Of a DNA stretch of 64,000 nucleotides, positions 1 to 64,000 are shown in pieces (the stretch's first letter is position 1; each line of letters begins with the position of its first letter). The notes below the pieces were generated by a model. The model was given only the letters and a program-made list of their open reading frames with translations. It ran no database searches and was not told the origin of the DNA. A program made the translations under genes and the position numbers. The DNA comes from Pseudoduganella sp. (GTDB taxonomy: Bacteria > Pseudomonadota > Gammaproteobacteria > Burkholderiales > Burkholderiaceae_D), in NCBI GenBank assembly GCA_021323265.1, contig JAJTCO010000027.1, positions 1 to 64,000 on the forward strand, read 5' to 3'.

Positions 1-372
1 TTCGCGCCGCAGCTCGATGGTGAGCATGCCGTTGTCGAAGGAAGCGCCGGTCACCTTGACGTGGTTGGCCAGCTGGAAACGCTGCTCGAAGTCGCGGAAG
101 GCAATGCCACGGTGCAGGAAGGTCTTTTCCTGGCCGTCTTTCTGCTTGCGCCCGACCACGATCAGGGAATCGCGCTCGGAAGTGATGTCGATCTCGCTGC
201 GGTCGAAGCCGGCCAGGGCCATCACGATCCGGTACTGGTCTTCGGAAACCAGTTCGATGTTGTAGGGCGGATAGCTGGGCTGGTCGCCACGGTGGGCGTC
301 ATTCAGCATCTGGGCCAGGCGGTCGAAACCAATGGCGGAACGATACAGGGGAGTCAGGTCAAAAGTACGCAT
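1..372 (-). CDS. ibpA: Small heat-shock protein, Hsp20/IbpA family (3' end off window)
   Basis: ATP-independent holdase chaperone that binds unfolding proteins in the cytoplasm and passes them to DnaK/ClpB. The reverse strand reads MRTFDLTPLYRSAIGFDRL, then an alpha-crystallin domain (PPYNIELVSEDQYRIVMALA, then FDRSEIDITSERDSLIV), typical of IbpA. The visible 124 codons stop at the window edge, so the C-terminal tail with its IxI anchor is outside. Two in-frame ATGs exist (378 and 372). I chose 372 because the AAAGGA ribosome site lies 7 bases before it but almost touches the first. It is divergent from the M61 peptidase. The leader carries a heat-shock promoter and a thermometer-like hairpin, listed separately. 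The family call is firm; ibpA versus another hsp20 paralogue is inferred from the N-terminus. Confidence 0.88.
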   Translation of the reverse strand, partial: MRTFDLTPLYRSAIGFDRLAQMLNDAHRGDQPSYPPYNIELVSEDQYRIVMALAGFDRSEIDITSERDSLIVVGRKQKDGQEKTFLHRGIAFRDFEQRFQLANHVKVTGASFDNGMLTIELRRE

Positions 373-436
373 GGTCATATCCTTTCAAAGTTAAGCGATA
401 TATGGGTCCCGCGGTCCCCGGCTGGGCAACCGCTGG
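373..436 (-). promoter_or_regulatory. 5' leader of hsp20, possible ROSE-type RNA thermometer
   Basis: The roughly 60-base leader can form a GC-rich upstream hairpin (GCGGT..CCC AGCC GGG..ACCGC). A second hairpin pairs UCGCUU with the ribosome-binding sequence AAGGAU (plus strand 379-398). ROSE elements upstream of small heat-shock genes carry a conserved UYGCU opposite the Shine-Dalgarno with a G-G mismatch; that arrangement is visible here. Seen by eye only, without free-energy folding. Confidence 0.5.
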
Positions 437-441
437 ATCCG

Positions 442-469
442 ATATAGGCGCCGTCACGGGCTTTTCAAG
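442..469 (-). promoter_or_regulatory. Sigma32-type heat-shock promoter of hsp20
   Basis: On the reverse strand CTTGAAA is followed after 14 bases by CCTATAT, close to the sigma32 consensus CTTGAAA-N(11-16)-CCCATnT. It lies about 70 bases before the hsp20 start, leaving a leader long enough for the hairpins described. Confidence 0.7.
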
Positions 470-555
470 TGGCCTTTTTTCGCCGTTACGTTCTGAAACA
501 AATTGCCCTACCCCACGTGCTACACTCGCCCGTCGCACTTTCCACGTTGAAATAA

Positions 556-2448
556 ATGAAACTGTTCACCAAAACCGCCATCGCCCTGCTGCTGGGCGCC
601 GCCTTTGCCGCCCACGCCGGCCAGCCCATCCCTGCCCCGCAGGACCAAGCCTTTCCCGGCACCATCGTGATGAAGGTCGATGCCTCCAACACGGCACAGA
701 ACATTTACCGCATCCAGCAAACCATTCCCGCCAAGGCGGGCAAGATGACGCTGCTGTTCCCGCAGTGGGTGACGGCCCAGCACGGCCCGACCGGCGCGCT
801 GAACCAGTTTGCCGGCCTGAAGGTCTCGGCCAACGGCAAGCCCCTGTCCTGGCGCCGCGACAACGTGAATGTGTTTGCCTTCCATATCGAGGTGCCGGCG
901 GGCGCCAAGGCGATCGACGTGGCGTACCAGCACCTGGCGCCGACCGAGGCGGCGCAGGGACGCACCTCGATCACGCCGGACATGCTGGGCATCCAGTGGC
1001 AGTCGATGACCATGTACCCGGCCGGCTACGCCACGCGCCGCATCCCGATCCAGACCACGCTGACCCTGCCGGCCGGCTGGCAATACGGCTCGGCGCTGGA
1101 AGAAGCCGAGCGCCAGGGCGACACCATCACCTTCCGCACCACCGACGTGGAAACCTTCGTCGATTCGCCGCTGTTCGCCGGCCGTCATTTCAAGCGTTTC
1201 GACCTCGACCCGGGCGCCAAGCGTCCGGTGCACCTGAACGTGGTGGCCGATACCCCGGAAGCGCTGGAAGCGAAGCCCGAGCACATCGAACTGCACCGCA
1301 ACCTGGTCAAGCAGGCTTACAGGCTGTTCGGTTCCCAGCACTTCAAGCACTACGACTTCCTGTTCGCGCTCAGCGACGAATTCGGCCGCGTGGGACGCGA
1401 GCACCACCAGTCCAGCGAGAACGCGCTGAAGACCGATTACTTCACCGACTGGAACAAGACCGAATCGGACCGCGGCCTGCTGCCGCACGAGTTCACCCAC
1501 TCCTGGAACGGCAAATTCCGCCGTCCGAAAGGCCAGGACGTGCTGAACTTTAACCAGCCGCTGCAAAACGACCTGCTGTGGATGTACGAAGGCCAGACCA
1601 CCTACCACGGCCAGGTACTGGCTGCGCGCTCGGGCCTGATGAAGGCTGCCAGCATCAAGGACAGCTTCGCCGCCGCCGCCGCGCGCTACAGCATCATGAA
1701 GGGGCGCGAGTGGCGCTCGGTGCAGGACACCACCTACGACCCGATCATTAACGCGCGCCGCGCCATCCCGTGGTCGAACTACCAGCGCAGCGAGGACTAC
1801 TACACCGAAGGTGCGCTGATCTGGCTGGACGTGGATACCAAGATCCGCGAGCTGTCCGGCGACAAGCGCTCGCTGGACGACTTCGCGCTCAAGTTCTACG
1901 GCGTGGAGGACGGCCGCGTCGACGCCCTGCACTACACCTTCGAGGACATCGTGAAGACCCTGAACGCCGTGCAGCCGCACGACTGGGCCACCTTCCTGCG
2001 CACGCGCACCGAGGAACTGGGGCCGGTGCCGATGGACGGCATCACGCGCGCCGGCTACAAGCTGGTGTTCACCGAGAAGCAGACCGACTACCTGAAGGCT
2101 GCCGAAGAGCGCAACAAGTCGGCCGACTTCACCTACTCGCTGGGCTTCAACGTGGGCAGCGAAGGCAAGATCGAAGGCATCCAGTGGGATGGCGTCGGCT
2201 TCCGCGCCGGCCTGTCGGGCAACACCACCCTGCTGGCCGTCAACGGCCGCGCCTACAAGGCCGAACTGCTGCGCAAGGCCATCACGGAAGCGAAGGCCGG
2301 CAAGAAGCCGATCGAGCTGCTCGTGAAACGCGGCCAGCAGTACCGCACGGTCGCGCTGGACTACTATGAAGGCTTGAAGTACCCGCGCCTGGAACGCATC
2401 GAAGGCACGCCGGACCGCCTGGAAGCGATCCTCGCGCCGCGCCAGTAA
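556..2448 (+). CDS. M61 family metallopeptidase, exported, with C-terminal PDZ-like domain
   Basis: Zinc aminopeptidase of the glycyl-aminopeptidase family (M61), probably periplasmic. The 630-residue product starts with a signal peptide (MKLFTKTAIALLLGAAFAAHA). The zinc site HEFTH is at 311-315 and the third ligand lies in WMYEG (Glu345), the usual M61 spacing. The last about 100 residues (from EGKIEGIQWDGVGFRAGL) look like a PDZ domain, which in this family positions substrate peptides. It stands alone, divergent from hsp20 and convergent with the next hydrolase. Length and motifs are complete. The substrate is not predictable from sequence. Confidence 0.9.
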   Translation: MKLFTKTAIALLLGAAFAAHAGQPIPAPQDQAFPGTIVMKVDASNTAQNIYRIQQTIPAKAGKMTLLFPQWVTAQHGPTGALNQFAGLKVSANGKPLSWRRDNVNVFAFHIEVPAGAKAIDVAYQHLAPTEAAQGRTSITPDMLGIQWQSMTMYPAGYATRRIPIQTTLTLPAGWQYGSALEEAERQGDTITFRTTDVETFVDSPLFAGRHFKRFDLDPGAKRPVHLNVVADTPEALEAKPEHIELHRNLVKQAYRLFGSQHFKHYDFLFALSDEFGRVGREHHQSSENALKTDYFTDWNKTESDRGLLPHEFTHSWNGKFRRPKGQDVLNFNQPLQNDLLWMYEGQTTYHGQVLAARSGLMKAASIKDSFAAAAARYSIMKGREWRSVQDTTYDPIINARRAIPWSNYQRSEDYYTEGALIWLDVDTKIRELSGDKRSLDDFALKFYGVEDGRVDALHYTFEDIVKTLNAVQPHDWATFLRTRTEELGPVPMDGITRAGYKLVFTEKQTDYLKAAEERNKSADFTYSLGFNVGSEGKIEGIQWDGVGFRAGLSGNTTLLAVNGRAYKAELLRKAITEAKAGKKPIELLVKRGQQYRTVALDYYEGLKYPRLERIEGTPDRLEAILAPRQ

Positions 2449-2460
2449 TTTCCCCCAGCC

Positions 2461-2480
2461 GGGCGCGCCGCGGCGCGCCC
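2461..2480. repeat. Perfect 20-bp GC palindrome between convergent genes
   Basis: GGGCGCGCCGCGGCGCGCCC is fully self-complementary and lies in the 37-base gap between the stop codons of the M61 peptidase and the convergent hydrolase. It could act as a bidirectional transcription block, but it lacks a T-run, so a classical terminator call is weak. Confidence 0.4.
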
Positions 2481-2485
2481 GCGCC

Positions 2486-3247
2486 TTACGCGCGCAGGTA
2501 GCGCGCGCTCCAGGCGGCGATCAGGTCCGCCACATAGGCCGCATCTTCCCGCTTGGTCAGCAAATGGTCGGCCGTGTCGAGCGAAATGAAGCTCTTCGGA
2601 TGCTTGGCCGCCGTGAAGATTTCCAGCGCATTATTGATGCCGACCGTCGTGTCGCCCGGCGCATGCATGACGAGCAAGGCCTTGCGCAGGCTGGCGATCT
2701 TGTTGCGCAGGCTATTCTCCGCCACGTCCTCCAGGAATTGCCGCTTGATGCGGAACGGCCGCCCGGCCAGCTGCACCATCGCTTCGCCCTGGGCCGTGAT
2801 GGCGTCGATCTGCTCGCCGAACAGGTGGGTGACGTGCACCGGATCGCTGGGCGCGGCAATGGTCACCACGGCCTGCGCCTCGGGCACGCTGCCGGCAAAG
2901 GCCAGCGTGGCGGCGCCGCCCAGGCTATGCCCGATCAGCAGGCGCGGCGCCTGGAACTCGCGCCGCAGGAAATTGGCCGCCGCCTGCAGGTCGGCCACAT
3001 TGGACGAGAAATTGGTATTGGCGAAATCCCCTTCGCTCGCGCCCAGGCCGGTAAAGTCGAAACGCAGCACGGCAATGCCATGCTCGGCCAGCGCCTGCGA
3101 GATGCGGCTGGCCGCGAACACGTCCTTGCCGCACGTGAAGCAGTGCGCGAACAGGGCATAGGCGCGCGCCGTGCCTTCCGGCGCGTCCAGGCGCGCCGCC
3201 AGCATCTGGCCGTCGGCGCCGGGGAATTCCAGTCGTTGTGCATGCAT
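2486..3247 (-). CDS. Alpha/beta hydrolase
   Basis: Serine hydrolase of the alpha/beta fold, 253 residues, cytoplasmic (no signal peptide). The nucleophile elbow GHSLGG gives Ser108; Asp199 (HAPGDTTV) and His228 (DTADHLL) fit the acid and base of the triad. The N-terminal half resembles the hydrolase part of the hydrolase/OsmC fusion proteins common in proteobacteria (AHCFTCGKD, FDFTGLGASEG), but no OsmC domain follows. Starting at ATG 3247 gives a normal N-terminus. Substrate unknown. It is transcribed towards the M61 gene and away from the sensor protein upstream by 50 bases, possibly as a read-through unit. Confidence 0.85.
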   Translation of the reverse strand: MHAQRLEFPGADGQMLAARLDAPEGTARAYALFAHCFTCGKDVFAASRISQALAEHGIAVLRFDFTGLGASEGDFANTNFSSNVADLQAAANFLRREFQAPRLLIGHSLGGAATLAFAGSVPEAQAVVTIAAPSDPVHVTHLFGEQIDAITAQGEAMVQLAGRPFRIKRQFLEDVAENSLRNKIASLRKALLVMHAPGDTTVGINNALEIFTAAKHPKSFISLDTADHLLTKREDAAYVADLIAAWSARYLRA

Positions 3248-3296
3248 GGGCTGCTCCCTCCATTTTGCGCCCCATCATACGCCGCTTTTGGCGCGC

Positions 3297-5741
3297 CTAC
3301 CCGCCTTCCACCAATCTGGTCAGCGCGGCCTGCAATTGCTCGCCCATGCGTTCCAGGTCGGCGGCGGCATCGTGCGTCTCGGCGATTTCGCCATGGGCCA
3401 TGTGGGCAACAATGTGGCGCGCCAGCTCGTGCTGGGCGGCGTGGAAGCGGTAGGCGAGCTTCACCAGCTGGCTTGCCTGCGGCTGCTGGACCGCATCCTC
3501 CAGCCACATGCCGAGCCGGCACGGCGCCTCGAGGAAGGTCAGCGCCGGCTGCCGTCCCTTGCGGACGTATTCCAGCAACGACCTGATCCAGGCCAGGTGC
3601 TCCACGCCTGCCACCAGCAGCTGGACGCTGTTGCGGTCGAGCACGCGGCAAGCGGCCAGGCCCTCCGGCAGGCGCCACTGGCTGGCCCAGGCCGTCAACT
3701 GCCCGGGCGGCATCGGGCGCGCGATGCCGAAGCCCTGCCCCATCAGGCAACCCATCTGCACCAGCATGCGCGCATGTTCGATGCTCTCCACGCCTTCGGC
3801 AATCACTTCGCGCTTGAAGGCGGCGGCCATGCCCAGCACGCCCTCCAGGATGGCCAGGTCGTCCGAGTCGACCAGCATGTCGCGCACGAAGCTCTGGTCG
3901 ATCTTGATGCGCTTGGCCGGCAGCTGCTTCAGGTACAGCAGCGAGGAATAGCCGGTGCCGAAATCGTCCAGCGCAAACGGCACGCCCAGGGCGGCGCACT
4001 CCGTAATGGTGCGCGAGACGTGGCTGATGTCCTCCAGCGCGCTGGTCTCCAGCACCTCCAGCTTGATGCGGCCGGTGCCCACGCGCGGATTGGCTTGCAG
4101 CTTGGCGCGCAGTCGCTCGACAAAATCGTGCTCCTGCAGCTTGGGACTGCTCATGTTGACGCTGATGGCGACATCCAGGCCTTCGTCCAGCCAGCACAGG
4201 TGCTGGCGCATCGCCTCGTCCAGCACCCAGTTGTCGAGCGAGGCGGCGATCGGGTGGCCTTCGATCACGGGCAGGAATTCTCCCGGCGGCAGCAGGCCCC
4301 GTTCCGGATGCTGCCAGCGGATCAGCGCTTCCACCGAGTTCAGCTCGCCGGTCTGCATGTGGACGATGGGCTGGTAGAACAGCACGAACTCGCGGTTGGC
4401 CAGCGCGCGCGCGATTTCCTGCTGCGGGCCGCTCAGGCGCGCCTCGGTGGGGTGCAGGTCCTCGCCGAACAGCGCATAGCGGTTCTTGCCCAGCGTCTTG
4501 GCGCGATACATGGCCTGGTCGGCCTGCCGCATCAGCTGGTCGGCATCGATCTCCACCGCCTGCGGGTAGACGGCCACGCCGATGCTGCCCGTTACGCGCA
4601 GCACTTTGCGCTCGACCACCACCGGGGCCGCCACCGCCTCCAGCAGGCGCATCACCATCGGCATGAAGTCGGCCACGTCGTGCAGGTCGTCCAGCACCAC
4701 CACGAACTCGTCGCCGCCCAGGCGGCACACGGTGTCGCATTCGCGCGTGGCGTGCGTCATGCGTGAGCCCAGCGCCACCAGCAGCTGGTCGCCATACTCG
4801 TGGCCAAGCTCGTCGTTGACGGCCTTGAAGCCATCGAGGTCGAGGTAGGCCACCACCAGGCGGCTGCCGCGGCGCCGCGCCTGCGCCATGCCGTGCTGCA
4901 GGCGGTCGGCCAGCAGGCGCCGGTTGGGCAGGCCGGTCAGCGGGTCGTAGTGGGCGATGCGGTCCAGGTGCTGGGCCTGCAGGGTTTGCTTGGTGATGTC
5001 GGAGAAGATGCCGACATAGTTGAGCGCCTTGCCGCGCGCATTGCGGATGCCGGTAATGGTCAGCCGCTCGACGTACAGCTCGCCCGACTTGCGCCGGTTC
5101 CACACCTCGCCCTGCCAGAAGTTGTCGTTGTGCAGGCGCTCCCACATGCCGTCATAGAACTCGCTGTTCTGCCGGCCCGAGCTCAGCATGCTCGGGTTGC
5201 GGCCGCAGGCCTCGGCGCGCGAGTAGCCGGTGATCTTCTCGAAGGCGTCATTGACGTCGATGATGGTGGCGTCGGCGGCCGTGATCATGATGCCTTCGCC
5301 CGCATGCAGGAAGACGCTGGCGGCAAAGCGCAGCTTCTCTTCGTTGCGCTTGCGCTCCGTGACATCGCTCAGGGTGCCCGACGTGCCGACCACGGCGCCA
5401 TCGGGCCCCAGCGTCAGGCGCGCAAACACTTCGACCCAGCGGAAGCTGCGGTCGCGGTGCAGGTAGCGGATCTCATGCTGGCAGTACGGTTGCTCGCCCT
5501 TGATCAGCGGCAGGAAGCGCTGCTGGTTCAGCTTGCGGTCTTCCGGCCACAGGTAGTCGAGAAAGGGCTTGCCCAGGCTTTCCTGCACCGGGTGGCCGGT
5601 CAACTCTTCCCAGGCCGGGTTGAGGAAAGTCCAGCAGCCGGTGGCGTCGGTCTGGAACACAACCTCCTTGAGGTTGTCCAGTACGGACTCGGCGAGCTTG
5701 GCACGTTCGCCAGCGTTGGGAAGGGAAAGTAAAGTGGGCAT
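3297..5741 (-). CDS. PAS-PAS-GGDEF-EAL protein with C-terminal CZB zinc-binding domain
   Basis: Predicted c-di-GMP synthase/phosphodiesterase of 814 residues, cytoplasmic (no membrane segments seen). Two PAS domains (about 15-130 and 135-250) precede a GGDEF domain with intact GGDEF (342-346) and an RxxD inhibitory site (RECD, 333-336). An EAL domain follows with EAL at 471-473 and DDFGTGYSS at 592-600. The last about 110 residues match the chemoreceptor zinc-binding (CZB) pattern: His715, CRLGMWL (Cys741), His767 and His771, the three-His/one-Cys zinc ligand set. Both enzymatic motifs are intact, so either or both activities are possible; PAS and zinc/redox inputs would decide. It is monocistronic by position. 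Confidence 0.92.
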   Translation of the reverse strand: MPTLLSLPNAGERAKLAESVLDNLKEVVFQTDATGCWTFLNPAWEELTGHPVQESLGKPFLDYLWPEDRKLNQQRFLPLIKGEQPYCQHEIRYLHRDRSFRWVEVFARLTLGPDGAVVGTSGTLSDVTERKRNEEKLRFAASVFLHAGEGIMITAADATIIDVNDAFEKITGYSRAEACGRNPSMLSSGRQNSEFYDGMWERLHNDNFWQGEVWNRRKSGELYVERLTITGIRNARGKALNYVGIFSDITKQTLQAQHLDRIAHYDPLTGLPNRRLLADRLQHGMAQARRRGSRLVVAYLDLDGFKAVNDELGHEYGDQLLVALGSRMTHATRECDTVCRLGGDEFVVVLDDLHDVADFMPMVMRLLEAVAAPVVVERKVLRVTGSIGVAVYPQAVEIDADQLMRQADQAMYRAKTLGKNRYALFGEDLHPTEARLSGPQQEIARALANREFVLFYQPIVHMQTGELNSVEALIRWQHPERGLLPPGEFLPVIEGHPIAASLDNWVLDEAMRQHLCWLDEGLDVAISVNMSSPKLQEHDFVERLRAKLQANPRVGTGRIKLEVLETSALEDISHVSRTITECAALGVPFALDDFGTGYSSLLYLKQLPAKRIKIDQSFVRDMLVDSDDLAILEGVLGMAAAFKREVIAEGVESIEHARMLVQMGCLMGQGFGIARPMPPGQLTAWASQWRLPEGLAACRVLDRNSVQLLVAGVEHLAWIRSLLEYVRKGRQPALTFLEAPCRLGMWLEDAVQQPQASQLVKLAYRFHAAQHELARHIVAHMAHGEIAETHDAAADLERMGEQLQAALTRLVEGG

Positions 5742-5763
5742 CCGTGGATTATAGAAGGATGCC

Positions 5764-5786
5764 TCTAGGGAAAAACTTGCCCTAGA
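5764..5786. repeat. Inverted repeat between imuB and the GGDEF-EAL gene
   Basis: TCTAGGG and CCCTAGA are separated by 9 bases, with an outer GCCTC/GAGGC pair around them. It lies after the imuB stop and before the start of the GGDEF-EAL gene on the same strand, so it could be a weak terminator for imuB or an operator for the next gene. There is no clear T-run. Confidence 0.3.
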
Positions 5787-5806
5787 TCAAATTTGAGGCA
5801 GATTGC

Positions 5807-7273
5807 TCAACCAAACAGGCCATGCAGGAACCAGCGCGTTTCCTCGCTGCCGGACGTGCGTTCGCGGTAGACCCAGTAGTAGGCATGGTCTTCGCCCTGG
5901 GCGATGAAGTAGTCGCGGCGCTGGGTGTCGCTCCACCAGCCAGCCTCGATGCGCTCCGCGCTGGACACCATGCGCAGGGGCGATCCATACACGGGCCGGT
6001 GCTCGCGCAGCAGCAGCTGGATCGGCTTGGGCAGCAGGAAGGCCGGGCGCGGCAAGGCGCGCGGCGGCAGCTGGGCCGCAGCGTCGGCCGCGCGCACTTT
6101 TTCATGCAGCGGCACCCAGCGGTTGGCCACTTCCGGCCGGTAATCCGCCTTGGGATAGGGCTGCAGCACATTGTCCGCGCCCAAACGCGCCACCAACACT
6201 TCCAGCAGGCGCTGGCGCTCCTGCGGGCTGCCGCCTGGCTCGGGGAACAGGGAATCGCTGAGCGGGGCCATGGGCTCGACCTCGGGCGCTTCCAGGATCA
6301 GCCCGATCACCGGCGCCACCAGCTCCAGCTTGGCCAGGCGCTCCTTCAGCAGGCGCACGATGTGTTCGTCGCGCCAGGTGGCTTCGGCCAGCACCACCTC
6401 GACCGGGGTAGGCGGGCAGGCCGCGCGGCCGCGCTCATGCTCGAGCAGCAGGCGGATGCGCAGCACGGCGAACTGGTGGGCGCACAGCCAGCCTGTCATC
6501 TGCTGCAGCAGGCGGCAGGCACCGGCCAGCAGCAGGTCGGTGTTGTCGATGCGGCCGAACAATTCCAGCCGGGCCTTGAAGCCGGGCGGGGCGGCCAGCC
6601 ATGCGTGCATTTCCGGCGCCAGCCCCTGGGCCGCATCGAGCATGTGCAGCACTTCGCTGCCGCAGCGCCGCTGCAGGCCCGGACGCGGCAGGCGCAGCAG
6701 GTCGCCGATGCTGAGGCAACCGATCCCGTCCAGCCAGCGCTGGTGGCGCTGCAGCGGCGGCAGCAGGCCCACCGGCAAAGCTTGCAGCGTGCGCAGCAGG
6801 CTTTCCAGCTTGAGCGTGCGGCCGCCGCCGGCCTGCGCCAGCAGCCAGGCGCCGCGCGCGGTGGGCGCCACGCCCAGCACACCCGTGAAGCCGAGCTTTT
6901 GCAAGCTGGCGCGCACCAGGCGGCACAGGCGGCGGATACCGCCGAACAGCCGCAGGCTGGCGCCCACATCCAGCAGCAAGGTGGCGTCCTCGCTTTCCGC
7001 CACCTGGGGCGTGTATTGCAGCATGGCCATGGCCACGGCATGCAGGGCTTCCTGTTCCTGCTGCGGGGCGCGCGGATGCATCTGCGCCTCGGGCGCCAGC
7101 ATCAGGGCACCGCCGCGGCGCATGCCGGGACGCACGCCCAGGGCATGGGCGCGTGCGGACACGGCAAGCACGCCCTCCTGTTCCAGCACCACGCTGCACA
7201 GGTCATCCGACCAGCTCGGACAGAATACTTCGAGCGGTAAGCGGGGCAGGTAGAGGCCGATCCACAGATGCAT
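5807..7273 (-). CDS. imuB: ImuB, Y-family DNA polymerase-like mutagenesis protein
   Basis: SOS-induced partner of the error-prone polymerase DnaE2. ImuB is a catalytically dead Y-family homologue that links DnaE2 and ImuA to the sliding clamp. The 488-residue product begins MHLWIGLYLPRLPLEVF, where an active polymerase would carry a catalytic Asp, and keeps a helix-hairpin region (LDGIGCLSIGDLLRLPRPGL) and a long C-terminal part with a hydrophobic/proline stretch. It overlaps the end of imuA by 71 bases on the same strand, so the two are an operon under the LexA box at 7900. No dnaE2 follows; the next gene is unrelated. Confidence is high because of the pair. Confidence 0.9.
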   Translation of the reverse strand: MHLWIGLYLPRLPLEVFCPSWSDDLCSVVLEQEGVLAVSARAHALGVRPGMRRGGALMLAPEAQMHPRAPQQEQEALHAVAMAMLQYTPQVAESEDATLLLDVGASLRLFGGIRRLCRLVRASLQKLGFTGVLGVAPTARGAWLLAQAGGGRTLKLESLLRTLQALPVGLLPPLQRHQRWLDGIGCLSIGDLLRLPRPGLQRRCGSEVLHMLDAAQGLAPEMHAWLAAPPGFKARLELFGRIDNTDLLLAGACRLLQQMTGWLCAHQFAVLRIRLLLEHERGRAACPPTPVEVVLAEATWRDEHIVRLLKERLAKLELVAPVIGLILEAPEVEPMAPLSDSLFPEPGGSPQERQRLLEVLVARLGADNVLQPYPKADYRPEVANRWVPLHEKVRAADAAAQLPPRALPRPAFLLPKPIQLLLREHRPVYGSPLRMVSSAERIEAGWWSDTQRRDYFIAQGEDHAYYWVYRERTSGSEETRWFLHGLFG

Positions 7274-7889
7274 GGCGTTGCAATAGGGTTGGAGTCAAGG
7301 GCAGGAACAGCGGCGTGTCGCGCTGCGGTCCCCGGCGTTTAATGAATTCGATGTCGATGCCGCCGGGCGCCGGGCGCAGCCCCAGCCGCAATGGCGCGGG
7401 CGACGAATCCTGCGCGGCGGCGAGCGGGCGCAGCAGGAAGAACAGTGTTTCGCCGCATTGCGCCGCCAGGTGCAGGCGGCGCAGCGCTTCGCTGCGGATA
7501 TGCTGCTGCCACAGCAGCACGGCGCCACAACTGCCACTGCGCAGGATTTGCTCGGTGGCCCACAGGCTGTCGGCCGCCTTGCCGGTATTGCGAATCCACA
7601 ATAATTGCTGTTCAGGCAAATCCAGGCCCAGGGTTTGCGGCGCATAGGGCGGCTGCACCAGCGCCACGGGGAGGGACTGCTGGGCCAGCGGGGGGTGCAG
7701 CAGGCGCAACTCCCCAATGCCGGGTTGCTGAAGCAGCAATTCCACCAGGCCCCCCAGCGGCCAGCCGCCACCCGGCAATTGCCTGGAAAAGACGGGAATG
7801 CCGGTATCCACGCAAGGCGTCGTGCCGCGCGCCAAGTGCGAAGCGAGCCAGAGGGCGGGATGGAGGGGTTGGGGGTCGAGGAGCGCCAT
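7203..7889 (-). CDS. imuA: ImuA, translesion DNA synthesis-associated (SulA/RecA-like) protein
   Basis: First gene of the SOS mutagenesis operon. ImuA is a RecA-like protein lacking a full ATPase core that works with ImuB and DnaE2 in damage-induced mutagenesis. The 228-residue product shows the family N-terminus (LPGGGWPLGGLVELLLQQPG) and the LLWIRNTGKAADSLWATEQILRSG region. The ATG at 7889 has no ribosome site before it. The LexA box begins only 10 bases upstream and the probable -10 is inside or next to it, so the message may be leaderless or nearly so. Confidence 0.88.
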   Translation of the reverse strand: MALLDPQPLHPALWLASHLARGTTPCVDTGIPVFSRQLPGGGWPLGGLVELLLQQPGIGELRLLHPPLAQQSLPVALVQPPYAPQTLGLDLPEQQLLWIRNTGKAADSLWATEQILRSGSCGAVLLWQQHIRSEALRRLHLAAQCGETLFFLLRPLAAAQDSSPAPLRLGLRPAPGGIDIEFIKRRGPQRDTPLFLPLTPTLLQRHASVDRPLPAPLTARSILSELVG

Positions 7890-7897
7890 AAGAAAAA

Positions 7898-7917
7898 TAC
7901 TGTATATGCATACAGTA
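7898..7917. promoter_or_regulatory. LexA (SOS) box of imuAB
   Basis: TACTGTATATGCATACAGTA is a perfect 20-bp palindrome containing CTGT-N8-ACAG, the proteobacterial LexA consensus. Its core (7900-7915) ends 10 bases before the imuA ATG, so bound LexA would cover the promoter and start. Confidence 0.9.
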
Positions 7918-8176
7918 TAATCCTAGGAGCGCTTGGAGAAAACCTGTTTTAGCGTCCGGGCCTCCAAAACTGCCTCGCTCCACTGCACCAACTGCTGCAC
8001 GTTGGCCGCCATTTCGCAGCGTAGCGCCCCGCCGGATCGCCGTGCGTTCGCTGGGCAAGACCATGCATGCAAAGCTAGCTGGGCCGGCGCGCCGCCGATA
8101 CCTGTTCGCGCAAGAAACCGGCAGAAATCTCTTGCCTGATAGAATCGGCAACATTGCCAACTTATCGCCCACCATC

Positions 8177-9412
8177 ATGCAATCGATCGGCGCCCTCCTG
8201 TTTGCCCTCGCCCTGCTCCACACCTTCAGCGCCAAATCGTTCGAGCGCCTGGCCCATCGCTACCCGCGCCATGGCGGCTTGCTGCATTTGCTGGGCGAAG
8301 TGGAAGTGGTCTTCGGCTTCTGGGCCATGGTGCTGCTGGTGGTGATGGCCTTTGTGGCCGGGCCGCAAAATGCCATCGCGTATGCGGAAACGCAGCAGTA
8401 CACCGAGCCGCTGTTCGTGTTCGTGGTGATGGTGGTGGCGGCGTCGCGCCCCGTGCTCGATTTCGTGCAACGGCTGGTCGATCTGCTCGCGGGCGGCCGG
8501 CCGCTGCTGCAGGCATGGATGGGGCTTGCGCTGGTGCCACTGATCGGCTCACTGATTACGGAGCCGGCGGCCATGACGCTGGCGGCGTTGATGCTGGCGC
8601 CGCAAATCTTCCGCAACGGCGTGCCGGAATGGCACAAGTACGCGGCGCTGGGCGTGCTGTTCGTCAACGTCTCGATCGGCGGCACCCTCACCGCTTACGC
8701 CGCGCCGCCGGTGCTGATGGTGGCGGCGACCTGGCAATGGGACAGCGCCTTCATGGCCGCCAACTTCGGCTGGAAGGCCACGCTGGCCGTGCTGGTCAAC
8801 GCCAGCGCCGTCACCTGGCTGCTGCGCGAACATTTGCGCAGCGGCCCTGGCAGCGATGCGCAGGCGCCGGCCACGCGCGCGCCGACCCCATTGTGGACCA
8901 GCCTGATCCACCTGGCCTTCCTCGCTGCCGTGGTGGTGCTGGCGCACCATCCGGTACTGTTCCTCGGCCTGTTCCTGTTCTTCCTCGGTTTCACCAGCGC
9001 CTACCCGCAGCACCAGTCGCCGCTGATTCTGAAAGAAGCGTTGCTGGTGGGCTTCTTCCTGGCCGGCCTGGTCGTGCTGGGCAGCATGCAGCAATGGTGG
9101 CTGCAACCGATAGTCGAAAGCCTGCAGCCAATGGCGCTCTTCTTCGGCGCACTCGGCCTGACGGCGATCACCGACAATGCCGCCCTCACTTACTTAGGCT
9201 CGCTGATCGACGGCATTTCGCCGCAAGCGCAATACATGCTGGTGGCGGGCGCCGTGGCGGGCGGTGGCCTGACGGTGATTGCCAATGCGCCCAACCCGGC
9301 CGGCATCGCCTTGCTGCGCAAAGGCTTCCGCGATGAATCGATTGGCGCATTGGGCTTGCTGGCAGGCGCGTTGGCGCCCACCGCCGTCGCGGCGCTCGCC
9401 TTCTTCTTGTAG
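8177..9412 (+). CDS. Putative Na+/H+ antiporter, polytopic membrane protein
   Basis: Inner-membrane protein of 411 residues with many hydrophobic segments, resembling the putative Na+/H+ antiporter family PF07399. Recognisable stretches are EVEVVFGFWAMVLLVVMAF, LITEPAAMTLAALMLAPQIF, TAITDNAALTYLGSLIDG and IANAPNPAGIALLRKGF; the conserved TEPA and TDNAALT segments resemble ion-transport motifs. The track ORF starts at 8042, but its first 45 codons are polar and unlike a transporter, so ATG 8177 (MQSIGALLFALALLHTF) is preferred. No strong ribosome site is visible. Ion specificity is inferred from the family name only. The 287 bases before it hold the LexA box and nothing else I recognise. Confidence 0.8.
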   Translation: MQSIGALLFALALLHTFSAKSFERLAHRYPRHGGLLHLLGEVEVVFGFWAMVLLVVMAFVAGPQNAIAYAETQQYTEPLFVFVVMVVAASRPVLDFVQRLVDLLAGGRPLLQAWMGLALVPLIGSLITEPAAMTLAALMLAPQIFRNGVPEWHKYAALGVLFVNVSIGGTLTAYAAPPVLMVAATWQWDSAFMAANFGWKATLAVLVNASAVTWLLREHLRSGPGSDAQAPATRAPTPLWTSLIHLAFLAAVVVLAHHPVLFLGLFLFFLGFTSAYPQHQSPLILKEALLVGFFLAGLVVLGSMQQWWLQPIVESLQPMALFFGALGLTAITDNAALTYLGSLIDGISPQAQYMLVAGAVAGGGLTVIANAPNPAGIALLRKGFRDESIGALGLLAGALAPTAVAALAFFL

Positions 9413-9482
9413 CGCGCGCCCTGCACCCGCTGCTTGCGCTATTCTGGACCTCACCCCGTTCACACCAATGAGGAGAGGCAGA

Positions 9483-10013
9483 ATGAGCTATCTTGACCGC
9501 GACAAATTCGGCATCTATCGCGACCGTGACGATGATGATGGTCCAGGCCCACGCCTGATGGGCGCCGACACCCTGATGGGTGAAGACGTCTACAACCGCC
9601 AGGAAGAAGACCTTGGCGATATCAAGGAAATCATGCTCGACATGCAGACCGGCCAGATCGCCTATGCGGTGCTGTCCTTCGGCGGCGTGCTGGGCATGGG
9701 CGACAAGCTGTTTGCCGTGCCATGGCAGGCATTGCAACTTGACACTGTCAACAAGCGCTTCATCCTGGACTGCACCAAGGAAAAACTGGAGAACGCACCG
9801 GGCTTCGACAAGGACCGCTGGCCCGACATGGCCGATCCGGAGTTCGGCACGCAGATCCACACTTTCTATGGCACCACCGCAACTGGCATGCGCACCTCGA
9901 CCGGCAGCGTCATGGGTTCCAGCACCAGCACCCTGCAGAGCGGATCGACCACCGGCAGCAGCTATAGCGGCGGCACGACCGGCAGCCAGGGCGGCAGCAA
10001 AGGCAACTATTGA
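9483..10013 (+). CDS. PRC-barrel domain protein with Ser/Gly/Thr-rich tail
   Basis: 176 residues. The central part (about 25-110) is a PRC-barrel: GEDVYNRQEEDLGDIKEIML, then IAYAVLSFGGVLGMGDKLFAVPW. PRC-barrel proteins of this type occur widely in soil proteobacteria, often as stress-related or RNA/protein-binding modules of unknown role. The last about 45 residues are a low-complexity Ser/Thr/Gly tail ending GSQGGSKGNY. AGGAG 8 bases upstream fixes the ATG at 9483; the earlier track start (9279) is inside the antiporter gene. No partner gene is evident. Confidence 0.82.
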   Translation: MSYLDRDKFGIYRDRDDDDGPGPRLMGADTLMGEDVYNRQEEDLGDIKEIMLDMQTGQIAYAVLSFGGVLGMGDKLFAVPWQALQLDTVNKRFILDCTKEKLENAPGFDKDRWPDMADPEFGTQIHTFYGTTATGMRTSTGSVMGSSTSTLQSGSTTGSSYSGGTTGSQGGSKGNY

Positions 10014-10068
10014 TTGGCAGGAAGTGACTGCTTTCTGTCAGTTCGTAGCGTAGCAAGCGGCAGATAAT

Positions 10069-10089
10069 CGGCTGGTTACTCACCAGCCG
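10069..10089. repeat. Hairpin just before the DJ-1-like gene
   Basis: CGGCTGGT and ACCAGCCG are separated by 5 bases, ending 7 bases before the ATG at 10097. It could be a 3' hairpin of the PRC gene or a translational/operator element of the next gene; it lacks a T-run. Confidence 0.35.
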
Positions 10090-10096
10090 GTCTGCC

Positions 10097-11131
10097 ATGC
10101 GCACTTTTCTTGCCCTGTTCTTCCTCCTGATCGCCGGCGCAGCCGGCGCGACGGAACGCCCCGTCATCGCCATCCTCGGCGACAGCGTCTCCACCGAAAT
10201 CACCGACTTCATGCTGCCATATGGCGTGCTGCAGCGCGCTGGCGCAGCGCACGTGCTGGCTGTTGCCGTGGAAGCGGAGGCCCCCATCACGATGAACACC
10301 GGACTACGGGTGCTGCCGGACTTCGACACACAAACTTTTGACCAGCGCTTTCCCAAGGGAGCCGATTACGTGATCGTGCCGGCCATGCGGCGCAGCGCCC
10401 ATGCACCTGTCCTGGCCTGGCTGCGGGCGCAGGCGGACAAGGGTGCCACCGTGGTCAGTATCTGCGATGGCGCGCTGGTCCTGGCCAACAGCGGCTTGCT
10501 GAAAGGGCGGCGCGCAACGGCGCACTGGGCCACGCACGGCATGCGCGTGGAAAAGTACCCGGACACGCAGTGGCTCTCCAACATCCGCTACGTCGTCGAC
10601 GGCAAGGTGATCTCCAGCGCAGGCATCAGCGCGGCATTGCCGGTCTCCCTGGCCCTGGTGGAAACCATCGCCGGCCGCGACAAAGCCGCCGCCGTGGCCG
10701 CCGAACTGGGCGTGCGCGACTGGAGCGAGCGCCACGACAGCGGGGCCTACGCGCCGCAGTTCGGGCGCAACCTGAACGTCTGGATCACGCATTACACGGA
10801 CCAATGGTTCCACGCCGTGCAACCGGTCGGCCTGCCGCTTGCCGCCGGCATCGACGAGATTTCCCTCGCCTACGTCAGCGACGCCTACACGCGCACCCAC
10901 CGCAGCCGGGTGCTGGCGGTCGCGCCGAGCGACGCCCCGCAGGCCAGCCGCTTCGGCCTGAAAGTGCTGCCCGACCGCGTGGCCGGCAGTAGCGCGGCGC
11001 CGGCAGCCATGCTGCCCGCCCTGCCCGGCACGCTGGACCAGGTCCTGGCGCAGATCGCCGGCACCTTCGGCGAGCGTACCGCCCACCGCATTGCCCTGGA
11101 ATTCGAATACGCCGCCTATCCGGCAAAGTAG
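10097..11131 (+). CDS. Exported DJ-1/PfpI-domain protein with a partial second domain copy
   Basis: 344 residues with a signal peptide (MRTFLALFFLLIAGAAGA). Residues about 22-195 form a DJ-1/PfpI (class I glutamine amidotransferase-like) domain with the nucleophile elbow SICDGA (Cys123). The region ANSGLLKGRRATAHW is also found in the next gene, so the two are tandem relatives. Residues 253-293 repeat the first domain's N-terminal pattern: RVLAVA..GLKVLPD versus HVLAVA..GLRVLPD at 52-75, implying a truncated second copy. Enzymatic activity (protease, deglycase or none) is not predictable. It sits 10 bases before the GlxA-type regulator and is probably cotranscribed. Confidence 0.82.
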   Translation: MRTFLALFFLLIAGAAGATERPVIAILGDSVSTEITDFMLPYGVLQRAGAAHVLAVAVEAEAPITMNTGLRVLPDFDTQTFDQRFPKGADYVIVPAMRRSAHAPVLAWLRAQADKGATVVSICDGALVLANSGLLKGRRATAHWATHGMRVEKYPDTQWLSNIRYVVDGKVISSAGISAALPVSLALVETIAGRDKAAAVAAELGVRDWSERHDSGAYAPQFGRNLNVWITHYTDQWFHAVQPVGLPLAAGIDEISLAYVSDAYTRTHRSRVLAVAPSDAPQASRFGLKVLPDRVAGSSAAPAAMLPALPGTLDQVLAQIAGTFGERTAHRIALEFEYAAYPAK

Positions 11132-11140
11132 AATGGCGGC

Positions 11141-12166
11141 ATGCTGCCGCCACGCCCGCCACGCCCGCCACGCACCTTGCGCATTGTCCTTCTCGCCTAC
11201 GAAGGCATGAACCTGCTCGACCTGACAGGTCCGTTGCAAGCGTTCGCCAGCGCCGCGCGGCGCCACTCGTCCGGCGGGCCGCCGCTGTACGAAACGGTGG
11301 TCGCTTCCGCCGACGGCGGAATGGTTGCCAGCAGCGCCGGCCTTGCCTTCGCCACAGTTTCCATTGCATCGCTCGAAGGCGCGACGATCGACACCTTGCT
11401 GGTGCCCGGCGGATGCGCCGGCGACACCTACCACGCGCCACCTGCGCTGGTGAACTGGATACGCCAACGCGCCCCCGCGGCGCGGCGCCTGGCATCGGTC
11501 TGCACCGGGGCCTTCATGCTGGCCGCCACGGGCCTGCTCGATGGCCGCCGCGTGGCAACGCACTGGGAATGGGCGGCGCGCCTGCGGCAGCAGTATCCGC
11601 AGGTGGCGGTCGACGAGGACAAGATCTACATCCGCGACGGCCAGCTGTGGTCATCGGCCGGAGTCAGCGCCGGCATCGACCTGGCGCTGGCACTGATCGA
11701 GGAAGACTGCGGCCACCGCGTGGCGATCGAAACGGCGCGGCAAATGGTGGTGTTCATGAAACGCGCCGGCGGCCAGTCGCAATTCAGCGCCCCGCTGTCG
11801 GCACAGGCGCGCGAAGGCGGTCGCTTCGCGCAACTGCATGCATGGATGGCGGACAACCTGCACGGCGACCTGCGCGTGGAGCGGCTGGCCGAACAGGCGG
11901 GCATGGGCGCGCGCACGTTTGCGCGGGCCTACGTGGCGCAGACCGGCGCCACCCCGGCCGCCATGGTGGAAACCATGCGGCTGGAAGCGGCGCGGCGCGC
12001 GCTGGAAGATACCGACCAGCCGGTCAAGGCAATCGCTGCCGCCACCGGCCATGGCAGCGAACAAAACCTGCGGCGCGTCTTCCAGCGCCGGCTTGGCACC
12101 AGCCCAGGCGAGTACCGCAAGCGCTTTAGCGCTGCATCGACTCCCACACCTTCGTCAGGCGCTTGA
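11141..12166 (+). CDS. GlxA-type transcriptional regulator (DJ-1/PfpI domain plus AraC HTH)
   Basis: 341 residues. An N-terminal DJ-1/PfpI domain (about 13-205, elbow SVCTGA with Cys121, then LAATGLLDGRRVATHWEWA) is followed by an AraC-family DNA-binding domain (about 228-330: LHAWMADNLHGDLRVERLAE, then GSEQNLRRVFQRRLG). Such regulators sense small molecules through the amidotransferase-like domain. The N-terminus contains PPR three times, encoded by a 9-bp tandem repeat. The last 41 bases overlap the end of hrpA on the other strand. Its likely target is the exported paralogue upstream, but that is inference. Confidence 0.88.
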   Translation: MLPPRPPRPPRTLRIVLLAYEGMNLLDLTGPLQAFASAARRHSSGGPPLYETVVASADGGMVASSAGLAFATVSIASLEGATIDTLLVPGGCAGDTYHAPPALVNWIRQRAPAARRLASVCTGAFMLAATGLLDGRRVATHWEWAARLRQQYPQVAVDEDKIYIRDGQLWSSAGVSAGIDLALALIEEDCGHRVAIETARQMVVFMKRAGGQSQFSAPLSAQAREGGRFAQLHAWMADNLHGDLRVERLAEQAGMGARTFARAYVAQTGATPAAMVETMRLEAARRALEDTDQPVKAIAAATGHGSEQNLRRVFQRRLGTSPGEYRKRFSAASTPTPSSGA

Positions 12167-15100
12167 CGGAGACCGGCATCGGCGTGCGCAGCTCCTGCGC
12201 GAACAGCGACACGCGCAGTTCTTCCAGCATCCAGCGGTACTCGACCAGTTTCGGGTCGGTATTCTTGCCGGCCGACTTGTCGCGCATGAGGCGCTGGTAA
12301 GGCGCCGCTGCCTGGTTCCATTCGGCCATGCTCTTGGCATCGCGTGCTGGATCGGCGCGCAGCTTTTCCAGCCGCACGTTCATCGCCTTCAGGTAGCGCG
12401 GGAAGTGCGACAGCTGCGAGAACTCGTTCTCGATCAGAAAACGCTTGTGCACCAGGCCCTGCAACTGCTGCTGCATGTCCTGCGCGACCTGCTGGTTGAT
12501 ACCCTGCAGGCGCTTGGGCAGGCCGTGGTACTCGGTCAGCACCTGCGAGACCAGGCGCGCAATCTCGTTTACCAGCAGCACGATGCGCGACTTGCCTTCG
12601 TCCTTGCGCTTGTTGAAGCTCGCTTCGTCGGTCGGCAGCGGGTCCTGCAGGCAGGCGATGTCGATGGCCTTGGCAATGATCTGGTCGCGCAGCTCTTCCT
12701 GGGTGCCCATGGCCATGAACTGCATGCCCATCTGCTGCAGGTTGGGAATCGACTTCTCGACGAACTTGATCTGGTCGCGCATCTGCAGCATGAACAGGCG
12801 GCGCATACCGATGCGGTGGGTACGCGCGGCCACGTTCGGGTCGTCGAACACTTCCAGGTCGCAGTGCGTGCCCTTGTCCACCAATGCCGGGAAGCCGATC
12901 AGGCTCAGCTTGCCCTGCGTGATCTCCAGCAGCTCGGGCAGTTCGCCAAAGCTCCAGGTGGTGATGTTGCTGTGCTGGGAAGCGGCAGTGCCGGCGGATG
13001 CACCCGCGGCAGCGGCAGGCGCGGCGGGCGCCTTGCCGGCCGGCGCACGGCGCGCGGCGTCCGCCGCAATGCCGCCGTGCTTGGGCTTGGCGGCGCCCGC
13101 CGCGTTGCCGGCCAGTTGCGCCAGTTGCGCGGCGGAGGCAGGCGCATTGCCGCCTTCGGCCATGCGCTGGAAGCTCTGGCGCGCCTGCAGGCCATACTCG
13201 GCCTGCAGCGTCGCCAGGTTGCGCCCCATGTCGAGCTGGCGTCCATGCTCGTCCACCACCTTGAAGTTCATGAAGTGGTGCGCCGGCAGCTGCTCGGGCT
13301 TGAAGTCGGACGTCAGCACGCTGATCGTGATCTGCTTGCGGATATCGGCAATGATCGCGTCGATCAGGTCGCCGCGCCCGAACTGCGTGCGTTCGCAGAA
13401 CTTCGCGGCGTAATCGGGCAGCGGCACCATGTGGCGCCGCTGCTTTTGCGGCAGGGTCTTGAGCAGCAGGTGCACCTTTTCCTTCAACATGCCCGGCACC
13501 AGCCATTCGCAGCGTTCGCGCGAAAGCTGGTTCAGCGCATACAGCGGCACGGTGAGCGTGACGCCGTCGCGCGGCGTACCCGGCTCGAAGTGGTAGGACA
13601 GCTGCATCTCGATGCCGGCCGCCATCATCTTCTTCGGGAACAGATCGGTCGTGATGCCGGCCGCCTCGTGCCGCATCAGGTCGTCGCGGTTCAGGAAAAG
13701 CAGTTTCGGATTGTCGTGCGAGGCGTCCTTGTACCACTTCTCGAAGCCGGCGCCATTGACCACGTCGGCCGGGATCTGGCCGTCGTAGAAGGCTTCGATC
13801 AACTGCTCGTCGACCAGCACGTCCTGGCGGCGCGACTTGTGTTCGAGATTCTCGATTTCGCGCACCAGCTTGTGGTTGTGCGCGAAGAACGGCGCGCGCG
13901 TGTCGTAGTCGCCGCCCACCAGCGCGTCGCGGATGAAGATCTCGCGCGCTTCCGCCGGATTCTTCGCGCCGTAGTTGATGCGGCGCTGGCTGTATACCAC
14001 GATGCCGTACAGGGTGGCGCGTTCGGACGCGGTCACCTGCGACGGGCGCTTCTCCCAGCGCGGCTCGCCCCAGGACTTCTTGAGCAGGTGGCCGCCGATC
14101 TTTTCCAGCCACTCCGGCTCGATGCGGGCCACGCAGCGCGCGTACAGGCGCGTCGTTTCCACCAGCTCGGCGGCGACGATCCACTTGCCCGGCTTCTTCG
14201 ACAGATGCGAGCCGGGCCAGATGTGGAACTTGATGCCGCGCGCGCCCAGGTAGGCGCCGCCCGGCTCGTCCTCGCCCTTGAAACCGATATTGCCTAGCAG
14301 GCCGGTGAGCAACGCCATGTGCAGCTGGTCATAGGTGGCGGGCAGCTCGTTGGTGCGCCAGCCCTGCTCTTTCACGATGGTGAGCAGTTGCGAGTGCACG
14401 TCGCGCCACTCGCGCAGGCGCAGCTGGTTCAGGAAGGTCGCGCGGCAGGTGTCCATCAGCTGGCGGTTCGACTTCTTGTGCTCGATGGCGTTCTCGAACC
14501 ACTTCCAGATTTTCAGGTAGCTGAGAAACTCCGACCTCTCGTCGGCGAACTTCTTGTGCGCTTCGTCGGCCGCCTGCTGGTGTTCGACCGGACGGTCGCG
14601 CGGGTCCTGTACCGACAAGGCGGAAGCGACGATCAGCACTTCGGTCAGGCAGGCGTATTCCTGCGCGGCCAGGATCATGCGGCCCACGCGCGGGTCCAGC
14701 GGCAGCTTGGCCAGCTTGCGGCCAAGCGGCGTCAGCGCATTGTCGTCGTCGACCGCGCCCAGTTCCTGCAGCAGCTGGTAGCCGTCGGCGATGGCGCGGC
14801 CCAGCGGCGGCTCGATGAAGGGGAAACTCTCCACGTCCGCCAGGTGCAGCGACTTCATGCGCAGGATGACCGAGGCCAGCGAGGAACGCAGGATTTCCGG
14901 GTCGGTGAACTTGGGGCGTTGCAGGAAATCCTGCTCGTCGTACAGGCGGATGCAGACGCCGTCGGCGACGCGGCCGCAACGGCCGGCGCGCTGGTTGGCG
15001 GCCGATTGCGCGACCGGTTCGATCTGCAGCTGCTCCACCTTGTTGCGGTAGCTGTAGCGCTTGACGCGCGCCAGGCCGGCGTCCACCACGTAGCGGATGC

Positions 15101-16151
15101 CCGGCACGGTCAGCGAGGTCTCGGCCACGTTGGTGGCGAGCACGATACGGCGCGCGTTGGTGGTGCGGAACACGCGGTCCTGCTCTTCGACCGAGAGGCG
15201 GGCGAACAGCGGCAGGATCTCCACGTGCGGCGGATGGTGCTTGCGCAGCGCTTCGGCGGCGTCGCGGATTTCGCGCTCGCCCGGCAGGAACACCAGCACG
15301 TCGCCGCTGCCGATGCGGCACACCTCGTCGACGCCGTCGACGATGGCTTCCATCAGGTCGCGCTTCTCGCGTGCGGCGGCGGTGCGGGCGCCCTTGGCGT
15401 CCGCGCCTTGCTGCGCGCCGGGCAGCGCGACCTGTTCGCGCTCCACCGGCCGGTAGCGCACTTCGACCGCGTACAGGCGGCCGGACACTTCGATCACCGG
15501 TACCGGCGGCTTGCCTTCCTGCGTGAAGTGGCGGGCGAAGCGCTCGGCGTCGATGGTGGCCGAGGTGATGATCACCTTCAGGTCGGGGCGGCGCGGCAGG
15601 ATCTGCTTCAGGTAGCCAAGCAGGAAGTCGATGTTCAGGCTGCGTTCGTGGGCTTCGTCGATGATGATCGTGTCATACGCCTTGAGCAGCGGGTCGGTCT
15701 GGGTTTCCGCCAGCAAGATGCCGTCGGTCATGAGCTTGACCGAGGCGCCCTTGCTCAGGGTATCGTTGAAGCGGACCTTGTAGCCGACATGCTCGCCCAG
15801 CGGCGAACCCAGTTCGACGGCGATGCGCTTGGCGGTGGACGAGGCGGCAATGCGGCGCGGCTGCGTGTGGCCGATCAGGCCTTTCTGCCCGCGTCCCAGC
15901 TCCAGGCAGATCTTGGGTAGCTGGGTGGTCTTGCCGGAGCCGGTCTCGCCGGAGACGATCAATACCTGGTGCCTGGCCAGCGCTTCGGCGATTTCGCGGC
16001 GCCGGCCCGATACCGGCAGGTCTTCCGGGAAGGTGATCGGCGGCAGCGGGTTGCGCAGCGGCGGCGCGCTCGCGGCGGGCGCGGGTTTGCCGCCTTGCGG
16101 GCGCTGGGCACCGGGTTGCCGGGGTAGATTCTTCTTGCTTGCTTCAGACAT
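12126..16151 (-). CDS. hrpA: ATP-dependent RNA helicase HrpA
   Basis: DEAH-box RNA helicase of 1341 residues. Walker A GETGSGKTT, DEAH in IIDEAHERSLN, NQRAGRCGR (motif VI) and the long C-terminal domain (DUF3418-type) are all present. In other bacteria HrpA acts on mRNA processing and stalled ribosomes. The track ORF starts at 16226, which would begin inside argA; ATG 16151 (MSEASKKNLPRQPG) leaves a normal promoter gap. Residues about 995-1065 are a low-complexity Ala/Gly/Pro stretch interrupting the C-terminal domain. It is divergent from argA, and its end overlaps the GlxA gene by 41 bases. Confidence 0.93.
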   Translation of the reverse strand: MSEASKKNLPRQPGAQRPQGGKPAPAASAPPLRNPLPPITFPEDLPVSGRRREIAEALARHQVLIVSGETGSGKTTQLPKICLELGRGQKGLIGHTQPRRIAASSTAKRIAVELGSPLGEHVGYKVRFNDTLSKGASVKLMTDGILLAETQTDPLLKAYDTIIIDEAHERSLNIDFLLGYLKQILPRRPDLKVIITSATIDAERFARHFTQEGKPPVPVIEVSGRLYAVEVRYRPVEREQVALPGAQQGADAKGARTAAAREKRDLMEAIVDGVDEVCRIGSGDVLVFLPGEREIRDAAEALRKHHPPHVEILPLFARLSVEEQDRVFRTTNARRIVLATNVAETSLTVPGIRYVVDAGLARVKRYSYRNKVEQLQIEPVAQSAANQRAGRCGRVADGVCIRLYDEQDFLQRPKFTDPEILRSSLASVILRMKSLHLADVESFPFIEPPLGRAIADGYQLLQELGAVDDDNALTPLGRKLAKLPLDPRVGRMILAAQEYACLTEVLIVASALSVQDPRDRPVEHQQAADEAHKKFADERSEFLSYLKIWKWFENAIEHKKSNRQLMDTCRATFLNQLRLREWRDVHSQLLTIVKEQGWRTNELPATYDQLHMALLTGLLGNIGFKGEDEPGGAYLGARGIKFHIWPGSHLSKKPGKWIVAAELVETTRLYARCVARIEPEWLEKIGGHLLKKSWGEPRWEKRPSQVTASERATLYGIVVYSQRRINYGAKNPAEAREIFIRDALVGGDYDTRAPFFAHNHKLVREIENLEHKSRRQDVLVDEQLIEAFYDGQIPADVVNGAGFEKWYKDASHDNPKLLFLNRDDLMRHEAAGITTDLFPKKMMAAGIEMQLSYHFEPGTPRDGVTLTVPLYALNQLSRERCEWLVPGMLKEKVHLLLKTLPQKQRRHMVPLPDYAAKFCERTQFGRGDLIDAIIADIRKQITISVLTSDFKPEQLPAHHFMNFKVVDEHGRQLDMGRNLATLQAEYGLQARQSFQRMAEGGNAPASAAQLAQLAGNAAGAAKPKHGGIAADAARRAPAGKAPAAPAAAAGASAGTAASQHSNITTWSFGELPELLEITQGKLSLIGFPALVDKGTHCDLEVFDDPNVAARTHRIGMRRLFMLQMRDQIKFVEKSIPNLQQMGMQFMAMGTQEELRDQIIAKAIDIACLQDPLPTDEASFNKRKDEGKSRIVLLVNEIARLVSQVLTEYHGLPKRLQGINQQVAQDMQQQLQGLVHKRFLIENEFSQLSHFPRYLKAMNVRLEKLRADPARDAKSMAEWNQAAAPYQRLMRDKSAGKNTDPKLVEYRWMLEELRVSLFAQELRTPMPVSVKRLTKVWESMQR

Positions 16152-16187
16152 CGCTTTTTTGCATAGTTTGGGCGCGAAAACCGCGCA

Positions 16188-16203
16188 GCGCATTATAATG
16201 CGC
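16188..16203. promoter_or_regulatory. Palindromic divergent -10 box between hrpA and argA
   Basis: GCGCATTATAATGCGC is a perfect 16-bp palindrome whose centre reads TATAAT on both strands. The plus-strand copy (16194-16199) would start transcription 2-3 bases before the argA ATG; the minus-strand copy would give hrpA a leader of about 34 bases. No good -35 is visible on either side. Confidence 0.55.
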
Positions 16204-16208
16204 GGATA

Positions 16209-17519
16209 ATGGAAAACCCTATCCAATTCGTCTCCTGGCTGCGCTCAGTCGCACCCTATGTCCACGCCTTCCGTGGCAAAACCTTCGTGGTCGCCTTCCC
16301 GGGTGAACTGGTCTCCGCCGGCGCCCTGCCGGTGCTGGCGCACGACCTGTCCCTGCTGCACGCACTGGACATCAACGTCACCGTGGTGTACGGCTCGCGC
16401 CCCCAGGTCGCCGAACAACTGGCCCTGCGTAACGTCGAGGGACGTTTCCACAATGGCATCCGCGTCACCGACACGGCCGCCATGGAATGCGCCAAGGAAG
16501 CGGCTGGCGAACTGCGCCTCGACATCGAGGCCGCCTTCAGCCAGGGCTTGCCCAACACCCCGATGTCGCACGCCGCGATCCGTATTATTTCCGGCAACTT
16601 CATCACCGCCCGCCCGCTGGGCGTGATCGACGGGGTCGACTTCGAACTGACCGGCGTCACGCGCAAGGTCGACGCCGAGACCATCCACTCCATCATGGGG
16701 TCGGACGGCGTGGTGCTGCTCTCGCCGCTGGGCTTCTCGCCCACCGGCGAAACGTTCAACCTGACCATGGAGGACGTGGCCTGCACCGCCGCCATCGCCC
16801 TGCACGCCGACAAGCTGGTGTTCATCACGGAAACCGACATGATGACCGATGCCGGCGGCACCGAAATCCGCGAGCTGTCCTCGCACCAGGCCGAGGCCGT
16901 GCTGCAGGCCGGTTTCCTGCCCGACGCCACCGCCTTCTACCTGAAACACTGCGTCAAGGCTTGCAACAACGGCGTCGAGCGCGCCCACATCGTGCCGTTC
17001 GCCATGGACGGCTCGGCCCTGCTGGAGCTGTTCACCCACGACGGCGTGGGCACCATGATCTCGCACGAGAACCTCGAATCGCTGCGCCCGGCCACGATTG
17101 AAGACGTGGGCGGCATCATCAAGCTGATCGAGCCGCTGGAAGCGGACGGCACCCTGGTCAAGCGCGGGCGCGAACTGATCGAGCGCGAGATCGAGATGTT
17201 CTCGGTCATCGAGCACGACGGCGTGATCTTCGGTTGCGCGGCCCTGTACGTCTTCCCGGAAGAAAAAATGGCCGAAATGGCATGCTTGACCGTCAATCCC
17301 GAAGTGCAAGCCCAGGGCGACGGCGAACGCATCCTGAAACACATGGAAAACCGTGCGCGGGCGCAGGGCATCAGCAAGCTGTTCGTGCTGACCACCCGCA
17401 CCGCGCACTGGTTCATGAAACGCGGCTTCGTGCCCGCCACTGTCGACGCGTTGCCGAAAGACCGCCAGCGCCTCTACAACTGGCAGCGCAAGTCGCAAGT
17501 GCTGATCAAAACCCTGTAA
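16209..17519 (+). CDS. argA: Amino-acid N-acetyltransferase (N-acetylglutamate synthase)
   Basis: First step of arginine biosynthesis: acetyl-CoA plus L-glutamate to N-acetylglutamate, in the cytoplasm. The 436-residue product has the N-terminal amino-acid-kinase-like domain (VVAFPGELVSAGALPVLAHD, VVYGSRPQVAEQ) and a C-terminal GNAT acetyltransferase domain (about 290-430; CLTVNPEVQAQGDGERILKH, LTTRTAHWFMKRGFV), the classical ArgA layout of normal length. There is no ribosome site before ATG 16209, and the probable -10 is only 10 bases upstream, so a leaderless message is likely. yggX follows after 24 bases and may be cotranscribed. Confidence 0.94.
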   Translation: MENPIQFVSWLRSVAPYVHAFRGKTFVVAFPGELVSAGALPVLAHDLSLLHALDINVTVVYGSRPQVAEQLALRNVEGRFHNGIRVTDTAAMECAKEAAGELRLDIEAAFSQGLPNTPMSHAAIRIISGNFITARPLGVIDGVDFELTGVTRKVDAETIHSIMGSDGVVLLSPLGFSPTGETFNLTMEDVACTAAIALHADKLVFITETDMMTDAGGTEIRELSSHQAEAVLQAGFLPDATAFYLKHCVKACNNGVERAHIVPFAMDGSALLELFTHDGVGTMISHENLESLRPATIEDVGGIIKLIEPLEADGTLVKRGRELIEREIEMFSVIEHDGVIFGCAALYVFPEEKMAEMACLTVNPEVQAQGDGERILKHMENRARAQGISKLFVLTTRTAHWFMKRGFVPATVDALPKDRQRLYNWQRKSQVLIKTL

Positions 17520-17543
17520 TCGACTTATTGAGGAGTAGCCACG

Positions 17544-17816
17544 ATGGCCCGTACCGTCCACTGCATCAAACTGAACAAGGAAGCCGAAGGCCTGGACTTC
17601 CCGCCCTATCCGGGCGAGCTGGGCAAGCGCATTTACGAATCCGTGTCCAAGGAAGCCTGGGCGGCCTGGCTCAAGCACCAGACCATGCTGGTCAACGAAA
17701 ACCGCCTGAACCTGGCCGACGTGCGCGCGCGCAAGTACCTGGCGACGCAGATGGAAAAGCACTTCTTCGGCGAAGGCGCCGACGAGGCGGCCGGCTACGT
17801 GCCGCCCACCGCCTGA
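17544..17816 (+). CDS. yggX: Probable Fe(2+)-trafficking protein YggX
   Basis: 90-residue cytoplasmic protein. [32 protein letters not shown] and the conserved [14 protein letters not shown] and [11 protein letters not shown] stretches are diagnostic. YggX protects iron-sulfur clusters from oxidative damage and is thought to move iron. Length is normal. A GAGGAG-like site precedes the ATG. Position right after argA suggests a two-gene operon. Confidence 0.95.
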
Positions 17817-17818
17817 GA

Positions 17819-17835
17819 CCTGCCGGCACGGCAGG
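17819..17835. repeat. Hairpin between yggX and the convergent lipoprotein gene
   Basis: CCTGCCG-GCA-CGGCAGG, a 7-bp stem with a 3-base loop, right after the yggX stop. It is a possible transcription end for argA-yggX, but no T-run follows. Confidence 0.4.
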
Positions 17836-17845
17836 CCGCGCGCCC

Positions 17846-18223
17846 TCAGCGGTGCGCGACTGCCGAGCGCATCGGCTTACACTGGCGCAATTCGCAACGC
17901 GCCAGGAACACCCGCCCATCGTCGCACGCCATCCGGTACACTTCGACCGGACCCGGCTCCGTCACCAGCCCCGCCCCTCGCCCGCCGCGGCACTGCTCGG
18001 CTTTGGCCAGCTGTTCCACCGTCGCCGACGAAATACCGGGGCGGAATTCCACCTTCTGCACTTCGACGCCGCCGACCATCAGCCGCTTGGCATTCTCGTC
18101 CGCCTGGTCCGGCTTGCGCTTGACAGGCGCCTGAGCCACCTTGGCATCCTGCTTCAGGAAAGGGATCGAGGAACAGGCACTCAACAAACCAGCGGCAAGC
18201 AACAGCAGGGACAGGCGTTTCAT
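17846..18223 (-). CDS. Small predicted lipoprotein, unknown function
   Basis: 125 residues. MKRLSLLLLAAGLLSAC is a lipoprotein signal with the lipobox LLSAC (Cys17). The mature part is charged and contains four further cysteines (QCRGGRG, MACDDG, RCELRQCK) that could form disulfides. The track ORF starts upstream at 18415 inside rpiA; ATG 18223 restores the signal peptide. I do not recognise a named family. It follows rpiA by 22 bases on the same strand. Confidence 0.72.
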   Translation of the reverse strand: MKRLSLLLLAAGLLSACSSIPFLKQDAKVAQAPVKRKPDQADENAKRLMVGGVEVQKVEFRPGISSATVEQLAKAEQCRGGRGAGLVTEPGPVEVYRMACDDGRVFLARCELRQCKPMRSAVAHR

Positions 18224-18245
18224 GGGCGCTTTCCAGGCAAGAGGA

Positions 18246-18923
18246 TCAGTATTTGACGGTGCGCACGCCATCGGGCGTGCCCAGCAGGCAGACATTGGCG
18301 CCGCGCGCCGCAAACAGGCCGACCGCCACCACGCCGACGATCTGGTTGATGCGCGTTTCCAGCGCCACCGGATCGGTGATGACCAGGCCGGACACGTCGA
18401 TGATGTTGCCGCCATTGTCGGTCACGAAGATTTCCTCGGAACCGGCCTTGGTACGCACCTTCGGCTGGCCGCCCAGGGCTGCCAGCTGGCGCATCACGGC
18501 ATTGCGGGCCATCGGCAGCACTTCCACCGGCAGCGGGAACTTGCCCAGGGTCTCTACCAGCTTGGAACCATCGGCGATGCAGACGAACTGCTTCGCCACC
18601 GACGCCACGATCTTCTCGCGCGTCAGCGCCGCGCCGCCACCCTTGATCATGTGGCCGGCCGCGTTGATCTCGTCGGCGCCGTCAATGTACACCGCGATTT
18701 CCGTAACCTCGTTAAGATCATACACAGGGATGCCATGGCTGGCCAGGCGCGCCGCCGTCGCTTCCGACGAGGCCACGGCACCCTTGATGCGGTGCTTGAT
18801 CTTGCCTAATTCATCAATGAAGAAGTTAGCGGTGGAGCCCGTGCCAACACCAATGATTTCGCCGTCGATCACATAGTCGATAGCGGAAATCGCAACAGCC
18901 TGTTTCAATTTGTCTTGCGTCAT
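18246..18923 (-). CDS. rpiA: Ribose-5-phosphate isomerase A
   Basis: Interconverts ribose-5-phosphate and ribulose-5-phosphate in the non-oxidative pentose phosphate pathway. 225 residues, normal length. Family motifs are visible: [15 protein letters not shown] near the N-terminus, [28 protein letters not shown] and the GxFA..AN..LLG C-terminus. Transcribed with the small lipoprotein downstream and divergent from the CheY-like gene (79-base gap). Together with tal in this window it supplies the non-oxidative branch. Confidence 0.96.
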
Positions 18924-19002
18924 AGTTACAATGGTTCAAGGAAGCGGATGGAAAAGATGCCGTATTTTATCCGAACTGCCACCCTCACCCAGGAAAACTG
19001 CC

Positions 19003-19368
19003 ATGAAGCCTAGTACCGTTCTTATCGTGGATGACAGCCGCGTGTCGCGCCTGCTGACCCGCCAGCACATCCAGGTGCGCCATGCCGACTGGGTAGTCGA
19101 GGAAGCGGCCAACGGCGACGAAGCGCTGGCCAAGGCCGAAGACTTGCAGCCCGACCTGGTGCTGCTGGACGTGAACATGCCCGGCATGAACGGGGTCGAC
19201 GCCGCCGCAGCCTTGCGCGTGATGCTGCCCCACGCACATATTTCCCTGCTGACAGCCAACGTCCAGGCAGCCACCCGGCAGCGGGCCGAAGCGATCGGCG
19301 TCGGCTTCATGGAAAAACCGATCACGGCCGAACGCATTGCGCAACTGATTGCGCCGCTGGAAGCCTGA
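19003..19368 (+). CDS. CheY-like single-domain response regulator
   Basis: 121 residues, a receiver domain only. Acidic pair Asp10-Asp11 (VLIVDDSRVSR), phosphoacceptor Asp56 (LVLLDVNMPGMNG), Thr84 (SLLTAN) and Lys105 (FMEKPIT) are all present, so it should be phosphorylatable. The track ORF starts at 18910; ATG 19003 (MKPSTVLIVDD) gives the standard CheY N-terminus. It is followed after 1 base by a CheC-type phosphatase and then a diguanylate cyclase, which suggests it is the phospho-input of that module. Its kinase is not in the window. Confidence 0.92.
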   Translation: MKPSTVLIVDDSRVSRLLTRQHIQVRHADWVVEEAANGDEALAKAEDLQPDLVLLDVNMPGMNGVDAAAALRVMLPHAHISLLTANVQAATRQRAEAIGVGFMEKPITAERIAQLIAPLEA

Positions 19369-19369
19369 C

Positions 19370-19999
19370 ATGGTCAGGCTGACCGACCTGGAGCACGACG
19401 CCCTCGTTGAGTTGTTCAATATCGGCGTGGGCAAAGCGGCCTCCGCCATGAGCGAGATCGTCAACGAAAGCGTCACCATGTCGGTGCCGGCCATCAGTTT
19501 CCTCACGCGCGCGGCAGCGGCCAAGCTGCTGGCCAGCCGCAGCACCGGCAACGGCCGCCTGTGCGGCATCAGCCAGCACTACAGCGGGGCCTTCGAGACC
19601 GAGGCCATCCTGATGTTCCCGGAAGAGAAAAGCCAGGAAATCGTGCGCCTGATGGTGGGCGAATCGATGCCGCTGGCCGAACTGTCGGCCATGGAGCGCG
19701 AAGCGATGAGCGAGATCGGCAATATCCTGCTGAACAGCTGCGTCGGTTCCCTGGCCAACCTGCTGGGGCACGAATTGCAAGGCTCATTGCCGGACTACCA
19801 CGTCGGCTACAGCGACGAGATCCTGGCGCTGTCGGGCCATGGCGAGACGGCCGTGCTGATGCTGCACATCGAATTCATCATCGAACGCCAGCAGATCGGC
19901 GGCGACGTCGCCTTCATCATGGACATGACGGCGCTGCACGACTTGAAGCAGCACGTGACGGCCTTCCTGGAACGCACCGTGGGCGGGGAACAGCCATGA
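19370..19999 (+). CDS. CheC/CheX-type CheY-P phosphatase
   Basis: 209 residues. Both halves carry the CheC active-site pattern [D/S]-x3-E-x2-N-x22-P: DALVELFN then P after exactly 22 residues in the first, and EAMSEIGN then P after 22 in the second (with Glu in place of the first Asp/Ser). This is the duplicated CheC layout; such proteins dephosphorylate CheY-like regulators. ATG 19370 begins 1 base after the receiver gene stop, and its own stop overlaps the next start (ATGA), so the three genes should be translated together. Confidence 0.87.
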   Translation: MVRLTDLEHDALVELFNIGVGKAASAMSEIVNESVTMSVPAISFLTRAAAAKLLASRSTGNGRLCGISQHYSGAFETEAILMFPEEKSQEIVRLMVGESMPLAELSAMEREAMSEIGNILLNSCVGSLANLLGHELQGSLPDYHVGYSDEILALSGHGETAVLMLHIEFIIERQQIGGDVAFIMDMTALHDLKQHVTAFLERTVGGEQP

Positions 20000-20952
20000 A
20001 GTGCTCGGTCGAATCGCTTGAACTGCTGCAGGGCGTCATCGATTGCATCGACGTGGGTGCCTTCGTGCTCGACGCCAGCCAGCGCATCGTGCTGTGGAAC
20101 CGCTGGATGAGCCAGCACTCCGGCACGCTCAGCGCGGAAACGCTGGAACGCAATTTCTTCGACCTGTTCCCCGAGCAGCGCGACAAGCGGCTCGAGACGG
20201 CCATCGTCCAGGCCCTGCGCAACAACCTGCCAGCGTTGCTGTCGCAGACGCTGAACCGCTGGCCGCTGCCGCTGTACAGCAACAAGGCCACCGCCGAAAA
20301 AGGCGAGCGCATGCAGCAGCAAATTACCGTCACCCCGCTCAACCTGGCCAATGATGAGCGCTATTGCCTGATCCAGGTCAGCGACGTCAGCGCCGCCGTA
20401 CAGCGCGAAAACCTGCTGCGCGAACAGGCCCTGGCCCTGCGCTCGCAGACCCTGCTGGACGACCTGACCGGCGTGGCCAACCGCCGCCATTTCGACCTGG
20501 CAATCGACCGCGAAACGCGCCGCGCGCGCCGCATGGGCACGCCGCTCTCGCTGATGATGCTCGACATCGACTACTTCAAGGCCTACAACGACCATTACGG
20601 CCACCAGCAGGGCGATGCCTGCCTGGAAGCGGTGGCATCGGCGCTGTCGACCATGCAGCAGCGGCCGGCCGACCTGTTCGCGCGCTACGGCGGCGAGGAG
20701 TTCGCGGTGATCCTGCCCGACACGCCGGGCGAAGCGGCCGTGATGATGGCCAACGCCATGTGCCGCAAGGTGCGCGACTTGCGCATCCCGCACCAGGCTT
20801 CCCGCGCGGAAGAGCGCATCGTCACCATCAGCATCGGCGTGGCCAGCACCGACGCCGGCCACGCGGGCGAGGTCTATGACCTGATCAACGCGGCCGACCG
20901 CGCCCTCTACCAGGCCAAGGCGTGCGGCCGCAACCGCGTCGAGTCCTTGTGA
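19996..20952 (+). CDS. PAS-GGDEF diguanylate cyclase
   Basis: 318 residues. A PAS domain (about 10-135; AFVLDASQRIVLWNRWMSQ) is followed by a GGDEF domain (DDLTGVANRRHFDLA) with active-site GGEEF (232-236) and an RPAD inhibitory site (223-226), so it should make c-di-GMP and be product-inhibited. Cytoplasmic. ATG 19996 overlaps the stop of the CheC gene. It is a close relative of the cyclase at 35449: same length class and the same NPQ-region, PAS core and RPADLxARYGGEEFA string. The upstream CheY/CheC pair suggests phosphorylation-linked control of its activity. Confidence 0.92.
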   Translation: MKCSVESLELLQGVIDCIDVGAFVLDASQRIVLWNRWMSQHSGTLSAETLERNFFDLFPEQRDKRLETAIVQALRNNLPALLSQTLNRWPLPLYSNKATAEKGERMQQQITVTPLNLANDERYCLIQVSDVSAAVQRENLLREQALALRSQTLLDDLTGVANRRHFDLAIDRETRRARRMGTPLSLMMLDIDYFKAYNDHYGHQQGDACLEAVASALSTMQQRPADLFARYGGEEFAVILPDTPGEAAVMMANAMCRKVRDLRIPHQASRAEERIVTISIGVASTDAGHAGEVYDLINAADRALYQAKACGRNRVESL

Positions 20953-21509
20953 AAACCTCCGTCTTCATCGCCAGCAGCCTGGACGGGTTCATCGCCCGCG
21001 AGGACGGCAACCTCGATTGGCTGGTGGCGCGCACGCCGGTCGACGGCGACAGCGGATACGATGCCTTCATGGCCGGCGTCGATACGGTCGTCATGGGGCG
21101 CTATACGTTCGAAACGGTGCTGGGATTCGACGACTGGCCGTACCAGGGCAAGCGCGTGGTGGTCTTAAGCCGCATGCTGGCCGAAGTGCCCGCATCGCTC
21201 GCGGACAAGGTCGCCCTGCACTCCGGCCCGGTGCGCGCCCTGTACGACGCGCTGCAGGCCAGCGGCTGCCAGGGGCTGTATGTCGATGGCGGCCAGACCG
21301 TGCAAAGCTTCCTGCGCGAGGACCTGGTGGACGAGCTGACCATCACCACCATCCCCGTGCTCCTGGGTCGCGGCATTCCCCTGTTCGGCCATACCGGCCA
21401 CGATATCGCGCTGCGCCACACCGGCACGCGTCAGCTGCCGGGAGGGCTGGTGCAGGACACCTATGCCACGCGCCTGGTTGGCTTCCCGGAGCGGCCGCCC
21501 GCGCCCTGA
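20949..21509 (+). CDS. Dihydrofolate reductase-like (RibD C-terminal domain) protein
   Basis: 186 residues of the bacterial bifunctional deaminase-reductase C-terminal (RibD/DHFR-like) family: KTSVFIASSLDGFIAREDG, VVMGRYTFETVL, LYVDGGQTVQSFLREDLVDEL, TITTIPVLLGRGIPLF. These are NADPH-dependent reductases of unknown substrate, not true folate enzymes. A GTG start at 20949 overlaps the cyclase stop (GTGA), giving translational coupling; the track start at 20922 is upstream inside that gene. Whether it has a role in signalling or only shares the transcript is unclear. Confidence 0.87.
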   Translation: MKTSVFIASSLDGFIAREDGNLDWLVARTPVDGDSGYDAFMAGVDTVVMGRYTFETVLGFDDWPYQGKRVVVLSRMLAEVPASLADKVALHSGPVRALYDALQASGCQGLYVDGGQTVQSFLREDLVDELTITTIPVLLGRGIPLFGHTGHDIALRHTGTRQLPGGLVQDTYATRLVGFPERPPAP

Positions 21510-21533
21510 TGAAGCGCGGCGGCCGGGCATCGT

Positions 21534-22571
21534 TCACGGACAGAAAAGTGCGTGCTGGCCTGCGGTATGGAAATCGCGCCAGACCCGGTTGATGTCGGAG
21601 TCCTCCTGCGCCGCACGCAGGCCGCAATACGGATAGATGTCGCCCACCGCGCGGCGCGCCGCCACCACCAGCGCCATCGACGCTGCGCGCAGCTGGGCGT
21701 CCAGCGCTTCGTCCACCGCGGCCCCCTCGCCTTGCGCCTGGGCCCAGGCCTGGTCAAGCAATGCATACACCCGCTCGCGCGCGCCCTCCAGCGCCATGAC
21801 GGCGCGTGCCAGCGCCTCCTGCGCGCCGGCCGGCTGCTGCCTGCGCGCCCCGACAACGGCGCCAGCCAGCTGCAGGAAATGGCGCGCCATGCCGGACATG
21901 TTGGCCGCCAGCGTCACCCAGGCCAGCAGCATGAAGGGGAACCGGTACAAGGTGCCGGGCGCCGTGGCGCACGCCGGGTCGATCGTGAAGCAGTGGCTGG
22001 CCGGCACCCACGCGCCCTCGATCCGGTAGCTGTGCGACGCGGTGCCGCGCATGCCGAAGCTGGCCCAGGTCGGCTCCACCACCACCTGCGCGGCCGGCAC
22101 GACGAAGGCGCGCACCGACGCCCCGTCCGGCGGCACGCCGCCTTCGCGCAAGATGGCGTTGAGCGTGAAGTGCGTCGCCATGGGCGCCCCGCTGGCGATC
22201 TCCCAACGGCCCGTGATGCGGTAACCATCGCCTTCGCGGTCCGCGAAACCGGTCGGCGCGCCGCTGCCGGCCAGGCAGACATTGGGCGTGGCGATGATGT
22301 CGCGCGCGGTCTCGGGCGGCAGGAAGCCGGCAAACCAGCCCGCTCCCGCGCACAGCGTGACAACCCAACCCACGCTGCCATCGGCCTCCGCGATCGCCTC
22401 CTCCAGCCGCACCGCCTGCGGCAAAGGCATCTGCGCCCCGCCCGCCGCCTGCGGCGCCAGCATCTTCAGCCAGCCCCGCTCGTGGATCAGCGCCTGCTGC
22501 TGCGGCAGCAGGAAACCTAGCTTGTCGGCGGCGGCGGCGCCGGCCCGGATCGTTTTTACGTCGGCATCCAT
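21534..22571 (-). CDS. Acyl-CoA dehydrogenase-like flavoprotein
   Basis: 345 residues. The order of elements fits the acyl-CoA dehydrogenase fold: helical N-terminal part (LLPQQQALIHERGWLKMLAPQAAGG), middle beta domain (AGSGAPTGFADREGDGYRITGRWEIASGAP, TWASFGMRGTASHSYRIEG) and a helical C-terminus (DINRVWRDFHTAGQHALF). The HsaA/flavin-monooxygenase branch of the family has this layout, so a dehydrogenase or an FADH2-dependent oxygenase are both possible. No reductase partner is adjacent. Convergent with the DHFR-like gene and divergent from the GlcG-type gene. Confidence 0.83.
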   Translation of the reverse strand: MDADVKTIRAGAAAADKLGFLLPQQQALIHERGWLKMLAPQAAGGAQMPLPQAVRLEEAIAEADGSVGWVVTLCAGAGWFAGFLPPETARDIIATPNVCLAGSGAPTGFADREGDGYRITGRWEIASGAPMATHFTLNAILREGGVPPDGASVRAFVVPAAQVVVEPTWASFGMRGTASHSYRIEGAWVPASHCFTIDPACATAPGTLYRFPFMLLAWVTLAANMSGMARHFLQLAGAVVGARRQQPAGAQEALARAVMALEGARERVYALLDQAWAQAQGEGAAVDEALDAQLRAASMALVVAARRAVGDIYPYCGLRAAQEDSDINRVWRDFHTAGQHALFCP

Positions 22572-22622
22572 ATGATTTCTGTGACAGAATTGCCAGCATT
22601 CTAAACCCAGGAGACGTCACCC

Positions 22623-23102
22623 ATGCTGCGTACCGCCCTGCTTTGCCTGATCACCGCCCTGCCCCTCGCGTCCAGCGCCGCCCCGCTCAATGCGCAGCTC
22701 ACGCAGCGCGCGGTGCTGAACCTGCATGTCGTCAAGCAGATCGCCGCCGCGGCGGAGGCCGAAGCGCGCAAGAATAACTGGAACGTTTCCATCGCCGTCG
22801 TCGACGAGGCCGGACAGCTGGTGCACTTCATCCGCATGGACGATACCGCCAATTCGAGCGTGATCGTGGCCCAGGGCAAGGCGCGCCACGCCGTGAACTA
22901 CCGGCGCGACACCAAGTTCCATCAGGACATCCTGGAAAAAGGCAATGCCGTCGTGCTCGGCCTGCCCGATGCGCTGCCGCTCGAAGGCGGCGTGCGGCTG
23001 GTGGCGAACGGCAAGGTGATTGGCGCCATCGGCGTGGCGGGCGTCCAGGCGCCGCAGGACGCCCAGATCGCGCGCGCCGGCGCGGCGCTGCTGCAGGATT
23101 AA
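22623..23102 (+). CDS. Exported GlcG/HbpS family heme-binding-like protein
   Basis: 159 residues with signal peptide MLRTALLCLITALPLASSAA. The rest is a GlcG/HbpS domain: AEARKNNWNVSIAVVDEAGQLVHFIRMDD, then QGKARHAVNYRRDT and GGVRLVANGKVIGAIGVAGVQAPQD. Family members bind heme or corrinoids, or are of unknown role near glycolate/propanediol genes. No such genes are nearby. Its stop shares a TTAA palindrome with the convergent DUF3667 gene. Confidence 0.85.
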   Translation: MLRTALLCLITALPLASSAAPLNAQLTQRAVLNLHVVKQIAAAAEAEARKNNWNVSIAVVDEAGQLVHFIRMDDTANSSVIVAQGKARHAVNYRRDTKFHQDILEKGNAVVLGLPDALPLEGGVRLVANGKVIGAIGVAGVQAPQDAQIARAGAALLQD

Positions 23103-24277
23103 GCCGCCGACAAGGCCAGCACCACCAGGGCGTACATGCTCAGCACGATGAAGGCGATCAGGAGCAGGAAGCAGGTGCGCCAGAATGCGCCGAAGCGCGA
23201 CAGGGCGTAGGTGCCGCGCAGCTGCAGGAACATGTGCACTGGCGGCACGAAGGCGAACAGGCTGGCCGCCCAGCCTTCGAAACCGAAGTAGCCCAGCGTC
23301 GCGACGCACGTAAACAGCAGCGCCATGAAGGACAGCGAGTACAGCGAAAACACGGCGTGGTCGTACATGGAGATGCCGCGGCGCCAGAAGAACATCATCC
23401 AGAGGAAAGGCATGGAGATCGGCACCAGCAGGAACGAGTACTTATAGGCGGCGTTCTTCAACTTGTACATCGCCAGGTCCGGATTGTCGACCGCATGCTT
23501 GATGCCCTTGTCGATCCAGGCGATATCGCTGAAGTTCTTCGTCTTGCCATCGAGTTCGATTCCGGATTCGCTGGCAATGAGCTTGATCGCGCTTTCCGCG
23601 TCGTCCGCCTTCTTGACGACAGGCGCGGCCGGCTTCGCGGCAGGCGTGGCCTGCGCAGCAGCTTCCGCCTCGGCGGCCTTCAGGTCCGCTTCGCGCTTGG
23701 CCAGTTTCGCGCGCGCCTTTTCCACCGCCTTGCGCGCAGGTTCGATTGAGGCACTTTCCTGTTCCGCCTCTTTCAACCGTCCTTCTGCCTCGGCCAGTAC
23801 TTCGCGCGCGTGTTGAACCTTGTCCTTGTGGCCCTCGACGTACTTTGCCTTGGCCTCTGGCCCCGTGGTTACCGCTTTGCCGTCTTCCGACGTCATGGTC
23901 AGCGAGAAGACAAAGAACATGAAGAACATCATGAACAGGAACAGCGCCAGCGGCGACACGAAGCGCGTGCGCTGGCCGTCGATATAGCGCCGCGTCAGTT
24001 CGCCCGGCCGCGCCACCAGCAGCGGCAAGGTGCGCCAGCCCTTGGTGTCGAAGTGCAGCAGGCCGTGAATCAACTCCTCGCCCAGGTGCAGCACGGACTT
24101 GTGCAGGTGGCCCTTCTGGCCGCAATGGCCGCAGTAATTGCCGGCGACAGGCGTGCCGCAATTGGCGCAGGCCTGGCCGTGGGCGTGGCCGCCGGCCCTG
24201 CCGGCATCGCCCTCAACTTCCTTCGCTACCAGGCCGGCCGTGAGCAGGTCACCTGCCGCTTCAACTTCGAGTCCCAT
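23099..24277 (-). CDS. DUF3667-type membrane protein with N-terminal zinc ribbon
   Basis: 392 residues. CANCGTPVAGNYCGHCGQK gives a four-cysteine zinc ribbon (Cys37, 40, 49, 52). A first hydrophobic segment (LALFLFMMFFMFFVFSL, about 112-130) is followed by a long charged coiled-coil region (about 145-215, rich in Ala/Glu/Lys), then three more membrane segments near the C-terminus. This layout fits DUF3667 proteins, with an unusually long coiled coil here. Function unknown. The C-terminal stop overlaps the convergent GlcG gene within TTAA. Confidence 0.82.
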   Translation of the reverse strand: MGLEVEAAGDLLTAGLVAKEVEGDAGRAGGHAHGQACANCGTPVAGNYCGHCGQKGHLHKSVLHLGEELIHGLLHFDTKGWRTLPLLVARPGELTRRYIDGQRTRFVSPLALFLFMMFFMFFVFSLTMTSEDGKAVTTGPEAKAKYVEGHKDKVQHAREVLAEAEGRLKEAEQESASIEPARKAVEKARAKLAKREADLKAAEAEAAAQATPAAKPAAPVVKKADDAESAIKLIASESGIELDGKTKNFSDIAWIDKGIKHAVDNPDLAMYKLKNAAYKYSFLLVPISMPFLWMMFFWRRGISMYDHAVFSLYSLSFMALLFTCVATLGYFGFEGWAASLFAFVPPVHMFLQLRGTYALSRFGAFWRTCFLLLIAFIVLSMYALVVLALSAA

Positions 24278-24282
24278 TGTTC

Positions 24283-24843
24283 TTACTCCGCTGTATTCAT
24301 TGATGCGATGGCTTGCGCCGACTCGATGACGGTGGCGTATTCGCCGTGCAGGTTGGACAGGGCCATGGCATGCACCTCCTGCGCGCTGCGGTGAACGCCG
24401 TCATGGTCAATCTGGGCGTAAGCATAGCAGCCATCCTCCGCCACGTAGGCCTTGAAGCCCAGGTTGCCCGCCGTGCGAGCGGTGGATTCCACCGAATTGT
24501 TGGTGCTGACGCCGACGATCAGCAGCGCCTCGATGCCGCGCACGTGCAGGCAGCGTTCCAGTCCTGTATTGATGAAGGCATCCGGCACATTCTTTTCCAC
24601 CACGTGCTCGCCGGCCAGCGGCGCCAGCGCCGGCTGGAATTGCGCCCCCGGCTGACCCGGCCAGAACGGCGAACCGGGCGTGCGCGACATATGGCGCACG
24701 TGCACCACCGGCGCGCCATGTCCGCGCCAGTGCGCCAGCAGGCCGGCGATGACTTCTTCCGCCTGGTGGTTGTTGCGCCGCGCCGCCTCGGGCCAGCGCA
24801 TGCCGACCTGCATGTCGACGATAATCAGTGCAGCTTTCCGCAT
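24283..24843 (-). CDS. Isochorismatase-like hydrolase with Ser in place of the catalytic Cys
   Basis: Isochorismatase-like (cysteine hydrolase) fold, 186 residues. The family Asp (ALIIVDMQVG, Asp10) and Lys (VVEKN, Lys84) are present. The position normally holding the nucleophilic Cys (TNxCVexTAR) reads TNNSVESTAR, so Ser117 replaces it. Isochorismatases proper also lack the Cys, so the protein may be active by another route or have a different role. The track ORF starts at 24903; ATG 24843 (MRKAALIIVDMQ) is the usual family N-terminus. It lies 6 bases before the DUF3667 gene on the same strand. Confidence 0.83.
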   Translation of the reverse strand: MRKAALIIVDMQVGMRWPEAARRNNHQAEEVIAGLLAHWRGHGAPVVHVRHMSRTPGSPFWPGQPGAQFQPALAPLAGEHVVEKNVPDAFINTGLERCLHVRGIEALLIVGVSTNNSVESTARTAGNLGFKAYVAEDGCYAYAQIDHDGVHRSAQEVHAMALSNLHGEYATVIESAQAIASMNTAE

Positions 24844-24930
24844 CACGCTTGCCCCGCCCTTTACCATCAGGAAGTTCCAAAAGGCAATACGGTAACACAA
24901 CATTGCCAGAAAAACAGCGGCGCAGTCCGT

Positions 24931-25422
24931 TCAAGCCAGCTTCGGCAGGTTGCCCGGCGCGGCCGGATTGCGCAGGAAGTCGCACAGCATGTCGGCATAC
25001 ACGCCGACATCGCCCTGTTGCAGGCAGGCCAGCACGAAATAGTCGGCCAGCACTTCGGCCTGCGCTTCCATGTTGAAGTCGCACAGGCGCAGTTCGGCCG
25101 ACACCTGGTAGTCGTAGCTCAGGCCGATGCGCACGGCGCCGCGCCACAGCACCGGGTAGCCCAGCTGGTATTGCCAGACGTGCGCCATCTCGTGCATGAA
25201 CCAGTGCTGTTCGCGTTCGGTGGCGGCGGAAAAGTCGTCGCGGTAGCGGGTGGCGTGGAAGTACAGTTCGCCGTTCGGCGTGATGCAGACGTCTTTGCGC
25301 TGCAGGAGGGGAATGAAGCGGGTGTTGTGGACGCGCACGCGCTGGTAGTCGATCGCGCCGGCAAACACCAGCCGGGCCAGCGCGATCTCGCCCGACGTCA
25401 GTGGCCGGGCGATCCGTTCCAT
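24931..25422 (-). CDS. Small HExxH metallopeptidase-like protein
   Basis: 163 residues. FMHEMAHVWQYQLG contains HEMAH, a zinc-metalloprotease-type motif, within a short domain resembling those often annotated as Rhs- or VgrG-associated proteins. The catalytic role is unproven. No signal peptide is present. ATG 25422 overlaps the eda stop (TGATG), so it is translated right after eda; a GTG three bases earlier is an alternative. A protease-like gene coupled to the Entner-Doudoroff pair is unusual. Low certainty on function, good on being coding. Confidence 0.7.
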   Translation of the reverse strand: MERIARPLTSGEIALARLVFAGAIDYQRVRVHNTRFIPLLQRKDVCITPNGELYFHATRYRDDFSAATEREQHWFMHEMAHVWQYQLGYPVLWRGAVRIGLSYDYQVSAELRLCDFNMEAQAEVLADYFVLACLQQGDVGVYADMLCDFLRNPAAPGNLPKLA

Positions 25423-26042
25423 CACTGGCGCAGCGCGCTGGCTGCCTTGGCGATGGCGGTGATGCGGTCCCAGTCGCCCGCCTGCATGGCATCCTTGGGC
25501 GTGAGCCAGGAGCCGCCCACGCAGGCCACGTTCTTCAGCGACAGGAAGGCTGGCGCGGTATCCTGCGAAATGCCGCCGGTGGGGCAGAACATCACGTCCG
25601 GCAGCGGGCCGGCAATCGCGCTCAGCATGCCGACGCCGCCGGCCGGCACGGCCGGGAACAGTTTCAACTGCTTGAAGCCCTGCTCGCGCGCCTTCATCAC
25701 TTCGGACGGCGTCATCACGCCAGGCAGCAGCGGCAGGCCGCTGGACTTGGCGGCGCCGATCAGCGCATCGGTCAGGCCGGGCGACACGCCGAACACGGCG
25801 CCGGCGTCGCGCGCCGCGGCAAATTCCTCGGGCTGGGTCAGCGTGCCGACGCCGACGATGGCGCCTTCCACTTGGCTCATGGCGCGGATCGCGCCCAGGC
25901 CGTGCTGGGTGCGCAGGGTCACTTCCAGCACGCGGATGCCGCCCGCCACCAGGGCCTTGGCCAGTGGCACGGCGTGCTCCGGGTCGTCGATCGCGATGAC
26001 GGGAATCACGGCCGATGTACGCATAATCTCAAGCAGGGTCAT
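25422..26042 (-). CDS. eda: KDPG aldolase (2-dehydro-3-deoxy-phosphogluconate aldolase)
   Basis: Splits 2-keto-3-deoxy-6-phosphogluconate into pyruvate and glyceraldehyde-3-phosphate, the last Entner-Doudoroff step. 206 residues. Catalytic Glu40 (RVLEVTLRT) and Schiff-base Lys127 (FKQLKLFPA) are visible, with GVGTLTQPEEF and PGVMTPSEV. ATG 26042 (MTLLEIMRTSAVIPV) starts 1 base after the edd stop; the track start at 26072 would overlap edd by 29 bases and adds ten atypical residues. Cotranscribed with edd under the HexR-type control described. Confidence 0.95.
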   Translation of the reverse strand: MTLLEIMRTSAVIPVIAIDDPEHAVPLAKALVAGGIRVLEVTLRTQHGLGAIRAMSQVEGAIVGVGTLTQPEEFAAARDAGAVFGVSPGLTDALIGAAKSSGLPLLPGVMTPSEVMKAREQGFKQLKLFPAVPAGGVGMLSAIAGPLPDVMFCPTGGISQDTAPAFLSLKNVACVGGSWLTPKDAMQAGDWDRITAIAKAASALRQ

Positions 26043-26043
26043 A

Positions 26044-27966
26044 TCAGGCTTTCTTGGCAAGGAAATCTTCATCGGAACCGGGCATGGTATTGCCCACGTT
26101 GTCGCCGCCGTGCAGCTGCACGGTGGTCGGGATCGGGGACGGCAGCGGGAAGCTGGTGGCGCCCTGCTCCGCCGCGCACACGGTGCTGCGGAACATGCTG
26201 AACAGCTCGCGCCCCATGCCGATCTGGTTGGGAGTCAGGTCGGCCTGCGCCAGCGAGCGGCCGCACCACTCGTCGGACGGCACCAGCGCGTCCAGCGTGC
26301 CGCTGGCGGCGTCGAGGCGGATCAGGTCACCGTCGCGCACCAGGCCGAGCGGGCCGCCGGCCAGGATTTCCGGCGAGACGTGGATGGCGGCGGGCACCTT
26401 GCCCGAGGCGCCGGACATGCGGCCGTCGGTCACCAGCGCCACCTTGCGGCCCGCGTCCTGCAGGTTGGCCAGCGCCGGGGTCAGTGCGTGCAGTTCCGGC
26501 ATGCCGTTCGCCTTCGGGCCCTGGAAGCGCAGCACGGCCACGAAATCGCGATCGAGCTCGCCCGTCTTGTAGGCGGCCATGAACGCTTCCTGCGAGTCGA
26601 ATACCAGGGCCGGCGCTTCCACCACGCGGTGTTCTTCCTTGACGGCGGAGACCTTCATGATGGCGCGCCCCAGGTTGCCCTGCACCAGCACCATGCCGCC
26701 GTCCTTCGAGAACGGGTCGGCGGCGCCGCGCAGCACCTTCTCGTCGGCGCTGCGTGCCGGCGCTTCGCGGAACACGACGCCGCTGGCGTCGTCGTTCAGG
26801 AACGGCTCGCCGCAATGCTTGCGCAGGCCCTTGCCCAGGATGGTGTTGACGTCCTCGTGCAGCAGGCCGGCGTCCAGCAGCTCGCGGATCACGAAGCCGG
26901 TGCCGCCCGCGGCGTGGAAGTGGTTCACGTCGGCGTCGCCGTTGGGGTAGATGCGGCACAGCAGCGGCACCACGGCCGACAGCTCGTTGAAGTCGTCCCA
27001 GTCGATCACGATGCCGGCGGCCTTGGCGATGGCAACCAGGTGCAGCGTGTGGTTGGTCGAGCCCCCGGTGGCCAGCAGGCCCACCACGGCGTTGATGATG
27101 GACTTCTCGTCGACGATATGGCCGACCGGAATGTAGTCGGCGCCCATTTCGGTGATCTGCGCGGCGCGCTGGGCGGCGGCGGCGGTGAGCGCGTCGCGCA
27201 GCGGCGTGCCCGGATTGATGAAGGCGGCGCCCGGCAGGTGCAGGCCCATGATCTCCATCAGCAGCTGGTTCGAGTTGGCCGTGCCGTAGAAGGTGCAGGT
27301 GCCGGCGCCGTGGTAGGACTGGGCCTCGCCTTCGAGCAGTTCTTCGCGCGTGGCCTTGCCTTGCGCATAGCGCTGGCGGATCGCCGCCTTTTCCTTGTTC
27401 GACAGGCCGGACGTCATGGGGCCGGCCGGCACGAACACGGCCGGCAGGTGGCCGAAGTGCAGCGCGCCGATCAGCAGGCCCGGGACGATCTTGTCGCACA
27501 CGCCCAGGTATAGCACGGAATCGAACATATTGTGCGACAGGCCGATGGCGGTCGACATCGCAATGGCGTCGCGCGAGAACAGCGACAGCTCCATGCCCGG
27601 CTGGCCCTGGGTCACGCCGTCGCACATGGCGGGCGTAGCGCCGGCAAACTGCGCCACCGCGCCGACCTTGCGCACCGCGTCCTTGATGATGGCCGGGAAG
27701 GTCTCGAACGGCTGGTGTGCCGACAGCATGTCGTTATAGGCCGAGATGATGGCCACGGAAGGCTGCTTCACTTCCTTCAGGATCAGCTTGTCCTTTGCCG
27801 GGAAGGCGGCGAAGCCGTGCGCCAGGTTGGTGCAGGACAGGGTGCCGCGCTGGGTGCGGCCCTTGATGCGGGCCGCTTCGAGGTGCGCCAGGTAGGCGCC
27901 GCGGGAGGCGCGGCTGCGCTGGGTGACGCGCGCGGTGACTTTTTCCAGGACTGGATGCAACGGCAT
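26044..27966 (-). CDS. edd: Phosphogluconate dehydratase
   Basis: Dehydrates 6-phosphogluconate to KDPG; an iron-sulfur IlvD/Edd family enzyme. 640 residues. Seen: [19 protein letters not shown] and GVCDKIVPG, cysteine stretches typical of the [4Fe-4S] site, plus [20 protein letters not shown]. The C-terminal end ([20 protein letters not shown]) extends somewhat past the E. coli length. AAGGAA precedes the ATG. First gene of edd-eda-metallopeptidase, divergent from pgi across a 181-base region with HexR-like boxes. Confidence 0.96.
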
Positions 27967-27991
27967 GATCGTTCCTTTTCAGTGAATTTCA

Positions 27992-28006
27992 GGAAATTTT
28001 ACTACA
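27992..28006 (-). promoter_or_regulatory. HexR-like operator facing edd
   Basis: On the reverse strand TGTAGTAAAATTTCC matches 12 of 15 positions of the gammaproteobacterial HexR consensus TGTARTTAAATTACA. It lies 26-40 bases before the edd start. The longer unit TCAGGaAAATTtTACTACAAAATC is repeated in inverted orientation at 28081-28102. Confidence 0.6.
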
Positions 28007-28084
28007 AAATCCCCGAGCGCGAGCGCCACCGATGCGCCAAATTACGCCTATAAGCCCCTGATTGCGTCCATATGCCAAAAGATT

Positions 28085-28099
28085 TGTAGTGAATTTACC
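28085..28099 (+). promoter_or_regulatory. HexR-like operator facing pgi
   Basis: TGTAGTGAATTTACC matches 12 of 15 positions of TGTARTTAAATTACA and lies upstream of a possible pgi -10 (TATATT, 28111-28116). A third partial half-site, ACTACGAATC, is at 28121-28130. This is consistent with HexR, encoded four genes downstream, controlling both directions. Confidence 0.6.
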
Positions 28100-28147
28100 T
28101 GATTTTCCTGTATATTAAGCACTACGAATCAACTTACCCGGACAATT

Positions 28148-29797
28148 ATGCGCTTGCCCGCCCTGACCTCCACCGCCGCCTACCAGGCACTCGAAAACCA
28201 CGCCCACGACGCCCGCGCATGGCATATGCGCCAGCTGTTCCAGAAGGACCCTGGCCGCTTCCCGCGCATGACGGTCGATGCCGCCGGCCTGTTCCTCGAT
28301 TTCTCCAAGAACCGCGCCAACGAAGAAACCATCAACCTGCTGGTGCACCTGGCCCGCACGCGCGGCGTGGCGGAGCAGCGCGATGCCATGTTCGCCGGCG
28401 AGAAAATCAATATTACCGAACGGCGCAGCGTACTGCACACCGCCCTGCGTATGCCGCGCGGCAAGGCCCTGACGGTCGACGGCCAGGACGTCAATGCCGA
28501 CGTGCACGCGGTGCTGGACCGCATCAAGGTGTTTACCGACAAGGTGCGCAACGGCGGCTGGCTGGGCTGCACCGGCAAGCCGATCACGGACGTGGTCAAT
28601 ATCGGCATCGGCGGCTCCGACCTGGGCCCGAAGATGGCCGTGCTGGCCCTGCGCTCGTTCTGCCACCCGCGCCTGAAGATGCACTTCGTCTCCAACGTGG
28701 ACGGGCACGACATGGACGCCGTGCTGGGACAGGTCAATCCCGAAACCACGCTGTTCATCGTCGCCTCCAAGACCTTCACCACCGCAGAAACCATGCTCAA
28801 CGCGCAGACCGCGCGCACGTGGTTCCTGGCCCGGGCGCGCGAGGCGGACCTGCCGCGCCATTTCGTTGCCGTCTCGACCAACACGGATGCGGTGCGCGCC
28901 TTCGGCATCGATCCGGAGAACATGTTCCCCTTCTGGGACTGGGTCGGCGGCCGTTACTCGGTCTGGTCGGCCATCGGCCTGTCGGTGGCGCTGGCGATCG
29001 GCTTCGGCTACTTCCAGGCGTTCCTGGAGGGCGCGCACGCCATGGATGAACACTTCCGCGAAGCGCCGCTGGAAGCGAACATGCCGGTGCTGCTGGCACT
29101 GATCGGCTTCTGGAACCGCGAATTCCTGGGCGCCAGCTCGCTCTCCATCGCCCCCTACCACCAGGACCTGAGCCGCTTCCCCGCCTACCTGCAGCAGCTC
29201 GACATGGAAAGCAACGGCAAGCGCGTGACCAAGAGCGGCCAGCCGGTCGACACGGCCACCTGCCCGGTGGTCTGGGGCGAATGCGGCACCAACGCGCAGC
29301 ACGCCTATTTCCAGCTGCTGCACCAGGGCACCGACCCGACGCCGATCGACTTCATCGCCGCCCTGCGCGCCACGCACGACCTGCCGCAGCACCACGACGC
29401 CCTGCTGGCGAACTGCTTCGCCCAGTCCGAAGCCTTCATGAAGGGCAAGACCGAGGATGAAGTGCGCGCCGAGCTGAAAGGCGCCGGCCTGCCGGCGGCC
29501 CAGGTGGAAGAACTGGTGCCGCACAAGACCTTCCCGGGCAACCGTCCCTCCAACACCATCCTGATGGACCAGTTGACGCCCGCCACCCTGGGCGCCCTGG
29601 TCGCGCTGTACGAACACAAGACCTTCGTGCAGGGCGTGATCTGGAACATCGCCAGCTTCGACCAGTGGGGTGTGGAACTGGGCAAGGTACTGGCCAGGAA
29701 GATCCAGGCGGAACTGGGCGGCCAGGTCGACCCCGCATCGCATGACAGCTCGACCAATGGCCTGATCGTGATGGCCAAGGCGGCACACATCCAATGA
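28148..29797 (+). CDS. pgi: Glucose-6-phosphate isomerase
   Basis: Interconverts glucose-6-phosphate and fructose-6-phosphate. 549 residues, normal. Family signatures: [54 protein letters not shown] and the C-terminal [26 protein letters not shown]. Its stop overlaps the next gene start (ATGA). It leads the operon pgi-SMP30-zwf-hexR, so it feeds triose-derived hexose back into the Entner-Doudoroff route. Confidence 0.97.
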
Positions 29798-30687
29798 GCG
29801 GCTACCAGATCGATGTCGCCTGCGAGGCGACGATGACCGTGGGCGAAAGCCCGCTGTGGGCGCCCGGCGAACAGGCCCTGTACTGGGTCGACATCGAAGG
29901 CTTCGCCATCCACCGCCTGCACCCGGAGAGCGGTCGCCACGACCAGTGGCCGGTCGAGAGCGAAGCGGCGGCGCTGGCCCTGGCGGCACGCGGCGGCCTG
30001 ATGGTGGCGCAACGGCGCGGCTTCTCGCACTTCGACCCCGCCAGCGGCGCACTGACGCTGGTGGCCGAGGCGCCCTACGACCAGTCCACCACGCGCTTTA
30101 ACGACGGCAAGTGCGACGCGGCCGGCCGCTTCTGGTGCGGCACCATCTACGAACCGCGCGACAAGCCGGCGGCGGAAATGTTCGTGCTCGAGCGCGGCAA
30201 GATCCGCAAGGTCTGGTCGGGCGGCATGGTCAATTCCAACGGCCTGGGCTTCAGCCCCGACGGCAAGACCATGTTCCACGCCGAGACGGCCAGCCACCGC
30301 GTGACGCGCTTTGCCTTCGACCTGCTGGCCGGCGTGGTAAGCGACGAGCGCGACGTGCGCCGCTTCAGCACCGACAAGTCGGCAGCCGGGTACGGCGGCC
30401 GCCCGGACGGCGCGGCGGTGGACAGCGAAGGCAATTACTGGGTTGCCATGTTCGAGGGCGGCCGCATCCTCAAGCTCTCGCCGCTGGGCGACCAGCTCGA
30501 CGAGATCCGCCTGCCGGTGCGCTGCCCGACCATGGTGGCCTTCGGCGGCGCGGACCTGCGCACGCTGTACATCACCACCGTCGGCAAGCGCCCGGCCGAT
30601 GAACTGGCGGCCCTGCCCCTGAGCGGAAAAGTGTTGTCCGTGCGCGTGCCCGTCACCGGCCGCGCCGAACCGGCATACGTAGACTGA
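29794..30687 (+). CDS. SMP-30/gluconolactonase family lactonase
   Basis: 297-residue beta-propeller of the SMP-30/gluconolaconase/LRE family. The metal-binding Glu in the first segment ([20 protein letters not shown]), the Asn of [18 protein letters not shown] and the Asp of [18 protein letters not shown] are all visible. It lies between pgi and zwf, where many proteobacteria have 6-phosphogluconolactonase (pgl); no pgl is visible here, so it may hydrolyse the lactone made by Zwf, or a sugar lactone such as L-arabinono- or gluconolactone. The role is inferred from position. Confidence 0.9.
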
Positions 30688-30724
30688 AATACCCTTTTTT
30701 GATCATCCCTAACTGAAGACGATT

Positions 30725-32197
30725 ATGGCTCTCTCTGATTTCGACCTGGTTCTGTTTGGCGGTAGCGGCGACCTCGCAATGCGCAAGTTGCTGCCTGCCA
30801 TGTTCAGCCGCGATGTATGCGGCGACTTGCCGCCGACCGCGCGCATCGTGTGCGTCGGCCGCCAGGAGAGCACCCAGGAAGAATTCATCAGCATGGTGAC
30901 CAGCACCTCGCGTCCCCATATCAAGTCATCCAATGCCACCGACGAGAACTGGAACCGCTTTCTGGCCCGCATCGTCTACGTCGCGCTCGATGCCACCGCC
31001 GCCGACACCTACCAGGGCCTGGTGCAGGCGCTGCGCAACGACCCTGGCGTAACGCGCGTCTATTACCTGGCCACGCCGCCCGCCCTGTTCTCGCGCATCT
31101 GCGACAACCTGAAGGCGAATGGCCTGGCCACCGCCAATTCGCGCGTGGTGCTGGAAAAGCCGCTCGGCCGCGACCTGGCCTCGGCCAAGCAGATCAACGC
31201 CGAAGTGGGCAAGGTCTTCGAGGAACAGCAGATCTACCGCATCGACCACTACCTGGGCAAGGAAACCGTGCAGAACCTGCTGGCCCTGCGCTTCGGTAAC
31301 GTCCTGTTCGAGCCGCTGTGGCGCCGCGAGTGGATTTCCGACGTGCAGATCACCATTGCCGAGAAGCTGGGCGTGGGCAACCGCATCGGCTACTACGACA
31401 CCTCCGGCGCGCTGCGCGACATGCTGCAGAACCACCTGCTGCAACTGCTGTGTATCGTCGCCATGGAACCGCCCACCTCGATCGCGCCGGACGCCGTGCG
31501 CGACTCCAAGCTGCAGGTGCTGCGTTCCCTGAAGCGCTTCACCCCGACCACGCTGGCGCAGAACATCGTGCGCGGCCAGTACCGCGCCGGCCACGTGGAA
31601 GGCCAGGCCGTGCCGAGCTACCGCGACGAACCGGAAGCGCCGCAGCAGTCCAAGACCGAGACCTTTGTCGCCATGAAGGTGGAAATCGACACCTGGCGCT
31701 GGGCCGGCGTGCCGTTCTACCTGCGCACTGGCAAGCGCATGGCCGATTCGCTGGCCGAGATCGTGGTGCGCTTCAAGCAGATACCGCACTCGATCTTCAA
31801 CCAGCCGACGTCGAGCTTCCAGCCCAACTCGCTGGTCATCCGCCTGCAGCCGGACGAAGGCTTGCGCATGAACCTGATGGCCAAGACCCCGGGCGAAGGC
31901 ATGCGCCTGAAACCGGCGGAACTGGAACTGGACTTCCGCGAAACGTTCAAGATGCCGCGCATGGACGCCTACGAGCGCCTGCTGCTGGACGTCCTGCGCG
32001 GCCAACTGACCCTGTTCATGCGCGGCGACGAGCTGGAAGCGGCGTGGGAATGGGTCGAGCCGATCCTGAAGAACTGGGAGCAGGACGAATCGGCGCCGCT
32101 GCCCTACGCCTCCGGTACCTGGGGCCCGGCCGCCGCCAGTGCCCTGATCGGTCGCGACGGGCTACAATGGCGCGAAGAAGCGCTGCCGGAGGACTAA
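30725..32197 (+). CDS. zwf: Glucose-6-phosphate 1-dehydrogenase
   Basis: Oxidises glucose-6-phosphate to 6-phosphogluconolactone with NAD(P)+, the entry to the Entner-Doudoroff and pentose phosphate routes. 490 residues, normal. Nucleotide-binding LFGGSGDLAMRKLLPAMF, the active-site IYRIDHYLGKETVQN and the substrate-binding GVPFYLRTGKRM are visible. Starts 37 bases after the SMP-30 gene and is followed by hexR after 37 bases; no separate HexR box is seen in those gaps, so it depends on the pgi promoter or a weak internal one. Confidence 0.97.
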   Translation: MALSDFDLVLFGGSGDLAMRKLLPAMFSRDVCGDLPPTARIVCVGRQESTQEEFISMVTSTSRPHIKSSNATDENWNRFLARIVYVALDATAADTYQGLVQALRNDPGVTRVYYLATPPALFSRICDNLKANGLATANSRVVLEKPLGRDLASAKQINAEVGKVFEEQQIYRIDHYLGKETVQNLLALRFGNVLFEPLWRREWISDVQITIAEKLGVGNRIGYYDTSGALRDMLQNHLLQLLCIVAMEPPTSIAPDAVRDSKLQVLRSLKRFTPTTLAQNIVRGQYRAGHVEGQAVPSYRDEPEAPQQSKTETFVAMKVEIDTWRWAGVPFYLRTGKRMADSLAEIVVRFKQIPHSIFNQPTSSFQPNSLVIRLQPDEGLRMNLMAKTPGEGMRLKPAELELDFRETFKMPRMDAYERLLLDVLRGQLTLFMRGDELEAAWEWVEPILKNWEQDESAPLPYASGTWGPAAASALIGRDGLQWREEALPED

Positions 32198-32234
32198 GGA
32201 GGCGCTGCCCCTGCTTCACCCTACCTGAAGACCG

Positions 32235-33089
32235 ATGCTACTCGACTCCATCCGCACCCAGCTCGACTCGCTCTCCAAATCGGAGCGCAAGGTCGCGCTG
32301 GCCGTGCTCGACAACCCGGCCCGCACCGTGGGCGCCAACATTACCGCGCTGGCCAAAAGCGCGCAGGTGTCGGAGCCGACCGTGGTGCGCTTTTGCCGCA
32401 CGCTTGGCTACGATGGCTGGCACGAGTTCAAGCTCAAGCTGGCGCAGGGCCTGGCGCTGGCCCTGCCCGGCCTGAACGACCAGCCGGCGCAGGACGACCT
32501 GGCGGCCGACCTGGTGAACAAGATCTGCAGCCGTTCCATCAACACCCTGCTGGACCTGCGCAACAACCTGAACGCCGAACCGGTGCAAAAGGCGCTCGAC
32601 ATCCTCTCGCGCGCGCGCAAGATCGAATTCTACGGCCACGGCACGTCCGGCATCGTGGCGGCCGACGCACAGCACAAGTTCTTCCGCTCCGGCGTGCCCA
32701 CGGTGGCCTACGCCGACCCGGCCATCCACAGCATTTCCGCCGCCCTGCTGCACGAAGGCGACGCCGTGGTGGCCATTTCCCAGCGCGGCAACAGCCCGGC
32801 CCTGGTGCGCTCGGCCAAGCTGGCCAGGGAAGGCGGCGCCGACGTGATCGTGCTGGCGCCTTCCGGCACGCCGCTGGCGGAAACGGCGTCGGTGCTGATT
32901 CCGATCGACCTGATCTTCAACACCGACCCCTACACGCCCATCTCCGCCCGCCTGGCCTACCTGGTCGTGATCGACGTGCTGGCCGTCGGCCTGGCCCTGA
33001 AACGCGGCCCCGAATTCCGCCGCAAGATGCAGAACGCGCAGAAGGCGTTGCAGGAATTCGACATGCAGTTCGACTCCTTCATCGGCTGA
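32235..33089 (+). CDS. hexR: HexR-type RpiR-family transcriptional regulator
   Basis: 284 residues. N-terminal RpiR helix-turn-helix (about 1-77; LSKSERKVALAVLDNPARTVG, SEPTVVRFCRTLGYDGWHEFKLKLAQ) and a C-terminal SIS sugar-phosphate-binding domain (about 120-260; KIEFYGHGTSGIVAADAQHKF, VVAISQRGNSPALVRSAKLAREGGA). HexR senses KDPG and represses Entner-Doudoroff and glycolytic genes. Its placement at the end of pgi-zwf and the HexR-like boxes in the edd/pgi region fit this well. No box is visible directly before hexR itself. Confidence 0.9.
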   Translation: MLLDSIRTQLDSLSKSERKVALAVLDNPARTVGANITALAKSAQVSEPTVVRFCRTLGYDGWHEFKLKLAQGLALALPGLNDQPAQDDLAADLVNKICSRSINTLLDLRNNLNAEPVQKALDILSRARKIEFYGHGTSGIVAADAQHKFFRSGVPTVAYADPAIHSISAALLHEGDAVVAISQRGNSPALVRSAKLAREGGADVIVLAPSGTPLAETASVLIPIDLIFNTDPYTPISARLAYLVVIDVLAVGLALKRGPEFRRKMQNAQKALQEFDMQFDSFIG

Positions 33090-33165
33090 TTGCCGTGTGA
33101 CAAAGTGTGAGTAAGCGCGTATTTCTTTAGGTGTAGCATCATCGGATTCCTCGGGAGGGCATCCA

Positions 33166-35427
33166 ATGACCACGCTGAACCAAGGCCAGACCAAACGGGT
33201 GGCGCTGATCGCGGTGCACGGTGTCGGGTCACCCGCCAAGGGAGAAACGGTGCGCCAGGTGGTGGAGCTGCTGCAGGCGGAATCCGGCGACGCGGTCCAC
33301 TACTCCCCCTTCTCCGAAACGCCCCTGCACATCCCGGTGGAGCCGGTGGCCCCGCGCGGGGCGCGCTCGGGCGACACCCAGTTCAGCCAGCAAGCCCTGG
33401 GCGAACTTGACCTGACCGACGAAGTACGGCGCTACCGCACGCTCAAGCTGTCGGGCACGCGCACCGAGGACGGCATCGGCAGCCACCACCTCGACTGTTA
33501 CGAACTGTATTGGGAAGACTTCTCGTCCGCGTCGAGCAGCATGCCGCGCTTCCTTTCCGAGCTGTACCAGCTGATGTTTCACTTGGCGTCCCTGGGCCGC
33601 AAGACCGTGGTGCAGGCCAGCGATGCGGGCACGTCGGCGGCGCTTGCCGTGCTGTCGCGCCTGCACCGCTGCGTGGAGGCCATCCTGCCCTCCGCCATCC
33701 CGATCGGCAACTTCTACCTGGTGCCCTTCCTGCTTGCCATCCTGCCCGCCCTGCTGCCGGGCCAGGCCGCGCCGCTGGCCGCCGCCCTGCTGTGGAGCAC
33801 CCTGGCGTTTGCCGCGCTGTACGCCATGGCCTACGCGGCCGGCCGCCCGGCACTGGGCTGGCTCGCGCTGCTGCCGGCCGCCTGGCTGGGCATGGCCATC
33901 CACGAGCGCGCCATCGCTGCCGTGGCCCTCAGCCTCGGCCTGCTGCTGTTCGGCCTGGCCCTGGTCTGGCTGGGCACCCGGCTGCTGATGTCGCGCTACG
34001 GCGAGACGGCGATGCGGCGCACGTGCTGGGCCTCGCTGGCCGGCGCGCTGACGCTCATCGCCCTGGCCTGGCTGATGGTCGAGGCGCTCAGGATGCTGCC
34101 GCCCGAATCCACGCTGGCGCACGACGACGCCGTGACCGCCTACACCTACAGTGTCGCCGCCACGGCCTTCATGCTTACCTTCGTGACGCTAAGCGCCTTG
34201 TGGACGGTGCTGGCCCTCCTGCTGCTGCTCACCTGCGGCCTGCCCTTCGCTGCGCGCTGGATGGGGCTGGACGCCTGGCAGGCACGCGCCGCGCGCACCG
34301 GCCGCATTGGCGTCATGCTCTCGTCCACCCTGTTCATGATCACTACGCTGTTCCTGTGGTCGGCCATCATCCATGGACTGAACCAGACCGCGCTCAGCGC
34401 GCAGGTCTTCACCATCCCCGACCGGCTCGATTTCGGCGCCGGCTATGCCGCGGTGCGCCTGTCCTCGCTGGCCGACATCCTGTTTACTGCCAGCATCAAT
34501 GGCGCAGGCAACCTGTTCCTGCTGGCCTGCTGCGGCGCCCTGCTGCTGGCCATCGCGGCCGTGATCCCAAGCGCCTGGTTCGAGGCCGTGCCGGCCAGGG
34601 CCGACGAAGACGGCGACGCGGAGCGGCAGCGCCGGGAAAAGCTGTGGCATTGGCTGGACCACGCCAGGACGCCCTTGTGGGCGGCCGAGCTGGTGCTGTG
34701 CGCCGGCTGGCTGGTGCTGATCCTGGACCCGCTGCTGGGCGCCTACGTGGCCAGGCTGGGCTTCGACGGCAGCGAAACCTGGTTCCACGTCGCGGGCGGG
34801 GTGCTGGCGGCGGCCATCCCGGCCACGCTGTTCTTCCGCCAGCATTTGCCGAACGTGGCCACGGCAGTCATGGACATCCTGCTCGACGTCAGCAACTGGC
34901 TGCGCGAGCGTCCCTGGCCGCACAACCCGCGCGGCCGCATCATGGCGCGCTATATCAGCCTGCTGCGCAACATCCTGAAACCGGCGCACTACGACCGCCT
35001 GCTGATCGTCTGCTACAGCCAGGGCACGGTGATCAGCGCCGACACCCTCAAGCTGCTGAAGGAAACGGACCTGCTGCCGGAGCTGCGCAACGTCGAGCTG
35101 GTGCTGCTGACCCTGGGCAGCCCGCTGCGGCAGCTGTATGCGGCGCGCTTCCCGCACTGGTACGGCTGGGCGGAGCAGGCCGACCCGGCAGCGCTCGGCG
35201 TCACGCTGTGGGCCAACGGCTACCGCAGCGGCGACTATGTGGGCCGCGCGCTGTGGGACGGCGGCCCGCTGGCGCAGCGGCCCACTGCGCATGGCGACCA
35301 CTACGACTTCTGCGTCGGCGTGGGCGCCCACCTGCACTACTTCGACCGCACCGCGCGCCGCGTGGGCCGCGAGATCGACTTCCTGGTGAGCCAGGCCCTG
35401 ACGGTCGCGTCGGTGCCTACCCCATAA
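33166..35427 (+). CDS. Polytopic membrane protein with split hydrolase motifs, unknown
   Basis: 753 residues; a GGGAGG site 7 bases before the ATG fixes the start. The N-terminus has a lipase-like VALIAVHGVGS (His18, Gly19). About ten hydrophobic segments fill residues about 180-560. The C-terminal region has LIVCYSQGTVIS (Ser618), LTLGSPLRQLY and a late His (GDHYDFCVG, His712), like the elbow and His of an alpha/beta hydrolase. It looks as if a polytopic membrane domain is inserted into a hydrolase fold. The Gly-x-Ser-x-Gly elbow is modified (C-Y-S-Q-G), so activity is uncertain. I do not recognise a named family. It stands between hexR and the second diguanylate cyclase. Confidence 0.72.
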   Translation: MTTLNQGQTKRVALIAVHGVGSPAKGETVRQVVELLQAESGDAVHYSPFSETPLHIPVEPVAPRGARSGDTQFSQQALGELDLTDEVRRYRTLKLSGTRTEDGIGSHHLDCYELYWEDFSSASSSMPRFLSELYQLMFHLASLGRKTVVQASDAGTSAALAVLSRLHRCVEAILPSAIPIGNFYLVPFLLAILPALLPGQAAPLAAALLWSTLAFAALYAMAYAAGRPALGWLALLPAAWLGMAIHERAIAAVALSLGLLLFGLALVWLGTRLLMSRYGETAMRRTCWASLAGALTLIALAWLMVEALRMLPPESTLAHDDAVTAYTYSVAATAFMLTFVTLSALWTVLALLLLLTCGLPFAARWMGLDAWQARAARTGRIGVMLSSTLFMITTLFLWSAIIHGLNQTALSAQVFTIPDRLDFGAGYAAVRLSSLADILFTASINGAGNLFLLACCGALLLAIAAVIPSAWFEAVPARADEDGDAERQRREKLWHWLDHARTPLWAAELVLCAGWLVLILDPLLGAYVARLGFDGSETWFHVAGGVLAAAIPATLFFRQHLPNVATAVMDILLDVSNWLRERPWPHNPRGRIMARYISLLRNILKPAHYDRLLIVCYSQGTVISADTLKLLKETDLLPELRNVELVLLTLGSPLRQLYAARFPHWYGWAEQADPAALGVTLWANGYRSGDYVGRALWDGGPLAQRPTAHGDHYDFCVGVGAHLHYFDRTARRVGREIDFLVSQALTVASVPTP

Positions 35428-35436
35428 GGCTTGGCA

Positions 35437-35442
35437 TATAAT
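35437..35442 (+). promoter_or_regulatory. -10 box of the second diguanylate cyclase
   Basis: A consensus TATAAT ends 6 bases before the ATG at 35449, so transcription should begin at or next to the start codon. The -35 is weak. Confidence 0.45.
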
Positions 35443-35448
35443 CCGGGC

Positions 35449-36390
35449 ATGCAAGAATCGACACTGTACGGCCGCGTGCTCGGCCTGGCCAACCTTGGCC
35501 TCATGGTGCTGGACGCGAACCAGCGCATCGTCTTCTGGAACCAGTGGCTGGCCAGCCGCTCGGGCATGGCGGCTTCCCGCGTGCAGGGCCTGGCCTTGCT
35601 GGAGGCGTTTCCCGAGCTGACGGGGCAGCGCATCGAGCAGGCGCTGCACACGGCGCTGGCCAACAACCTGCCCTGCGTGCTGCCGCAAAACCAGAACCGC
35701 ACGCCCTTCCCGCTGTTCGCGGCGGGCACCTGGGGCGGCGAACGCATCGAGCAGGCGGTCACGCTGACGCCCTTCAACGAGGACAAGGAGCGCTTCTGCC
35801 TGATCGAAGTGGCCGACGTCAGCAACACCGTCGGCCGCGAACGCCTGCTGCGCGGCCAGGCCGAGGCCCTGCGCGCGCAATCGTATGTGGACGGCCTGAC
35901 CGGCATCGCCAACCGCCGCCATTTCGACGTGGCGCTGGACCGCGAACTGCGCCGCGCCCACCGCCAGGGCAGCCCGTTGTCGCTGCTGCTGATGGACATC
36001 GACTCCTTCAAGGCCTACAACGACCACTTCGGCCACCAGCAGGGCGACGCCTGCCTGGCCCTCGTGGCCGAAGCCTTCGCTTCGCGCCTGCAGCGCCCGG
36101 CCGACCTGGCGGCGCGCTACGGCGGCGAGGAATTTGCCGCCGTGCTGCCCGACACCAGCGCCGAACAGGCGGCCCAGCACGCGGAAGTGATCCGCGCCTA
36201 CGTGGAATCGTTGAAGATGGCGCACGCGCCCCAGGCCGTGCATCCGCACGTCACCCTCAGCATCGGCGTGGCCAGCTTCGACAAGGGCCGCCTGGACGAC
36301 GCCAAGTCGCTGCTGGAAGCGGCCGACCGCGCGCTCTATGCCGCCAAGCGCGCCGGGCGCAACCGCGTCATCGTGGAGCAGCCGGCCTGA
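35449..36390 (+). CDS. PAS-GGDEF diguanylate cyclase (paralogue of 19996 gene)
   Basis: 313 residues. PAS domain (about 8-125; GLMVLDANQRIVFWNQWLASRSG) followed by a GGDEF domain with GGEEF (225-229) and RPAD inhibitory site (216-219). Sequence order and many short stretches match the cyclase at 19996 (YVDGLTGIANRRHFDVALDRE against LLDDLTGVANRRHFDLAIDRE; NDHFGHQQGDACL against NDHYGHQQGDACL), so they are paralogues or diverged duplicates. The track starts at a TTG (35431); ATG 35449 is preferred. No CheY/CheC partners are near this copy. Confidence 0.92.
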   Translation: MQESTLYGRVLGLANLGLMVLDANQRIVFWNQWLASRSGMAASRVQGLALLEAFPELTGQRIEQALHTALANNLPCVLPQNQNRTPFPLFAAGTWGGERIEQAVTLTPFNEDKERFCLIEVADVSNTVGRERLLRGQAEALRAQSYVDGLTGIANRRHFDVALDRELRRAHRQGSPLSLLLMDIDSFKAYNDHFGHQQGDACLALVAEAFASRLQRPADLAARYGGEEFAAVLPDTSAEQAAQHAEVIRAYVESLKMAHAPQAVHPHVTLSIGVASFDKGRLDDAKSLLEAADRALYAAKRAGRNRVIVEQPA

Positions 36391-36391
36391 C

Positions 36392-37651
36392 TCAGGCTGC
36401 CGAGCGCGCGCGGCGCATGCCGCTTGCCGGCGCCAGCGCCGCCTGCACGTCCTGCGCCACCATCTCCGCCGTCGCGGTCGCCATGGTCCAGCCCAGGTGG
36501 CCGTGGCCCGTGTTGTAGAACACGCCCGGCCGGCGCCCCGGCCCCACGCGCGGCACCAGGTCCGGCATCATCGGGCGCAGGCCGGCCCAGGGCAGCACCT
36601 GGCGCGTGCTGACGCCGGGGAAGCATTGCTGCACCCACTGCACCAGCGGCGCGATGCGGTCGGCGCGGATGTCGCGGTTAAAGCCGTTGAACTCCGCCGT
36701 TCCCGCCACGCGCAGGCGGCCCGCGCCCAGGCGGCTGGTGACCAGTTTGGCGGCATCGTCCACCAGGCTGGCCTGGGGCGCCGCCGCGCGGCTGGCCGCA
36801 TCGTCCAGCATGACCGTGACCGAGTAGCCTTTCACCGGGTAGACGTTGACGCGGTCGCCCAGCATGGCCGCCAGCGCGCGGCTGGCGGTGCCGGCGCACA
36901 CCACCACGGCGTCGAAGTCCTGCCGTGCCGGCTCCGCTGCGTGCTCGAAGCCGATGCTGACGCCCCCACCCTTGCGCGGCGCCAGTTCCTGCACGGCGGC
37001 GCCGCACACCAGCTGCACGCCGCGCCGCGCGGCAGCCTGCGCCAGGCCGAGCGTGAACTGGTGGATGTCGCCCGTGCTGTCGCTCTCGGTGAAAAAACCG
37101 CCGTAGAACTGCCCGGCCAGCGCGGGCTCGATCGCCTGCATCTCCAGCGGCGTCACGGCGCGCCGCTGCAGGCCGCCCTGCGCCAGCAATTTGCTGACGC
37201 GGGCCGCGTGCTCGAAGCCGGCCTTGTCGCGGCACACGTGCAGGATGCCCTGGCGCCGCTCGTCGAAGGCGATGCCCTCCTCGCGCGCCCAGCCGAACAG
37301 GTGCTCGCGGGCGGCAATGGCCAGCCGCGTGCAGGTGATGGTGTTGGCCTCGTAGCGCGGGATGGCCGCCAGGAACTCGGCGAACCAGGACAGCTTGTGC
37401 CAGCCTGGCGCCGGGTGCACCAGCAGCGGCGCATCGTGGCGCAGCATCCAGGCCAGGCCCTTGCGCACGGTGGCCCAGCTGTTCCACACTTCGGCGTTGG
37501 AGGCCGACAGCTGGCCGCCGTTGGCAAACGAGGTTTCCATCGCAGGATAGCGGTGGCGCTCGAACAGCGTGACCTGCATGCCGCGCCGCGCCAGGGCGTA
37601 GGCGCTCGTGACGCCGGCGATGCCGCCGCCGATGACTGCGATGGAGGGCAT
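36392..37651 (-). CDS. dadA: D-amino acid dehydrogenase
   Basis: FAD-dependent oxidative deamination of D-amino acids, feeding electrons to quinone at the membrane. 419 residues. N-terminal dinucleotide-binding motif IAVIGGGIAGVTSAYAL, then the DadA region SFANGGQLSASNAEVWNSW and the C-terminal LPWAGLRPMMPDLVPRVGPG with GHGHLGWTMA. The ORF in the track starts at 37735; ATG 37651 gives the FAD-binding start. No alanine racemase (dadX) is adjacent. A small membrane protein gene lies 8 bases upstream on the same strand and may be cotranscribed. Confidence 0.93.
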   Translation of the reverse strand: MPSIAVIGGGIAGVTSAYALARRGMQVTLFERHRYPAMETSFANGGQLSASNAEVWNSWATVRKGLAWMLRHDAPLLVHPAPGWHKLSWFAEFLAAIPRYEANTITCTRLAIAAREHLFGWAREEGIAFDERRQGILHVCRDKAGFEHAARVSKLLAQGGLQRRAVTPLEMQAIEPALAGQFYGGFFTESDSTGDIHQFTLGLAQAAARRGVQLVCGAAVQELAPRKGGGVSIGFEHAAEPARQDFDAVVVCAGTASRALAAMLGDRVNVYPVKGYSVTVMLDDAASRAAAPQASLVDDAAKLVTSRLGAGRLRVAGTAEFNGFNRDIRADRIAPLVQWVQQCFPGVSTRQVLPWAGLRPMMPDLVPRVGPGRRPGVFYNTGHGHLGWTMATATAEMVAQDVQAALAPASGMRRARSAA

Positions 37652-37659
37652 GCCGGCGC

Positions 37660-38034
37660 CTACTGCAGCGCCACCTTGCCGTGCGAGGCGGCGCCGGTGG
37701 CGCCCAGCACGCCGGCAATCAGCAGCACGTACCACAAGGCCCCCGTGCCACCCTGCAGCACCAGCAGCGCCGTGGCGTCGGCCACCAGGACCGCCGCGCA
37801 GCCCAGCGCCAGCAGCAACAGGGCAATCGACACGGCAAACGAGAGCGCGCGGAAATTGGCCACGCGCGCGCCGGTGGCAAACATCAGGTAGCCAGCCACG
37901 CTAAAGAGCGGGAACATCAGCCAGAGCGAAGCGCTGGCGGCCAGGCCGCCGACGCCCAGCTGCGCCATGACCAGCGCAGCACCGGAGAACAGGCCCAGCG
38001 CCAGCAGCAGCGCGCCCACAATGGCAAGGATCAT
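37660..38034 (-). CDS. Small four-segment membrane protein, unknown
   Basis: 124 residues, mostly hydrophobic with about four membrane segments (MILAIVGALLLALGLFSG, LWLMFPLFSVAGYLMFATGA, FAVSIALLLLALGCAAVLVAD, GALWYVLLIAGVLGATGAA). No recognised family. Hydropathy and its neat fit between genes on the same strand support coding. Located between the small exported protein gene and dadA, so likely part of that transcript. Confidence 0.65.
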   Translation of the reverse strand: MILAIVGALLLALGLFSGAALVMAQLGVGGLAASASLWLMFPLFSVAGYLMFATGARVANFRALSFAVSIALLLLALGCAAVLVADATALLVLQGGTGALWYVLLIAGVLGATGAASHGKVALQ

Positions 38035-38054
38035 GGCAACCTCCCGGACGTTGT

Positions 38055-38543
38055 TTACTGCACGCGGCGCACGCGCGGCGCGCCGCGGGCACCTTCGATA
38101 TCAATGTAGACCGCCCCCAGTGCCCCCACGCGCAGCGTCGCTTTCGGGCTGTCCAGGTAGACCACTTCGGAACTGTCGTCCTCCACGCGCCATACCTGGC
38201 CGTTGGCCAGCTTGATCAGCGTGCCGCGGTCCCAGCCTTCGAACCTGCCCACGATGGCGCTGGCCAGGGTGGTATTGCGCGCCTCCTGCGCCTGCTTGCG
38301 GACGGTCGACTGCAGCTCGAAAGCCTGGCTCACGGCCGGTGCCGGCGCGGCAACGCGTGCGGCCGGTGCCGCCGCCGGGGCCGCGGGCGCGGCGGCACTG
38401 GCCGCGCGGGCCGGAATGGCGTCGTAGCAGGCCAGGCGCGCGGACGCTTCCGCCATGGCGCGGCAGCGCAGCAGCGCCGCGTCGTCGGCGGCCATCGCGC
38501 CGCCGGCAGCCATCAAGAGAAACAGGACAGGCAACTTCTTCAT
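38055..38543 (-). CDS. Exported protein of unknown function
   Basis: 162 residues with signal peptide MKKLPVLFLLMAAGGAMA. The mature N-terminus LRCRAMAEASARLACYDAI, with two cysteines, is a pattern seen in many small periplasmic proteins of proteobacteria. An Ala/Pro-rich linker (about 47-70) precedes a C-terminal beta-rich domain (IVGRFEGWDRGTLIKLANGQVWRV). Function unknown. It is divergent from tal (116-base gap). Confidence 0.72.
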   Translation of the reverse strand: MKKLPVLFLLMAAGGAMAADDAALLRCRAMAEASARLACYDAIPARAASAAAPAAPAAAPAARVAAPAPAVSQAFELQSTVRKQAQEARNTTLASAIVGRFEGWDRGTLIKLANGQVWRVEDDSSEVVYLDSPKATLRVGALGAVYIDIEGARGAPRVRRVQ

Positions 38544-38659
38544 TCGACTTCCTTCTTGAGCAAAAAACCACGAATTACAGCCATTCTAAACGCATCGGAG
38601 CGGGCTGCGCCGATTTAGTACAATAGGGACTTTTCGTCCCTAACGTTTCCAGGACTGCA

Positions 38660-39589
38660 ATGAACCAGCTCGAACAGCTCAAGCAATACACCACCGTCGT
38701 TGCCGACACCGGCGATTTCCAGTCGATCAAGGCTTATGCGCCGCAAGACGCCACCACCAACCCATCGCTGATCCTGAAAGCGGTGCAGAAGGACGACTAC
38801 AAGCCGCTGCTGGAAAAAGCCGTGCGCGACAACCCGAACGCCAGCACCGGCGAGATCATCGACAAGCTGCTGATCGCTTTCGGCACCGAAATCCTGAAGT
38901 ACGTTCCAGGCCGCGTCTCGACCGAGATCGACGCCGCCTTGTCCTTCGACGTGGCCGGCAACGTGGCCAAGGGCCGCGAACTGATCGCGCTGTACGAAAA
39001 GGCCGGCATCCCGCGCGAACGCGTGCTGATCAAGATTGCCTCCACCTGGGAAGGCATCCGCGCCTCCGAAATGCTGGAGAAGGAAGGCATCCGCACCAAC
39101 ATGACCCTGCTGTTCTCGCTGTGCCAGGCCATCGCCTGCGCCGAAGCGGGCTCCCAGCTCATTTCCCCGTTCGTGGGCCGCATCTACGACTGGTACAAGA
39201 AATCCACCGGCATCGACTACCAGGGCGCGGAAGACCCGGGCGTGCAGTCGGTCAAGCGCATCTACAACTACTACCGCAAGTTCGGCTACAAGACTGAAGT
39301 GATGGGCGCATCGTTCCGCAACACCAGCCAGATCCTGGAACTGGCCGGCTGCGACCTGCTGACCATCTCGCCGGACCTGCTGCAAAAGCTGGCCGACACC
39401 GAAGGCGCGGTGGAGCGCAAGCTCAACCCGGCCGATGCCGGTACCGCCGTCAAGATCTCGGTGGACGAGAAGACCTTCCGCTTCATGCTCAATGAAGACG
39501 CGATGGCGACCGAGAAGCTGGCCGAAGGCATCCGCGCCTTCGTGGCCGACTCCAACAAGCTGAAACAGATGATTTCGGCCCTGCGCTGA
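38660..39589 (+). CDS. tal: Transaldolase
   Basis: Moves a three-carbon dihydroxyacetone unit between sugar phosphates in the non-oxidative pentose phosphate pathway. 309 residues (subfamily I, TalB-like). [21 protein letters not shown], the Schiff-base Lys125 in [13 protein letters not shown] and [15 protein letters not shown] are visible. A TACAAT -10-like sequence lies about 36 bases upstream. Followed by a strong terminator. Together with rpiA it completes part of the non-oxidative branch in this window. Confidence 0.97.
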
Positions 39590-39610
39590 GCACACCTGCC
39601 GCAACCAGAG

Positions 39611-39635
39611 AAAGGGCGCCACGGCGCCCTTTTTT
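39611..39635 (+). terminator. Rho-independent terminator after tal
   Basis: AAAGGGCGCC-AC-GGCGCCCTTTTTT: a stem of about ten base pairs, GC-rich, with a six-to-seven T run, 22 bases after the tal stop. Confidence 0.9.
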
Positions 39636-39709
39636 GCTATACAAAACGTTACAATTGCCAGTGTTATACAATTTTCGGCGCAGTCCCACTCACAAGAAGA
39701 GACGCCCCA

Positions 39710-40903
39710 ATGAAACCTGTATCGCGCATCCTGCCGCTGGCAGCCGCCGCCCTGTCGCTGACCCTTGCCGCCTGCGGCGATAAGAAAGATGCCGGCAAGG
39801 GCGCTCCCCCGCCTCCCACCGTTTCCGTCATCACCGCCACCGCCGGCCAAGTCACCATCACCAACGAGCTGCCGGGTCGCGTGGAAGCGTCGCGCATCGC
39901 CCAGGTGCGTGCGCGCACGCCGGGCATCGTGCTGCAGCGGGTATTCAAAGAGGGCGGCGACGTCAAGGCCGGGGAAGTGCTGTTCCGCATCGATCCCGCG
40001 CAATTCCAGGCCAGTGTCGACAGCGCCGATGCCGCCGTGGCGCGGGCGGAAGCCAACCTGGCCCAGGCCGACCTGAAGGTGCGGCGCTACAAGCCGCTGC
40101 TGGCGGCGCAGGCGGTCAGCCAGCAGGAATACGACGACGCGTTGACGGCCCAGAAGCAGGCCGGCGCGGAGCTGCAGTCGGCGCGCGCGGCACGCAAGAA
40201 CGCCGGTCTCACGCTGGGCTACGCCACGGTGACGGCGCCGATCTCGGGCCGCGTGGGACGCGCCCTGGTCACGGAAGGCGCGCTGGTGGGCCAGAACGAG
40301 GCAACGCCCATGGCCACCGTGCAGCAGCTCGATCCGATCTACGTCACCATCACCCAGTCCTCGGCCGAACTGCTGCGCCTGAAGCAGGCGCTGGCCAAGG
40401 GTACGCTAAAGAGCGCCGGCAAGGACCAGGCGCGCGTGACCTTGCTGACCGAGGATGGCCAGGAATATCCGCGCACCGGCAAGCTGCTGTTCTCCGACGT
40501 GGCGGTGGACGAATCGTCCGGCGCCGTGTCGATGCGGGCCGAATTCCCCAATCCGGAGCGCATCCTGCTGCCGGGCATGTATGTGCGCACGCGCCTGGAG
40601 CAAGGCGTCAACGAGTCGGCCATCACCGTGCCGCAGCAGGCCGTGGTGCGCGGCGCGGAAGGCGCTTCCGTGCTGGTGGTGGGCAGCGACAACAAGGTCA
40701 GTTCGGTGCCGGTCAAGGCCGACGCGGCAACCGGCGGCAAGTGGGTGGTCAGCTCCGGCCTGAAGGGCGGCGAGCGCGTCATCGTGGAAGGCTTCCAGAA
40801 GACCAAGCCAGGCGGCACCGTCAATCCGGTCCCCTGGAAAGGCCCGGCGCAGGGCCCTGCCGCAGGCGGCGCGCCTGCAGCATCCGCCGCAGCAGCCAAA
40901 TAA
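39710..40903 (+). CDS. RND efflux periplasmic adaptor (AcrA-like lipoprotein)
   Basis: Membrane fusion protein joining the inner-membrane RND pump to the outer-membrane channel. 397 residues. Lipoprotein signal ending LTLAAC (Cys22), then a lipoyl-like hybrid motif (GIVLQRVFKEGGDVKAGEVLFRIDPAQFQ), a coiled-coil hairpin (about 105-175; ADAAVARAEANLAQADLKVRRYKPLL), beta-barrel and membrane-proximal domains. Very AcrA/MexA-like. First gene of the efflux operon; ends 12 bases before the permease. No regulator gene is adjacent. The tail is Ala/Pro-rich. Confidence 0.93.
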   Translation: MKPVSRILPLAAAALSLTLAACGDKKDAGKGAPPPPTVSVITATAGQVTITNELPGRVEASRIAQVRARTPGIVLQRVFKEGGDVKAGEVLFRIDPAQFQASVDSADAAVARAEANLAQADLKVRRYKPLLAAQAVSQQEYDDALTAQKQAGAELQSARAARKNAGLTLGYATVTAPISGRVGRALVTEGALVGQNEATPMATVQQLDPIYVTITQSSAELLRLKQALAKGTLKSAGKDQARVTLLTEDGQEYPRTGKLLFSDVAVDESSGAVSMRAEFPNPERILLPGMYVRTRLEQGVNESAITVPQQAVVRGAEGASVLVVGSDNKVSSVPVKADAATGGKWVVSSGLKGGERVIVEGFQKTKPGGTVNPVPWKGPAQGPAAGGAPAASAAAAK

Positions 40904-40915
40904 AGGGGCCGGTCC

Positions 40916-43900
40916 ATGGCAAAATTCTTTATCGACCGCCCCGTCTTCGCGTGGGTGATCGCCCTCTTCATCCTGCTGGGTGGAGCGTTGGCCATCACCG
41001 TGCTGCCGGTGGCCCAGTACCCGACCATCGCTCCGCCATCCATCGTCATCAGCGCCGCCTATCCGGGCGCTTCGGCCCAGGTGCTGGACGATGCCGTCAC
41101 CTCGGTGATCGAGCAGGAGATGAACGGCGCCGACGGCCTGCAATACGTGGAGTCGCAAAGCGACTCCAACGGCTCGGTCAGCATCACCGTCACCTTCCAG
41201 CCCGGCACCAATCCCGACCTGGCGGCGGTGGACGTGCAGAACCGCATCAAGCGCGTCGAGTCGCGCCTGCCGCAAGCGGTGATCCAGCAGGGCGTGCAGG
41301 TCAACAAGGCGCGCTCGAACATCCTGATGTTTGTCGGCGCCGCCTCGACCGACGGCAGCATGGACACCACGGCCATCGGCGACTACCTGGCGCGCAACGT
41401 GGTCAACGAGATCAAGCGCCTGCCAGGCGTCGGCCAGGCCGAACTGTTCGGCACCGAGCGTTCCATGCGCGTCTGGGTCGATCCGGACAAGCTGACCGGC
41501 TACAAGCTCAATATGAGCGAGGTCACCGCCGCCATCCGCCAGCAGAACGCCCAGGTGGCGGCCGGCACGGTGGGCGACCTGCCCAACCAGCGCTCGCAGA
41601 CCTGGTTCGCGCCGGTGGTGGTGACGGGCCAGCTGAGCTCCGTCGAGGAATTCGGCAAGATCGTGCTGCGCGCCAACCGCGACGGCTCGCTGGTGCGCCT
41701 GCGCGACGTGGCGCGCCTGGAACTGGGCGGCGCCAGCTACCGCGTCAGCGCGCGCCTGAACGGCGAGCCGTTCGTGGCCATCGCCGTGCAGCAGTCGCTG
41801 ACCGGCAATGCGCTGGCCACGGCCAACCTGGTGCGCGAGAAGATGGACGAGCTGCAAAAGTACTTCCCGCCCGGCCTGAAATACACCGTGCCCTACGATA
41901 CGTCCCTGTTCGTGAAGATCTCCATCGAGGAAGTGGTCAAGACCCTGCTCGAAGCGGTGGCGCTGGTGTTCCTGGTGATGTATGTCTTCCTGCAGAACAT
42001 CCGCTACACCCTGATCCCCACCATCGTGGTGCCGATCGCGCTGATGGGGACCTTCGCGGCGATGCAGATGTTCGGTTTCTCGATCAACGTGCTGACCATG
42101 TTCGGCATGGTGCTGGCCATCGGCATCCTGGTCGACGACGCCATCGTGGTGGTGGAAAACGTCGAGCGCATCATGAGCGAGGAAGGCCTGCCGTGTTCAT
42201 CCCGATGGCCTTCTTCGGCGGCGCCGTAGGCGCCATCTACCGCCAGTTCTCGCTGGCGATGGTGTCGGCCATGGTGTTCTCGGCATTGATGGCGCTCTCG
42301 CTCACGCCGGCGCTGTGCGCCACCATGCTAAAGCCGGTGCAGGCCGGCCACCACCATGCCAAGAGCGGCCTGTTCGGCTGGTTCAACCGCGGTTTCGCCG
42401 CCACCGCCACCCACTACCAGGGCTGGGTGGCCAGGATGCTGACGCGCACCGGGCGCTTCATGCTGATCTTCGCGGCCCTGCTGGGCATCGTGGCCTGGCT
42501 CTACGTGCGCCTGCCCTCCTCCTTCCTGCCCAACGAAGACCAGGGCTACATCATCGCCAACGTGCAGCTGCCGCCCGGCGCGGCGCGTGGCCGCACCGAG
42601 GCTGTGCTGGCCGAGGTGGACAAGTACTTCCGCAGCCAGCCCGGCGTGGCGCGCACCATCGCGGTCGCCGGCTTCAGCTTCTCCGGCAGCGGCCAGAACG
42701 CCGGCCTGGTGTTCGTGCCGTTGAAGGACTGGAAGGAGCGCGGCCCGGACCAGTCGGCCGACGCCATCGCCGGCCGTTCCTTCGGCGGCCTGGCGCACAT
42801 CCAGGATGCGCAGATCTTCGCCCTCAGCCCGCCGCCGATCCGCGAACTGGGCAACGCCACCGGCATCACGGCGCGCCTGCAGGACCGGGGCGGCCTGGGC
42901 CACGAGGCACTGCTGGCGGCGCGCAACCAGCTGCTGGAGATGGCGGGCAAGAGCAAGGTGCTGGTGGGCATGCGGCCGGAAGGCCTGGAGGACGCGCCGC
43001 AGATGCAGGTCGACGTCGACCGCGAGAAGGCCAATGCGCTGGGCGTGGCGTTCTCCGATGTCGCCGCCACGCTCGGCACGTCGCTCGGTTCGTCCTACGT
43101 GAACGACTTTGCCAACAGCGGCCGTCAGCAGCGCGTGATCGTGCAGGCGGACCAGGCACGCCGCATGCAGCCGGACGACATCCTGCGCCTGCAGGTGCGC
43201 AGCAACAGCGGGACCATGGTGCCGTTCGCCTCCTTCGCCACCACGCGCTGGGTGACGGGCCCGATCCAGCTGGTGCGCTACAACGGCTATCCGGCCTACC
43301 GCCTGAGCGCCAACGCGGCGCCGGGCTACTCGACCGGCGAGGCGATGAACGAGCTGACCCGCCTGGCCGAGCAGCTGCCGCCCGGCTTTGGCATCGAGTG
43401 GACCGGCCAGTCGGCCGAGGAGCGCTTGTCCGGGGCGCAGGCGCCGATGCTGTTTGCGCTCTCGCTGCTGGCGGCCTTCCTGGTGCTGGCGGCGCTGTAC
43501 GAGTCGGAAACGATTCCGGTGGCGGTCCTGCTGGTGGTCCCCCTGGGCGTGCTGGGCGCGCTGCTGGGCGCCCACCTGCGCGACCTGCCCAACGACGTGT
43601 ACTTCAAGGTGGGCCTGATCGCGATCATCGGCCTCTCCGCCAAGAACGCCATCCTGATCATCGAGTTCGCCAAGGACCTGCAGGCGCAGGGCAAAGGACT
43701 GATCGAAGCCACGCTGGAAGCGGTGCACCTGCGCTTCCGCCCGATCATCATGACTTCGCTCGCCTTCATCCTGGGCGTGCTGCCGCTGGTGGTCGCCTCG
43801 GGCGCGGGCTCTGCCTCGCAGCGCGCCATCGGCACCGGCGTGATGGGCGGCATGATCACCGCCACCGTGCTGGCCGTATTCCTGGTGCCGGTGTTCTTCG

Positions 43901-43986
43901 TGGTGGTGCGCCGCATCTTCAAGGGCAGCGAACGCCAGCGCCGCCTCGCCGCGCATGAACTGGACCAGCCGGAGCACAAGCCATGA
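40916..43986 (+). pseudogene. RND efflux permease (AcrB/HAE1 family), broken by an internal out-of-frame deletion
   Basis: The inner-membrane drug/proton antiporter of the efflux trio. The first frame reads MAKFFIDRPVFAWVIALF through VVVENVERIMSEEGLP (codon 426) and then hits off-frame residues and a stop at 42229. The conserved text resumes at 42193 in another frame with VFIPMAFFGGAVGAIYRQFS and runs intact to the C-terminus and stop at 43986. In AcrB about 25 residues (the loop and start of the next membrane helix) normally join these; they are missing, and the shift is 3k+1 bases, about 76 if AcrB-like. As given, it cannot make a full pump. Its final bases overlap the outer-membrane gene. 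Confidence 0.9.
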
Positions 43987-45422
43987 TCAAGTCCCTATCC
44001 CCATCCCTGGCCGCCTGCCTGCTGGCAGGCGCCGTGGCCGGCTGCTCGCTGGCCCCGGCCTACCAGCGGCCGGCGGCGCCGGTTGCCGCAGCCTTCCCCG
44101 AGCTGCCGCCCGCCGCGGGCGCCAGCGCCGCGCCGGCCACGGCGCAGGGCGCGACCTCCGCCGCCGGCGCCGGCTGGCGCGCCTTCTTCCCGGACCAGCG
44201 CCTGCAGCAGCTGATCGCGACGGCGCTGGAGAACAACCGCGACCTGCGCATTGCCGCCCTGCGCATCGAGGAGGCGCGCGGCGCCTACCGCATCCAGCGC
44301 GCCGACCGCCTGCCCACGCTGAACGCCACGCTGGGCGGAACGCGCGCCCGCACGCCCGCTTTCGCCGCCGTCAACGGCCAGTCGCAGGTGGCCGAACGGT
44401 ATGACGCCGGCCTGGCCATTTCCGCCTTCGAGCTGGACTTCTTCGGCCGCGTGAGAAGCCTGAGCGATGCGGCACTGGCCAGTTACCTGGCCACCGAGGA
44501 AGCGCGGCAGGCCGCGCACATCAGCCTGGTGGCCGAGGTGGCCAAGGCCTACTACACCGAACGCGCACTGGCCGAACAGTACGCGCTGGCCGAGCGCACC
44601 TACGCGGCGCGCCAGCGCACGTTCGACCTGACCCGGCAGCGCGTGGAAGCGGGCGCCTCCTCGCGCCTGGACCTGCGCTCCAACGAGCAGCAGATGGCGA
44701 CCGCGCGCGCCGCCGCCCTGGCCCTGGCCCGCCAGCGCGCGCAGGCCGGCAACGCCCTCACCCTGCTGCTGGGCCAGGCGCCGCCCGCCATGCCCGCCAC
44801 GACGGACGCCCTGGGCGACGCCGCGGCCGACGCCATGTCCACCCTGGCCGCCGGCCTGCCCTCCGAACTGCTGGCCAGGCGCCCCGACATCCGCGCCGCC
44901 GAGCAGCGCCTGAAGGCCGCCAACGCCAACATCGGCGCCGCGCGCGCCGCCTTCTTCCCGCGCGTCACGCTCACCACCGCGCTCGGCAGCGCCAGCCGCG
45001 AATTCAGCGGCCTGTTCGACGGCGGCAACGACACCTGGACCTTTGCCCCGCAACTGGTGCTGCCCATCTTCGACACCGGCCGCAACCGAGCCGGCCTCGA
45101 TGTCAGCCACGCACGCAAGCACATCGCCGTGGCCGACTACGAAAAGACGATCCAGGCCGCCTTCCGCGAAGTGGCCGACGCCCTGGCCGCGCGCGCCTAC
45201 CTGGGCGAGCAGGTCGCCGCCCAGCGCGCCGTGCAGGACGCCCAGGCCGAGCGCCTGCGTCTATTACAATTACGCTTTGAGAACGGCGTTGCCAGCTCGC
45301 TTGACGTGCTCGACGCCCAGCGTGAATTGTTCAGCGCGGAGCAGGCCCTGGTCCAGGCGCGCCTGCTGCGTACGACCAGCGCCATCGACCTGTACCGCGC
45401 GCTTGGAGGAGGTTTGCAGTAG
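43983..45422 (+). CDS. RND efflux outer-membrane lipoprotein (NodT/OprM family)
   Basis: Outer-membrane channel of the tripartite pump. 479 residues. Lipoprotein signal ending AGAVAGCSLAP, then two TolC-like repeats with long helical stretches (IEEARGAYRIQRADRLPTLNATL, LGEQVAAQRAVQDAQAERL) and LPSELLARRPDIRAAEQRLKAANANIGAARAAFFP. The start ATG 43983 overlaps the permease stop by 4 bases. Its presence in the operon is consistent with AcrAB-OprM type export; the pump is only complete if the permease gene is intact. Confidence 0.92.
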   Translation: MIKSLSPSLAACLLAGAVAGCSLAPAYQRPAAPVAAAFPELPPAAGASAAPATAQGATSAAGAGWRAFFPDQRLQQLIATALENNRDLRIAALRIEEARGAYRIQRADRLPTLNATLGGTRARTPAFAAVNGQSQVAERYDAGLAISAFELDFFGRVRSLSDAALASYLATEEARQAAHISLVAEVAKAYYTERALAEQYALAERTYAARQRTFDLTRQRVEAGASSRLDLRSNEQQMATARAAALALARQRAQAGNALTLLLGQAPPAMPATTDALGDAAADAMSTLAAGLPSELLARRPDIRAAEQRLKAANANIGAARAAFFPRVTLTTALGSASREFSGLFDGGNDTWTFAPQLVLPIFDTGRNRAGLDVSHARKHIAVADYEKTIQAAFREVADALAARAYLGEQVAAQRAVQDAQAERLRLLQLRFENGVASSLDVLDAQRELFSAEQALVQARLLRTTSAIDLYRALGGGLQ

Positions 45423-46495
45423 TGGATTCACCGATCAGTATCCGGCTTGGCCAGCGCGCCCGCCAGCGCATCGAGCGCGAAGGCGTGCAGGCAGCCGACA
45501 TTGCCATCATTCCCGCCGCGGCGGGCGGCCCCAAGGGGCTGATCCTGAACGGCATCGACCAGTGGCTGTTCGGCGAATGGCTGAAGCAGGCGCCGCGCCC
45601 GCGCCGCCTGATCGGCGCCTCCATCGGCGCTTGGCGCATGGCCGCCTCCGCCTTCCGCGACCCGGTCGCCGCGCACCAGCGGCTGGCCCAGTACTACGTC
45701 CAGCAGACCTACCCGGCCAAGGTCGACGCGGCCTATGTCAGCCGCACCGTCAGCGGCCTGCTGGACAGCGTGCTGGACGGGCGCGGCGCGGAAATGCTGG
45801 CGCACCCCGACATGCTGCTGTCGGTGATCGCCGCGCGCGGCATCGGCCCGCTGGCCGGCACGCGCGGCCGGCGCTGGCGCGAAATGGCCGGCTTCCTGCG
45901 CGCCGCCGCCGGCAATGCCGTCTCGCGCCGCCGCCTGGCCGGCGCCATGGAGCGCGTGGTCTTCCACGACGCGCGCGACGACGCCGCCTGGCTGCGCGGC
46001 GGCTTCGACGCCTTCACCTCGCATTTCGTCGGCCTGAACGAACAGAACCTGCGCGCGGCCCTGCTGGCATCGGGCTCGATCCCCTTGCTGCTGCAGGCCG
46101 TGCGCGACATCCACGGCGCGCCGCCCGGCGACTACTGGGACGGCGGCCTGATCGACTACCACCTGCACCTGCCCTACCAGCGCGACGCCGGCCTGGTGCT
46201 GTACCCGCACTTCACCGACCACATCGTGCCGGGCTGGCTGGACAAGTCGATGCCGTGGCGCCGCGCGCGCGACAACGCGCTCGACAACGTGATCCTGGTG
46301 TCGCCCTCGCCCGCCTTCGTGGCGCGCCTGCCCAACCGCAAACTGCCCGACCGCAACGACTTCGGCCACTACGGGCAGGACCACGGCGCCCGCATGCGCG
46401 ACTGGCGCAACGCCATTGGCGAAAGCCAGCGCATGGCCGACGCACTGGCGCAATGGGTGGACAAGCCGGACCTGCGCGTGGCCCGCCTCTTCTGA
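45422..46495 (+). CDS. Patatin-like phospholipase family protein
   Basis: 357 residues. The patatin serine elbow is visible in RLIGASIGAWRMAAS (GxSxG) and the Asp of the dyad in YWDGGLIDYHLHLP (DGG/A box). IIPAAAGGPKGLILNG matches the oxyanion loop. GTG start at 45422 overlaps the OprM-like stop by one base (TAGTG), so it is part of the efflux transcript. Substrate unknown. A lipase in an efflux operon is not a standard arrangement. Confidence 0.83.
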   Translation: MDSPISIRLGQRARQRIEREGVQAADIAIIPAAAGGPKGLILNGIDQWLFGEWLKQAPRPRRLIGASIGAWRMAASAFRDPVAAHQRLAQYYVQQTYPAKVDAAYVSRTVSGLLDSVLDGRGAEMLAHPDMLLSVIAARGIGPLAGTRGRRWREMAGFLRAAAGNAVSRRRLAGAMERVVFHDARDDAAWLRGGFDAFTSHFVGLNEQNLRAALLASGSIPLLLQAVRDIHGAPPGDYWDGGLIDYHLHLPYQRDAGLVLYPHFTDHIVPGWLDKSMPWRRARDNALDNVILVSPSPAFVARLPNRKLPDRNDFGHYGQDHGARMRDWRNAIGESQRMADALAQWVDKPDLRVARLF

Positions 46496-46583
46496 TCGGC
46501 ACCACCTGTTGCAGCTTTGCAACGACCTGCCAAGACGCTACCGATCAGGCGCATACTAGTGCACCAACCTTCGGGAGGCTTGC

Positions 46584-48359
46584 ATGCAATTCCTGACGCA
46601 ACTGCGCATTGGGTCCCGCCTGGCGGCGGGCTTCGGCATCGTCCTGCTGCTGTCGGCGCTGGGTACCGGCTATGCGCTCTACCACTCCAACGCCACCGCC
46701 GACGCCACGCGCGCCATGATGGACCGGCCGCTGGCCAAGGAACGCATCGTATCCGACTGGTACGTGCTGATCTACTCGGCCATCGCGCGCACGCAGCTGA
46801 TTGCGCGCAGCAGCGACGCCGAGCTGTCGAACAAGTTCGCCACCGTCATCGCCGACAGCACACGGCGCGGCGGCGAGCTGCTGAAGTCGATCGAAGGGTT
46901 GCTTGAATCGGAGGCGGAACGCAAGGTCTACCAGGATGCCATCGCCCTGCGCAACAAGTACCAGGACGCCAAGAACCAGGTGATGAAGGCCAACCAGTCC
47001 GGCGACACGGCCGAGGGCGAACGCCTGTACCGCGAACTGTTCGAGCCTTCGGCCAAGGCCTACCAGGACAAGGTCAAGGAACTGCTGGCGCAGCAACGCG
47101 CCGCCATCGATGCGACGGCGGCCGGCATCGGCGCCGCGCACGAGCGCAGCACGCGCCTGATGATCACGCTCGGCATCCTGATGCTGGCCATCGGCGCCTG
47201 GGCCGCCTGGGTCATTTCGCGCTCGATCACGGTACCGCTCAATTCGGCGCTGGGCATCGCCAACACCGTGGCCGACGGCGACCTCACCACGCAGTTCGAG
47301 GAGCAGACCGCGCGCGACGAGATCGGCGACCTGATGAAAGCCCTGCGCGGCATGAACGACGCCCTGCGGCGCGTGGTGAGCCAGGTGCAAAGCGGCACCA
47401 CCGCCATCGCCAGCGCCTCCAGCGAGATCGCGTCAGGCAACCTGGACTTGTCCGCGCGCACCGAGCAGCAAGCCAGCTCGCTGGAGGAAACCGCCTCCTC
47501 GATGGAGGAGCTGACCTCCACCGTGCGCCAGAACGCCGACAACGCCAACCAGGCCAACCAACTGGCGCAGGCGGCGTCGGACGTGGCCGCGCGCGGCGGC
47601 GAGATCGTCGGCCAGGTGGTGCAGACCATGGATTCGATCGACGCCTCCTCGCGCAAGATCGTGGACATCATCGGCACCATCGACGGCATCGCGTTCCAGA
47701 CTAACATCCTGGCGCTCAACGCCGCCGTGGAAGCGGCGCGCGCCGGCGAGCAGGGACGCGGCTTCGCCGTGGTGGCGTCCGAGGTGCGCAACCTGGCGCA
47801 GCGCTCGGCCGGCGCCGCCAAGGAAATCAAGGAGCTGATCGACAACTCCGTGCAGCAGGTGAACGCCGGCTCCAGCCTGGTGCAGCGCGCCGGCAGCACG
47901 ATGGGCGAAGTGGTGAGCAGCGTGCGGCGCGTGACCGACATCATGGGCGAGATCACATCGGCCAGCCGCGAGCAGAGCGTGGGCATCGATGAAGTCAACC
48001 GCGCCATCGGCCAGATGGACCAGGTGACGCAGCAGAATGCCGCCCTGGTGGAGGAAGCGGCGGCCGCAGCGGCCAGCATGCAGGAACAGGCGGCCCAGCT
48101 GGCCCAGGTGGCGGCATCGTTCCGCCTGGGCACGGACGCCGTGGCGCGCTGGAGCGCGGCGCCGCCGGCCGCCGCCGGCACGCAAGCCGCAGGCGCCGCC
48201 GCTGCCGTGGCGCAGCGCCGCCTGATGCCGCCCGACGCCCGCGCCACACCGCGCGGGCGCGCATCGGCCGGCCCGGCCGAGCGCGCCGGCGCGGAGCGCC
48301 GCAGCAAGACCGAACGCCGCACCCAGGCGGCGAGCAACGATGAGTGGGAAGAGTTCTAG
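46584..48359 (+). CDS. Methyl-accepting chemotaxis protein with CheR-binding tail
   Basis: 591-residue chemoreceptor. TM1 about 13-35, periplasmic helical-bundle sensor 35-190 (4HB type), TM2 about 190-213 ([21 protein letters not shown]), HAMP, then the signalling tip [31 protein letters not shown]. The C-terminus DEWEEF fits the xWxxF pentapeptide that docks CheR/CheB. GGGAGG before the ATG. Its stop shares CTAG with the convergent hemW stop. The ligand is not predictable. No other che genes are adjacent. Confidence 0.94.
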
Positions 48360-49600
48360 GCGTCGTCCAGGAACATCTGCTGCAGGTCGTTCAGGAAGCG
48401 CTGCCCCAGTTCCGTGGGCTTGATCAGCATGTGGTCGCGGTACAGCAGGCCCTTGGCCTCGGCCGCGTTCAACTGCTGCTCGATGGCGTTGAGCGCCACG
48501 CCGGTGCGCTCGGCAAACAGGTTCGGTTCGAAGCCGCCCTGCAGGCGCAGGGCGTTCAGCATGAACTCGAAGCCCATCTCCTGGCGCGCCAGCTCGCGCT
48601 CCTCCTGCACCGGATTGCCTGCCGCGACCGCGTCCATATAGGACTTGGGCTGCTTGAAGCGCGCCTGGCGCAGCACGCGGTGCGGGAAGGACAGCTTGCT
48701 GTGGGCGCCGGCGCCGATGCCCAGGTAGTCGCCGAACTGCCAGTAATTGAGGTTGTGGCGCGCCTGGTGGCCGGGCCGGGCATAGGCCGACACTTCGTAA
48801 TGGCCATAGCCGTTGGCCGTGGTCAGCTCGGCAATCATGTCCTGCATGTCCGCGCTCAGGTCGTCGTCCGGCAGTTGCGGCGGATACTTGGCGAACAGCG
48901 TGTTCGGCTCCATCGTCAGGTGGTACAGCGACAGGTGCGGCGGCTTGAAGCCGATGGCGGTCTCGATGTCCTGGCGCGCCTGCCCCAGCGTCTGGTTCGG
49001 CAGCGCGTACATCAGGTCCAGGTTGAAGTTGTCGAAGTTCGCCTGCGCGATCTCCACCGCGCGCCTGGCCTCGCCGTCATCATGGATGCGGCCCAGCGCC
49101 TGCAGGTGTTCGCTGTTGAAGCTCTGGATGCCGATCGACAGGCGGTTGATGCCGCTGTCGCGGTAGGAACGGAATTTCTCGGCCTCGAAGGTGCCGGGAT
49201 TGGCCTCCATCGTGATCTCGCAGGCCCCGTCCAGCGGCAGCAGGCTGCGCAGGTCCGACATCAGGCGGTCCATGCCGGCCGCCGACATCAGGCTCGGCGT
49301 ACCGCCGCCAATGAAGACGGTGTAGATCTTGCGGCCCCAGATCAGGGGCAGCGACATTTCCAGGTCGCGCCGCAGCGCGTCCAGGTACTGCTGCTCCGGC
49401 ACCTCACCCTTGGCCTCGTGCGAATTGAAGTCGCAATACGGGCACTTGCGCACGCACCAGGGCCAGTGGATATACAGCGACAGCGGCGGCAAGGCTTGCA
49501 GGTTCAGGGCGCCGGGGCGCAGGTAGGTTGCCGCGACGCCGGCGGCGCTGTCGATGCTGCGGCTGGGGACGGCAGTGCCGACCGGCTTGATGGGAATCAT
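48356..49600 (-). CDS. hemW: Radical SAM protein HemW (heme chaperone / coproporphyrinogen oxidase-like)
   Basis: 414 residues. Radical SAM [4Fe-4S] motif CVRKCPYC in the N-terminal domain ([20 protein letters not shown]), then GGGTPSLM and [11 protein letters not shown], and the C-terminal HemW-type domain ([20 protein letters not shown]). HemW proteins bind heme and deliver it to respiratory enzymes rather than oxidising coproporphyrinogen. It starts at 49600 and overlaps rdgB by four bases (ATGA), in the same operon as rdgB-rph. Normal length. Confidence 0.93.
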
Positions 49601-50184
49601 TGCTTCAGTTTCTCAACCAGGGCGCGCAGGGCCTGGCCGCGGTGGGACAGGCGGTTCTTCTCTTCGGGCGCCAGCTCGGCCACGTGCTTGCCCAGCGCCG
49701 GAATCAGGAAGTGGGGATCGTAGCCAAAGCCGCCCGCGCCGCGCGCCTCGGGCGAAATCACGCCATTCCAGCGCCCGTCGGCGATCACCGGCTGCGGGTC
49801 GTCGGCATGGCGCACGAACACCAGCACGCAGTAATAGTAGGCCGATTTGTCGGCGTGCGGCGCCAGGTCGGCGATCAGCTTCTCGCTGTTGCGCGCGTCC
49901 GATTTCGGCTCGCCCGCGTAGCGCGCCGAGTACACGCCGGGCGCGCCGCCCAGCGCGTTGACGCACACGCCCGAGTCGTCGGCCAGCGCCGGCAAGCCGG
50001 TCAGGCGCGATGCGTGGCGCGCCTTGGCCAATGCATTTTCGACAAAGGTATGGAACGGCTCCTCCGCCTCCGGGACGTCGAATTCGCCCTGCGGATGGGC
50101 CGCGATGCCGATGGTCGAGAGCAGCTCGTTGAATTCCTTGAGCTTGCCCTTGTTGTTTGATGCGAGAACGATCTTTTGAGTCAT
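49597..50184 (-). CDS. rdgB: XTP/dITP pyrophosphatase (Ham1/RdgB family)
   Basis: Hydrolyses non-canonical purine triphosphates such as dITP/XTP to keep them out of DNA. 195 residues, normal. MTQKIVLASNNKGKLKEFNELL, LADDSGVCVNALGGAPGVYSARYAG, GEFDVPEAEEPFHTFVENAL and SHRGQALRAL are diagnostic. Genomic order is rph-rdgB-hemW on the reverse strand, the standard arrangement in this group. Confidence 0.96.
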   Translation of the reverse strand: MTQKIVLASNNKGKLKEFNELLSTIGIAAHPQGEFDVPEAEEPFHTFVENALAKARHASRLTGLPALADDSGVCVNALGGAPGVYSARYAGEPKSDARNSEKLIADLAPHADKSAYYYCVLVFVRHADDPQPVIADGRWNGVISPEARGAGGFGYDPHFLIPALGKHVAELAPEEKNRLSHRGQALRALVEKLKQ

Positions 50185-50193
50185 GGCGCTATT

Positions 50194-50922
50194 TTACAGG
50201 CCCAGGGCTTGCTTCTGCAGTTTCACCAGGTCGCGGATGCCGCCTTCGGCCAGGTCCAGCAGGCGGTTCATGGCGACGCGGTCGAAGGCGGCGCCTTCGG
50301 CCGTGCCCTGCACTTCCACGAACGCCCCCTGGTCGGTCATGATCACGTTCATGTCGGTATCGCAGTCCGAATCCTCCAGGTAGTCCAGGTCCAGCACCGG
50401 CACGCCCTGGTACACGCCGACCGAAATCGCCGCCACGAAATGCTTGACCGGGATGGTCTCGATCAGGCCGCGCGCCTTGAGCTTGGAGAACGCGTCGTAC
50501 GCCGCCACCATGGCGCCGGTGATGGCCGCGGTGCGCGTGCCGCCATCGGCCTGGATCACGTCGCAGTCCAGCTGCAGCGTGCGCTCGCCGAAGGCCTCCA
50601 GGTCGAAGGCCGCGCGCAGGGAACGGCCTATCAGGCGCTGGATCTCCTGGGTGCGGCCGCTTTGCTTGCCCTTGGCCGCTTCGCGGTCCATGCGCGAATG
50701 GGTCGAACGCGGCAGCATGCCGTATTCCGCCGTCATCCAGCCCTGGCCCTTGCCCTTCAGGAAGCCCGGCACGCGCTCTTCGATGCTGGCGGTGCAGATC
50801 ACCTTGGTGTCGCCGCACTCGATCAGGACCGAACCCTCGGCGTGCTTGGTGTAGTCGCGGGTGATGCGGATGTTGCGCAGCGCATCGACGGCGCGGCCGC
50901 TAGGGCGGGATACGGAAGTCAT
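50194..50922 (-). CDS. rph: RNase PH
   Basis: Phosphate-dependent 3'-5' exoribonuclease trimming tRNA precursors. 242 residues, normal. [41 protein letters not shown] and the hexamer-forming [44 protein letters not shown]-type core are visible. First of rph-rdgB-hemW, with rdgB 9 bases after it. Confidence 0.96.
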
Positions 50923-50929
50923 GTAAATC

Positions 50930-51862
50930 CTATTTCAAGAATTGGGAAGATTTTTCGATGGCGCCGCGGATTTCCGCGATCGCCTTTTCAATTTCGTCAT
51001 CGTCGAATACGTCGACCTCGGACTTGGCGCCGTGGATGGTGGTGCTGACCACGTCGTCGGGCAGGGCCTCGGTCGAAATCACGGTCGAACCGGCGTGCGT
51101 GGTCGGCGTGCCGTCCGCCACCAGCGCGCCCTGCCACATGATGGCCAGCGCCGTCACGTTGTCGCTGGTGTCGCCGGCGCGGCGCAGCGCGGTCGCCAGC
51201 ATATCAGGGACGGCGCGCACCACGGTCTGCGTGGTCAGCATCTGCACCAGCTCTTCGTCGCTCACCACCGCCCACAGGCCGTCGGAGCACAGCAGCAGCG
51301 TGTCGCCCGGCAGCAGGCTGGAACGGCCGGAAATCTCGATGCGCGGCGCGCTGCCCGCGCCCAGGCAGGAGAACAGCTTGTTGCGGTCGGGGTGCGTGTT
51401 GCGCGCCGAGGCCGGGATCTGGCCTTTCTCGATCATGTTCTCCACGTGCGAATGGTCGCGCGTGCGGCCATGGATCTGGCCATTGCGCACCCAGTACAGG
51501 CGCGAATCGCCGCAATGGGCCCACACCGCCGTGTTGTGCTGCACCAGGCAGGCCACGATGGTGGTGCGCGGCGACTCCGGCATGTTGTTGGCGGCCGTGT
51601 ACTTGTGGATCTCGCGGTGCGCCGCCTGCAGCGCCTCGTCCAGGAAGCGCTCGGCGCCCTTCACATACGGCGTGGCCTGCTGCTGGAACATCTGCGAGAT
51701 GGTGCGGGTGGCGATGGTGGCGGCGACCTCCCCGCGCGCGTGGCCGCCCATGCCGTCGGCCAGCACCAGCAGCAGCGCGTCGCGCGTGAAGCTGTAGCCC
51801 ATCCGGTCCTGGTTGACCTTGCGGCCGCCAATATGCGTTTCCTGATAAACGGCGAATTGCAT
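50930..51862 (-). CDS. PP2C-type Ser/Thr protein phosphatase
   Basis: 310 residues. PP2C core with the two-metal motif [17 protein letters not shown] and the later [15 protein letters not shown] and [17 protein letters not shown] segments. Following an Asp/Glu-rich tail ([16 protein letters not shown]) it ends about residue 310. Located directly after the kinase gene (13-base gap) on the same strand, so the two form a phosphorylation/dephosphorylation pair; substrates are unknown. It also stands next to rph, a conserved order in this family. Confidence 0.9.
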
Positions 51863-51874
51863 GGCGTGCCCTCC

Positions 51875-52867
51875 TTAATGTTGCGTGCCCGGGGCCGCAG
51901 GTTTCTTGCGGCCGAACCCGAGCTTGCCGGCCAGCTTGCCCAGCTTTTCCAGGGCCCCCGGCGGCGGCGGCGGCGCCGTGGGCGTCGGCGCCTGCTGCAG
52001 CAGTTTCTGCAGCTCGAACAAGCTTTGCGGGCGCGCCAGCGGATCGATCTGCAAGGACCATCGTACCAGTTTCACCAGCTCCGGCGAATAGTGGCCATCG
52101 AGCTTCTGGAAGTGCGGCTCCATCTTGTCTTCCTTGCGCCGCTGGTCGGCCGGCTGCGGCGGCTGCCCCACCATGCAGGCGAACATCGAGGCGCCGATCG
52201 AGTACACGTCCGTCCACGGTCCCAGCGCCTCGGTCTTGCTGTAGAGCTCAGGCGGGGCGAAGCCGGGGGTGTACATCGGCATCAGCTTGGGACTGTCGGA
52301 ATTGACGGTCTGGCGCGCCGCGCCGAAGTCCAGCAGCATGGGCGTGCCATCGGTACGCAGATAGATATTGGCCGGTTTCAGGTCCAGGTGCAGCAGTTTA
52401 TTGGTATGCACCTCGCGCAAGCCTTTCAGCACCTGCGTGAAGATCTGGCGCACGAAGGCCTCGCTGCAATTGCGTCCCTTGCTGCGCTGGTGCTGGATAT
52501 GGTCCTGCAGCGAATGCCCCGATTCGTACGCCATCACCATGTACACGGTTTCATTGGCGCGGAAGAAATTCAACACTCTTACAACATTTGGGTGTGAAAT
52601 TTTCGCCAGTGCACGCCCCTCTTCAAAAAAGCATTTCAGCCCGATTCTAAAGACCGGAAGGTTCGCTTTCGTGACAACAGGCACCATATCGCCCTCTTGA
52701 CGTAATGCAAGAGTACTTGGTAAATATTCTTTAATTGCAACCGCATTGCCCTCTGCGTCGTAGGCAAGGTACACAATACTGAACCCGCCAGACGCAATTT
52801 TCTTTACAATGCGGTATCCAGCAATTTCCAGACCATCCGGTAATGGAGCGTTGTTCTGAGCTGCCAT
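51875..52867 (-). CDS. Eukaryotic-type Ser/Thr protein kinase
   Basis: 330 residues, soluble. Kinase elements in order: glycine loop IASGGFSIVYLAYD (25-37), Lys46 (VAIKEYLP), catalytic LHLDLKPANIYL (Asp162), LLDFGAAR (Asp180). A Pro-rich tail (TPTAPPPPPG) and basic C-terminus follow; no transmembrane sensor. The ORF in the track starts at 52966; ATG 52867 (MAAQNNAPLPDGLEIAGYRIVKK) with GAGGAA upstream is preferred. Codons for the first 90 residues look AT-richer than the neighbours. Paired with the PP2C gene. Confidence 0.9.
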   Translation of the reverse strand: MAAQNNAPLPDGLEIAGYRIVKKIASGGFSIVYLAYDAEGNAVAIKEYLPSTLALRQEGDMVPVVTKANLPVFRIGLKCFFEEGRALAKISHPNVVRVLNFFRANETVYMVMAYESGHSLQDHIQHQRSKGRNCSEAFVRQIFTQVLKGLREVHTNKLLHLDLKPANIYLRTDGTPMLLDFGAARQTVNSDSPKLMPMYTPGFAPPELYSKTEALGPWTDVYSIGASMFACMVGQPPQPADQRRKEDKMEPHFQKLDGHYSPELVKLVRWSLQIDPLARPQSLFELQKLLQQAPTPTAPPPPPGALEKLGKLAGKLGFGRKKPAAPGTQH

Positions 52868-52949
52868 AAGTTTCCTCGCTTCAACTAAACCGGATTGTGT
52901 GGGACAAAGCAATACATTGTAAAGACAAAGACAAAATCGGGGATATCCT

Positions 52950-53855
52950 TTGAGCATTTCCAGCATGACTGGCTACGCAGTAGCCACCAGCGAAAGCGCT
53001 GCGGGCACACTGACAATTGAAATCAAGAGCGTCAATTCGCGCTTCCTTGACTTACAGTTCCGCATTAATGACGACCTGCGCGCCCTCGAACCCGATTTGC
53101 GCTCCGCCATCATGGGCACGATCACCCGCGGCAAGGTGGAACTGCGCCTGAGCTTTGGACGCAAGGCCGCCGCCGCCGGCACCCAGGCCCTGAATGTCGC
53201 CCTGCTCAACGAGCTGGCGCGCCTGCAAGGCGAGGTGGGCAGCCACTTCCCCGGCGCGGGCCAGATGAGCGTTGCCGAACTACTGCGCTGGCCGGGCGTC
53301 GTGGAAGAGGCCCAGATCGGCCAGGAATCGCTGCAGGCCGACGTTTCGGCCCTGATGGGCAAGACCCTGTCCGCCTTCGTGCAAAGCCGCCAGCGCGAAG
53401 GTGCGGCGCTGGAAGCGATGCTGGTGTCGCGCATCGAAGCGATGGAAGGCATCGTGAAGCGCATCACCCCCCTGATCCCGCAAGTAGTTGCACAATTCCA
53501 ACAGAAAGCCGTGGAGCGCATGCAGGAAGCGCTGGGGCTGGCCTGCCAGGGCTCCAACACGGCCATGTCGCGCCAGGACGCCATGGAGCGCATCCGCCAG
53601 GAAGTGATCCTGTACGGCATCCGCATCGACGTAGCGGAAGAGCTGGGCCGCCTGTCCGCCCACCTGGGCGAAACGCGCCACATCCTGAAAAAAGGCGGCC
53701 AGGTCGGCAAGCGCCTGGACTTCATGATGCAGGAGCTGAACCGCGAAGCGAACACCCTGGGCGCCAAGGCGTCCGTCAAGGAACTGGCCGACGCCTCGAT
53801 GGAACTGAAGCTGCTGATCGAGCAGATGCGCGAGCAGGTCCAGAACCTCGAGTAA
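52950..53855 (+). CDS. yicC: YicC family endoribonuclease-like protein
   Basis: 301 residues, normal. SSMTGYAVATSESAAGTLTIEIKSVNSRFLDLQFR and the DUF1732-type C-terminus (GRLSAHLGETRHILKKGGQVGKRLDFMMQELNREANTLGAKA) are clear. YicC proteins have RNA-cleaving or RNA-decay roles in E. coli and relatives. TTG start at 52950 with GGGGA 6 bases upstream gives the full family N-terminus; ATG 52965 is an alternative. In related genomes yicC normally precedes gmk; here about 7.6 kb lies between them. Confidence 0.93.
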   Translation: MSISSMTGYAVATSESAAGTLTIEIKSVNSRFLDLQFRINDDLRALEPDLRSAIMGTITRGKVELRLSFGRKAAAAGTQALNVALLNELARLQGEVGSHFPGAGQMSVAELLRWPGVVEEAQIGQESLQADVSALMGKTLSAFVQSRQREGAALEAMLVSRIEAMEGIVKRITPLIPQVVAQFQQKAVERMQEALGLACQGSNTAMSRQDAMERIRQEVILYGIRIDVAEELGRLSAHLGETRHILKKGGQVGKRLDFMMQELNREANTLGAKASVKELADASMELKLLIEQMREQVQNLE

Positions 53856-53864
53856 TCGCCCTTC

Positions 53865-53927
53865 AAAAAATCGGGGACGGAACACGTTTTTCGCGATGTG
53901 AAAAACGTGTTCCGTCCCCGATTTTTT
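53865..53927. repeat. 28-bp perfect inverted repeat, bidirectional terminator-like / REP-like
   Basis: A 28-base arm AAAAAATCGGGGACGGAACA.. is exactly complementary to the arm ..TGTTCCGTCCCCGATTTTTT, around a 7-base loop GCGATGT. The A6 and T6 ends make it a good terminator in both directions between yicC and the convergent M20 gene. A stem this long and perfect is more than termination needs, and the GGGGACGGAACACG core looks like REP-type elements. Confidence 0.8.
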
Positions 53928-53933
53928 TCTGCC

Positions 53934-55235
53934 CTACCGCGTCAGGCGGTACAACAGGATGGCGGTGCGGATGGCGCCTTGTTCGATGGACTTGACGTCG
54001 AGATCTTCGCCGGGGGCGTGCGCGCCGCGGCCGACGGCGCCCAGGCCGTCCAGGCTGTCCACGTACGGGGCGACGAACTGGACGTCGCCGGCGCCGCGCA
54101 AGCCGGGCGGCAAGGCGGCGATCGGGCCCAGCCCGGCATCGGCGCTTGCCTGCGAATACAGTTCCAGCACCTTCAGGTTGCCTGCCGTGGGCGCCATCGG
54201 CGGGTAGCCGTCCTGGAAGCGGATCTCGGCGCTGGTGCCGGGCAGGTTCTGCGCCGCGATCGTGCGCATGCGCGCCCGTGCCAGTTCGCCCTGCTCGGGG
54301 GTGAGGAAGCGCAGGTCGCCGCGCACCACGCTGGTGTTGGCGATGACATTGCTCTTGCCGAAGGCGCTGCCCTTGGCTGTCGCGTCGTCATACGCCACCT
54401 CGGTGCCGCCCAGGATGACGCCCGGGTTGAACGTCAGGTTCGGTTCCTGCAGCTGCTGGCGGAAGGCGTCCAGGATGCGCGCCGTTTCATACACCGCGCC
54501 ATAGCCCGCCGTGGCGTTGAAAATGCCGGAGGAATGGCCTTGCCGGCCTTTCACTTCCAGCTGCCAGGAGGTCGATGAACGGCGGCCAATGGTCCCGGTG
54601 GCCTTGCCCTGTTCGTCGAGCACCGTCCCTTCGAACGCCAGCGCAACGTCGCTGCGCTTGGCCAGCTCCACCATGTCGCGGCGCGAGATCTCTTTCGGAT
54701 CGCCAGCGTTTTCCTCGTCGCCCGTGAAGATCACGTTGACGCTGGTATTGCCCAGCGCGCCGGCGGCGTGCAGCGCGCGCAGCGCTTCCAGGATGATGAC
54801 GTTGCCGCCCTTCATGTCGTTGACGCCCTGGCCGCGCGCGCGGTCGCCGCTGCGCTCCCATTTCTGCATCGGGCTGTCGGCCTCGAACACCGTATCGAGG
54901 TGGCCGATCATCAGCACGCGCTTACCCCGCTTGCCTTCGCGCCGCGCCACCAGGTGTCCGGCGCGCTGCATCTCCTTGGGCATCTCGACCCATTGGGTCT
55001 TGAAACCAAGCTTGTCGAACTCAGCGCGGAACAGCTTGCCCACTTCGCGCACACCGGCGTGGTTCATGGTGCCGCTGTTGATGTTGACCGACTTCTCCAG
55101 GAGCTCGAGCGCCTTGCCGGCGTTGGCCTTGACGATGCCGGCTATGCGTTCTTCTTCGGGCGTCAGCGACTGCGCTGCGGCGCCCCCCATCAGTCCAGCG
55201 GCAAACAGCGAAACGAACAGGCGGGTCAGGCGCAT
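53934..55235 (-). CDS. M20/M28-type zinc peptidase, exported
   Basis: 433 residues; signal peptide MRLTRLFVSLFAAGLMGGAAA. Metal-binding pattern of the M20 family: VLMIGHLDTVFE (His, Asp), GVNDMKGGN, FTGDEENAGD (Glu-Glu) and a later GLRGAGDVQFVAPYVDSLDGLGAVG region. Glutamate carboxypeptidase-like members of this group cleave terminal amino acids. GGAGG 8 bases upstream favours ATG 55235 over 55244. First gene of the accessory block; reads towards yicC. Confidence 0.88.
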   Translation of the reverse strand: MRLTRLFVSLFAAGLMGGAAAQSLTPEEERIAGIVKANAGKALELLEKSVNINSGTMNHAGVREVGKLFRAEFDKLGFKTQWVEMPKEMQRAGHLVARREGKRGKRVLMIGHLDTVFEADSPMQKWERSGDRARGQGVNDMKGGNVIILEALRALHAAGALGNTSVNVIFTGDEENAGDPKEISRRDMVELAKRSDVALAFEGTVLDEQGKATGTIGRRSSTSWQLEVKGRQGHSSGIFNATAGYGAVYETARILDAFRQQLQEPNLTFNPGVILGGTEVAYDDATAKGSAFGKSNVIANTSVVRGDLRFLTPEQGELARARMRTIAAQNLPGTSAEIRFQDGYPPMAPTAGNLKVLELYSQASADAGLGPIAALPPGLRGAGDVQFVAPYVDSLDGLGAVGRGAHAPGEDLDVKSIEQGAIRTAILLYRLTR

Positions 55236-55279
55236 TTCTGGCATCCTCCGAAAAAGTGTGTGCGTACTCTACTACGAAA

Positions 55280-56032
55280 ATGAAAGACGCGACTATCCGT
55301 GTCGGCATCGGCGGCTGGGACTTCCCGCCCTGGCGCGACACCTTCTACCCGCCCGAGGTGCCCATGCGGCGCGCGCTGGAGTATGCCAGCGGCGTGCTGG
55401 GCAGCATCGAGATCAACAGCACCTTCTACCGCAACGCGAAGCCCGAGCATTTCGCGGCGTGGGCCGCGCGCACGCCGGACGACTTTGTCTTTGCCCTGAA
55501 GGCTTCGCGCTACGCGACCAACCGCAAGGTGCTGGGCGAGGCGGGCGAATCGGTCGAGCGCTTCCTGGGCAGCGGCCTGTCCGAACTGGGCGACAAGCTG
55601 GGGCCGATCCTGTGGCAACTGGCGGCGACCAAGCGCTTCGACCCGGACGACCTGGAGGCGTTCTTCCAGCTGCTGCCGCCCAGGCTGGGCAAGCGCAAGC
55701 TGCGCCACGTACTCGATGCGCGGCACGAGAGCTTCCTGTGCAAGGAGTACCTGGCGCTGGCGCGCAAGTACAAGGTGGCGACGGTGCTGACCGATTCGCC
55801 GAAGTTCCCCCACTTCAGCGAGCTGACCGCGCGCGACTTCGTCTATGCGCGCCTGATGGATGCGCGCAGCGAGGTGGCCACCGGCTACACGCGGCCGGCC
55901 CTGAAGAAGTGGGCGGCGCAGGCGCAGCAATGGGCCGACGGCGGCAGGCGCGACGTCTTCATCTACTTCATCAACGGTGCCAAGGAGCGCGCCCCGGCGG
56001 CGGCGCTGCAATTGCAGCGCAACCTGGCCTAG
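55280..56032 (+). CDS. DUF72 family protein
   Basis: 250 residues, TIM-barrel-like DUF72 (YecE family): RVGIGGWDFPPWRDTFYPPEV, SIEINSTFYRNAKPEHFAAWAART, FALKASRYATN, FIYFINGAKERAPAAA. YecE/DUF72 proteins have no established function. ATG 55280 preferred over the track GTG 55256. Its stop overlaps the convergent fbpC stop within CTAG. Confidence 0.9.
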   Translation: MKDATIRVGIGGWDFPPWRDTFYPPEVPMRRALEYASGVLGSIEINSTFYRNAKPEHFAAWAARTPDDFVFALKASRYATNRKVLGEAGESVERFLGSGLSELGDKLGPILWQLAATKRFDPDDLEAFFQLLPPRLGKRKLRHVLDARHESFLCKEYLALARKYKVATVLTDSPKFPHFSELTARDFVYARLMDARSEVATGYTRPALKKWAAQAQQWADGGRRDVFIYFINGAKERAPAAALQLQRNLA

Positions 56033-57069
56033 CCAGGCGCGTCGGCGGGGAAGGACACCACGTGGTCGGCACCGAGCGTGATGCCGATGCGTTCGCCCAG
56101 GGCGTGATTGTGGTGGCTAGGGACCAGCGAAAGCACGTGCGCGCCGCTGGCCAGGCGCAGCGTGTACAGGAATTCCGCGCCGCGGAAGGCCTTGGCCACC
56201 ACTTCCGCCGTCAGCGCGCTGGCGTCGTCGTGCAGCACGTCGTCCGGCCGCAGCAGCACATCCACCTTGCGCCCCGCCGCGCCTTGCGCGCCCTGCGTGT
56301 CCAGGCTGCCCAGTTCGAAGCGGATGCGGCCATCCGCCTGCACCTCGCCCGGCAGGAACACGCCCTGCCCGACAAAGTCTGCCACGAAGCGGTTGGCGGG
56401 ACGGTGGTACAGGTTGTAAGGCGTGTCCCATTGCTGGATGCGGCCTTCGTGCATCACGCCGACCATGTCGGCAAAAGCGAAGGCTTCGTACTGGTCGTGC
56501 GTGACCAGGATGGCGCTCACTCCTTCGGCGCGCAGGATCTGGCGCACTTCCTGCGCCAGGCGTTCGCGCAGGTCGATGTCGAGGTTGGAGAAGGGTTCGT
56601 CCAGCAGCAGCAGGCGCGGACGGGGCGCCAGCGCACGCGCCAGGGCCACGCGCTGTTGCTGGCCACCGGACAGCTCGTGCGGATAGCGCTCGCCCTGCCC
56701 TGCCAGGCCCACCGTCTGCAGCAGCGCCGCGACGCGTTCCTGCCGTTCCCGGGGCGCCAGGCCAAAGCCGATGTTTCCCGCCACCGTCAGATGGGGGAAC
56801 AGGGCGTAATCCTGGAATACCATGCCGACGCGGCGCTTTTCGGCCGGCACGTGCAGCCCTGGGCGCGCCACGATGTCGCCCTCGATCGCGATGCTGCCCG
56901 CGGCTGTCGCCTCGAAGCCGGCAATGCAGCGCAGGACCGTGGTCTTGCCACAGCCCGAAGGGCCAAGCAGGCAAGCGATGCTGCCGGCCGCCAGTTGCAG
57001 CGACAGGCGGTCCACCACCGTGTTGCTGCCGAATGCGTAGGAAATTTGCTGCAAGTCGAGGATAGGCAT
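56029..57069 (-). CDS. fbpC: Iron(III) ABC transporter ATP-binding protein (FbpC)
   Basis: 346 residues. Walker A GPSGCGKTT, signature LSGGQQQRVALARAL, Walker B RLLLLDEPFSNLD and H-loop LVTHDQYEAF all present; the C-terminal TOBE-type domain follows (VLLRPDDVLHDDAS). Powers Fe3+ uptake with FbpA/FbpB, whose genes flank it but on other strands. ATG 57069 preferred over TTG 57078. The -10 on the reverse strand would start transcription within about 2 bases of the ATG, so the mRNA may be leaderless. Confidence 0.9.
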   Translation of the reverse strand: MPILDLQQISYAFGSNTVVDRLSLQLAAGSIACLLGPSGCGKTTVLRCIAGFEATAAGSIAIEGDIVARPGLHVPAEKRRVGMVFQDYALFPHLTVAGNIGFGLAPRERQERVAALLQTVGLAGQGERYPHELSGGQQQRVALARALAPRPRLLLLDEPFSNLDIDLRERLAQEVRQILRAEGVSAILVTHDQYEAFAFADMVGVMHEGRIQQWDTPYNLYHRPANRFVADFVGQGVFLPGEVQADGRIRFELGSLDTQGAQGAAGRKVDVLLRPDDVLHDDASALTAEVVAKAFRGAEFLYTLRLASGAHVLSLVPSHHNHALGERIGITLGADHVVSFPADAPG

Positions 57070-57076
57070 AGCACGC

Positions 57077-57086
57077 AATTATAATT
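57077..57086. promoter_or_regulatory. Symmetric divergent -10 box between fbpC and fbpB
   Basis: AATTATAATT is self-complementary and provides TATAAT on both strands, 8 bases before the fbpC ATG and 25 before the fbpB start. It repeats the arrangement seen between hrpA and argA. Confidence 0.5.
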
Positions 57087-57109
57087 CCCCTTTTCGCAAC
57101 GGAGCCATC

Positions 57110-58792
57110 TTGCCCACAGCACTCGCCCGCCACGCCTGGCGCACACTGAAAGCGCAACCGGCCATCTTCTGGTGGGCGCTGGGCGTGGCCTTGCTCGTTG
57201 CCCTGCCCATCGCCAGCGTGGCGGCCCACCTGCTGGCCGGCCAGGGCGGCGAAACCTGGTCCCACCTGGCCGACACGGTGCTGGGCGGCTATATCGGCAA
57301 CACCTTGCGCCTGTGCGTCGGCGTGGCGCTGGGCACGGTGCTGGTCGGCACCGGCGCTGCCTGGCTGGTCACCATGCACGATTTTCCGGGCCGCCGCCTG
57401 TTCGAATGGGCGCTGGTGCTGCCGCTGGCGGTGCCGGCCTACGTCATGGCCTATACCTACACCGACCTGCTGCAGTTCGTCGGGCCGGTGCAAAGCTGGC
57501 TGCGCGCGGTCACCGGCTGGGAAGCCGGCCAGTACTGGTTCCCGGACGTGCGTACCGTAGGCGGCGCGGTGCTGATGTTCGTCTTCGTGCTCTACCCCTA
57601 CGTCTACCTGCTGGCGCGCACCGCCTTCCTGGAGCGCGCGGCGGGCGTGCTGGAAGCGGGCCGCTCGCTTGGCCTGGGCCCCTGGTCCAACTTCGTGCGC
57701 GTGTCGCTGCCGCTGGCGCGGCCGGCCATCGCCACCGGCGCCGCCCTGGCGCTGATGGAGACGCTGGCCGACTATGGCGCGGTGTCCTATTTCGGCGTGC
57801 ACACCTTCACCACCGGCATCTATCGCGCCTGGTTTTCGCTGGGCGACCGCGTGGCGGCGTCGCAACTGGCTGCCACCTTGCTCGGTTTCGTCGCCCTGGT
57901 GCTGTGGCTGGAACATGTGGCACGGGGCCGCGCGCGCTTCCACAACACCGGCCGCCGCGCGCCGCAGGCCGTGCAGCGCCTGCGCGGCGCGCGCGCCTGG
58001 CTGGCCTGCCTGGGCTGCGCCCTGCCGCTGCTGCTCGGCTTCCTGCTGCCTGGCGCGCGCCTGCTGCACATGGCGCTGGCCGGCGGCGACGCGCAGTTCG
58101 GCGCGCGCTTCGTGGAACTGGCGCGCAACAGCTTTGCGCTGGCGGCGCTGACGGCGTGCTGCGCCGCGCTGCTGGCGGTACTGCTGGCCTATGCCGGGCG
58201 CCTGTCGGCGCATCCCCTGCTGCGCCTGGCCAACGGCACGGTGGGCCTGGGCTATGCGGTGCCCGGCTCGGTGATCGCGGTGGGCGTGCTGGTGCCGCTG
58301 GCCTGGCTGGACAACCGGCTGGCGCAGGCCGTGGCGGCCGTCACCGGAAGCAGTCCGGGCCTGCTGCTGACGGGCGGCATCGCAGCGCTCGTGTATGCCT
58401 ACCTGGTGCGCTACCAGACGGTGGCGCTGCGCACGGTGCAGGCCAGCCTGGGCAAGATCACGCCCAACATGGACGAAGCGGCGCGCTCCCTGGGCCAGGC
58501 CCAGATGGGGGTCCTGCGGCGCGTGCACCTGCCGCTGTTGCGCGGCAGCTTGCTCACGGCCGCGCTACTGGTGTTTGTCGACGTGATGAAGGAACTGCCG
58601 GCCACGCTGGTGATGCGGCCGTTCAATTTCGACACCCTGGCCACGCAAGCCTTCACGCTGGCGGCGGACGAACGCCTGGCCGAGGCGTCCACCGCCGCCC
58701 TGGCCATCGTGGCCGTGGGCATCGTGCCGCTGCTGATCCTGTCGCGCCAGATCCGCCAGGGCAGTGCTTACTGCCAGCCGGCGCGGTCGTAA
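57110..58792 (+). CDS. fbpB: Iron(III) ABC transporter permease (FbpB)
   Basis: 560 residues, about 12 membrane segments, two fused permease halves, each with an EAA-loop sequence (EAGRSLGLGPWSNFVRVSLPLARPA; EAARSLGQAQMGVLRRVHLPLLRGS). Start is TTG 57110 with GGAG 5 bases upstream. Transports Fe3+ through the inner membrane. It is divergent from fbpC and its end overlaps the end of fbpA by 25 bases; the usual fbpABC order is scrambled here. Confidence 0.9.
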   Translation: MPTALARHAWRTLKAQPAIFWWALGVALLVALPIASVAAHLLAGQGGETWSHLADTVLGGYIGNTLRLCVGVALGTVLVGTGAAWLVTMHDFPGRRLFEWALVLPLAVPAYVMAYTYTDLLQFVGPVQSWLRAVTGWEAGQYWFPDVRTVGGAVLMFVFVLYPYVYLLARTAFLERAAGVLEAGRSLGLGPWSNFVRVSLPLARPAIATGAALALMETLADYGAVSYFGVHTFTTGIYRAWFSLGDRVAASQLAATLLGFVALVLWLEHVARGRARFHNTGRRAPQAVQRLRGARAWLACLGCALPLLLGFLLPGARLLHMALAGGDAQFGARFVELARNSFALAALTACCAALLAVLLAYAGRLSAHPLLRLANGTVGLGYAVPGSVIAVGVLVPLAWLDNRLAQAVAAVTGSSPGLLLTGGIAALVYAYLVRYQTVALRTVQASLGKITPNMDEAARSLGQAQMGVLRRVHLPLLRGSLLTAALLVFVDVMKELPATLVMRPFNFDTLATQAFTLAADERLAEASTAALAIVAVGIVPLLILSRQIRQGSAYCQPARS

Positions 58793-59775
58793 ATCTTCTG
58801 CACCGCGGCCTGGTGCCGGGCCAGCTTGCCCACGCCGATGCTGTCCTGCTTGAAGTTGCCCAGTTTGGCCAGGGCCGGATTGGCAGTCTTCACGCCGGCC
58901 ACCACCGGCCACTCGTTGTTGCCGTCGGCGAAGTACACCTGGGCCGCGTCCGACGCCAGGTACTCCAGGAACTTGACGGCGGCCTCCTTGTGCGGCGCCG
59001 TCTTCAGCACGCCCGCCCCGGAAATATTCACGTGGGTGCCTTCGCCCTTCTGGTTCGGCCACACCACGCTGACCGACTCCATCAGCTTCTTGTCTTCCGG
59101 CTTGTCCGAGCGCATCAGGCGCGCCACGTAATAGGAATTGGCCAGCGCCACGCCGCATTCGCCGGCCGCGACGGCCTTGATCTGGTCGGTGTCGCCGCCC
59201 TTGGGCGCGCGCGCGAAGTTGGCCACCAGTCCCTTGGCCCAGTCGAACACCTTCTGCTCGCCGCCGCGCTCGTACAGGGCGGCGCCCAGCGACAGGTTGT
59301 ACGGGTGGGCGCCGGAGCGCACGCATACCTTGCCCTTCAGGCGCGGGTTGGCCAGGTCTTCGTAGTTCTGCACGTCGGCGCCGTTGACGCTCTTGTTATG
59401 CACGATGACGCGGGCGCGCAGGGAGAAGGCATACCAGTCGGCGGTGCGCAAGTGGGCGGGAATGCGCGCGTTCAGCGTGGCCGATTGCACCGGCGCGAAC
59501 AGCTGCAGTTCATCGGCCTTGGCCAGGCGCGCCGCGTCCACCGTCAGCAGCACGTCGGCCGGGCTGTTCGCCCCTTCGTTGCGGATGCGTTCGAGCAGCT
59601 CGTTCTCGCCCGCCTCGATGCGGTTGATCTTGATGCCGGTCTGCTTGGTGAAGTTGTCGTACAGCGCCTGGTCGGTCTGGTAATGGCGCGCCGAGTACAG
59701 GTTCAGCACCTGTGACTGGGCGGCGCCAGCGGCCAGGGTGGCCGCCAGCAGGGCGGCGAGTTGCAGCAGCTTCAT
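58768..59775 (-). CDS. fbpA: Iron(III)-binding periplasmic protein (FbpA)
   Basis: 335 residues. Signal peptide MKLLQLAALLAATLAAGAAQS, then LNLYSARHYQTDQALYDNFTKQTGIKIN and the periplasmic substrate-binding core (SVVWPNQKGEGTHVNISGAGV, EYLASDAAQVYFADGNNEWPV), as in FbpA/FutA. Supplies ferric iron to FbpBC. A Fur-box-like palindrome lies upstream, supporting iron repression. Its 3' end overlaps fbpB on the other strand. Confidence 0.92.
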   Translation of the reverse strand: MKLLQLAALLAATLAAGAAQSQVLNLYSARHYQTDQALYDNFTKQTGIKINRIEAGENELLERIRNEGANSPADVLLTVDAARLAKADELQLFAPVQSATLNARIPAHLRTADWYAFSLRARVIVHNKSVNGADVQNYEDLANPRLKGKVCVRSGAHPYNLSLGAALYERGGEQKVFDWAKGLVANFARAPKGGDTDQIKAVAAGECGVALANSYYVARLMRSDKPEDKKLMESVSVVWPNQKGEGTHVNISGAGVLKTAPHKEAAVKFLEYLASDAAQVYFADGNNEWPVVAGVKTANPALAKLGNFKQDSIGVGKLARHQAAVQKIYDRAGWQ

Positions 59776-59808
59776 GAGGGCATTCTCCAGGGAAGGGATG
59801 AAGCCCCG

Positions 59809-59838
59809 ATGCTAGCAAACAATGCAAGCTAAATGCAA
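59809..59838 (-). promoter_or_regulatory. Promoter of fbpA
   Basis: On the reverse strand TTGCAT (-35) and TAGCAT (-10) are spaced by 18 bases. The -35 lies inside the Fur-box-like sequence, so bound Fur would block it. Confidence 0.5.
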
Positions 59839-59851
59839 ACGATTCTCATTT
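59831..59851. promoter_or_regulatory. Fur-box-like operator upstream of fbpA
   Basis: AAATGCAAACGATTCTCATTT resembles the Fur consensus (GATAATGATAATCATTATC type) and matches the AATGAGAATCgTTTGCAT style seen in many Fur targets. It lies about 60-75 bases before the fbpA ATG and also touches the stop of the upstream hydrolase gene. Confidence 0.6.
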
Positions 59852-60747
59852 TATGACTGCGGCCTGCCGTCGCTGCCGGCAAACCAGTCCAGCGCCGCCT
59901 GCCACAGCGGCTCGGCATGGGCGCGGAAGTAGCCCATGTGCCCCAGCTGGCCCAGGCCCTGCGCGGCCGGGTCGATGTCGACGCCGTACCACGGCGCGTT
60001 GCGGTAGCCCGACATGAGCGCATCGCGCGAGCGCGGCGGCGCCCACAAGTCGTCGGTCGCGTTCACGGCCAGGATCGGCGTGCGCACGGTGGCAAAGCCG
60101 GCCGCGATGTCCGGCACGGTCGGGTCGTCCAGGAAGTAGCGCGGGAAGCTGCACCAGCGTTTCCACTGGTGGTAGACGCCCAGCGGCAGGTCCTCGCCCA
60201 TGCCCAGTTTGCTCCATGCCAGGCGCCCCTTCCAGCGCGTGACGATGGGGCCGACCACGTGCCACATGGCCAGCACGCGCAGGCGCTCCAGGCGCGGCAT
60301 CCAGCCGTGCCAGCCGGCGCCCACGCCGAACAGGTAGACGCCGGCGATGCGCGCGTGGTTGGGCAGCAGGCCCAGGGCGTGGCCGCCATAGGAGTGGCCC
60401 ACCATGTACAGCGGCGTGCTGTCGGCCGGCGCAAAGTAGTCGATCACGGCGCGCAGGTCGAGCCGCGCCCAGTCGAGGAAGCTGGCTTCGAAGCCGCGCA
60501 GCGACTTGGGCGCCGAACCGCCCACGCCGCGGTAGTCGAAGGTGAGGACGGTATAGCCCTGCCCCGCCGCGAATTCCGCGAAGCGGCGGTAGAAACCCTG
60601 CGGCACGCCGGTGGCGCCCGCCACCAGCAGGCGCGCCTTTTCCGGGCCGCGGGCGCGGTAGCACATGGCCGACAGGCGATAGCCGTCGGCGGCCCGCAGT
60701 TCCAGTTTTTCCGCCAGCAGCAAGGCGGCACTCGGCAAATTGCTCAT
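59851..60747 (-). CDS. Alpha/beta hydrolase
   Basis: 298 residues. Ser in VGHSYGGHALG (GHSYGG elbow); strand and oxyanion elements at LLVAGATGVPQGFYRRFAEFAAGQGYTVLTFDYRGVGGS; Asp in NATDDLWAPP and His in GQLGHMGYFR. Such hydrolases are often of unknown substrate. Start at 60747 overlaps the TetR stop (ATGA), so the two genes are one transcript and the hydrolase is the probable target of the regulator. Confidence 0.87.
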   Translation of the reverse strand: MSNLPSAALLLAEKLELRAADGYRLSAMCYRARGPEKARLLVAGATGVPQGFYRRFAEFAAGQGYTVLTFDYRGVGGSAPKSLRGFEASFLDWARLDLRAVIDYFAPADSTPLYMVGHSYGGHALGLLPNHARIAGVYLFGVGAGWHGWMPRLERLRVLAMWHVVGPIVTRWKGRLAWSKLGMGEDLPLGVYHQWKRWCSFPRYFLDDPTVPDIAAGFATVRTPILAVNATDDLWAPPRSRDALMSGYRNAPWYGVDIDPAAQGLGQLGHMGYFRAHAEPLWQAALDWFAGSDGRPQS

Positions 60748-61328
60748 GTTTTCTTCTCCACTGTCAGCATTGGCATCAGCGCATCCATGGTCTGCACCAT
60801 CGGCGCGGTGTCGCCCGCCACGCGCACCTGCAGCAGGCCGCCTTCATAGGCCGCCAGGATCAGGGCGGCAATGGCTTCGGCGCGCGGGCGCTCGTGGCCG
60901 GCCTGCACCAGCGCCTCGGCCATGCGGCCGCGCAGGTCGGCAAAGCCGGTGCGCAGCGCGGCGCGGATGGCCACGTCGTCCGCGGTCGACTCCAGCGCCA
61001 CCGCCGCCAGCGGGCAGCCCAGCTCGAACTGGCTGTCGTCCAGCCCGCGCAGCGCGCGCAGGATCCACGCCTGCAGCGCGGCCACCACGTCCGGCCCGCG
61101 GGCCAGGTAAGTGTCGAGCTTGTGGCACAGGAAGCTGAACGTCGCTTCGATGGCGGCCACCGCCAGCTGGTCCTTGCCGCCGGGGAAATGGTGATACAGC
61201 ACGCCTTTCGGCGCCTTGGCCGTGGCCAGGATGTCGCTCACGCCGGCGCCATGCAGGCCGCGGTGCTGCAGCGTGGTGATCATGGCGTTGATCAGGCGTT
61301 CGCGCGTGGTGAGGGGGGGCGTCGTCAT
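60744..61328 (-). CDS. TetR-family transcriptional regulator
   Basis: 194 residues; ATG 61328 preferred over the track start (61382). N-terminal HTH (TTRERLINAMITTLQHRGLHGAGVSDILATAKAPKGVLYHHFPGGKDQL) and C-terminal ligand-binding helices (GCPLAAVALESTAD), close to the LmrA/YxaF-like group. It sits directly upstream of the hydrolase with overlapping codons. An operator-like palindrome is located in its own promoter, indicating autorepression. Confidence 0.9.
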   Translation of the reverse strand: MTTPPLTTRERLINAMITTLQHRGLHGAGVSDILATAKAPKGVLYHHFPGGKDQLAVAAIEATFSFLCHKLDTYLARGPDVVAALQAWILRALRGLDDSQFELGCPLAAVALESTADDVAIRAALRTGFADLRGRMAEALVQAGHERPRAEAIAALILAAYEGGLLQVRVAGDTAPMVQTMDALMPMLTVEKKT

Positions 61329-61337
61329 GTCAGCAAC

Positions 61338-61364
61338 TCTATAGACCGGTCGGTCCAATGTCAA
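61338..61364 (-). promoter_or_regulatory. Promoter of tetR-hydrolase
   Basis: TTGACA (-35) and TATAGA (-10) on the reverse strand, spacer 15 bases. The TetR operator palindrome lies in the spacer between the two boxes. Confidence 0.6.
61342..61357. promoter_or_regulatory. TetR operator palindrome
   Basis: TAGACCGGTCGGTCCA is a near-perfect palindrome (AGACCGGTCGGTC core), like the TAGACCGGTCGGTCTA operators of LmrA/YxaF-type TetR regulators. It lies 14 bases before the tetR ATG, between the -35 and -10. Confidence 0.75.
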
Positions 61365-61443
61365 GCGCCATGGGGATGTCAACTCTGCTTGCTCCTTGGT
61401 AAAATACCTCTTTGGGCGGCAGCCCTGCTATCGAGAATTGCAA

Positions 61444-62109
61444 ATGAGCCAACATTTTTCCGGCAGCCTGTTCATGGTTGCTGCACCATCGGGTGCCGGT
61501 AAATCGACGCTGGTCAATGCCCTGCTGGCGCAGGAACCAGCCATCAAACTGTCCATCTCGACCACCACGCGCGCACCGCGCCCGGGCGAGCAGCACGGCC
61601 GCGAGTACTTCTTCACCACGGCCGAAGACTTCCTGCAGCGCGCCGAACAGGGTGAGTTCCTGGAATGGGCCGAAGTGCACGGCAATTACTACGGCACCTC
61701 GCGCATCTTCGTGGAAGAACAGATGAAGGCCGGCACCGACATCCTGCTGGAGATCGACTGGCAGGGCGCGCGCCAGGTCAAGAAGCAATTCCCGCAGGCG
61801 GCCGGCATCTTCATCCTGCCGCCGTCGATCGCGGCGCTGGAAGAGCGCCTGCACAAGCGCGGCCAGGATGAACCGCACGTGATCACGCGCCGCCTGCTGG
61901 CGGCGGGCGGCGAAATCGCCCACGCGCCGGAGTTCGAGTATGTTATTATCAACGAAGAGTTCCCGGTCGCCTTGTCGGAGCTGAGCGCGATCGTCCGATC
62001 GGCCCGTTGCCGGTTCGCGCAACAAGCCTCCACGCCGACCACGCAGAATAATCACCGCATCTATCCAGGAGTTGTAGCATGGCCCGTATTACTATTGAAG
62101 ATTGCCTGA
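61444..62109 (+). CDS. gmk: Guanylate kinase
   Basis: Converts GMP and ATP to GDP and ADP. Walker A GAGKST ([17 protein letters not shown]), the GMP-binding [11 protein letters not shown] and REYFF motifs, and [10 protein letters not shown] are visible. ATG 61444 ([10 protein letters not shown]) preferred over track start 61396. The open frame is 221 codons, but the last about 25 residues (from QQASTPTT) do not resemble the family and overlap rpoZ by 31 bases. A one-base shift at about 62028 gives LHADHAE and a stop at 62051, leaving a proper gap with an AGGAG site before rpoZ. The body of the gene is certain; the C-terminus is not. Confidence 0.9.
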
Positions 62110-62282
62110 AGAACATTCCCAACCGCTTCCAGCTGACCCTGGCAGCGACCTACCGCGCACGCCAGCTGCTGCAGGGCCACACCCCGAAGGTGGAAGCCAA
62201 GGACAAGCCAACCGTGGTGGCGCTGCGCGAAATCGCCGCCGGCAAAGTCGGCCTGGAAATGCTGAAAAAGGTCCCTATGTAA
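62079..62282 (+). CDS. rpoZ: RNA polymerase omega subunit
   Basis: 67 residues: [30 protein letters not shown], the standard omega start. It stabilises beta-prime folding and binds ppGpp site 1 with it. AGGAG 8 bases upstream. Short but full length for betaproteobacteria. Located between gmk and spoT, the conserved order. Confidence 0.97.
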
Positions 62283-62306
62283 GCTGGGAACCTTATAGTT
62301 CCCCCT

Positions 62307-64000
62307 ATGAGCCTGACTTCCGCCGATCCTCACATCAGCGAACAGCCCGCACGGCGGGCACGGCGCCCGGCTAAGCAACAGCCGGGCGTTGACGTTTCTG
62401 CAGCAGCGATTTCCACTTCGCCGCTGGCGGCGCCGACCGTCACCACCGGCGTTGCCACCATCACGCACCTCACCGAAAAACTGGCCGAGTACATGAACGA
62501 GGCCGACCTGAAGAAGGTCAAGGAAGCCTATCGCTTCTCGGACGAGATGCACCTGGGCCAGGTGCGCAAGTCGGGCGAGCCGTACATCTCGCACCCGATC
62601 GCGGTGGCCGAGATTTGCGCCGAGTGGAAGCTTGACGCGCAAGCGATCATGGCCGCCCTGCTGCATGACGTGATGGAAGACCAGGACGTCAAGAAGGAGG
62701 AGCTGATCGAGCGCTTCGGCGCGCCGGTCGCGCACCTGGTCGACGGCCTGTCCAAGCTGGAAAAGATCGAGTTCCAGAGCCAGATCGAAGCGCAGGCGGA
62801 GAACTTCCGCAAGATGCTGCTGGCCATGCGCACCGCCTTGGCCTGAACAATATCTACCGCGAGCTGCAGGACCTGTCCTTCTCCCACCTGTATCCGGTGC
62901 GCTACCACGTGCTGTCCAAGGCCGTGAAGGCGGCGCGCGGCAACCGGCGCGAGGTGGTGACCAAGATCCTCGATGCGGTCAACCATACGCTGAGCGCGGC
63001 CGGCATCCAGGCCGAAGTCTACGGCCGCGAGAAGACGCTGTACGGCATCTACAAGAAGATGCGCGCCAAGCACCTGTCGTTCTCGCAGGTGCTCGACGTG
63101 TATGGCTTCCGCGTGGTGGTCGACAGTTTCCCCAACTGCTATGTCGCGCTGGGCACCCTGCACTCGCTGTACAAGCCGATGCCCGGCAAGTTCAAGGATT
63201 ACATCGCGATCCGCAAGCTGAACGGCTACCAGTCGCTGCACACCACGCTGATCGGCCCTTACGGCACGCCGGTGGAATTCCAGATCCGCACGCAGGAAAT
63301 GCACCGCACGGCCGAATCGGGCGTGGCGGCGCACTGGCTGTACAAGAACGGCGAAGCGAACATGTCGGACATGCAGCAGCGCACCCACGCCTGGCTGCAG
63401 TCGCTGCTCGACATCCAGCAGCAGACCGGCGACTCGGCCGAATTCCTGGAACACGTGAAGGTCGACCTGTTCCCCGATTCGGTCTACGTCTTCACGCCCA
63501 AGTCCAAGATCATCGCCCTGCCGCGCGGCGCCACGCCGATCGACTTCGCCTACGCCATCCACACCGGCATCGGCGACCATACGGTCTCGGTCAACATCAA
63601 CGGCGACGCGGCCCAGCTGCGCACTGAACTGCGCAACGGCGACATCGTGGAAATCGTCACCGACCCGAACTCGCGCCCGAACCCGACCTGGCTGTCCTTC
63701 GTGCGCACCGGCAAGGCCCGCTCGGCGATCCGCCACCACCTGCGCACCATCAACCTGCCCGAGTCGATCCGCCTTGGGCAGCAGCTGCTGGCGCAGGCGC
63801 TGAAGGCCATCAACGTGCAGCCCGAGCTGCCGGCGCCGATCATGGAGCGCTTGCTCAATGAATCGTCCGCCAAGTCGGAAGAGGAACTGTATGCCGACAT
63901 CGGCATCGGCAAGCGCATGGCGGCGCTGGTGGCGCGCCACATCTTCGGCCTGCTGGGCGGCGAATCGGCCAGCGCGCCGGTCGAGCACACCAGCCCGAAA
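62307..64000 (+). pseudogene. spoT: spoT, bifunctional (p)ppGpp synthetase/hydrolase, interrupted by an out-of-frame deletion; continues past window
   Basis: Starts at ATG 62307. The first frame carries an HD hydrolase start (SHPIAVAEICAEWKLDAQAI, HDVMED at 120-125) through FRKMLLAM (codon 174) and then ends at 62846. The text resumes at 62828 one frame over as AHRLGLNNIYRELQDLSF and runs open to the window end, with the synthetase core (KMRAKHLSFSQVLDVYGFRVVV) and TGS domain (DSVYVFTPKSKIIALPRGATPIDFAYAIHT). About 43 codons are missing, including the LADRLHNMRT stretch with a metal-binding Asp. The shift is 3k+1 bases, so no complete SpoT could be made from this sequence. Confidence 0.9.

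Follow-up and report, generated by a model that had tools for sequence, protein, structure and literature searches.

The break in spoT at the end of the window (the whole 64,000-nucleotide stretch analysed, with which contig C94 of a Pseudoduganella draft assembly begins) is best explained as an assembly artefact and not as a real mutation, and we give this reading a probability of about 0.93. We prefer it because bases are missing at the break and from the rest of the assembly, because other genes, some of them essential, show the same defect, and because ordinary pseudogene lesions are absent. The flanks of short gaps (about 30-160 bases) would have been joined directly, without Ns, in a fragmented draft, and a gap lying inside a gene would then appear as a false out-of-frame deletion. 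Such joins probably arose where gaps were handled during assembly or scaffolding, a step that we infer. Most likely, the living bacterium, like its relatives, has RelA together with a bifunctional SpoT that is intact. The draft consists of 149 contigs (4.68 Mb, 83.3% complete) and, judging by its assembly statistics, is probably a metagenome-assembled genome (MAG); no Ns were found in the 675 kb of it that was read.

Two reading frames and a missing segment in spoT

The spoT gene lies in the conserved order gmk-rpoZ-spoT, and its coding sequence is divided between two frames that meet at 62828 (Table 1) instead of running in the single continuous frame of a SpoT gene. The first frame reads to FRKMLLAM and continues as MRTALA to a stop at 62846, and the second picks up at AHRLGLNN. 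The domain content follows the same division. The Pfam profile HD_4 (PF13328) could be aligned only over positions 1-111 of 156, before the break, so that the hydrolase domain is incomplete as written, which we attribute to assembly, and the RelA_SpoT synthetase domain (PF04607) was detected above its cut-off at C94:63023-63355 with 135.5 bits. Compared with the known SpoT, a bifunctional (p)ppGpp synthetase/hydrolase of the long RSH type (PMC3153485), the gene is alike in its flanks and its gene order, but the draft copy lacks 43 HD-domain residues and a continuous frame.

Table 1. Positions of the gene parts and junctions within the window.
Feature	Position	Strand	Description
acrB-type RND pump gene junction	42190..42191	+	76 bases gone, out of frame
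gmk junction	62028..62029	+	34 bases gone near the 3' end, out of frame: QQA/ARNAKLMSELGI/HADHAE
rpoZ	62079..62282	+	67-aa open frame; name from sequence and gene order
spoT 5' part	62307..62846	+	179-aa open frame; N-terminal portion of the HD hydrolase domain; last few residues out of frame
spoT junction	62828..62829	+	130 bases gone, kept by all relatives examined
spoT 3' part	62825..64000	+	other frame; synthetase and downstream domains; extends past the window to C94:64456

The nearest genome compared was that of Pseudoduganella guangdongensis DS3, with about 92% identity in the spoT DNA 3' of the break. In the BLAST alignment with DS3, the match ends and restarts at 62828, where 130 reference bases are absent and one base is shared. 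The loss amounts to 3k+1 bases and therefore shifts the frame, and the missing part includes LADRLHNM. A match in two pieces with about 130 bases missing was also obtained with 23 other genomes of the genus (24 including DS3). In addition, the segment carrying LADRLHNM is uninterrupted in all 80 named spoT loci; 71 of these were recognized by an automatic pattern and have exactly 43 residues there, and the other nine were read from their translations. The preliminary description had proposed a 3k+1 loss of about 130 bases that removes LADRLHNMRT from the hydrolase, and both points are borne out, the size being exact by the DS3 alignment and the 80 named loci. The two flanks are 95-96% identical to SpoT of P. 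guangdongensis. When the missing pieces of spoT and pheS (see below) were searched for elsewhere in the assembly, only short matches expected by chance and no strong match were found, and relocation of the spoT segment to another place in the assembly was rejected.

Clean losses in other genes of the draft

About 352 kb of the draft was aligned with one close reference, P. guangdongensis DS3, and sharp jumps in the alignment were checked against the reference reading frames. Five clean losses of 34-163 bases were found, spoT included, with microhomology of zero to about one base, and three of the five are on one contig (acrB, gmk and spoT on C94). In gmk, the frame runs on into the start of rpoZ after the 34-base loss, and the tail of the gene is intact in all 28 relatives read. 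In pheS (C7:4112), the loss of 110-112 bases takes away the start codon together with about 22 residues, and the lost stretch is matched throughout by 24 other genomes of the genus. The fifth loss lies between folD and an ATPase gene (C44:19040), where the absence of 163 bases removes the ATPase start. PheS and Gmk are essential enzymes. The losses in their genes therefore cannot be true, and the breaks share a technical cause. It had been suspected earlier that the spoT and acrB breaks arose in a common way; this holds, with the cause being technical, since the same clean losses are present in gmk and pheS.

The junctions have the form that would be expected of gaps joined without Ns. First, the losses are clean, with zero or one shared base and without flanking repeats. 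The longest direct repeat in the breakpoint regions is 4-7 bases at spoT, acrB, pheS and the ATPase gene, and the value of 19 obtained for gmk is not meaningful because its two breakpoint regions overlap. Recombination between direct repeats was thus rejected, as no repeat at the breakpoints is long enough. Second, the same defect affects unrelated genes, essential ones among them, and is absent from the isolate genome.

Two further jumps in the alignment were rejected as joins. At 16055 (net 151 bases), the alignment of the encoded protein is full length and stays in one frame, which indicates natural variation. The jump at 50185 (about 2 kb) is spanned by no reference open reading frame and another relative is also without the approximately 2 kb, which indicates natural gene content. 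In rne (RNase E; C42, about 450-474), the draft is 93 bases shorter than P. guangdongensis in frame; this may be natural variation or another join, and it was left out of the join count. By eye, CATG or CATGG stands directly to the left of the joins at 62828, C44:19040 and C7:4112, probably by chance given the few cases.

RelA and the alternative explanations

A real deletion could have destroyed the SpoT hydrolase, with survival through a weakened RelA or another hydrolase. In E. coli, spoT knockout is lethal when RelA is active (PMC3153485), and spoT-null clones can be recovered with suppressor mutations in relA, some of which are not inactivating (PMC4154780); such clones provide a precedent for survival. 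The search for relA in the rest of the genome, suggested earlier, located it on contig C15, intact, as one frame of 749 aa. RelA aligns end to end with those of 13 relatives and departs from positions otherwise invariant among them only at D554E and A746T. These substitutions could be taken in favour of a real deletion, but both lie outside the synthetase core, which is unchanged, and a damaged RelA was therefore rejected. No clear relA suppressor was seen, although, on sequence alone, a point change of this kind may be present. A search with the HD_4 and RelA_SpoT profiles turned up no RSH protein other than RelA and SpoT in the assembly, which is 83% complete, and a compensating hydrolase was rejected, as no further HD_4 protein was detected there. 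As written, then, the cell would be without a ppGpp hydrolase but with an intact RelA, and with RelA intact a real loss of spoT is expected to be lethal. The physiological conflict anticipated in the preliminary description is thus upheld. A real deletion also leaves unexplained why acrB, gmk, pheS and the ATPase gene have breaks of the same kind. With RelA intact, no other hydrolase found and equal losses in the essential gmk and pheS, a real spoT mutation is unsupported and we consider it highly improbable. Even more doubtful is a natural Pseudoduganella-like bacterium that has no ppGpp hydrolase, keeps RelA and tolerates this through changes that we do not see.

Alternatively, the consensus might have taken up a chimeric molecule or a real deletion that only a fraction of the population carries. 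The clean junction and the near full identity of both flanks with the relative are consistent with this, but the event would have had to happen separately at each of several loci, essential genes among them, and the breakpoint regions of spoT, acrB, pheS and the ATPase gene share direct repeats of at most 7 bases. We regard this explanation as very unlikely, on a par with a real deletion.

The last alternative concerns the genome as a whole. In a gene-damage survey with a codon-model pass, 236 reference genes whose homologue in the draft is at least 80% identical were inspected, and two of them (acrB and spoT) are split mid-gene. No single-base frameshift was detected among the 236 genes. Six were flagged for stops, all near predicted frame ends, where the prediction of starts and ends is uncertain, and no convincing internal stop was found in the set. 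In the reverse comparison of the isolate with the draft, no mid-gene break of the same kind turned up in the isolate genome. Of the three splits reported there, one belongs to the draft itself (the gmk break), and the other two resemble start predictions set too far upstream or overlapping frames. Decay of the whole genome, with spoT as one of many real pseudogenes, might be suggested by the several broken genes and by an assembly of 4.68 Mb against 5.1-7.6 Mb in the same-genus relatives listed, but it is scarcely credible, because the single-base frameshifts and nonsense codons expected of it are not convincingly present in the 236 genes, pheS and gmk are essential, and the small size is largely due to the assembly being only 83% complete.

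Consequences for reading this draft

Damage of this general kind has precedents. In MAGs, gaps and local assembly errors are a known problem (PMC7111523), and the draft is alike in that they lead to incomplete or incorrect protein-coding genes; it differs in that its gaps would carry no Ns and mimic real deletions. Low-coverage assembly is also reported to yield spurious pseudogenes (PMC11017572), where likewise intact genes look broken for technical reasons, but the lesions in our draft are losses of 34-163 bases and not internal stops or small indels.

Five joins in about 352 kb aligned correspond to about one per 70 kb, which by extrapolation suggests about 65 in the whole draft, and, as they carry no Ns, only comparison with relatives exposes them. 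The spoT break is very probably an ordinary assembly artefact and not a real feature of this bacterium, and pseudogenes called in this draft should not be taken as biology.
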